In this document: one piece after another, positions 1 through 34,017 of the stretch | Position numbering within the stretch: the first letter of the stretch is position 1 | How the letters are laid out: each line of letters opens with the position of its first letter | Source: Nitrososphaerota archaeon | GTDB taxonomy: Archaea; Thermoproteota; Nitrososphaeria; Nitrososphaerales; CADDZS01 | Direction: 5' to 3' | NCBI GenBank assembly: GCA_027886795.1 | Contig: JAPCJU010000002.1 | Location: 1 to 34,017 of the forward strand | DNA: 34,017 nt | Made by a program: the position numbers and the translations under genes | Notes under the pieces: model-generated | Told to the model about the DNA's origin: nothing | The model's input: the letters and a program-made list of their open reading frames with translations, nothing else | The model's database searches: none

Positions 1-1
1 A

Positions 2-619
2 CTAGGATGGAAGAAAACACTCGACGAATTGATCAAACGTAAACAGCCCAAATACAAGAATCTGCGTCGGGGTGAGTTTGGTGAAAGTTTGTCCGCGGCA
101 ATATTGGACGAGTTGTATGCGTATGAGATACCAGTGTATAAGCTCCGGTACACGCTTGAAGGAGATACAAGTCTAACAGGAACAGACCTTATTGCGCTCA
201 AATTAAAGGATAATGAAATTATGGAAATCTGTTTTGTTGAAAGCAAACTCCGCACAACGATCAGGACTGGAATTGCCGTCGAAGCGTACGACCAGCTCAT
301 GAACGATGCAACGCAAGAGATGCCGCCGATGATTGCTTTCATGTCGGACAGACTCAGAGAGATGAACCATTCCGCCTCGGATAGCTTCGACAATTACATG
401 TTTGATCGAAGTGATATGAGAAACGCGGAAAAATATTGTATTGTTCTTGTTTGCGACAAGGATAATTGGTCAGATACAACATTGAAAAACTTAGAGCAAC
501 ACATTCAAACCACGACTCGGAGAATCCACGTGGAATGCTTGAAAATCCAGAATCTTAAGAGTCTCAGTGATCGGGTATTCTCTTCAATTGGGGTTGAGAA
601 GGCATTAGACGATGAGTGA
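2..619 (+). CDS. hamA: DUF1837 / HamA-like nuclease of a Hachiman-type system (5' truncated by window edge)
   Basis: Frame is open to the left edge (LGWKKTLDELIKRKQPKYKNLRRGEFGE...). PD-(D/E)XK-like residues: GTDLIAL ... CFVESKLRTT. Directly overlaps a HamB-like helicase. Confidence 0.75.
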   Translation, partial: LGWKKTLDELIKRKQPKYKNLRRGEFGESLSAAILDELYAYEIPVYKLRYTLEGDTSLTGTDLIALKLKDNEIMEICFVESKLRTTIRTGIAVEAYDQLMNDATQEMPPMIAFMSDRLREMNHSASDSFDNYMFDRSDMRNAEKYCIVLVCDKDNWSDTTLKNLEQHIQTTTRRIHVECLKIQNLKSLSDRVFSSIGVEKALDDE

Positions 620-3600
620 CGTCGATAAATGGGTTGACCGGTTTCAGAAGCTGGTAAATGATGAATCATTTCAAAGTGATATTGCACAGATCGACGCGAA
701 GGCGTTGCTTCAGGAAATTGTGATCGAGTCCCCTGTTAAATGGACGTATCTCCCTCAAACCGTTGTGCGGAATCTCACTGCAGCTAGCGTGGCATTGGAG
801 ATAATTTCAAACAAGGCTCCTGAAAAAATATCGGAGCTATCAAAATATATCCGAAGAATCGCAAGAACTTGGGAGAGTCTCGCTAAGCTCGGCGAACAGC
901 CTTCTCAAAAGATCGCTTATGTGAACGCCGCGATTGCGTATGAGTTAGCAGGATACCAAGCGAATGCTGTATGCATTTCCAAACTAGTTCACAATAGTTA
1001 TTCGACGAAAGATATTCCAACGATAGAGACTCTAACCAGCGATTTTCTTCAAAGGCTCTTCGTTTTCACACGTTATTCGACAAGTAAGCTTGTTGATGAA
1101 CCAGAGTCCTCCAAGATGTCTCCGGAACAAATTGGGAGAGCCGCTGCTCTCGGAATGGCAGCGAGAGGATATCGGTACGCATCTGAGTTCTTTCTTTCGG
1201 GCAAAGAAGAAGCGATGGAAGATGCTGCCACCAGTTTCGATGAAGCTAAGAGAATATTTTCTGCGCTCAGCATGGCATACGAGTACAGTCTTGTCAAGAA
1301 CATCAGATCTCTTCTGCCGGTCATGCAAGAAAGATCTACATGGACTTGTCTCAAAGACTCATTGAAGGGAAACTGGGCTTGGGAAAGATATCTTAGGTTG
1401 CTTGCTCGGGGGGTTGGAGCAAATGTTCTTTCCAGTCGTTCTGTTTCAGAGCTTTGGCCGTCGCAAACTCTTGCGTTAAAGGGAGGTTTGCTAAGCACGT
1501 CAAGCAAAATTGTGAAAATGCCAACGAGCGCTGGGAAGACCAGAATTGCAGAATTGGCAATGGTGCATATGTTGTTATCAGATCCCGGATCAAAATGCGT
1601 CTATATCGCTCCATACAGAGCATTGGTTTGGGAACTTGAACAGTCTTTCTTGAATCTATTTGGCGATCTTGGTTTTCGTGTGTCAACATTTCTCGGAAAC
1701 TTCGAGTCGGATGAATTCGAGGAATTACTTGCAGAGGATGCTGACATCTTGGTGTTGACCCCCGAAAAGTTGGATCTCCTGCAGAGAGTTTCTCCCCAAT
1801 TTCTTCAGAAAGTGAAATTATTCATCCTAGATGAAGGCCAAATTATGAATGAACTTTCGCGGGGTGTGAAGTTTGAGCTTCTTCTGACTAGGCTAAAAAT
1901 GCAACTGCAAGGAGCTCGATTCCTCTTTCTCTCTGCTGTCGTTCCTCAACAAACGTTGGAGGAATTTGCAACATGGCTTAATGGGGACAAGAACAGAGAT
2001 GTCACCGTTAGTGATTGGCGACCTTCTCAACAAAGACTAGCCATGTTTCGCTGGCAAGGGGACAAGGGAATTCTTGTTTATTCAAAAGACCCAGATCTGC
2101 AGATACCCAAAGAATTCGTTCCCGGAGTGATTGTTTCAAAAACATATGAATTCGTGAATCCTGAGACGAAGCGCCTCAACCATGATGAGTTCCCCGATAA
2201 GTTAAACAGACCACAGACTTCTGCGGAGTTGGCTTATGTCTTTTCTGATCTTGGACCAGTCTTAGTTTTTTGTCCAGAAATTAAGAGCATCGATGCAATT
2301 GGGAATGCAATCCTCCATCGTTTGGACCTGGCTGTCCTGAAAGAAGAGAAGATACCAATGCATTTTGCTCCTGGCAAACCTCTTCGTTCAAGACTGATCG
2401 CAGAGGAGTGGTTAGGCGGAGATCATTTGGTCACAAAATTGCTATCGAAAGGGATTGCAGTACACTATCGAGATCTACCGGAAAACGTGAAAAAAGCTAT
2501 TGAAAATGACTTTCGTAACAGACAATGCCGAGTAATAATCGCGACCAGTACTCTTGCACAAGGAGTAAACCTGCCGATAAAGACCGTCATAATTCATAGT
2601 TCTAGGCGTTGGAACACAACGACAGAGCGAATGGAGCGAATTGAAGCAAGAGAGTATTGGAATATAGCAGGGAGAGCCGGTCGAGCAGGTGAAGAGACTG
2701 AAGGTACAGTAATTCATGTTGTGGGTAAGCCACTAGACACTCTTGACTATCTTTTCTTCAGTCGCAGAAAATCCAACACAGAACCAGTGAAAAGCGCCCT
2801 TTTTCAAATTCTCGACAGTATTTTGCACGAACGATTGACTTTAGATGAGGTCAAACATATTATCGATCCTGAAATCTTGGCGCTACTGGTTGAAGAATCT
2901 TCGGGTCAAACAATTCAAGAAACGATGACGGGCGTTCTTAATCAGACGCTCTTACAGGTCCAGGCAACTATTGAGAACGTGAAAATTGACCCGCTTCACG
3001 CCGCGTTTCTAATTACGGGCGAAGAGATCGAAAAAAGAGTTCCAGATAAAGAACTCTTAAGGACCTATAGTACGACTGGTTTGAGCACTTCTAGTTGCGA
3101 GATCCTAAGAAAGTGTATTAGCAAAAATCAAGATGCTGTCAGGAAACTTTTGACTAGCTCGTCAGATGCAGACATAAGGCCACTATTAGATTTTGTTTTG
3201 GAGGCTTGCCTCCAATTGCAAGAGATGCAGCCTGGCGAATCTTTTGGCGGGAATCTGAATGAGCTATTGATGGAATGGATTAGAGGAAAAAGTGTTCCTC
3301 ATTTGTTTCAGCAGTTTCAGACCGAGTCTGGATCTTTGGAAGATCTTGCGAGATTTATCGGTGACAAATTCGCGTATAAATTCCCTTGGGGTATTTCCGC
3401 ATATGTTAGATTGGCAAAGCATTTGCTAGGATTAAAGGACGATGAGATAGCTGCCTTCGCAAAATTCTTGCCAACCATGGCGAAATATGGTGTGCCTTCT
3501 CCGATTGCAAGTTGGGCTCTCGCAATAGGAGTACCGTTTAGAGACACGGCAATTAGACTCGCGCAGAAGTACTTGATGCAGAACGGAAAAGTGGATACGA

Positions 3601-4040
3601 GAGATTTCCTTGAATGGTTTGGCAATGTGGACCCGGAAGAGCTTATCAGAGAATACGATCTGAAAGGAGTGGCACTTGAAGAAGTGAGCAAAGCTATAAT
3701 GCGATCCGCCAGTAATCCGCTGTTAGCTTCCTATAGAGGTCCCGCTAAATTCTTTCCTCATGAAACGTGGATAAAAGGGATAAAGTATGATAATCGCTCA
3801 CTAACAGCGATGAAAGCGAAAAAGGGCCAAAAATTGGAATTAGTGCGTGACTACGGTAATTGGGTTGATAGGAATGCAATCGAAGTCAGACTTGATAGAG
3901 AGCCAGTTGGCTATCTATCAAGAAGTCTGGCGCAGGTTGTTGCCCCCGACATTGATTCAGGTGCCGACATTGAAGCTGAAATAATCGAAATTGAGAAACA
4001 TGATTTTCCTGAGATCAAGATACGCCTCTCATTCGAATAA
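612..4040 (+). CDS. hamB: HamB-like SF2 DExH helicase with C-terminal HIRAN-like domain
   Basis: Walker A-like MPTSAGKTRIAEL, Walker B-like LFILDEGQ, ATSTLAQGVNLP, IAGRAGRAG motif VI. C-terminus WIKGIKYDNRSL...LVRDYGNWVDRNAIEVRLDREPVGYLSRSLA looks like HIRAN. The ATG overlaps the HamA stop (ATGAGTGA). Confidence 0.8.
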   Translation: MSDVDKWVDRFQKLVNDESFQSDIAQIDAKALLQEIVIESPVKWTYLPQTVVRNLTAASVALEIISNKAPEKISELSKYIRRIARTWESLAKLGEQPSQKIAYVNAAIAYELAGYQANAVCISKLVHNSYSTKDIPTIETLTSDFLQRLFVFTRYSTSKLVDEPESSKMSPEQIGRAAALGMAARGYRYASEFFLSGKEEAMEDAATSFDEAKRIFSALSMAYEYSLVKNIRSLLPVMQERSTWTCLKDSLKGNWAWERYLRLLARGVGANVLSSRSVSELWPSQTLALKGGLLSTSSKIVKMPTSAGKTRIAELAMVHMLLSDPGSKCVYIAPYRALVWELEQSFLNLFGDLGFRVSTFLGNFESDEFEELLAEDADILVLTPEKLDLLQRVSPQFLQKVKLFILDEGQIMNELSRGVKFELLLTRLKMQLQGARFLFLSAVVPQQTLEEFATWLNGDKNRDVTVSDWRPSQQRLAMFRWQGDKGILVYSKDPDLQIPKEFVPGVIVSKTYEFVNPETKRLNHDEFPDKLNRPQTSAELAYVFSDLGPVLVFCPEIKSIDAIGNAILHRLDLAVLKEEKIPMHFAPGKPLRSRLIAEEWLGGDHLVTKLLSKGIAVHYRDLPENVKKAIENDFRNRQCRVIIATSTLAQGVNLPIKTVIIHSSRRWNTTTERMERIEAREYWNIAGRAGRAGEETEGTVIHVVGKPLDTLDYLFFSRRKSNTEPVKSALFQILDSILHERLTLDEVKHIIDPEILALLVEESSGQTIQETMTGVLNQTLLQVQATIENVKIDPLHAAFLITGEEIEKRVPDKELLRTYSTTGLSTSSCEILRKCISKNQDAVRKLLTSSSDADIRPLLDFVLEACLQLQEMQPGESFGGNLNELLMEWIRGKSVPHLFQQFQTESGSLEDLARFIGDKFAYKFPWGISAYVRLAKHLLGLKDDEIAAFAKFLPTMAKYGVPSPIASWALAIGVPFRDTAIRLAQKYLMQNGKVDTRDFLEWFGNVDPEELIREYDLKGVALEEVSKAIMRSASNPLLASYRGPAKFFPHETWIKGIKYDNRSLTAMKAKKGQKLELVRDYGNWVDRNAIEVRLDREPVGYLSRSLAQVVAPDIDSGADIEAEIIEIEKHDFPEIKIRLSFE

Positions 4041-4094
4041 ATCAATGGCACCATGCGTCATGCTGAAAAAGAAGCCATGAGCGTTCATCTTTTT

Positions 4095-5252
4095 TCACTC
4101 TTCCGGTAGCGGAACCTTTGAGATCTCTTCGGGCGTGATCGTCGGTAGCTTGTCAATCATCTCCGCTGGAAGGATTCTCAACAGCTCGTAGGCCGACTTG
4201 TAGATTCTCCGATAGTCGTACTGCTGCCTCGGGATTAGGTAGTGCCTGGTAACTCGATGCGGGATCGAATGACCCATCATCGTACTGATAACGTTCTCGT
4301 TCAACCCCGCGTTCGTAAGCTGCGACTCGAAAAACCGCCTGAAAGCATGGGGCGAGAGATCAGGGATTCCCACTTTCTCGGCAAGCTTGTGAATGTCGTC
4401 TCGTACTCGGCGCGTCGCGTGTTTGCCACCGTAGGTGAAGAGCTTCCCTTCATCCAGGCTGAAATCAGTCATCCTCACGCACTCAGGCCCTAGGTAAGTC
4501 AATGCCCTAACCTTCGTTTTCTGTCTCGGAATCACTATCGCGATGTGAGGTTCCTTTCTGGCGCATTGCTCTGCAATCGAGTCAAAGAGCATCGGGCCGC
4601 TATTCTCCCTGTGATTGAATCGGTGAGCGTCCAGGTTCAGAATGTCCGTCTCGGAGAGCCCAGTCTGGCTTGCGAATAAAATGAAGCGTCTCACTTGCAG
4701 ATCATCAGCCGAAGCGAAGATGTATCGCAATTCCTTTAGTGTCGGCCTGTATCCGATGTCCTCGTCGCCAACGGTCAGCTTGGGAAGCTCATAGTTGAAT
4801 TCTAACCCGTATTGTCTCAGATTCTTTTTGATGAAAGCTGAAATGGTCGAGCATTTGTTCCTGACCGTTCCGACTTTCTGATCCTTGTCCCTCAGCACCT
4901 GGTAATATTCTTCCAAAATTTCTTCGTATTTCATCGGTCGGTTGGATTTTTTCTTGGCAGCCACGACAGCCTCGATCAGCTCGTCCGGCGACCTGTCCTG
5001 GCTCTGGCAGAATTCGTAAATCCTAACGATGTTCTGGCGCATAGTATCGATGGTAACACTCTGCCTGTCCGCGCTGTCGGAGATTCCCAAAACCTTCCTG
5101 ATGTAGAGTCGGACCGCTTTGCTTGAGAGCATGACGTGGTACTTCTCATTCAGCTCTTCCCGGAGCTGAGCAATGAACAGGTCGGTGTTTGAAATCTCCT
5201 CAGTCACTAGCTTAATTGTATCCAAGCCCTGGCTACTCCCGAAAAGTTTCAA
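4095..5252 (-). CDS. Tyrosine recombinase / integrase
   Basis: C-terminal catalytic block: RQKTKVR (Lys), SPHAFRRFFES (HxxR), GHSIPHRVTRHYLIP (H...Y); N-terminal SAM-like helical region. Confidence 0.85.
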   Translation of the reverse strand: MKLFGSSQGLDTIKLVTEEISNTDLFIAQLREELNEKYHVMLSSKAVRLYIRKVLGISDSADRQSVTIDTMRQNIVRIYEFCQSQDRSPDELIEAVVAAKKKSNRPMKYEEILEEYYQVLRDKDQKVGTVRNKCSTISAFIKKNLRQYGLEFNYELPKLTVGDEDIGYRPTLKELRYIFASADDLQVRRFILFASQTGLSETDILNLDAHRFNHRENSGPMLFDSIAEQCARKEPHIAIVIPRQKTKVRALTYLGPECVRMTDFSLDEGKLFTYGGKHATRRVRDDIHKLAEKVGIPDLSPHAFRRFFESQLTNAGLNENVISTMMGHSIPHRVTRHYLIPRQQYDYRRIYKSAYELLRILPAEMIDKLPTITPEEISKVPLPEE

Positions 5253-5322
5253 TCATAAGAGAAAACGCAGGTGAACCTACTCCTCTATCTCATCTTCCAA
5301 AAAATGAGAATCCCTCCAGCTC

Positions 5323-5466
5323 TCAGACCGCCGCACAGTGTGTACAAAGCTCGGGCGGCATCCAGCATCCCGAGCAAACTGACCCGTCTAACCTTTCGTC
5401 GGTCAATAGATCAAGACCGCACACGGCGCAAGTTTTCTCCTGCGATTCTTCTACTTTCTCTGCCAT
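5323..5466 (-). CDS. 47-aa putative zinc-binding protein (not in the supplied ORF track)
   Basis: Reverse-strand translation MAEKVEESQEKTCAVCGLDLLTDERLDGSVCSGCWMPPELCTHCAAV*. Three CxxC motifs; ATG overlaps the 3' end of the upstream methyltransferase by 16 nt. Confidence 0.6.
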   Translation of the reverse strand: MAEKVEESQEKTCAVCGLDLLTDERLDGSVCSGCWMPPELCTHCAAV

Positions 5467-6395
5467 AGTGTCCATCCCCGAACTTGAGTGTTAGTGCCGA
5501 TTCTGACCTCGATTGTGCCGATGATTTTCCACTGGTCTTTGCGGAACATCGGGTACAACGTGTCGAGCCAGCAGAGGAACGACCCCTTTGGCATTAAAAC
5601 GCCTAAATCTCTCAGGACTTGCTGCTGTCTGAACGGGAGCACGTTGAACTTGTGGAAGTTGCCAGGGTAAGGCGGATCAGCGTAGACGACGTCGACGATC
5701 GAGAATATTTTTCGGTAAGCTCGGCTATACTTGCGAATTATCCACCAATACTTGTATCGAGTTCGGCCCATCACTTTGACCTTGATACTGCCTTTCCGGA
5801 GAATGTACGAGTCGTGGTCCCCGATCTTCGGAGGATTGTTTTGGTTCCTGGTAATCTTCACATTGTAGCCCAGGTTTCGCACGTCGTCAACGATTGTCGG
5901 CTTGATGATCTCGGGTCGCTTGCGAACGACAGTCTTGCCTTTGACTTTTTGCCTAACTGTTCTCGAGATTTTGATCTCGGGATTAATGTCGAAGGTGATT
6001 ACGTTCGGCGGCTGCGGTCTCATCGTTCCCGCGAATAGATGAAGGAAAACGTCGGAATCCTGCTTGAAGAGTTCGTGGATCCGCGTGAAACAGGATGCTG
6101 GATAAGCCCCGAAGAAATCAGAATCTCGGCCGTACCAATTACCCAGGAGCCAATTTCCTTTGATGAATCCCTTATCCCAATCCATTCGAGGATAGTTGCG
6201 AAATTTTTGGTTGTAGAGACTGACCCGTTCCCAGAGATTCAAGTACCGAGTGTGCTTCCTCTTCTGAACGCTGCCGATTATTTCATTTGCCAGCTGATCG
6301 AGATTTTGCCTGGGAGTCTCTACTCTCTTTTCGGGCGTTTTGCTTATTGTCTTGAGCTGGTGTCGCTCCGTCGCTCTCCCTGGTGGTGCTGCCAT
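5451..6395 (-). CDS. DPPY-motif SAM-dependent (probable N6-adenine/N4-cytosine) DNA methyltransferase
   Basis: VFLHLFAGT (motif I-like) and VVYADPPYPGNFH (motif IV). The annotated ORF extends to 6635, but ATG at 6395 has a TATA-like TTATAAG about 30 nt upstream, so the shorter start (MAAPPGRATERHQ) is preferred. Confidence 0.7.
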   Translation of the reverse strand: MAAPPGRATERHQLKTISKTPEKRVETPRQNLDQLANEIIGSVQKRKHTRYLNLWERVSLYNQKFRNYPRMDWDKGFIKGNWLLGNWYGRDSDFFGAYPASCFTRIHELFKQDSDVFLHLFAGTMRPQPPNVITFDINPEIKISRTVRQKVKGKTVVRKRPEIIKPTIVDDVRNLGYNVKITRNQNNPPKIGDHDSYILRKGSIKVKVMGRTRYKYWWIIRKYSRAYRKIFSIVDVVYADPPYPGNFHKFNVLPFRQQQVLRDLGVLMPKGSFLCWLDTLYPMFRKDQWKIIGTIEVRIGTNTQVRGWTLWQRK

Positions 6396-6422
6396 CAAAC
6401 CTGCGCGGCGAAGAACGAATTT

Positions 6423-6515
6423 GCTTATAACGCTAAGTATGGCTCGTGGTCGAGCTTCTACAACATTCTTTGTAGAAGTTCGAGCTTCACAGCCCGCCTG
6501 CTTAGCATTATATAG
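6423..6515. promoter_or_regulatory. Divergent promoter region with nested inverted repeats
   Basis: Inner palindrome CGAGCTTCTACAA-cattct-TTGTAGAAGTTCG (6451-6482). Outer arms CTTAGCGTTATAAGC (minus strand, 6437-6423) and CTTAGCATTATATAGC (plus strand, 6501-6516). Each outer arm carries a TATA-like box facing its own gene. Confidence 0.6.
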
Positions 6516-6539
6516 CGATCGGGATTTCACCGGGCAGCT

Positions 6540-7448
6540 TTGAACCGCGTAATTCTTACCATGATAACTGGTAGCTTGATAGTTGCGATAATAGTTGGCA
6601 CGCTTTTCTTTCTCTCTAATGCAAATGTCGGACAATCAACAATCTCGCAGCTGCAGACTTTTGCAACTGAACCTCAGACAATGCAGACCAATTTCACAAC
6701 TGAAACGCTCAATCAAACCGTTCTAGTTACAAGAACAATCTCGGGGCTGCCGCCGATCCAGACTACGACAACGAAAACTGTCACGGAGTACACAACCAGT
6801 ACTCGAGACGCCAGGGTCGAGAATACGACGACTGTTACCGTCAGCAGATGTACGTCAGGGTCGATCGCAGCAAATTGTCTTGGACAGGCAACTACCACGA
6901 CGACGCTGATCCAACCCACGACTACAACCACAACGTTATCGTCGACGAGTCAGGTTCCGACGACCACCACTCAAACGATTGCCCTAACTACTACAATAAC
7001 ATCGGACGGAACGACGACTCTCACAACAACGTCGATCAGTCCGACGACTCTTACTCAAACTCAAACAAGCACGAGTACGACGACTGTTTCTGGGCCAACG
7101 GTAACTCAGACGACGACATTGGCGCCGGGTACTACCACAGAAACGCAAACTGTGACAAGCACCCTTCCGGCGTCGACGACTACAGTAACGCAAACCTCTG
7201 TAACAACGACGACCAGCGTAGAAACGTCAACTGGAACCATCACGACCCAGGTAACCACCACTGCAGTATCTACCTCGTTCAGCACAACGACCCTAGTTAG
7301 CACAAGTACCGTAACGCTGCCACCTACTACCACGACCATAACTCAGACCAGTAACGAAACCACGACTGAGACAACGACGACCACTGCCCCGCCATCGAAT
7401 ACCACCGTTACTACAACTTTCACATGTACGTCCGGCGTGAACTGCTAA
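6540..7448 (+). CDS. Thr/Ser-rich, mucin-like secreted or membrane-anchored surface protein
   Basis: N-terminal hydrophobic segment (MITGSLIVAIIVGTLFFLSNA) followed by about 250 aa dominated by Thr runs; Cys motifs CTSGSIAANC and C-terminal CTSGVNC. Confidence 0.75.
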   Translation: MNRVILTMITGSLIVAIIVGTLFFLSNANVGQSTISQLQTFATEPQTMQTNFTTETLNQTVLVTRTISGLPPIQTTTTKTVTEYTTSTRDARVENTTTVTVSRCTSGSIAANCLGQATTTTTLIQPTTTTTTLSSTSQVPTTTTQTIALTTTITSDGTTTLTTTSISPTTLTQTQTSTSTTTVSGPTVTQTTTLAPGTTTETQTVTSTLPASTTTVTQTSVTTTTSVETSTGTITTQVTTTAVSTSFSTTTLVSTSTVTLPPTTTTITQTSNETTTETTTTTAPPSNTTVTTTFTCTSGVNC

Positions 7449-7467
7449 GGTCTAGGCGTTTTTCGTC

Positions 7468-9447
7468 TTGAGCAAATCTGAGAGTCTCGTCTTGGCTTCT
7501 GACGATCTGGCTGGAGCAATGTCGACGCGGCCCTGGCAGATCAAAGTCGCCGACCGAGCAATCAAAGCTCTCGACCAGGACAAAGTCGTGATTTTGGACG
7601 CGCCGACCGGAAGCGGAAAGACACTCATCGCCCTTCTAGTCGCAAGGCATAGGATCAACAATTACGAGCAGAAAGGGTTCGTTGCAGTTAGGACGGTCAA
7701 CGAAATTTTTCCGTACGACAGAGACATTGCTAGATTCTTCCGCGGGAAGATTTCTTACTCTTACCTCCTGGGAAAGAGCCGCACCTGCCCTTACTATCAG
7801 AGCTCCGACGACGGCCACGACGCACTCTGCCGAGCCTGCCTCGGTGATGATGAAGTACAGCAGACACTCACACCGCCGCGAAGGAAAGTCGACGCGTGGC
7901 TGATCAAGAACCTCATCGACTCGGGACTCACATTCTCAGATTTGCAAAAGAAATACGTGGTACAAGACCTAGAACCGCCGGATAATCCATGCCTGTATTT
8001 CTCTCTCAAAGAACAGCACACTGCCGACCTGACCCTTCTGACCTATCCCTACATTCTCTCGCTGCCTGTCCGAAAGTCGGTCGGGATCGACGAGGAACGT
8101 CTGGCTTCCTCATTTGTTTTCGTGGACGAGGCTCACAGCTTGGAAAACGCCTCGTCGATGTTCGAGGAAGAATTGCAGCTTGAGGACATTTACAAAGTAA
8201 AGTCCTCTCTGATCAGGATGATCGAGGAAGGATTCGTACCGCCCCATTGCACACCTCAGATGGCGAAGGCGATCCCTAACACTGTCGATGCCCTCGCTGA
8301 ATTGGTTTCTCGATATCTAAATCCAAGCGGCAAGACCGCGCATAGGGAGAAAGGCCGTTTTCGCGCCGAGCTGACTGAGCTCGATGTTACACTTCTAAAA
8401 CAAGACCTGAACGCGGGTTTTGGAAATCTCCGCAGATACTCTGAGGAAATGGGAAGTCTCCGGGCTTACATGATGAAGCTGAAATCAAAGGCGAGTGTGT
8501 CCGACCCGCTTTTCAACATCGTGAAGTTTCTCGACGCTGTGGGAGACGAAAAGCTAGAGTTGTTCTCCCAGGGAAGGGGACTCGCCCTAAAACTCGTCGA
8601 TCCCTCGAAGATCCTGTGGGTGCTTCGAAGGGCAGGGAACCTGATGCTCATGTCTGGCACTATGCAGGATTCGGAGTACATCAAAAAGGTTTGGGGCCTC
8701 AGCGGATCAGATATCGAGGTCATTCGCCTCGACCTGGATTACCGCGACGATTACGAGAAGGTCTTTCCCCGAGGCAACAAGCACTTCGTCCTGGACTCAA
8801 ACTCGACCAGCAGATACGCAGAGCGCAGCTCGTCGACGTGGATTCAATACGCGGAGATGATCGACCGTTATTTCTCAGAGATGAAAAAGAGTGCCCTTGT
8901 CTGTGGCCCTAGTTACAAGATCGCGAAGGAAATCTCTGAGCATCTGAAAGCCCCTTACATCCTTGAGGATCGCACAACGTCTCATGCAGACGTCCTAGCC
9001 AAAATGGGCGTTGGTACCAGGATGGTGATCCTATCCGTTGCAAACGGGAAGCTGATGGAGGGTGTCGAGTTCGTGGATTACAGAGACGGCAGCTCGATGA
9101 TAGACATGGTGATGATTGCCGGAATCCCCTACGGCGTTCCGGACGAGTACTACGAGTATAGGGCCGAGACGATAATGGGGCGCATGAAATTCAGATTCCC
9201 GCAGCAGATCGACCTGGATCAAAAACTGTCGCCTGAGCAAAAGACGAGTTTGAAGCAGTTTTACAATTTCAAGAAATTTTCCTACTTTTTGAAGGGGCCT
9301 GCGATCGTGACCGTTCGCCAGGCTATCGGAAGAGCTATCAGGAATCCAGGAGACAGGGCGACGATAATCCTCGCGGATTCGCGTTTCAACGAAGCAGGCT
9401 GGAAAAATGAATTGGGATTGATCAGAAAAAGTAGCTCTTCGAGCTAG
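7468..9447 (+). CDS. XPD/DinG-family Fe-S SF2 helicase
   Basis: DAPTGSGKTLIALL, Cys cluster (RTCPYY...LCRACLG...NPCLYF), VFVDEAHSLENA, LMSGTMQDSEY, RQAIGRAIRNPGDRATIILADSRF. Confidence 0.88.
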   Translation: MSKSESLVLASDDLAGAMSTRPWQIKVADRAIKALDQDKVVILDAPTGSGKTLIALLVARHRINNYEQKGFVAVRTVNEIFPYDRDIARFFRGKISYSYLLGKSRTCPYYQSSDDGHDALCRACLGDDEVQQTLTPPRRKVDAWLIKNLIDSGLTFSDLQKKYVVQDLEPPDNPCLYFSLKEQHTADLTLLTYPYILSLPVRKSVGIDEERLASSFVFVDEAHSLENASSMFEEELQLEDIYKVKSSLIRMIEEGFVPPHCTPQMAKAIPNTVDALAELVSRYLNPSGKTAHREKGRFRAELTELDVTLLKQDLNAGFGNLRRYSEEMGSLRAYMMKLKSKASVSDPLFNIVKFLDAVGDEKLELFSQGRGLALKLVDPSKILWVLRRAGNLMLMSGTMQDSEYIKKVWGLSGSDIEVIRLDLDYRDDYEKVFPRGNKHFVLDSNSTSRYAERSSSTWIQYAEMIDRYFSEMKKSALVCGPSYKIAKEISEHLKAPYILEDRTTSHADVLAKMGVGTRMVILSVANGKLMEGVEFVDYRDGSSMIDMVMIAGIPYGVPDEYYEYRAETIMGRMKFRFPQQIDLDQKLSPEQKTSLKQFYNFKKFSYFLKGPAIVTVRQAIGRAIRNPGDRATIILADSRFNEAGWKNELGLIRKSSSSS

Positions 9448-9797
9448 TCCGCTTGAAAACTTGAGTGTTTTTTGTTTCTGATGCTGTTGTTAGAGCTCGA
9501 ATATTCTGCCGCAACATCCAAAGTCGATTCTTGCAACCACGAACCCAAGTTTCGAATTTTCGATTACGCCTCAGACGAGGAAGTTACCCAATTCTGCGGG
9601 CTTGGCGTTGATCATGGATTTCGTAAGGCAAGCGCCGCTTAGAACGTTAGTTATTTACGCATTTACAATTTTGAAATGTGTCTTTTTGAATTGTTAAGCT
9701 CAGTGATTAGCACTTTGCATGTCCAAAGATACGGGCGAATTACAATTCATTCTATAGAGTTTGGTAATTCGAGCAAAGTAATTGTACCATCTTTTTC

Positions 9798-10502
9798 GTG
9801 CCTCTGTTTATGCCGACACTAGAAGAGCATTTGGAGGCCGTAAGAGAATTTGAAAACACACGATTCAGAGGAAATCGAATCGGAGACACCGACGAATACA
9901 AAGCGGCAAAGCAGCAGGCGACCGTCTATTATGAAGATCTGCTAGCAAAATTCACGACTAATGTTCGAAATCAACTGGTTGCCCTCTTCGATAAACCATA
10001 TCGGAAATCAGTCACGGACTTTAATGAAAGGATGCGAGAGTTTACGGATTCGGACATTCAACAGATGGCGCTCAAATCCAGAATCATTCTTTCCTTTTAC
10101 ACCGACGCTTTTGAGCTCGTGTGCAAGGAAATTCAGTTGTTGGTCCGGCAGCCAGGCGACAGGAGTCTCAAATGCGGAGATGCTCATAATCGACTGAGAG
10201 ATGATAATCGTTACCGGTTAAAATACGATAAAGGTCTTGTTGTTTGGTTCGACCACTTTCTCCGAAACGCAGCTGATCACGCAGGAAATAATATCTATCC
10301 TAAAACTGGCGATATGGAGGTCTGGAACGATAAAGGAGACAATATTCGGATAAAATCCGACGGCACTCCAGGGACGGAAACACGGAACATCATTGAGTAT
10401 TATGAAAAGAGTCTCTATCTAACGTACTTTCTTTATGCCATGGGAAATGTGTACTGGGATCGAGGGCAGTACAAAGTCAAAAGGCCTAGTAGCATGACTT
10501 GA
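9798..10502 (+). CDS. Hypothetical protein
   Basis: 234-aa ORF with plausible soluble composition; no family recognised. Confidence 0.5.
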   Translation: MPLFMPTLEEHLEAVREFENTRFRGNRIGDTDEYKAAKQQATVYYEDLLAKFTTNVRNQLVALFDKPYRKSVTDFNERMREFTDSDIQQMALKSRIILSFYTDAFELVCKEIQLLVRQPGDRSLKCGDAHNRLRDDNRYRLKYDKGLVVWFDHFLRNAADHAGNNIYPKTGDMEVWNDKGDNIRIKSDGTPGTETRNIIEYYEKSLYLTYFLYAMGNVYWDRGQYKVKRPSSMT

Positions 10503-11312
10503 TCATCTGCGCGTCAAAGGTTCGGACTCATTTAACATCTTATACAACGCCTTAATGCGATCACTAAGCTTCGGATGGGTTTCAGAGCCGAAATCTCTAA
10601 CATCGTCTTCTTTCAACTGTTCAAAGACCGAGATAAGGCCCTCGGGCCCTGTGGCTCTTGCTCCCTCCATGTCTGCCTGCGACTCGTTGCGCCGAGAGAA
10701 ATAAGTCAAAAAAAGCATGAGCAATGCAAACTCGAAGATATCCACAACGACAAGCAGAGTTCGCATCTCCAGAACCACGCTGGAAGCGAGCACAGCCGAC
10801 ATTACGACTATTATCTCCATAGCAAAGCTCTTTCTCCTTTTGACATGAGCAAGTTCGTGAGCAATAATGGACAAAATTTCTTTGGGAGGGAACCTCTTCA
10901 ACCAAGCAACCGGGATGTAAATTTTGCAACTGAGAGCATTGGTAAATGGACCTTTTACCCACGGATTCGATGTCTCGTAAATTTCAATGTGTTTCCTGAT
11001 ACCCATTTTTGTGATTATATCTTCAAGGCCCGGATTTTTGTATTCCTTTAACGCATACTTCCTGCCGAAAATAGCTGAAGCTACACCCATTATTATTGGA
11101 TCCTTGAATACGCCCATAGTACAGTAGGCGGACAGACAGGTCACGCTGATGTAGATGTAAGCGTAAACAAATCTTAAGTTCAGAGGTAGTTGGAATATAA
11201 AAAAACCAGGAAAAATACTCAGGACAAGCAGGATCAATAAGAGCAATCTCCTGATCGGAAAGGTGAGATAGATGTACTCACCAATTGCCTTGAGCGATTT
11301 GATGCTATTCAT
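10503..11312 (-). CDS. M48 (HtpX-like) membrane metalloprotease
   Basis: IIAHELAHVKRRKSF (HExxH), several TM segments, NESQADMEGARATG. The ORF runs to 11360; ATG at 11312 (MNSIKSLKAIGEYIY) avoids overlapping the upstream gene. Confidence 0.8.
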   Translation of the reverse strand: MNSIKSLKAIGEYIYLTFPIRRLLLLILLVLSIFPGFFIFQLPLNLRFVYAYIYISVTCLSAYCTMGVFKDPIIMGVASAIFGRKYALKEYKNPGLEDIITKMGIRKHIEIYETSNPWVKGPFTNALSCKIYIPVAWLKRFPPKEILSIIAHELAHVKRRKSFAMEIIVVMSAVLASSVVLEMRTLLVVVDIFEFALLMLFLTYFSRRNESQADMEGARATGPEGLISVFEQLKEDDVRDFGSETHPKLSDRIKALYKMLNESEPLTRR

Positions 11313-11325
11313 GTCTAAATCGAAC

Positions 11326-11643
11326 CTACTTCGAAGACTCTCTAACGACGCGCAATACATCTTCGGCTTTTGGTAACGCCCAGCACATTCTGACGGCTAC
11401 TCCTCGTTTAGCTCCATCAGAGTTCGAGATCTCATATTTGCTTGCTGTGAGTCCCTTCTCTTCTAGAACGTCTAAATGGTGCGAGACCAATCTCGGATGA
11501 ACACCAGTCGCCTTTGCAATCTGGTCGACGAACTGTGGTTCATTCTTCTCCCGAAGATATTGTAGAATTTTAAACCGAGCAGGATGCATCATGGATTCTG
11601 CGGTGCCGTCAGCGATAAATTTGGGTGTTGCAACGAGTAGCAT
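11326..11643 (-). CDS. ArsR-like winged-helix transcriptional regulator
   Basis: MMHPARFKILQYLREKNEPQFVDQIAKATGVHPRLVSHHLDVLEEKGLTASKYEI is typical wHTH. Confidence 0.8.
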   Translation of the reverse strand: MLLVATPKFIADGTAESMMHPARFKILQYLREKNEPQFVDQIAKATGVHPRLVSHHLDVLEEKGLTASKYEISNSDGAKRGVAVRMCWALPKAEDVLRVVRESSK

Positions 11644-12070
11644 TTGACAGTATTATGCGAAACTTCGCGTTTTAAGTATATCTACGCAGAAATATCTACC
11701 CTCGTAGTATCATCGTTACCATATAGGTCGGTTCCATCTAGCAAAATGTGATCAGAAATAATTGTCATCAGGCCGATTATTTTTGAACTCCCTTGATCTT
11801 TTCGGGAAACCTTCAACTTTATTGGTTGTATCTAGTTTTTCTTCATTAGTTGGCCAGTTCCGATTAGCTACAAGTCTGCTTGGATAGTAAATTGGGATAA
11901 TAGCTCCGGGGTAACATCATAAGATTGACACTCATCTACAAGCTCTTTGGACGGCCTCGAACTCTTCCAGAATACTTCGATAGTGTATGCAAAGAAGGAA
12001 GAGGAAGCTGTCGCATTCTGATTTCTCATGAGACTCATCAATCATTAATTGAGCGAACATTTCACCCTTC

Positions 12071-12370
12071 ATGAATTACGAAATACGGTTAGTTCTGTAC
12101 GCTTCGGCAGAAATGGATTCTATGGACAAAAATGTGCAGAAAGAAGACACAACGTCGAAACAGATTATGAGTAAGACAAAGGTGCAAGGGAGAACTTTCA
12201 AAATCAAATTATCAACGGGCACGAAAACTCAATTTGTTGACTCTGATCCACTGGCTCAAGAGACGCTGGAGGCCATCCAGTACAAACTACCAGAAATCAT
12301 TGACCTTTGCAAGAAGTATGGCATCAATTACCGCTTTGATGAAAAAACAACAAAATTGCTCTTTGGGTAA
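12071..12370 (+). CDS. Hypothetical protein, 99 aa
   Basis: ORF only; no family recognised. Confidence 0.4.
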   Translation: MNYEIRLVLYASAEMDSMDKNVQKEDTTSKQIMSKTKVQGRTFKIKLSTGTKTQFVDSDPLAQETLEAIQYKLPEIIDLCKKYGINYRFDEKTTKLLFG

Positions 12371-12562
12371 TTCCTAAGTCTACTGTATTGTTAGTACTCA
12401 GCGCGTAATGGATTGTCAAATTCCATCCAACGATTTGAACTTAAAGTTCAACTCCCACCTCCCGCACTAAACCAACCTGATCAGAGAGGTACACTGGCTT
12501 TCTAGATTCCAAAGTGATGATCTCGCTACCTCGCAATAGACCTAAACAATCCACCAACACTA

Positions 12563-13303
12563 TTACTTGGAAGTAGCTTTTCTAAGTCTGTCTTTGATTC
12601 CATCGTCTTCTTCCACATCTCCGATTATTCCCTCTACATCGAAGTTGTTTGTAAATTCCCTCCACAGCTGCTTCAGCGAAGGTTCTTTTCTATGAATCAT
12701 ACCTTTTGGCACTGAAACGATTGCGCTGAGCCACTCTTTTTGGGACTTGGCTCGTATGAATCGAGCCATGCCGGACGAGGAAGGCTGAGTTATCGACACA
12801 TAGAACGGGAAATCCGAATCGTCTGGCATGATCTCAGGGATGACGTTTTTGTGATGATACAGCAACTTTCGACCCGGTTGCAACTTTCCCCAAGTTCGTT
12901 CTATCTTTCCAATCAAATCGATTGTCATATCAGAATCGGAGCTGAGTCCGTAGTAGATTATTGTGGCACGTCGAAGACGGTTCTCTGTCAAACCATCGTC
13001 CATATTACTTCCAATTATCTCTCCAATGCCTGAAAGATGCCCATCAGCAAGCCTCTTCCTCGACTTGTGCAAACGTTCCCTGTTTATCTCAAAACCAAAG
13101 GCCTTTTTCACGTTAAACTCTGTCAGTGCAATAATGATGTTTTGAGCGAAACCCGATCCTAAATCGCAGAAGACATCGTTCTCGGTCGCTTGCGCCAGAC
13201 TTAGCATTCTGCGTATATTTTGATTCGGGTAATAGACCGGAGGACCAGTTCCGTATTCGTCTTCGACTCCTAACTCATCAAAGACTCCATCCCGTTGTTT
13301 CAC
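12563..13303 (-). CDS. DOT1-like class I SAM-dependent methyltransferase
   Basis: YYPNQNIRRMLSLAQATENDVFCDLGSGFAQNIIIALTEFNVKKAFGFEINRERL resembles DOT1/archaeal aKMT4-like SAM motif I and II. Confidence 0.6.
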   Translation of the reverse strand: MKQRDGVFDELGVEDEYGTGPPVYYPNQNIRRMLSLAQATENDVFCDLGSGFAQNIIIALTEFNVKKAFGFEINRERLHKSRKRLADGHLSGIGEIIGSNMDDGLTENRLRRATIIYYGLSSDSDMTIDLIGKIERTWGKLQPGRKLLYHHKNVIPEIMPDDSDFPFYVSITQPSSSGMARFIRAKSQKEWLSAIVSVPKGMIHRKEPSLKQLWREFTNNFDVEGIIGDVEEDDGIKDRLRKATSK

Positions 13304-13571
13304 AAGATCACGGAGATCATTTCTGCTCCCTAATTATTTCTACTCTTTCGAATACCATCGAAGTAGAAGCCGTGAGATATGAGGCCTTTGGAGGAAGACG
13401 AACAGAAATTTATTGCCTCAATTCGGAGGACTGAACAGAAAATCAAAAACAGACGCGCAAAAAACGCACGTTAATAATCTCCCCTTTCTCACTCTTTGAA
13501 GCGCGTAATACGAAATTCTGTTTAAATACCGATTTTACAGTAAGAATACAGTAATCTATCCGAGAAATGGA

Positions 13572-14639
13572 TTGCAAATGCCTCCAAGCTTGACGCAGAA
13601 CGATTCAAGAGAACTGGGAGACACTAAGTATCAGCTAGCGGCAAGAAAGGCCTGGAAAACGATTCGTTCTAATCGAGCGAAGTTGCTTGCAGAGGGCTCT
13701 GCTCAGCTAGACGAATTTGCAGTTCGAGAAAATGCCGGAAAAGAAGTCCTCAACTCTTCGAGGCTAATTGCAGATTTCGATAAAACGCCGTCAGACATTG
13801 CATGCGGCAGATTTGTAGAACTCCGTTGGGGCTTTGGATGTCCTCTTGATTGCAACTATTGTTACCTCCGTGGAACTCGAAAAGGAGATATGCGTCCTCG
13901 CTTCATAGACTTCAAATACATTAGCAAAGCTCTGGACGAATCCTTTAGAACTCGGACAATCTCTTCGATCTACAACACGGGCGAACTGTCCGATTCGTTG
14001 ATGAATCCTGCCCTAATGGAGCAAATTGTTGACAAATTTGAGGAGCAAGACCGGCATCGAGTTTTCTTGCTTTCAAAGTTTGGTCCTAAGAACGTTGAAT
14101 TCCTAATAAAGAAGCCCAGGAGGCAAGTAATCTGTGCCTGGAGTATCAACGCGATTGAAGTCGCTAAGCGTTGGGAAAAAGCTGCGGCTCATCCAGAGAG
14201 AAGAATAGAGGCTGCCAGACTGGTATATCAAGCAGGTTACGACACGCGAGTAAGAATAGATCCTATGTTTCCAATTGATGATTGGAAAATCCATTACGAA
14301 GACATTCTCTACCGGATCTTCGATGCATTCGAACCCCGACGGGTTATTCTTGGAACTCCGAGAGGACTATGGAAAACTATCGAATACGCAAAACGTGCCG
14401 GGTTGGATATGAGCTGGTCAGAATTCTTTGCACCTGAGGAGACGGGGTGGGGAAAAAAACTCCCTGAATCTACAAGGCTCGAGGTGTATCAGTATGTTAT
14501 GGACAAGTTGCAGGGAATCGGTTATCCGACTGAGCGAGTAACTTTGTGCAAAGAAACTATGTCGTTATGGGAAAAATTGGGTCGAAGAGTAAGGAAATTC
14601 AACTGCAATTGTTATGGGCCCGAAGCTAAAACGATTTAA
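13572..14639 (+). CDS. Radical SAM protein (spore photoproduct lyase-like)
   Basis: RWGFGCPLDCNYCYLRGTRKG has CxxxCxxC; YNTGELSDSLM is SPL-like. TTG start listed; ATG at 13578 is an alternative. Confidence 0.8.
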   Translation: MQMPPSLTQNDSRELGDTKYQLAARKAWKTIRSNRAKLLAEGSAQLDEFAVRENAGKEVLNSSRLIADFDKTPSDIACGRFVELRWGFGCPLDCNYCYLRGTRKGDMRPRFIDFKYISKALDESFRTRTISSIYNTGELSDSLMNPALMEQIVDKFEEQDRHRVFLLSKFGPKNVEFLIKKPRRQVICAWSINAIEVAKRWEKAAAHPERRIEAARLVYQAGYDTRVRIDPMFPIDDWKIHYEDILYRIFDAFEPRRVILGTPRGLWKTIEYAKRAGLDMSWSEFFAPEETGWGKKLPESTRLEVYQYVMDKLQGIGYPTERVTLCKETMSLWEKLGRRVRKFNCNCYGPEAKTI

Positions 14640-14668
14640 TATTCTACGAAAAGGAGAGTGTTGTTTGG

Positions 14669-15517
14669 TTGCCGACTAATCGGAAAAATGGATATGTGGA
14701 GATCAAGCCGCACTGGCAGTCGAAGCACAAGATCTTAGGAAAATATCTCAACGCATGCCTCCAATTCCAGCAGAAATACAACAACTTTGCTTACATCGAT
14801 TCGCACGGAGGGAGCGGGAAGGTCCTTCTCGATGGAAAACAGGTCGATGGCTCGCCATTAATTGCAGCGAAACAACTGAAGAATTTTCCTTGTCATATAA
14901 CTGAAATCGATGAAGGTTCGTACAAAAGGTTGCTGGAATCCTGCAAAGGTATTTCGAATATTTATCCTCAAAATGGCGATTGCAATGTATTGGTTCCGAG
15001 AATCATAAGCTCAATCGAATCATGGAAATTCTGCCTTTGTTTTGTAGATCCTGATGGACTGGTTTACCACAAGGGCGGGCAGAAATACATGCAATTGACG
15101 CATGAGACCGTGGATCACATTGCCAATTCTGTAAAATCAAACGGACCAAAGACAGAACTCCTCCTTAACTTCCAAGCCATTTCCATACTTCGCACGATGG
15201 GCTACGTGGAAAAGTTACCAGATGACGACAAGACCCCTATCATGGAAGAGGATATCAACGCCCTATACGGCTGCGATGATTGGAAGTCCGCGAAGAATAG
15301 ACGGGGATTGCTTGATCTATTCATTGACAAAAGACTTTCGTCATTCGGTTACAAAGGATCTTATTTGGTCGAGGACAACGGTCATCCGCTGTATTACCTT
15401 CTTTACGCCTCCCACAGCGATGTCGGTGCGAAGATAATGAAGGACATAATGGGAAGAGAATACGGCCAGCTTTTGCTGCAGGAAGACCCCATTGAGAGGT
15501 TCTACTTCGACAATTGA
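14669..15517 (+). CDS. tcmP: Three-Cys-motif partner protein (TcmP family)
   Basis: IKPHWQSKHKILGKYLNACLQF...FAYIDSHGGSGKVLLDGKQVDGSPLIAAKQL...FCLCFVDPDGL; followed by its usual DUF5131-type partner. Confidence 0.82.
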   Translation: MPTNRKNGYVEIKPHWQSKHKILGKYLNACLQFQQKYNNFAYIDSHGGSGKVLLDGKQVDGSPLIAAKQLKNFPCHITEIDEGSYKRLLESCKGISNIYPQNGDCNVLVPRIISSIESWKFCLCFVDPDGLVYHKGGQKYMQLTHETVDHIANSVKSNGPKTELLLNFQAISILRTMGYVEKLPDDDKTPIMEEDINALYGCDDWKSAKNRRGLLDLFIDKRLSSFGYKGSYLVEDNGHPLYYLLYASHSDVGAKIMKDIMGREYGQLLLQEDPIERFYFDN

Positions 15518-15568
15518 TGTTGCAATAGGAAAGGTATTTGGAGAGAGAAAGGGAGGCCGAATCCTGAA

Positions 15569-16330
15569 TTGGGAGACAAGAGTTCAATAGAGTGGACGGA
15601 TGCTTCTTGGAATCCCACTACAGGCTGCTCGAAAGTATCCCCAGGTTGCAAAAATTGCTATGCAGAGCGATTGGCTCACCGATTAGAAAAGATGGGCAAC
15701 CCAAAATACGTTAACGGGTTCAAGTTTACGGTTCAGCCGGATGCCCTAGATCTTCCTCTTCATTGGAAGGAACCTAGGAAGATCTTTGTCAACAGCATGT
15801 CCGATTTGTTTCACGAAAGGATGCCATTCAGCTACCTTCTGAAATGTTTTGAAGTGATGCGCAAAGCTGACTGGCACATTTACCAAATTCTTACTAAGCG
15901 TCCCGAGAGGATGCAAGAGTTCGTTGAATCTTATGGCGATGTTCCTGATCATATATGGTTAGGAACATCTTGTGAAATGTCGCTTTACAAAACGCGAATT
16001 GACACACTTCGGAATGTAGAAGTCAAGACTCGATTTGTGAGCTTCGAACCACTTTTGGGGCCTATCGGTAATGTTGACCTGACTGGAATATCCTGGGCGA
16101 TTGTCGGCGGGGAGAGCGGTCCCAAGCATCGACCAATTTTGGTGGATTGGATCAGAGAAGTTAGAGATCAGTGTCGAAAACAGAAGGTGGCATTCTTCTT
16201 TAAACAATGGGGAGGACGCACTCCAAAAGCGGGAGGAAGAATGCTGGACGGGCGAACATGGGATGAATACCCCGGCTATGTTCCAAATTATACCCGTAGA
16301 CCAATTCAGATGCTCGTTGTGAATCGTTAG
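15569..16330 (+). CDS. Phage Gp37/Gp68 (DUF5131) family three-Cys protein
   Basis: SSIEWTDASWNPTTGCSKVSPGCKNCYAERLAHRLEKMG ... FVNSMSDLFHERMPFS ... ILTKRPERM. Confidence 0.88.
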   Translation: MGDKSSIEWTDASWNPTTGCSKVSPGCKNCYAERLAHRLEKMGNPKYVNGFKFTVQPDALDLPLHWKEPRKIFVNSMSDLFHERMPFSYLLKCFEVMRKADWHIYQILTKRPERMQEFVESYGDVPDHIWLGTSCEMSLYKTRIDTLRNVEVKTRFVSFEPLLGPIGNVDLTGISWAIVGGESGPKHRPILVDWIREVRDQCRKQKVAFFFKQWGGRTPKAGGRMLDGRTWDEYPGYVPNYTRRPIQMLVVNR

Positions 16331-16494
16331 GGCGTCGAGAAGCTATTTTTGGGCGCATTTTAAATCGGTTTACTCAAAAGTATAATATGTGATACCCACT
16401 TAAGCTCCGACTGAACATTTGCCCATGATATGGAGCAATTTTCAATTTCACAAATTCATTAGCTGAAAACTAGACCGGGTTGGTTCTTCCCTGT

Positions 16495-16508
16495 GGGTCT
16501 TAAGACCC
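16495..16508. repeat. Perfect 14-bp palindrome GGGTCTTAAGACCC
   Basis: Read directly; sits on the frame-restored stop codon of the UvrD-like gene. Confidence 0.6.
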
Positions 16509-18982
16509 TTCAATACTTACTGCGGGGGATTCGTGTGAAGTGACGTAGTTTTCTATCTCGGTAATGAAGCGCGATTTCATTCTTTTCGATGTGAAAAGAA
16601 ATATTTCCTTCTTGCACCTTGTTAGTCCTACGTAGAAGGGCGACGTTCTTCTTCAGTTTTATCATCTCTATGACTCCTGATGATGTCGAGGGCCTCGTGG
16701 TCCGTAAACTCGGACGGAAATCCCCTGATTCTCTCCACGCATCCCAACAATATCACGCGGTCAGCCTGTAGCCCTTTGGCTCCGTGTAAACTCTCGAACG
16801 TAGCTTTGCTCCGAGGCATTTCCTGGTTGAGCAAATCAAGCTCCTCGTGATATCTGTGCAAGACTAAGATTCTCTCCTTGTTCCACCAGAACTCGGCATT
16901 TTTGGATTCCAGATTCGTAATTAGCTCATTTGCCTTCCTGCGCTCCCATTGGTCATATTCTTGATCCTGCAAATCATCAGGCATTTCGTAGAGATGGATT
17001 GGGCACTCGATGTCAGAATGCGCGACGACTTGCTTTTGCCGTTTGAACTTGTTTCTCTCAATCACGCTGTTGGATGCCTCGACAACATTCTTCGGGCAGC
17101 GGTAGCTCGTCGAGACTAGGCTTGTTTCGCAAAAAGGAAAACGCTGTTCGAAATCGATGAGATTGTAAGGGTTAGAGCCGGCAAAAGAGTAGATGTTCTG
17201 CCAATCGTCCCCAACACAGAAGAGTTTGGCGGACCCTTTATCCCTTACAAGACTCTGTATTAATTCGAGTTGCGCATCAGTGATGTCTTGGAACTCATCG
17301 ACCAGAATATGCGAATACTTTTCCTTCCATTCTCGAAATGCTGGACCATCGGCCTTAGCAACATTGAGTGCCTCGTTGATCATGTCATCAAAATCGATCA
17401 TATTCTCCGCTTTTAGAAAAGAATCGTATTTTCTCCAAATCCGGATGATAACAGGTATAAACGCTATCTGTTTCGGCGAAAGCTCCTCATCCGGCGAGGT
17501 CATCATCGACTCGAGATCTTCTATCACTTTGCGATTTGATTTTGCCCTGCCGATGAAGTCACCCGCCAGCTTTTCCATCGGATCGAAGCTCGGGATCAAT
17601 GCATTGACTTTTTCAACGATCTCTTTGTGACTTCGCTCTCTGAATCTAACTCCTCTCGATTGCAGTTGGCTCTTGAGAGAAGCAATAAGGTACCTTCCGT
17701 GTTGAGAACCTTTGGTTTCGATGAGTTCTCGCCGGTGAATTTGGAATTGTCGGCGTTTCCACCTCATTCGCTCCCTGTACTCTAATGTTGGATTGCCCGG
17801 ATAGTGTCTCGATTCAAAATAGTCAGGAACCTTTCCCTCGGTACTGATAGCCCAATGCTCGATATACAACTTGTAATCGGGGAGGGTGAAATCCGGTTTG
17901 TACTCTCCGTATTCAGGGTCTTTGTCTGCCCAGGTCGCGGGTTCCTCGTAGAGGTAGTTGATTTCATTGAGGAAGAGGAAATTTGCGATATCTCGTTCAG
18001 CTACCGATCTGACTTCCTCGCTTGACTTCAGCGTTTTGTATTTCTGGTTTCTTAGGTACTCGTAGTATTTTTCTTTGTCTTCAAAGCTCTTTGGTTTCTG
18101 CTTGTTTGAAGCCAACTCTTTCGCATAAACCCACAAGAAGACTGAGAATTCTGGGTCGCGCATGCGCAGTTCATCTAAGCAACGTTGAATGAATCTCCTT
18201 TTTGCAATTCTATTGCATGCTTTGTGGTATCCAAGAGAATGCGTGCTCACCGAATTTCCAAGCGAATGCACGGTTCTGATGTCGATATTCGCGATTTGGA
18301 ACTTGTTACGGAGCTGCTCTTTCATCGCCACTACACCGGCTTTCCCGAACGACAAGGCTAGAATTCTCTCGGACGGAACCCCACTTCGCCTCAGATAGGC
18401 AATCCTGGAGGCTAGGACGGTTGTCTTCCCTGATCCAGCTGCTGCAACTACGAGATTGTAATCGTCGTTTTTGATTACAGCCTCGATTTGCTGTTTGTCC
18501 AATCGTGTGTCCATTCCTTCGAAAAATGTGGAATGTTCCTGAGACTTCCTCTTGATGTATTCCTCAACGTATGAGTTGAGAAAGGCCTTCAATTTCTCTA
18601 TCCTATTTTGTAAGGACTTGACTGATTCCTCGTATGTCGGCAGAATATGGGTCGAGGATTGAAGAAGTTTCTTTGCGTCTTCACTGGTTTTTTCAAGAGA
18701 TTGGGAGATAAAGACCCTAGACTTCTTGCCGAAATAATCGCCGGAGGAATTGTAAGAATTGATTTCTTTCTCGATTGCACTTACTTCGGCATCGAGTTTT
18801 CTCATGGCTTGAGCGACTAGAGCTTCTGTTCGGGCTTGTTCTGCTTGTGCGGCCTTAATCGCATTACTTCGTCGATTCTCAGTGGTGTGACGCCAAACAA
18901 CTACCAGAATTAACGCCAAGATTAATACAAAAAGAGAGACGAATCCCACATCGATAGCAAGGCTGCTAAGGAGAAGGCTCAA
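16500..18982 (-). pseudogene. Membrane-anchored UvrD/HelD-like SF1A helicase, frame broken within motif VI
   Basis: VVAAAGSGKTTVLASRIAYL, ILVDEFQDITDAQL, VGDDWQNIYSFAGS, LHGAKGLQADRVILL. The open frame ends at 16628 as ...EEERRPST*. One frame over, the expected continuation FYVGLTRCKKEIFLFTSKRMKSRFITEIENYVTSHESPAVSIEGS* runs to 16500. N-terminal TM segment VGFVSLFVLILALILVVVW. Confidence 0.8.
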
Positions 18983-19279
18983 CTGAAAGCTTCATACTCG
19001 ATTTTGTAATGGCATAATTACAGTTTTTGAAGTCGCAATTCATTTTTATCGTTCCGAAGGACAGTAGATCCAACCGTGCAACCTGTTGTATGTTCGCTTT
19101 ATGAATGAAAATCACAGGCATGCCTTACATCCTGATGTAAAATTGCTTCAAATCATGTAAAAGTCCAGCTTTGAAAAACAAAAGGCTGACGTTCAAGCTC
19201 AGACGAGTTGACACTAACACTCGATAATTTCTAGTTCCCCCCTCCTTTTAGCAGCTAGGGAATACATACGGCCAGAGTT

Positions 19280-20473
19280 CTATTGATTCTTGAGGTACTC
19301 AGCAAAGAGTGGATGGAATATGCTGTACTTTCCTCGGTCAGATCGAATCAAGAGCTCCTCATCCTCCAGCCTGGCGAAGAGCCGCGACGCTCCTTTGAAT
19401 TGACTGAAAGCGCCGGGCGAGACCAATTTGGAGTCTTTCTTTGCGATCTCAATTAGCAGTTTTCTCTCGGTTGGCGAAGCGTGTTGGAACTTTTGCGCGA
19501 AGATTTGCCGTCCAAGTAGAGCCTCTATCCTTGGCCAATTCTGCGCGAAGGACTCAACCTCTACTGACTTCACTTGTCCGAGCATGTTCAATAGCTCGTG
19601 CATTGTGAACATCAGCAAGTATGGATGACCGCCTGTCTTCTCCAAAATCGCCCTAATTGTTTCGTCGCTCACTCTTACATTACTGGCGACAGATTTCAAA
19701 CGTATCTCTACAGCCTCTTTCGCGTCTTCAAAGGCGAACATGTTCAGGTCTATCGGCCTGAAGAACCGCCCAAGCGGCTCTGCAACTTCGGCTATATCGG
19801 TAAAAAGGAGGGTGGGGGCTGTGATGATCAATGAATAATTGCACTTGCGATTCACCAATTCCTGAAAAGTAGTTCTGAGTGTTAGGTATGCTGACTCCTC
19901 CTTGTGTAACGGAAAGTAATGCAGGTCGTCAAGCATGATGAAAGCGATTTGCGTTCCGGATGGTTCGAGATGCTTATTCCACAGTACTTGGAGGGCGTCC
20001 AACAGTCTCGGTTTTCGTTCCTCACGTTTTCTTGTTGCCCCGACCGGGCCCAAGTTAAGACTTATTTCCCATTTTCCGAGTTCCGCTTTGATCTTCTTCG
20101 TTATTTTGCCTGAGGATGTTAGATTCGATGGGATGTCCTGAAGAAAGTCAGAGGTGAACCTCTCCCAATTTTGGCATGATTCGGGAGACAACGCGAAATA
20201 GATGCAAACGCACTTTATCTCCTTCTGAAGGTCTTCGATGACCACTTGTCTGAATTTGTAAAGAACGGACGTCTTCCCTTGTCCCCATGATCCGAGTATT
20301 GCGTAGTTTACAGGTGTAGGTATCTTCAGCCTCCCGGAGTTGATGGCCATACGCCTGAAATCTCTCAACTCTATTTTTCTGTCTGCGAAGTATTCGGGCT
20401 GTGCGGGTTGTTGCGGGGAAAATGGGTTCAAATTGTCATTCTTGTCATGATTGTCATTTGGCATCCTAGTCAC
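19280..20473 (-). CDS. Archaeal-type P-loop AAA/STAND-like ATPase
   Basis: NYAILGSWGQGKTSVLYKFRQ (Walker A), IAFIMLDDLHYF (Walker B), EKTGGHPYLLMFTMHEL sensor-like, C-terminal wHTH-like region. Confidence 0.8.
   Translation of the reverse strand: MTRMPNDNHDKNDNLNPFSPQQPAQPEYFADRKIELRDFRRMAINSGRLKIPTPVNYAILGSWGQGKTSVLYKFRQVVIEDLQKEIKCVCIYFALSPESCQNWERFTSDFLQDIPSNLTSSGKITKKIKAELGKWEISLNLGPVGATRKREERKPRLLDALQVLWNKHLEPSGTQIAFIMLDDLHYFPLHKEESAYLTLRTTFQELVNRKCNYSLIITAPTLLFTDIAEVAEPLGRFFRPIDLNMFAFEDAKEAVEIRLKSVASNVRVSDETIRAILEKTGGHPYLLMFTMHELLNMLGQVKSVEVESFAQNWPRIEALLGRQIFAQKFQHASPTERKLLIEIAKKDSKLVSPGAFSQFKGASRLFARLEDEELLIRSDRGKYSIFHPLFAEYLKNQ
20434..20460. repeat. Three tandem 9-bp repeats TTGTCATNN
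   Basis: TTGTCATTC TTGTCATGA TTGTCATTT, read directly. Confidence 0.85.
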
Positions 20474-20604
20474 ACCTCGTTGAGTCTATATCGCTGAATC
20501 TTGGCGATGCCGCGACAGGTTCTATGTATCAACCTGCCTCCATAGTAGACTCCTTCACCAGGGTACACCTTGCGCCCACAAATTGCACAAGTTTTGTAAC
20601 CCAT
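20470..20604 (-). CDS. 44-aa zinc-ribbon-like protein
   Basis: MGYKTCAICGRKVYPGEGVYYGGRLIHRTCRGIAKIQRYRLNEV (CxxC...HxxC). Stop overlaps the GTG start of the ATPase. The track ORF extends upstream to 20739. Confidence 0.6.
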   Translation of the reverse strand: MGYKTCAICGRKVYPGEGVYYGGRLIHRTCRGIAKIQRYRLNEV

Positions 20605-20629
20605 GTCATTATTGTCATGATTGTCATTT
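20603..20629. repeat. Second set of three 9-bp repeats (A/T)TGTCATNN
   Basis: ATGTCATTA TTGTCATGA TTGTCATTT, matching the set at 20434-20460. Confidence 0.85.
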
Positions 20630-20754
20630 TTAAGGACACTGAGGGCAGCGGAAAACTGAGGAGAGAAGATGTACGCCAACCGGGACACAATCGTCACGGC
20701 CGGGATTGTCCCAGGAAGAAAAAGTCCCTGAGGGCACAAACCAATATTGAGGAA

Positions 20755-21510
20755 CTAGAGTGCTAGGACTTTTCCTATCGGACACTTTGAGACTTTTGGA
20801 TTCGCGGGCTCTCCGTCCTTACTGATAAATCCTGCTCGGTAAGCTACTGTCGAAGACATCACAGCCGAATTTTCGTCGTCTTTCATAGCATAAAGAGAAT
20901 AGTACAGCTCTTTGCTTTTGTCCGGAAAATCGCAGTAGTAGTAGATCCTCTTTTCGCCTCCACGTATTATTGAGAGAAGCATCAGATTGAGTGCGCCTTT
21001 CATAGCATCCTTCTGGTGTACGATTCTTATTGCGCCATCCAATCTCTCCTTCAATGAGCTCCCCTCAATATTTCCCAAAAGAAATGTGAAAACCTCGCTA
21101 TCATTCAACTTTGAGACGTCCTTTACTCCTGCCTCATCTTTGAGTTTGTATTTGTCAACTTGCCCGTTATGTGTCAAGTAAACAAGCTCATCACCTATTT
21201 GCACAAAGAAGGGATGCGAGTCGAACGGTCCACGCAATGGTTCTCCTTGTGCAGCGAGCCTTGCATGAGAAAGTCCCGTCAATCGATTATCACCTTGTTC
21301 AAAGAATTCAGGAGCATTTGAATCATCAAAAATTGGAGTGGTCGTTCGGAAGTACTCCTGACAGCTATCAGAGTACCACACACCTCCCCATCCACTGTCA
21401 TGATTGCCTTTGTTGTTACGAAAGTCATCGCTTTCGGCGGCAGAAATAAGCGCCTTTTGAAGAGATGATGCGAACTCTGGGGAACCGTTCACCGCGAACA
21501 TCCTACACAT
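20755..21510 (-). CDS. Class II glutamine amidotransferase (YafJ-like)
   Basis: Starts MCRMFAVNG (N-terminal nucleophile Cys2), NHDSGWGGVWYSD, LSHARLAAQG...DSHPF, YLTHNGQV. Confidence 0.87.
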   Translation of the reverse strand: MCRMFAVNGSPEFASSLQKALISAAESDDFRNNKGNHDSGWGGVWYSDSCQEYFRTTTPIFDDSNAPEFFEQGDNRLTGLSHARLAAQGEPLRGPFDSHPFFVQIGDELVYLTHNGQVDKYKLKDEAGVKDVSKLNDSEVFTFLLGNIEGSSLKERLDGAIRIVHQKDAMKGALNLMLLSIIRGGEKRIYYYCDFPDKSKELYYSLYAMKDDENSAVMSSTVAYRAGFISKDGEPANPKVSKCPIGKVLAL

Positions 21511-21656
21511 TCTGGTCTCAGGAATCAGGATTGGTCTTGAAGTTATAGCAATTTCATGTATTCCGAGGCAGAAAACTTCACATGTCTTTGCTGACTCACG
21601 AACCTATCGATCCCCGCGAGATCTTCTATTCCCGAGTCTTGCGACAGCTGCGAAAC

Positions 21657-22478
21657 TCAGTTCCGGATGTTTACCTGCATTACTGATTCAAAGTCTCTCG
21701 GTTTAACTTTTTGAGGTTTCAAGAGCAAGAATCCCCTCGGAGTGGCATAGATAATCGGATCGTGAGCCTTGACAAGACTCATGAAGACGTCCATGTGTCC
21801 TGACCTCAGCATTTCCATTACATTGTAAGCGCAGATTCCCTTGGCATAAAACGAAAACTTTGTGTGTAGCGCCTTCTCGTAAGCTATCATCTCCTCCACC
21901 TTGTTGTGCTGGAAAAAACAGGACATTTCTGCAGCAGCTCTCAATCCAGAAAGGCCTCGCTCTTTACAGGTGTCGACGAGACTTGCGAATTTACCTATGA
22001 TGGCGGGGATGTTGAGTTCTCCGTTTACGATGTAAACATCGTCGTAGTTGGCAATCGTCAATCTTTGGTTTCCCTTTACAGTATTAGCCTCCAAACCAAA
22101 TTCTATCATCTCGCCACGAATCTGCTCGGGGCTTTCCTCTGAACACACGTAGGCTAGGCCCTGATAATTCTGACCAAATTTCAGATGGCTGAAAAGAAGT
22201 TCGCGTTTAGACTCTTGGTTATCGTAGAAGAGGACAGCGTGTGTCCCAGCATCAAACTCCTTCAGAAAGTCAGTAACTTCCTGGTTCAGCATCTTGAAAC
22301 CGTAATTATATCTGATCCGTTCTATTTTGCCTTGAGGATTCCAGCTCTGAATTTGGAATAATTTTCTTTCAAAATTACAAACTTTCCCAATCAGGAAAAA
22401 GTGTGCTGGCACTGGTTGCAGATTTTTCCCCACAGGGGAGCGGTCGATATTGCATCCCTTGGGCATAAACACGTGCAA
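21657..22478 (-). CDS. MEDS (DcmR-like sensory) domain protein
   Basis: FDAGTHAVLFYDNQESKRELLFSHLKFGQNYQGLAYVCSEESPEQIRGEM...GLRAAAEMSCFF...MIAYEKALH...ICAYNV. The real start may be MLNQEVTDFL. Confidence 0.75.
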   Translation of the reverse strand: MHVFMPKGCNIDRSPVGKNLQPVPAHFFLIGKVCNFERKLFQIQSWNPQGKIERIRYNYGFKMLNQEVTDFLKEFDAGTHAVLFYDNQESKRELLFSHLKFGQNYQGLAYVCSEESPEQIRGEMIEFGLEANTVKGNQRLTIANYDDVYIVNGELNIPAIIGKFASLVDTCKERGLSGLRAAAEMSCFFQHNKVEEMIAYEKALHTKFSFYAKGICAYNVMEMLRSGHMDVFMSLVKAHDPIIYATPRGFLLLKPQKVKPRDFESVMQVNIRN

Positions 22479-22935
22479 CAGCCCGTCTCAGCTGTAGACG
22501 ATTCGTTAGGAAAGTCGCTGCATTTTTCACACATAGAGAGCGATTAGCCTGCCTTGAATATTCATAACGAACTTCGCAGGAGAAGACGATACTTGCCGGT
22601 TCACAGATATCGGCCAATCAAAGTCCATTGAAATGTCAAGAGAGGTTTCAGTCCAGAAACTGCATGGTTTCATAAATTTTGGGCATATTTCCCAGAGTTG
22701 CTTCCTCAATGTCCAGTGGCTTGCAAGGCTCACTATACATAACGGTCAAGGATGAGATTCAGGCTTTCCAGCTATTTCCAGGACTCGGCAAACCCCAAGT
22801 CTTTCCCAGCAATCGAGAGACTAATCAGGCAGCAGCTCATTCTGAATGCTGGAGGTCGACGTTCGAGAATCTTCCTGTCAGAATCGAGTAGATTATCACA
22901 GTGGATCGGCGAAGATTTGGGATAAGAAAATCAGA

Positions 22936-22944
22936 TTTATATTC
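22936..22944 (+). promoter_or_regulatory. TATA-like box for the 22975-26728 cluster
   Basis: TTTATATTC about 35 nt upstream of GTG 22975. Confidence 0.45.
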
Positions 22945-22974
22945 GAGGACTAAAAAACTCCGAAGCAGACTACA

Positions 22975-23646
22975 GTGCCTATAGTACTATTGGTCGACGG
23001 GTCCGATATCAGCAGTGAGGCTGAAAAACTTCTTCAGGAAAGCGGAACCTCTTTCCTTACCGTAAAACCTGACGGTTTAGCAGTGAAATCCACGATGCCA
23101 CTACTTCTTGCGGGAAGAAAGCGATACAGTGGTCTCGATGGAATAAGGAAATTTCTGTCGGAGTCTAATACAGACGATGCAAAGAGTGACGCAAGAATAA
23201 CAAGAACTCTAGCGGTCCTCAGAGAACTCGGCATCAGCAGGGACATGAGCTCGTTCCAACATCGTCTGAAACTGCAGAAGGTGATCTATCTTTTGCAGCA
23301 GTATGGTCTGCAAACCCGGTGGGGATTTAATTGGTACCTACGAGGCCCGTATTCTCCCGAACTTGCTCACGCGTTGTATGAATCCCAAAGAGAGGAAGTT
23401 CACAACTTTCAGCTGGGCGATCGCGATAGGAAATCAATCGAGACGCTCGAGAAGTATGTGGATGTGGCGAAATCGACTCCTTCAGAGCTTGAGGCGGCGT
23501 CGGCAATTTTGTACATTAGGAGAGCCAAGAACGGATTGATACGCAGCATTTCTGATCTGGCATCAGAAGTTATTGAACAGAAGCCGCATCTCTCCCCTGT
23601 TCTTGTTAGAAAGCTTGCAAAGAAGCTCTGTCCTGATTTGGATTGA
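22975..23646 (+). CDS. Cys-less glutaredoxin-like domain fused to a YwgA/DUF4065-like helical domain
   Basis: IVLLVDGSDISSEAEKLLQESGTSFLTVK...TMPLLLAGRKRYSGLDGIRKFL resembles Grx with TMP cis-Pro. C-terminal LKLQKVIYLLQQYGLQTRWGFNWYLRGPYSPELAHALY is YwgA-like. Confidence 0.6.
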   Translation: MPIVLLVDGSDISSEAEKLLQESGTSFLTVKPDGLAVKSTMPLLLAGRKRYSGLDGIRKFLSESNTDDAKSDARITRTLAVLRELGISRDMSSFQHRLKLQKVIYLLQQYGLQTRWGFNWYLRGPYSPELAHALYESQREEVHNFQLGDRDRKSIETLEKYVDVAKSTPSELEAASAILYIRRAKNGLIRSISDLASEVIEQKPHLSPVLVRKLAKKLCPDLD

Positions 23647-23670
23647 GCCCTTAAATTTTCTAGAAGTGAC

Positions 23671-24081
23671 TTGAGTAAGATAATTGTTCTTTGCGGTTCA
23701 ATGAGATTTCTTCCAAAGTTCTTCGAATGGAAGAAACTTCTGGAGAACTCAGGCTGCAAAGTTCTAACTCCGACTCTTGTTAATCTACGATCGACATATC
23801 CAAGGCAACGCGATCGACTAAGAGTCAAACGTGCAGAGAATCTGAAACATTTCAGGAGGATAAAGAAAGCAGATTTACTTCTGATTCTGAATTACTCCGA
23901 TGGCAAATCTGAGGGGTACATTGGTGGTTCTACCTTTGCAGAAATCGCCATCGCCTTCTATCTAGGAAAGCCGGTGTACTTAGTCAACCCTATTCCAAGG
24001 AAAACGCCATTCGCTGAAGAGTTGAAAGCATGGGGAGTTCAGATTTGGCGTAATTTTAAATCCAGCCATCTAGCTCGATAG
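23671..24081 (+). CDS. Nucleoside 2-deoxyribosyltransferase-like protein
   Basis: KIIVLCGSMRFLPKFFEWKKLLENSGCKVLTPTL...ADLLLILNY...GYIGGSTFAEIAIAFYLGKPVYLVNP. Confidence 0.65.
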   Translation: MSKIIVLCGSMRFLPKFFEWKKLLENSGCKVLTPTLVNLRSTYPRQRDRLRVKRAENLKHFRRIKKADLLLILNYSDGKSEGYIGGSTFAEIAIAFYLGKPVYLVNPIPRKTPFAEELKAWGVQIWRNFKSSHLAR

Positions 24082-24085
24082 CTCG

Positions 24086-25411
24086 TTGAGAAGCAGTCGA
24101 GACCTCGTGATAGTTGGAGCTGGCCCTTCTGGTCTATTTGCAGCTCATCATCTTTCTCGTACTATGCCTAAATTGAAGATCCTCGTGTTGGAAAGAGGAA
24201 CTAAGGGCGCTTTTGGTGGAAATAGGCCCCACACGTGTCCAGTTGATACAGAGGGATTGGGAGGCTCGGGCAATTACTCTGACAAACTATATTTTGAACG
24301 CGCGGGAGGATTTTTGGAAGATCGACGCTCCGAGGATGTCGAGCCTTTCATATCCCATGTGGCCGAGATCTTCGAAAGGTTCGGCGGATTTTCCGAAAGA
24401 GATGCTTTCGCACTCGGGAGAACTAAGCCTCAGATACCAGGACTCGATTTCAAACCGTACAAGAAATTAGTACCTCTGAGATATGCCGATTATCGCACAT
24501 TCTTGCGGAATATGGTCAACGAGCTCATCAGAAACGGGGTCGACATAAGGTTCAGAAAAAGCGTTGAATCGATTATCCATAAGTCATCTAGTTTCTCGCT
24601 ACAGCTTCAAGATGGGTCCAGCCTTCGATCAAATAATGTTCTAGTCGCAACCGGGAGGTCGAGTGCAACTTGGATCAGAAGGCAGGCAAAAATGCTAGGC
24701 CTTCGTTTAGGAGCGTCAAAACCATGGATTGGGATCAGGGTTGAGACCGACGCTGCCTTTCTCAAGAAACTGAGTGGCTGGAGTCGAGATCCAAAGATCA
24801 AGTTGCCTTCCCCTGGATCGAACTCTGTGACAAAAACTCACTGTGTGTGTTTCAACGGTCATGTTATTTCTTGTCGATGCGACGGAATGATCCTCGTTGA
24901 CGGAACGTCGCTCGAAGTTCCTTCTTCGAACACCAGTCTAAATGTTATAACGAGGATTGTAGGTGTCACGTCCTATGATCGTTGCCGAAGAATCGTCGAC
25001 GAAATGAAAGCTCGAGGGGAGGGGAGGCCTCTTGTCCAGAAAATGGGTGACTTCATGAAGGGTATTCCGACCAGTCCGGAGAAACTAAACGGCAATTCTG
25101 TGAAGCCGAGCCTCAAAAGCATCACTCCAGGCGAAGTTTCTCAACAGTTCCCGACTGAAGTGACGAAAAATATTATAGATTTTCTAGAACTAATGCAAGG
25201 TAAATTTCCAGGAATGACTCGGCCTGATAATTTAATCTATGCACCCGTTTTCGAGTGGTTTTCACCAAAGGTTCAGATGAACATGACAACGGCCGAGACT
25301 TCCGTTCCCGGTCTATATGTGACTGGAGATGCGGCGTCATTGAGTCAGGGGGTAGTCATGGCCGCAGCTTCTGGGTTATGGAGTGGCCTAAAGCTTGAAA
25401 AACTGCTGTAA
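24086..25411 (+). CDS. NAD(P)/FAD-dependent oxidoreductase
   Basis: DLVIVGAGPSGLFAAHHLSR (GxGxxG) and C-terminal VPGLYVTGDAASLSQGVVMAAASGLWSG. Confidence 0.85.
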   Translation: MRSSRDLVIVGAGPSGLFAAHHLSRTMPKLKILVLERGTKGAFGGNRPHTCPVDTEGLGGSGNYSDKLYFERAGGFLEDRRSEDVEPFISHVAEIFERFGGFSERDAFALGRTKPQIPGLDFKPYKKLVPLRYADYRTFLRNMVNELIRNGVDIRFRKSVESIIHKSSSFSLQLQDGSSLRSNNVLVATGRSSATWIRRQAKMLGLRLGASKPWIGIRVETDAAFLKKLSGWSRDPKIKLPSPGSNSVTKTHCVCFNGHVISCRCDGMILVDGTSLEVPSSNTSLNVITRIVGVTSYDRCRRIVDEMKARGEGRPLVQKMGDFMKGIPTSPEKLNGNSVKPSLKSITPGEVSQQFPTEVTKNIIDFLELMQGKFPGMTRPDNLIYAPVFEWFSPKVQMNMTTAETSVPGLYVTGDAASLSQGVVMAAASGLWSGLKLEKLL

Positions 25412-25444
25412 GGAAGAGGAGAAATCCTCCTACTGAATACGAAC

Positions 25445-26095
25445 ATGTTGCCCGATTCCTCCCTAACAGAAGATTTTGCTCAAGAGTGTTTGAAGGGGAT
25501 CGTCCTAAAGAAATCTTTCTTCGACAGACCCACGCCGATCGTAGCTTGCGATCTTCTGGGGAAAGTGTTAGTCCATGAAACGAGAAAGGGAATCTTGGCA
25601 GGTATGATTGTTGAAACAGAAGCGTATTTGGGGGCAAAGGATCCAGCGTGTCATGCATCTGCGGGAAGAACCGAAAGAACAAGAATGTTTTACCAAGAGG
25701 ATCCTGCCGGTACTGTTTACGTATTCTCGATGAGAATTTACTCTTGCTTGAACGTCTTAACCAGCGGAGACGAGCCAGCAGGCTGTGTATTGCTTCGCGC
25801 CGTAGAACCTTTACTGGGCATTGACATCATGCGTCGAAACAGAAAGGCGAAAAATAATACTGAGTTAACTAGCGGACCAGGAAAGTTGACCGAAGCTTTT
25901 GATATTTCAAAGGTCTACAACGGACACTCGATCACAGATAGTCCACTGAAGATCATGGATTGTAATTTCAATAACTATGTTCCTTCAGTGACCATTCGCG
26001 TTGGAATCTCCAAAGCGTGGCAATACCCCTTGCGATATATCCTGCCGGACAGCCCATTCGTTTCTCGCACTGGACTGCTTTTGGATAGTTATTGA
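25445..26095 (+). CDS. mpg: 3-methyladenine DNA glycosylase, AAG/MPG family
   Basis: ACDLLGKVLVHETRKGILAGMIVETEAYLGAKDPACHASAGRTERTRMFYQ...AGCVLLRAVEPL...ELTSGPGKLTEAF. Confidence 0.92.
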   Translation: MLPDSSLTEDFAQECLKGIVLKKSFFDRPTPIVACDLLGKVLVHETRKGILAGMIVETEAYLGAKDPACHASAGRTERTRMFYQEDPAGTVYVFSMRIYSCLNVLTSGDEPAGCVLLRAVEPLLGIDIMRRNRKAKNNTELTSGPGKLTEAFDISKVYNGHSITDSPLKIMDCNFNNYVPSVTIRVGISKAWQYPLRYILPDSPFVSRTGLLLDSY

Positions 26096-26101
26096 TAAGA
26101 A

Positions 26102-26728
26102 ATGTTGATCTCTCTTGAGGGCATCGACAATGTAGGCAAAACAGCGTTAACGAAAAGACTGGGGCGCCGATTATCGAAGAATTATTCGGTTCGAGTTTTT
26201 CACGACCCTCCTGCGATCGAACCTTGGATATCTTTGCGCCCCACATTACTTTCTGATAAGCGTATATCGCCTCCCAGCAGAGCTCTCCTATTCCTCGCGT
26301 CTAGAATCGATGGGTACTCTCGTTTTCTTCAGAAAATGCTACCAAGATACGACCTTATCTTGTGTGACAGGTTCATAGACAGCTGGTTTGCATATCAGAC
26401 TGTTGTGCTACGGCGATCTTTTGTGCGGCCAAAGGATAAAACTCGTTTCTTAGGCGAGTTGAACAGGATATGCATCGAGACCAATCTTCTTCGATTTCCC
26501 GATAAGACCTATTTGATCACTGGTGATGTTTCGGAGACCTTGAAAAGAGGATTGAAAAAAGCTCCGTCTGTCTTTGACAATGCTTATCTGCAGAAGCAGG
26601 TTCAACGGAATTTTATTAGGTTGGCAAAATATTCAAACGGCAGAGTGGAAATCGTGGATTCCACGAAGCTTACTCTTCGGCTAATGACCGATAGAATCGA
26701 ACGAAGCATTCGTACTCTTTTGAGATAA
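26102..26728 (+). CDS. tmk: Thymidylate kinase-like
   Basis: MLISLEGIDNVGKTALTKRL, LILCDRFIDSWFAYQ. Confidence 0.85.
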   Translation: MLISLEGIDNVGKTALTKRLGRRLSKNYSVRVFHDPPAIEPWISLRPTLLSDKRISPPSRALLFLASRIDGYSRFLQKMLPRYDLILCDRFIDSWFAYQTVVLRRSFVRPKDKTRFLGELNRICIETNLLRFPDKTYLITGDVSETLKRGLKKAPSVFDNAYLQKQVQRNFIRLAKYSNGRVEIVDSTKLTLRLMTDRIERSIRTLLR

Positions 26729-26855
26729 ATTTCAGCATCGAACTTGGGGGCAAACCCGACAAGGGGCATCAATTCCTAACAGAATTAACTTCTTGATGAT
26801 AGATTTTGCAACGACTCTTTACAGAAAGAAATTTGTCTGCTATCAACCGGAGACT

Positions 26856-27137
26856 TTAACCCGAGAAAGTGTGCGAGTATAGAGTGGTCGGCGCTGACCG
26901 ATTAGCCCACTTTTGAGGATCGTAGACGACTTTCATTCCTTTGTGTTTCTGACATAACTTTTGAGTCATAATTTGGGAGTCTATGGCGTTTTCGATATAC
27001 TCCCTTTGTAGGCGATTGGGCTCCAGAAAGTTCTTGGGGTCATGTGCGAGACCGGTTCCGACCCCCGTCAGGTTAACGAACAGCGAGACAAGACTATAAT
27101 CAAATCGCCATCTGAATCCATCTTCCTTAACTTCCAT
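26856..27137 (-). CDS. Small unknown protein, translationally overlapped with the E1-like gene
   Basis: 93-aa ORF whose ATG overlaps the upstream stop (ATGGAAGTTAA). Confidence 0.5.
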   Translation of the reverse strand: MEVKEDGFRWRFDYSLVSLFVNLTGVGTGLAHDPKNFLEPNRLQREYIENAIDSQIMTQKLCQKHKGMKVVYDPQKWANRSAPTTLYSHTFSG

Positions 27138-28617
27138 ATTTCGTCGTCATGATGTTGGGCAGGGAAGGATCTGAACATAGATAACAAGAGCGTAATCTAG
27201 ACCGTTCGATCCAATCATGTTCTGTCGGATTTCTCAGAATCGATGATTGCCAAAATCCTGCATCGGACCGAAATCCTAAAAGCTCACGGGTCAGTTCGAC
27301 AAAGCCTGCAAGACCAGAAAGACCGCCTGCAAAAACAAGAGGAACATCCGCTTCCGATATTGAATTTGGCAGGGAAATCTTTGTTGTAGCGCAAAGGAGG
27401 GCACGGACAGTGCGCAATGGTCTTCCCAACACTGAGCTCTTTTCCAACCCAAATTTTTGACAAATAGCGGATGCCTCCCTCTCGTCTAGCGGTGTCCCCA
27501 GAAGAAAGAGTTCCCTGATTCTCCACGGCAGAAAAATATCATCAATTCTTGTTTGCTCGTAAAATTCTCCGACTTCATCTAGTTTCCCGGAAGTGTCAAG
27601 AGGGTGAACGCAAAACATGCATGGCCAATTGCCATCGAACTTGTACCTCGAAGATCCTAAAGCGTCTTGAGATGTCCACATATTCACGATCGTATGTGGT
27701 AGTTTGAGCTGGAGCTGTCTGCGGTCTTCGATCGAATCCAGGCCTGCGACTGCGATATTCATCTTGCAATTCGGTCTTACCGAAGCAAAATAGTTGTTCA
27801 TGTCTTTGTCGAAAGTTGAGATTGATAATTTGGACTTGGATGCGATGAGCCTGTTGGATAGTGTCTTAGTTTTATACGCGGTTACGTCAGAGTCGCGCAT
27901 TCCTATGTAACGTTGACCATTTGACTGATCGTATTTGTCGTGATCAATCAAACTAATTTCGCCTTCTACATTACCAGGCCATCTTTGAAGTATCCACATC
28001 AATGCATGGGTTACGGTTCCGTTTCCGAAGAAATTCGTGTCTACAAATTTGAGTTCCGAGTACGAATGCGGTGGAGGCGCTCCTGTTCCCCGATACCACG
28101 CGCTCCAATGATACTCTCTCGGGACAGCAGCATCGATTTTGAGAGCACTTGCAAATAACGATCTGAACAATTGGGCAGAAGCTAGACATGCAGCTGCAAA
28201 TGGTCCGACGGGATTAGGGTCTCTGCCGATCTCGCCATATTCTCCGATAGAGACCTCCCAACCATTTGCGCCAACCTGTATGCCAGGAGATCTATCAGGG
28301 ATTTTCGTGCCAATTGAAATTAGAAAGTCATATGGAGGAGACCAGTTGTCATTCGCGTTAATCGTTTGTTTGCCCGAGTTGGCGGCTGCTATAGCGGTTT
28401 CAACGAAAATCTTGCTGTACGGGCCTCTAACATCCAGATTATTCCATAGTCTACCTAGCATCTCTGCCAGTGCTTCTGTCAGGACTGCAGCGGAGACTAC
28501 CCCAGACAATTCCGGCGTGATTACACCGATACGTTTGGTCGCTAATTCCACGCAAAGGGCTTCATTCCCAGTTAGTTGTTTCAACGCAGTCTGATTTTTT
28601 CTAGATGCTTCACTCAT
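27127..28617 (-). CDS. ThiF/E1-like ubiquitin-activating enzyme
   Basis: LKFVDTNFFGNGTVTHALMWIL...GEISLIDHDKYDQSNGQRY matches the ThiF Rossmann D-x-D...SN..R signature. Paired Cys WPCMFCVHP and RSCYLCSDP look like a zinc site. In operon with Ubl, E2-like and JAMM genes. Confidence 0.8.
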   Translation of the reverse strand: MSEASRKNQTALKQLTGNEALCVELATKRIGVITPELSGVVSAAVLTEALAEMLGRLWNNLDVRGPYSKIFVETAIAAANSGKQTINANDNWSPPYDFLISIGTKIPDRSPGIQVGANGWEVSIGEYGEIGRDPNPVGPFAAACLASAQLFRSLFASALKIDAAVPREYHWSAWYRGTGAPPPHSYSELKFVDTNFFGNGTVTHALMWILQRWPGNVEGEISLIDHDKYDQSNGQRYIGMRDSDVTAYKTKTLSNRLIASKSKLSISTFDKDMNNYFASVRPNCKMNIAVAGLDSIEDRRQLQLKLPHTIVNMWTSQDALGSSRYKFDGNWPCMFCVHPLDTSGKLDEVGEFYEQTRIDDIFLPWRIRELFLLGTPLDEREASAICQKFGLEKSSVLGRPLRTVRALLCATTKISLPNSISEADVPLVFAGGLSGLAGFVELTRELLGFRSDAGFWQSSILRNPTEHDWIERSRLRSCYLCSDPSLPNIMTTKYGS

Positions 28618-29099
28618 GAAACCATCCTGAACCTCCTTTTCGTTTCACGTTTGTTCCAGAGTCGCCAATTGCTTCCCTCCTTCTCATAGATGCTCAAACC
28701 AAAGAGGTCTCGCATTCCATTCTTACCGTAATCCGGAACGATTATGCTAAGGGCACCCTGGTGATCCGCCACCGCCCATCTTCGGTCGAGTGAAGAAATC
28801 GTGGTGTTTTTGCCTGGGTGAGAGTGAACTTGTGCAACACTTCTTTCGTCGCGCTCGTAATTAGCAAATGCGATTCTTCGCAGTTCATCTCCGCTGACAT
28901 GAACGTAGTTGCCTTCTGTTCCGCGGTGAGTGTCTTGAAAAGGAACGAGGCCAGATGTAACAACGTTCTTATCTTTTGGCTTTTTTATCGGACCCACCCA
29001 AAGGACGAAGACTTCACTTTCTTTGGAACGTAGAGCCTCTTCTGTTTCTTTGATCACCAAGTTAGAGATTTCCCACTTTGGTCGCTTAATCTCAGTCAA
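28614..29099 (-). CDS. JAB1/MPN (JAMM) metalloprotease, putative deubiquitinase-like
   Basis: Full JAMM motif: E (SEVFVLWVG) then QVHSHPGKNTTISSLD (HxH-x7-SxxD). Confidence 0.9.
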   Translation of the reverse strand: MTEIKRPKWEISNLVIKETEEALRSKESEVFVLWVGPIKKPKDKNVVTSGLVPFQDTHRGTEGNYVHVSGDELRRIAFANYERDERSVAQVHSHPGKNTTISSLDRRWAVADHQGALSIIVPDYGKNGMRDLFGLSIYEKEGSNWRLWNKRETKRRFRMVS

Positions 29100-29509
29100 G
29101 ACGATTGAACGCCACTCTTGTTTAGGTCAGATTGCAACTGCGTTATCAATCCGATAATATTGAAGCCTGAAGCGCGCAAGGCGGCCCACGAGATGGAATA
29201 GTGACTCTGATGATCGTGATATTCCCTCCATCCGGGAAAGCAGAACCAGGATTTTTCCTCTTTGTAGATATTCGGATTGAGCTGGAATCCTCCACCGTTT
29301 GGAATCACGTTCTGTCCTTTCAACAGAGGCTGATCCTTGGAGTCCACCCACCACCCCCGAGGCGCCAGGTAGTTATAGTTGTCGGATTGAACGTGCAGAA
29401 GGATTTCATTATTCTTTAGTTTCCAAGAAAGACCAACTATCAACATCGGAAATTCGGCTTTGACGAGGCGAATCCCCAAACTTTGAAACCGTTCAGGTTC
29501 GCCCGCCAA
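29096..29509 (-). CDS. Putative prokaryotic E2-like (UBC-like) protein
   Basis: Between Ubl and JAMM genes; single Cys in EEKSWFCFPGWREYHDHQSHYS; TTG start. The frame stays open upstream to the Ubl stop codon. Confidence 0.6.
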   Translation of the reverse strand: MAGEPERFQSLGIRLVKAEFPMLIVGLSWKLKNNEILLHVQSDNYNYLAPRGWWVDSKDQPLLKGQNVIPNGGGFQLNPNIYKEEKSWFCFPGWREYHDHQSHYSISWAALRASGFNIIGLITQLQSDLNKSGVQSS

Positions 29510-29578
29510 AGGAGCGACATCTTTCTCGAAACGAGCTTTGGAAAGCAGAGGATCTGTTACAAAGAATTGCGACAGATC

Positions 29579-29842
29579 TTACCCACCTCCGCCTTCTTTC
29601 TTTGTGAGTGCTAGGGTATCGTGGTTCTTTACGCCATTGTCTCTAAGCGAGATCGACGGATTGAGAGTATTTCCTCGGTCGCTGAGTTGGTATTGATTCC
29701 AGTCCTGTTTTTGTCCTGCGGGGAGAAGAGATTTGATGACTTCTTCCACCTTTTCGCCGGCAGGATAGTCTTTTTTCTCCGGCACGCCGTTTACAATGAT
29801 CGTGAGAGCCAGAATCTCTTCACTTGAGCTTACACTTTCCAA
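29579..29842 (-). CDS. Ubiquitin-like protein with mature C-terminal GGGG
   Basis: 87 aa: ILALTIIVNGVPEKKDYPAGEKVEEVIKSLL...QLSDRGNTLNPSISLRDNGVKNHDTLALTKKEGGGG*. Beta-grasp-like order; ends exactly at Gly. Confidence 0.82.
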   Translation of the reverse strand: MESVSSSEEILALTIIVNGVPEKKDYPAGEKVEEVIKSLLPAGQKQDWNQYQLSDRGNTLNPSISLRDNGVKNHDTLALTKKEGGGG

Positions 29843-29856
29843 GAATTTTCACCCCC

Positions 29857-30369
29857 TCATTGTACAACTATCTGTAAAGTCGTACTTGTCACAATGCCGC
29901 CATTCAAGAGAATTGCGACGATCACATTATACTTCCCGTTCGGAGCATCAGACGTTGAAACGTTGAAGTTAAGCTGAGCGCTGGTTCCTTGGTACGCGAG
30001 TGAGGGCACATTTTGAGGGTTGGGTGTTATCACGATGTTAGGCGTAGACGGGGAAACGATGGCCTGCGCGATAAGACCCGAATAAATGACGCTCTGATTC
30101 GTTGAAAAATTTTGAACATTGAAACTGAATCCAGCAGAACCGGTACTCCCAACGCTGATGGAGGTACCAATTAGACCTATGAATTCCCAAGACTTGTTAG
30201 TGATCGACATACACGCAGAGCCAGACGAGGGGCACGAAACATTGTCCGTCGCAATATATATTCCAAAAACCGTGACTAGAATAAGCACAATCGATACGAC
30301 TGCCCAGACCGCCCTAGATCGGGACGGATTTGATTGACGTTGACTAGTTGTTGCATAGTATGAGGTCAA
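29857..30369 (-). CDS. Single-pass membrane-anchored extracytoplasmic protein
   Basis: N-terminal TM (AVWAVVSIVLILVTVFGIYIA) then a beta-rich extracytoplasmic region; 14 nt upstream of the Ubl gene, same strand. Confidence 0.7.
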   Translation of the reverse strand: MTSYYATTSQRQSNPSRSRAVWAVVSIVLILVTVFGIYIATDNVSCPSSGSACMSITNKSWEFIGLIGTSISVGSTGSAGFSFNVQNFSTNQSVIYSGLIAQAIVSPSTPNIVITPNPQNVPSLAYQGTSAQLNFNVSTSDAPNGKYNVIVAILLNGGIVTSTTLQIVVQ

Positions 30370-30425
30370 AGAAATCTAAAACATCGAGAATGATAAAGAA
30401 AGCGAAGATATAAATTCCTTCTAAT

Positions 30426-30457
30426 GGTAGCATTGACTTGTAGCCAATTGTGCTACC
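30426..30457. promoter_or_regulatory. Candidate operator: inverted repeat GGTAGCA-N18-TGCTACC
   Basis: In the divergent intergenic region between the Ubl operon and the TrmB-like gene, next to a TATA-like GATATAAAT at 30407-30415. Confidence 0.5.
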
Positions 30458-30476
30458 GGGATGGAACATCTATTAA

Positions 30477-31220
30477 GTGCCCCTTAGAAGTGTACTCATT
30501 CGGCTTGGTTGGAGTGATTCTGAAGTCAAGGTATTCACAGCCCTTTTAGAAAATGGACCTATGCAGGGTAAGGATCTTGCTTTGAAGGCTGATGTTCCAA
30601 AACCGCATGTCTATGGAGTCTTAGCACAACTCAAAACGAGAGGTGCAATAAAGGAGACAGGCAAACGACCTTTGATCTTCGCGGCTCAAAATCCTCGTGT
30701 TGTAATAAATTCTGGCGTTGACCAAGTAAAAGCCGATGCTGATGAAATATTGTTGGCAGCCGAGACGGCTTGGGAGACTGCCATGGAGAAAAAGATGCCT
30801 AATCTCGATATTGCTTGGACCCTGCATGGTCTCTCGGGATTCGTCACTGAATTTACTAGAATTTCAGAAGGTGCCAAGAAGTCGATATACATCGTCGACC
30901 GGGACTTGCAATGGTTGGGGCGACGACACAAGGAGACATTAATTCGATTGAAGAAATCAGGGGAAGTGAAAATTTTGAGTTCACATGATTATGAATCGGC
31001 CCTTAGTCAATTGCACGAAGAGAAGGTTGAAATAAAAGTCTCCAATGCTTTGAAGTGCGCTTTCTGCATTGTTGACGATCGGAGTTTGCTGATTCGTTTG
31101 GGCTCCTCCGACATCGCGGTCTACTTCCAAGATGAGTTTGTTGCGGATGCTCTGAAAGCTTCATTCAGTCGGATGTTTGAAGATGCAGAAAAGCTGCCGG
31201 TGAATGAGATTGTTAGCTAG
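30477..31220 (+). CDS. TrmB-family transcriptional regulator
   Basis: LIRLGWSDSEVKVFTALLENGPMQGKDLALKADVPKPHVYGVLAQLKTRGAIKETGKRPLIFAAQNP, TrmB wHTH plus C-terminal domain; GTG start. Confidence 0.85.
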   Translation: MPLRSVLIRLGWSDSEVKVFTALLENGPMQGKDLALKADVPKPHVYGVLAQLKTRGAIKETGKRPLIFAAQNPRVVINSGVDQVKADADEILLAAETAWETAMEKKMPNLDIAWTLHGLSGFVTEFTRISEGAKKSIYIVDRDLQWLGRRHKETLIRLKKSGEVKILSSHDYESALSQLHEEKVEIKVSNALKCAFCIVDDRSLLIRLGSSDIAVYFQDEFVADALKASFSRMFEDAEKLPVNEIVS

Positions 31221-31653
31221 ACAAGTTATCCCATTGTTCCTCTGTTATGCCCAGGATCGTACGCCTGTACAGGGCCGAACTAAGATGCAAAAAATAATTT
31301 TCTTGTTTGAGCAAAAGTCGAAAGTGTCGGGATATTACTATTATCAAGCTGCAGATTACGGCCCATTTTCTTGGCAACTTGCAAGTGACCTAGAATTTCT
31401 GAAAAGCAGGGGACTAATGATGGAACGTCTCAGACCGAGGAGGGATGGAGGTGACCGTTATGTTTTGAAAATCACTGACAAAGGATCAGATCTTGTGAAA
31501 AGGCTTGTCGCTGATTCGAGGTGGAAGAAAGTTCTTGAGGCGATTGAAAAACTAAAAATTGACTATAACGGAAAGGATCTGACAACGTTACTTCGAGAAG
31601 TATACCAAGATTATCCGGCTTATGCAGTGCGAAGCAAAGCCAATCTCTACTAA
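31204..31653 (+). CDS. YwgA/Panacea (DUF4065)-like protein
   Basis: KMQKIIFLFEQKSKVSGYYYYQAADYGPFSWQLASDLEFLKSRGLM; ATG overlaps the end of the TrmB-like gene by 17 nt. Confidence 0.6.
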   Translation: MRLLARQVIPLFLCYAQDRTPVQGRTKMQKIIFLFEQKSKVSGYYYYQAADYGPFSWQLASDLEFLKSRGLMMERLRPRRDGGDRYVLKITDKGSDLVKRLVADSRWKKVLEAIEKLKIDYNGKDLTTLLREVYQDYPAYAVRSKANLY

Positions 31654-31843
31654 GCTCCCGACGCAATATTCCAAGGCATTCTTAAGGACGGCAGAATTGT
31701 GATCGACTTATCGGAATGATTCGATCACCTTCCTATTGAAGGCAAAACTAAACCAACGCCTTCTAGCAGCTTCTTATCGAAGAGTCTGACGCGCGTCCAT
31801 TAATTACGGATTCGAGTTAATTTTTAATGTTAGGCCGGAGACC

Positions 31844-32905
31844 CTAAATGATTTTGTGCCACGAATCCCTATCTAGTTGGTCTGTGGTAAGAAAACTGAA
31901 CCCTTTTTTCTCCCAAAAGCCTTTGGAATCGTCACCAACGTCGAAAGCAACTAACTCTGATTTTCCCAATCTTTTAGCAAATCTTTCGAATTCCATCTCG
32001 AATAGAGTTCCTAAATCCTGATCGCGTACATCATTTCTAATTTCAAAGTTGCTAATTACGAGAGCTTGTCCATCTTCATTTGCCAGAGCATGGCCTATGA
32101 CATCATTTGCCCTTTCTAGGACAAAATCGGCATCTGAACAACGGGGGAATCTATAATTGGATTGATCCTTGTCTTCCGCCTTTCTGAATTTGAACTGAGA
32201 TGAACTTGGCATACCTTTTACATCTAGACTTAATTTTCCGGGGAATTTGAATAAAGAAACTAATCCAAGGATTAGGCCAAAGAATAGGCTGGACGCATGG
32301 GCTATAAAGACTGGTCTGTCGACGTGAGTTAAAGCCGCATCCAAGAATAGGAAAAGAAGAATTAATCCCGCCAGAAAAATAGTCACTGAAACGGAAATTT
32401 TTTTCCTACCAATATATGCAGGCTTGGGTGAGACGCTAGTTCCAGCGTATGAGAGCATTACTACTATCAAACTAACAGAGCTATAACCAAAGGCGATTCC
32501 AACAGAGGAACCCGCAACTGTAGACATTCCTGAAAACGTACAGTTCGAGATGCAATAATGAGCGAGGATGTCAGAGCCAATTAATGCGATAAATAGCGAA
32601 AAAGAGGCGCACGCAATCGTGCCCAAAAGGAAAAGCCTGGACAAATAGCGCCTCACCCTACTCGGATATTGGAAACAGCAAAAAGCAGCTAGTGAGCTTG
32701 CTACGACGATGTAGGGCGGATTCGTCCACCCGTCGAAGATTAGATTCCCTGTAACGGAACCTGGTAAGAAGTCGAGAGAAGCAGCCAAGTTGGCTGGAAT
32801 TATGGGGAAATAACTTAGGACCAGAAAAATAATAACGAGAGCTTCTGTGGGTAAAATATCATAAAAGAAAAATGAAATCCCAGCAAGCGACCCCCTCACC
32901 GGCAA
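31844..32905 (-). CDS. Polytopic membrane protein, rhomboid-like, with C-terminal GNAT-like domain
   Basis: Multiple TM helices with FGYSSVS and VFIAHASSLFFGLILG (Ser/His rhomboid-like). Soluble C-terminus ...DLGTLFEMEFERFAKRLGKSELVAFDVGDDSKGFWEKKGFSFL is GNAT-like. Confidence 0.55.
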   Translation of the reverse strand: MPVRGSLAGISFFFYDILPTEALVIIFLVLSYFPIIPANLAASLDFLPGSVTGNLIFDGWTNPPYIVVASSLAAFCCFQYPSRVRRYLSRLFLLGTIACASFSLFIALIGSDILAHYCISNCTFSGMSTVAGSSVGIAFGYSSVSLIVVMLSYAGTSVSPKPAYIGRKKISVSVTIFLAGLILLFLFLDAALTHVDRPVFIAHASSLFFGLILGLVSLFKFPGKLSLDVKGMPSSSQFKFRKAEDKDQSNYRFPRCSDADFVLERANDVIGHALANEDGQALVISNFEIRNDVRDQDLGTLFEMEFERFAKRLGKSELVAFDVGDDSKGFWEKKGFSFLTTDQLDRDSWHKII

Positions 32906-33095
32906 TATCGATCCGCTCCAATTTTTCTAATTTGATCCTTTTTCCCGTACGCGAAATTGTTCGCCAAACCTTCCGTACTTTATTATCAATATCATTTGAT
33001 CTGTATTGAATCGGGCTTGAGTTTGGCCAAAGGTTAGTATCAGGAACAAAGTTGAAAATACTTGAATAATTGTTTTTCAGAACCATTCGTCTAAG

Positions 33096-33701
33096 ATGCC
33101 AGATTTTACAGCGAAATCTTCTGGGAGTTCTGTGGAGAGATCGCCATCGAAAAGGCAAGACCTTGATATTCTTTGTGCATTGCTTCGCCACTTTTCTGAA
33201 GATGGTGTTGAACCTGAGTGGAATATCGGGAAGGATGCTGAAGACATTTTCCAACGAGACAATGAAGACTTCTCGCCCAAGTATGTTCCGAGGCTGGATT
33301 TCGCTGTAGGACCTTTCAACCGTGGTGTAAACCCTTTTGATCATAGAGACATCAGACGGCGGGCGAGAAATGAGACTGTAGGAAGACTTTTAGCTCTGAA
33401 CGATGCACAGCACAGAGATTTGACAGCTAACGAAAATCCGAGGTGCCTTTTAGCTGTTGAAGTAGAATCATCTACTGGTCGAAAACACAGGATGGGGAGT
33501 ATTCTCAATGCCTCCTTCATAGGATATTACGGTATTGTTGTCGCTAAGGCGAGCAAAGGAGAGTCTGAAGATAAAATCTACGAATCGCTCACAAATATTC
33601 GAACTTACATCGAAGTCATGAAGGTGTTACGAAAGACGCAATTGATCCTATCCAACGTTGTCATAGCGAAAAAATCATCACTCATCAAGGCTTTACGATG
33701 A
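33096..33701 (+). CDS. Hypothetical, possible PD-(D/E)XK-type nuclease
   Basis: PRLDFAVGPF...CLLAVEVESSTGRKHRMGSILNASFIGYYGIVVA resembles a D...ExE restriction-endonuclease core. Confidence 0.4.
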   Translation: MPDFTAKSSGSSVERSPSKRQDLDILCALLRHFSEDGVEPEWNIGKDAEDIFQRDNEDFSPKYVPRLDFAVGPFNRGVNPFDHRDIRRRARNETVGRLLALNDAQHRDLTANENPRCLLAVEVESSTGRKHRMGSILNASFIGYYGIVVAKASKGESEDKIYESLTNIRTYIEVMKVLRKTQLILSNVVIAKKSSLIKALR

Positions 33702-34017
33702 GGTACCGAATGGAAACCAAGGTTGATTCAATGTCGATCGTTCTAAATGGCCTAAAGAAACAAGATGAACCAAAAAACTAGATCTTATAATCGTTAAACT
33801 GCGAAGCTTCCTTCGACTCGGTGAAGAATCTGCTTTCCTCCTGTATGAAGTTAAGATTCCAGCTTCCTGATTGTTTGTGAGCCTAAAGTACAATTCCCAT
33901 CCCCGCATGTCGGAACAGCCGCGATTATCGCAAATGACGGGCCCACAGAGACCCGAACCCACGACCCTCAACCAAATTGGGCCCGATTATCGTCAGGAGT
34001 CGGTCAAGAATCCCACC

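What the first reader, a model, noticed from the sequence alone, without database searches (positions are those of the whole stretch)
29096..29842. Ubl and E2-like genes are one frame split by a single TAA immediately after GGGG
Starts 29842 and 29509 are 333 nt apart (111 codons), so they share a frame. After ...KKEGGGG-TAA the frame continues 23 sense codons as DLSQFFVTDPLLSKARFEKDVAP before the TTG-initiated MAGEPERFQS. There is no ATG, GTG or TTG in those 23 codons. The extension looks like genuine protein. Possibilities: TTG (or CTG) start, a nonsense mutation in an ancestral Ubl-E2 polyprotein, or readthrough giving a Ubl-E2 fusion that the JAMM protease would cut after GGGG.
Basis: partly seen in the sequence, partly recalled or inferred. 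Interest (0 to 1): 0.85.

Follow-up and report, generated by a model that had tools for sequence, protein, structure and literature searches.

The report
Archaeal BilB-type E2 with CTG start
An archaeon carries a bacterial-style ubiquitin-like tagging operon in which the tag gene ends normally and the next gene, the conjugating enzyme, most likely starts three bases later at an unusual CTG codon that gene finders miss; it is a gene-start curiosity and not a fused protein.

Summary
On the minus strand, Ubl (...KKEGGGG-TAA) and E2 share a frame, and the 23 codons before TTG 29509 hold no ATG, GTG or TTG. They are genuine protein. The peptide TDPLLSKARFEKDVAP is the conserved N-terminus of BilB-type (CEHH, PF14455) E2s. 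It ranks first of 184,387 16-mers against a profile of homologues, aligns with the N-terminus of solved BilB 8TYZ, and is predicted to form helix alpha-1. TTG 29509 is therefore very probably not the start.

The polyprotein and readthrough ideas are not supported. In 17 junctions Ubl and E2 are always separate genes, 13 of them in different frames, with E2 starting within -14 to +20 nt of the Ubl stop in 15. The shared frame here is the one-in-three chance case.

The best start is CTG 29575: 3 nt after the TAA, 8 nt after a perfect Shine-Dalgarno GGAGGTG lying in the GGGG codons, and placing Asp-Pro at residues 8-9 exactly as in BilB. CTG use is inferred, not shown. The operon (Ubl-E2-JAMM-E1) is an intact, divergent BilABCD-type operon in a Nitrososphaeria-class archaeon: a new member of a known kind.

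The parts
29579..29842 (-). Ubl gene (BilA-like, single beta-grasp domain, 87 aa, TTG start, ends KKEGGGG-TAA)
   Evidence: Pfam DUF2604 PF10790 24.6 bits, just below the cut-off of 25; aligns with Ubls of homologous operons; Shine-Dalgarno-like GGGGGTGA before TTG 29842
29579..29581 (-). Ubl stop codon TAA
29584..29590 (-). Shine-Dalgarno match GGAGGTG inside the codons of the GGGG tail
   Evidence: exact 7-nt complement of the anti-SD in GGATCACCTCCT of same-family 16S genes; about 45% of synonymous Gly4 encodings would give at least 7 nt
29573..29575 (-). CTG, proposed E2 start codon
   Evidence: only NTG codon in frame between TAA and the conserved Asp-Pro; 3 nt after TAA, 8 nt after the SD; gives D8-P9 as in BilB 8TYZ
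29096..29575 (-). E2 gene (BilB-like, CEHH family), 159 aa from CTG
   Evidence: PF14455 37.1 bits; phmmer to 8TYZ chain C BilB E 2.2e-6; Foldseek to 8tz0_C E 7.6e-5
29510..29578 (-). 23-codon extension between TAA and TTG 29509, conserved E2 N-terminus
   Evidence: adds 14.5 bits to the E2 profile score
29501..29551 (-). predicted E2 helix alpha-1 (residues 9-25 from CTG)
   Evidence: AlphaFold2 model, block pLDDT about 90
29507..29509 (-).
   Evidence: no SD of 4 nt or more; lies near the end of helix alpha-1; 69 nt after TAA
28614..29099 (-). JAMM/JAB protease gene (BilC-like), TTG start overlapping the E2 stop (TTGA)
   Evidence: PADLOC BilC E 4e-11; 8TYX BilC E 4.6e-11; E, HSH, SxxD retained; overlap
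27127..28617 (-). E1 gene (BilD-like), ATG overlapping the JAB stop (ATGA)
   Evidence: ThiF PF00899; 8TYZ chain A BilD E 2.1e-24 over residues 99-495; overlap

Best explanation
The locus is an intact BilABCD-type operon (Ubl, CEHH E2, JAMM protease, E1). Ubl and E2 are two separate proteins. Ribosomes finish the Ubl at TAA 29581, are held by the Shine-Dalgarno GGAGGTG that lies in the codons of the Ubl's own GGGG tail, and reinitiate at CTG 29575, 3 nt past the stop, giving a 159-residue E2 (MSQFFVTDPLLSKARF...). Shown by computation: the extension is the conserved E2 N-terminus, and Ubl and E2 are separate genes in homologues. Inferred: initiation at CTG, reinitiation coupling, and the Ubl being made with a mature end so that the JAMM enzyme mainly deconjugates.
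For: Homologues from rhizobial plasmids, Bacteroidota, Ignavibacteria and Nitrososphaeria share the N-terminal motif VDPxVSRxKFxxE, with E2 starting 1-9 residues before its Asp/Gln/His. The window motif ranks 1 of 184,387, and E2 scores 72.0 bits with the extension against 57.5 from TTG. phmmer aligns the extension to residue 6 onward of BilB 8TYZ, whose chain starts MPELQTVDP; CTG gives MSQFFVTDP, so Asp-Pro is at 8-9 in both. AlphaFold2 places helix 9-25 there with pLDDT about 90, and Foldseek's best hits are BilB. E2 starts lie -14 to +20 nt from the Ubl stop in 15 of 17 junctions. Reinitiation in Haloferax and E. coli is nearly abolished at about 20 nt (PMC10666635): CTG is at 3 nt, TTG 29509 at 69 nt. 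SD at CTG is 7 nt, at TTG none. Other junctions of this operon also overlap and use non-ATG starts: TTGA for E2/JAB, ATGA for JAB/E1, TTG for Ubl.
Against: CTG is a rare, weak start in prokaryotes (general knowledge), and no archaeal measurement was found in the library. The SD is not independent support, since about 45% of synonymous Gly4 encodings would give 7 nt or more. No close relative with the junction was found: 8 other genomes of the family lack the E2. The MAG sequence at CTG cannot be checked against reads. A +3 gap is less usual than -4 or -1.
Confidence: 0.78

Rival explanations
1. The E2 start signal has been lost by mutation, or misread in this MAG, so E2 is poorly made or starts at another non-standard codon in the same 8-codon stretch.
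For: No ATG, GTG or TTG in the stretch; one MAG, 70% complete in 214 contigs; a second archaeal homologue (L004) also lacks a canonical start, with only ATA or ATT on offer.
Against: All four ORFs are intact, the JAMM residues are kept and the E1 aligns over 400 residues with BilD, so there is no sign of decay. CTG sits at the expected place with an SD.
Confidence: 0.12
2. E2 starts at TTG 29509 and this lineage has a shortened E2.
For: It is the first ATG/GTG/TTG codon in the frame.
Against: It removes the conserved N-terminal motif and nearly all of helix alpha-1; no SD; 69 nt from the stop, too far for coupling by PMC10666635. Neutral sequence upstream would not be expected to rank 1 of 184,387 against the homologue profile.
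Confidence: 0.06
3. Occasional readthrough of TAA gives a Ubl-E2 fusion that the JAMM protease cuts after GGGG.
For: The frame is open through both genes apart from the TAA. An archaeal JAMM (Rpn11) can cut a ubiquitin-GFP fusion after GG (PMC5654768).
Against: 13 of 17 junctions are in different frames and another has a second stop in frame, so a fusion is not a conserved device. The archaeal readthrough reviewed involves UGA and UAG, not UAA (PMC8211752).
Confidence: 0.03

Closest known systems
BilABCD operons with a single DUF2604-type Ubl and a CEHH E2 (solved BilB/BilD/BilC: 8TYZ, 8TZ0, 8TYX; type 6c of Iyer et al. 2006, PMC1779556)
   Same: Gene order Ubl-E2-JAMM-E1; CEHH residues at the same spacing (+6, +8, +13); E2 N-terminal motif; E1 similar over about 400 residues; tightly packed genes
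   Different: Archaeal host, E2 about 20% identical to relatives in the alignment; Ubl ends GGGG with no tail; E2 start codon CTG instead of ATG/GTG/TTG; 3-nt gap instead of overlap
Two-Ubl, ISG15-like BilA type of Bil operon (described in PMC11354881)
   Same: Four-component cascade
   Different: This Ubl has one domain only
Caldiarchaeum-type archaeal ubiquitin operon (PMC5654768)
   Same: Archaeal Ubl conjugation operon with JAMM protease
   Different: [quoted passage not shown] no RING gene was identified in this operon, and E2 here is of the CEHH type
Poly-Ubl operons in which, in some species, the Ubl is fused to an inactive E2-like domain (PMC1779556)
   Same: Ubl next to an E2-like fold
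   Different: Real fusion with an inactive E2; here separate genes and all four CEHH residues present

Membership tests
BilABCD (single-Ubl, CEHH E2 type) | Four adjacent genes Ubl, E2, JAMM, E1 on one strand | tested here: met
BilABCD (single-Ubl, CEHH E2 type) | E2 with CEHH residues spaced C, +6, +8, +13 (C138, E144, H146, H151 in BilB, PMC11354881) | tested here: met
   C112, E118, H120, H125 counted from CTG
BilABCD (single-Ubl, CEHH E2 type) | E2 (UBC-like) fold as in BilB | tested here: met
   Foldseek 8tz0_C E 7.6e-5, TM 0.67/0.73; the model is weak (pLDDT about 50 or below) around the CEHH loop
BilABCD (single-Ubl, CEHH E2 type) | JAMM protease with E, HxH, SxxD | tested here: met
   BilC similarity
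BilABCD (single-Ubl, CEHH E2 type) | E1 with ThiF domain and downstream Cys | tested here: met
   PLRTVRALLC aligns with BilD PLRSFYQQAIC; catalysis not tested
BilABCD (single-Ubl, CEHH E2 type) | DUF2604-type Ubl | tested here: inconclusive
   PF10790 24.6 bits against a cut-off of 25; aligns with homologous Ubls
BilABCD (single-Ubl, CEHH E2 type) | Conjugation and antiviral activity | not testable with these tools
   needs biochemistry and infection tests
ISG15-like two-Ubl BilA type | Two tandem Ubl domains in BilA | tested here: not met
   87-aa protein with one domain
Ubl-E2 polyprotein or readthrough fusion | Common frame and absence of an E2 start conserved among homologues | tested here: not met
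   13 of 17 junctions out of frame; 15 of 17 have ATG, GTG or TTG

The most novel reading that the evidence does not exclude
The codons of a ubiquitin-like protein's glycine tail serve at the same time as the ribosome-binding site of its E2, and reinitiation at a deliberately poor codon (CTG here, ATA or ATT in a Nitrosopumilus-type relative) holds E2 well below Ubl. This would be a stoichiometry device built into the diglycine motif, recurring in archaeal Bil-type operons.
Probability: 0.15. Interest if true: 0.55.

Novelty: new member of a known kind. Interest (0 to 1): 0.33.

Why it matters
It corrects the reading of the locus: no polyprotein, and a gene start that standard callers would place 22 codons too far downstream, cutting helix alpha-1 off the E2. 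It also adds intact Bil-type Ubl conjugation operons in Nitrososphaeria-class archaea (the window and six further genomes with a related E2), for which no report was found in the library searched. If CTG initiation is confirmed, two archaeal Bil-type E2 genes with non-canonical starts would suggest that E2 dosage is deliberately low.

Tried and rejected
Readthrough or polyprotein: rejected from the frames of 17 junctions. TTG 29509 start: rejected. Out-of-frame GTG 29586 inside the SD: opens a very short frame only, read from the sequence. SD as decisive evidence for CTG: rejected after finding that about 45% of synonymous Gly4 encodings give at least 7 nt. Viral contigs and phage records: no homologue. 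Same-family genomes: no homologue, so no close-relative test of the start codon. The window's own 16S gene was not found; the anti-SD comes from two same-family genomes. The NCBIfam library gave nothing for Ubl, E2 or JAB.

Full report
Observation. The minus strand from 29842 reads TTG-ESVSS...KKEGGGG, TAA (29581-29579), then DLSQFFVTDPLLSKARFEKDVAP and TTG 29509 (LAGEPERFQS...), ending at TGA 29096. The shared frame and the absence of ATG, GTG and TTG in the 23 codons are real. The second codon after TAA is CTG (29575). The GGGG codons GGC GGA GGT GGG contain GGAGGTG (29590-29584), a perfect 7-nt match to the anti-Shine-Dalgarno sequence found at the 16S 3' end of two genomes of the same family (GGATCACCTCCT).

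What the genes are. E2 matches Pfam PF14455 Metal_CEHH (37.1 bits), Ubl matches DUF2604 just below its cut-off, and E1 matches ThiF. PADLOC finds BilC and BilD. By sequence the closest solved proteins are BilB (8TYZ chain C, E 2.2e-6), BilD (8TYZ chain A, E 2.1e-24) and BilC (8TYX, E 4.6e-11). The E2 has C112, E118, H120 and H125 (counted from CTG), the same spacing as C138, E144, H146 and H151 reported for BilB (PMC11354881). The JAMM residues are kept, and the Cys-containing E1 segment aligns with BilD. Iyer et al. had listed rhizobial operons of this type as 6c, with a component described only as predicted metal-binding (PMC1779556). The operon shows no sign of decay.

Is the extension protein? 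Homologues came from the window's class, GTDB genomes and rhizobial plasmids. In the first alignment an Asp in the extension is invariant among five archaeal E2s. tblastn and phmmer matches to relatives mostly begin at residue 7-10 of the extension-bearing protein. A profile of 15 homologous N-termini, built without the window, scores TDPLLSKARFEKDVAP 18.3 bits, first of 184,387 16-mers from 170 kb of the genome. The whole-protein profile gives 72.0 bits with the extension and 57.5 without it. AlphaFold2 on ten sequences puts a helix at residues 9-25 (block pLDDT about 90), and Foldseek's best matches are BilB chains. The catalytic loop is modelled poorly (pLDDT about 50 or below). A protein starting at TTG 29509 would lack nearly all of this helix, which in E2 enzymes is an E1- and E3-facing element (general knowledge, not tested here).

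Polyprotein or readthrough? In 17 junctions, the window included, Ubl and E2 are separate genes. Four are in the same frame (window, L005, L009, L032), about the one third expected by chance, and L032 has a second stop in that frame. The other 13 could not give a fusion by readthrough. E2 starts are ATG (9), GTG (4), TTG (2) and non-canonical (2: CTG in the window; ATA or ATT in L004/L016). These starts are my reading of the junctions; several agree with deposited annotation. E2 starts lie between -14 and +20 nt of the Ubl stop in 15 junctions and about 100 nt away in two. Ubl tails vary from none (GRGG, GGGG) to about ten residues, and some lack GG. So the ancestral state is most simply two closely packed or overlapping genes, not a fusion.

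Where does E2 start? CTG 29575 is the only NTG codon between TAA and the conserved Asp-Pro. It lies 3 nt past the stop, 8 nt past the SD, and puts Asp-Pro at positions 8-9, as in BilB (MPELQTVDP against MSQFFVTDP). Termination-reinitiation in Haloferax and E. coli is nearly lost at about 20 nt (PMC10666635), so a coupled start at TTG 29509 (69 nt away, no SD) is unlikely. The SD must not be over-read: with this genome's Gly codon usage, about 45% of synonymous encodings of GGGG would give a match of 7 nt or more. A glycine tail tends to make a Shine-Dalgarno for free. CTG initiation remains an inference without proteomic or reporter data. A lost start or a sequencing error cannot be excluded.

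Function. From membership: E1 adenylates the Ubl C-terminal Gly, passes it to Cys112 of E2, E2 conjugates it to targets, and the JAMM enzyme deconjugates. Because the Ubl ends at GGGG without a tail, no maturation cleavage may be needed; this is inference. Bil operons are described as antiviral in bacteria (general knowledge); function in this archaeon is untested.

Taxonomy. The genome (1.36 Mb, 214 contigs, 70% complete) is unnamed. Homologous loci found in its class by the genome search coincide with contigs titled Nitrososphaera, Nitrosopumilus and Thaumarchaeota (L002/L013, L004/L016, L005/L017), so the class is taken to be Nitrososphaeria by inference.

Noticed in passing
L004 (G104), Ubl-E2 junction near 1490-1510; same as L016: E2 of a Nitrosopumilus-type relative also lacks ATG, GTG and TTG between the in-frame stop and the conserved Asp; only ATA or ATT near-cognates are available.
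   Followed up: partly
L037 (Rhizobium sp. K102 plasmid pRSpK102f) 2404-3037: E2 is frameshifted near residue 30 relative to R. etli CFN 42 (L036); the annotated E2 starts downstream of the break and lacks the conserved N-terminus.
   Followed up: partly
L019 (Bradyrhizobium barranii plasmid pBb1S5b) 2574-3119 and 3079-3432: The Ubl appears to change frame before its EGGGG-TAATG end, so the annotated Ubl overruns into E2 and the annotated E2 begins about 28 residues too late. L009 (Chitinophagales) shows a similar frame change inside its Ubl.
   Followed up: partly
window 26856-27137 (-): A 93-aa ORF with ATG overlapping the E1 end by 11 nt, no Pfam match; possible fifth operon member.
   Followed up: no
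window 29857-30369 (-): A 170-aa protein with a hydrophobic N-terminal segment ends 14 nt upstream of the Ubl TTG and may be co-transcribed.
   Followed up: no
window 30477-31220 (+): TrmB-family transcription regulator upstream of the operon on the opposite strand (54 bits to PF01978).
   Followed up: no
L032 and L033 (genomes of the same family as G104): A second archaeal subtype: Ubl ends GTEQQVG without a diglycine, and about 100 nt with an A/T-rich stretch separate Ubl and E2.
   Followed up: no
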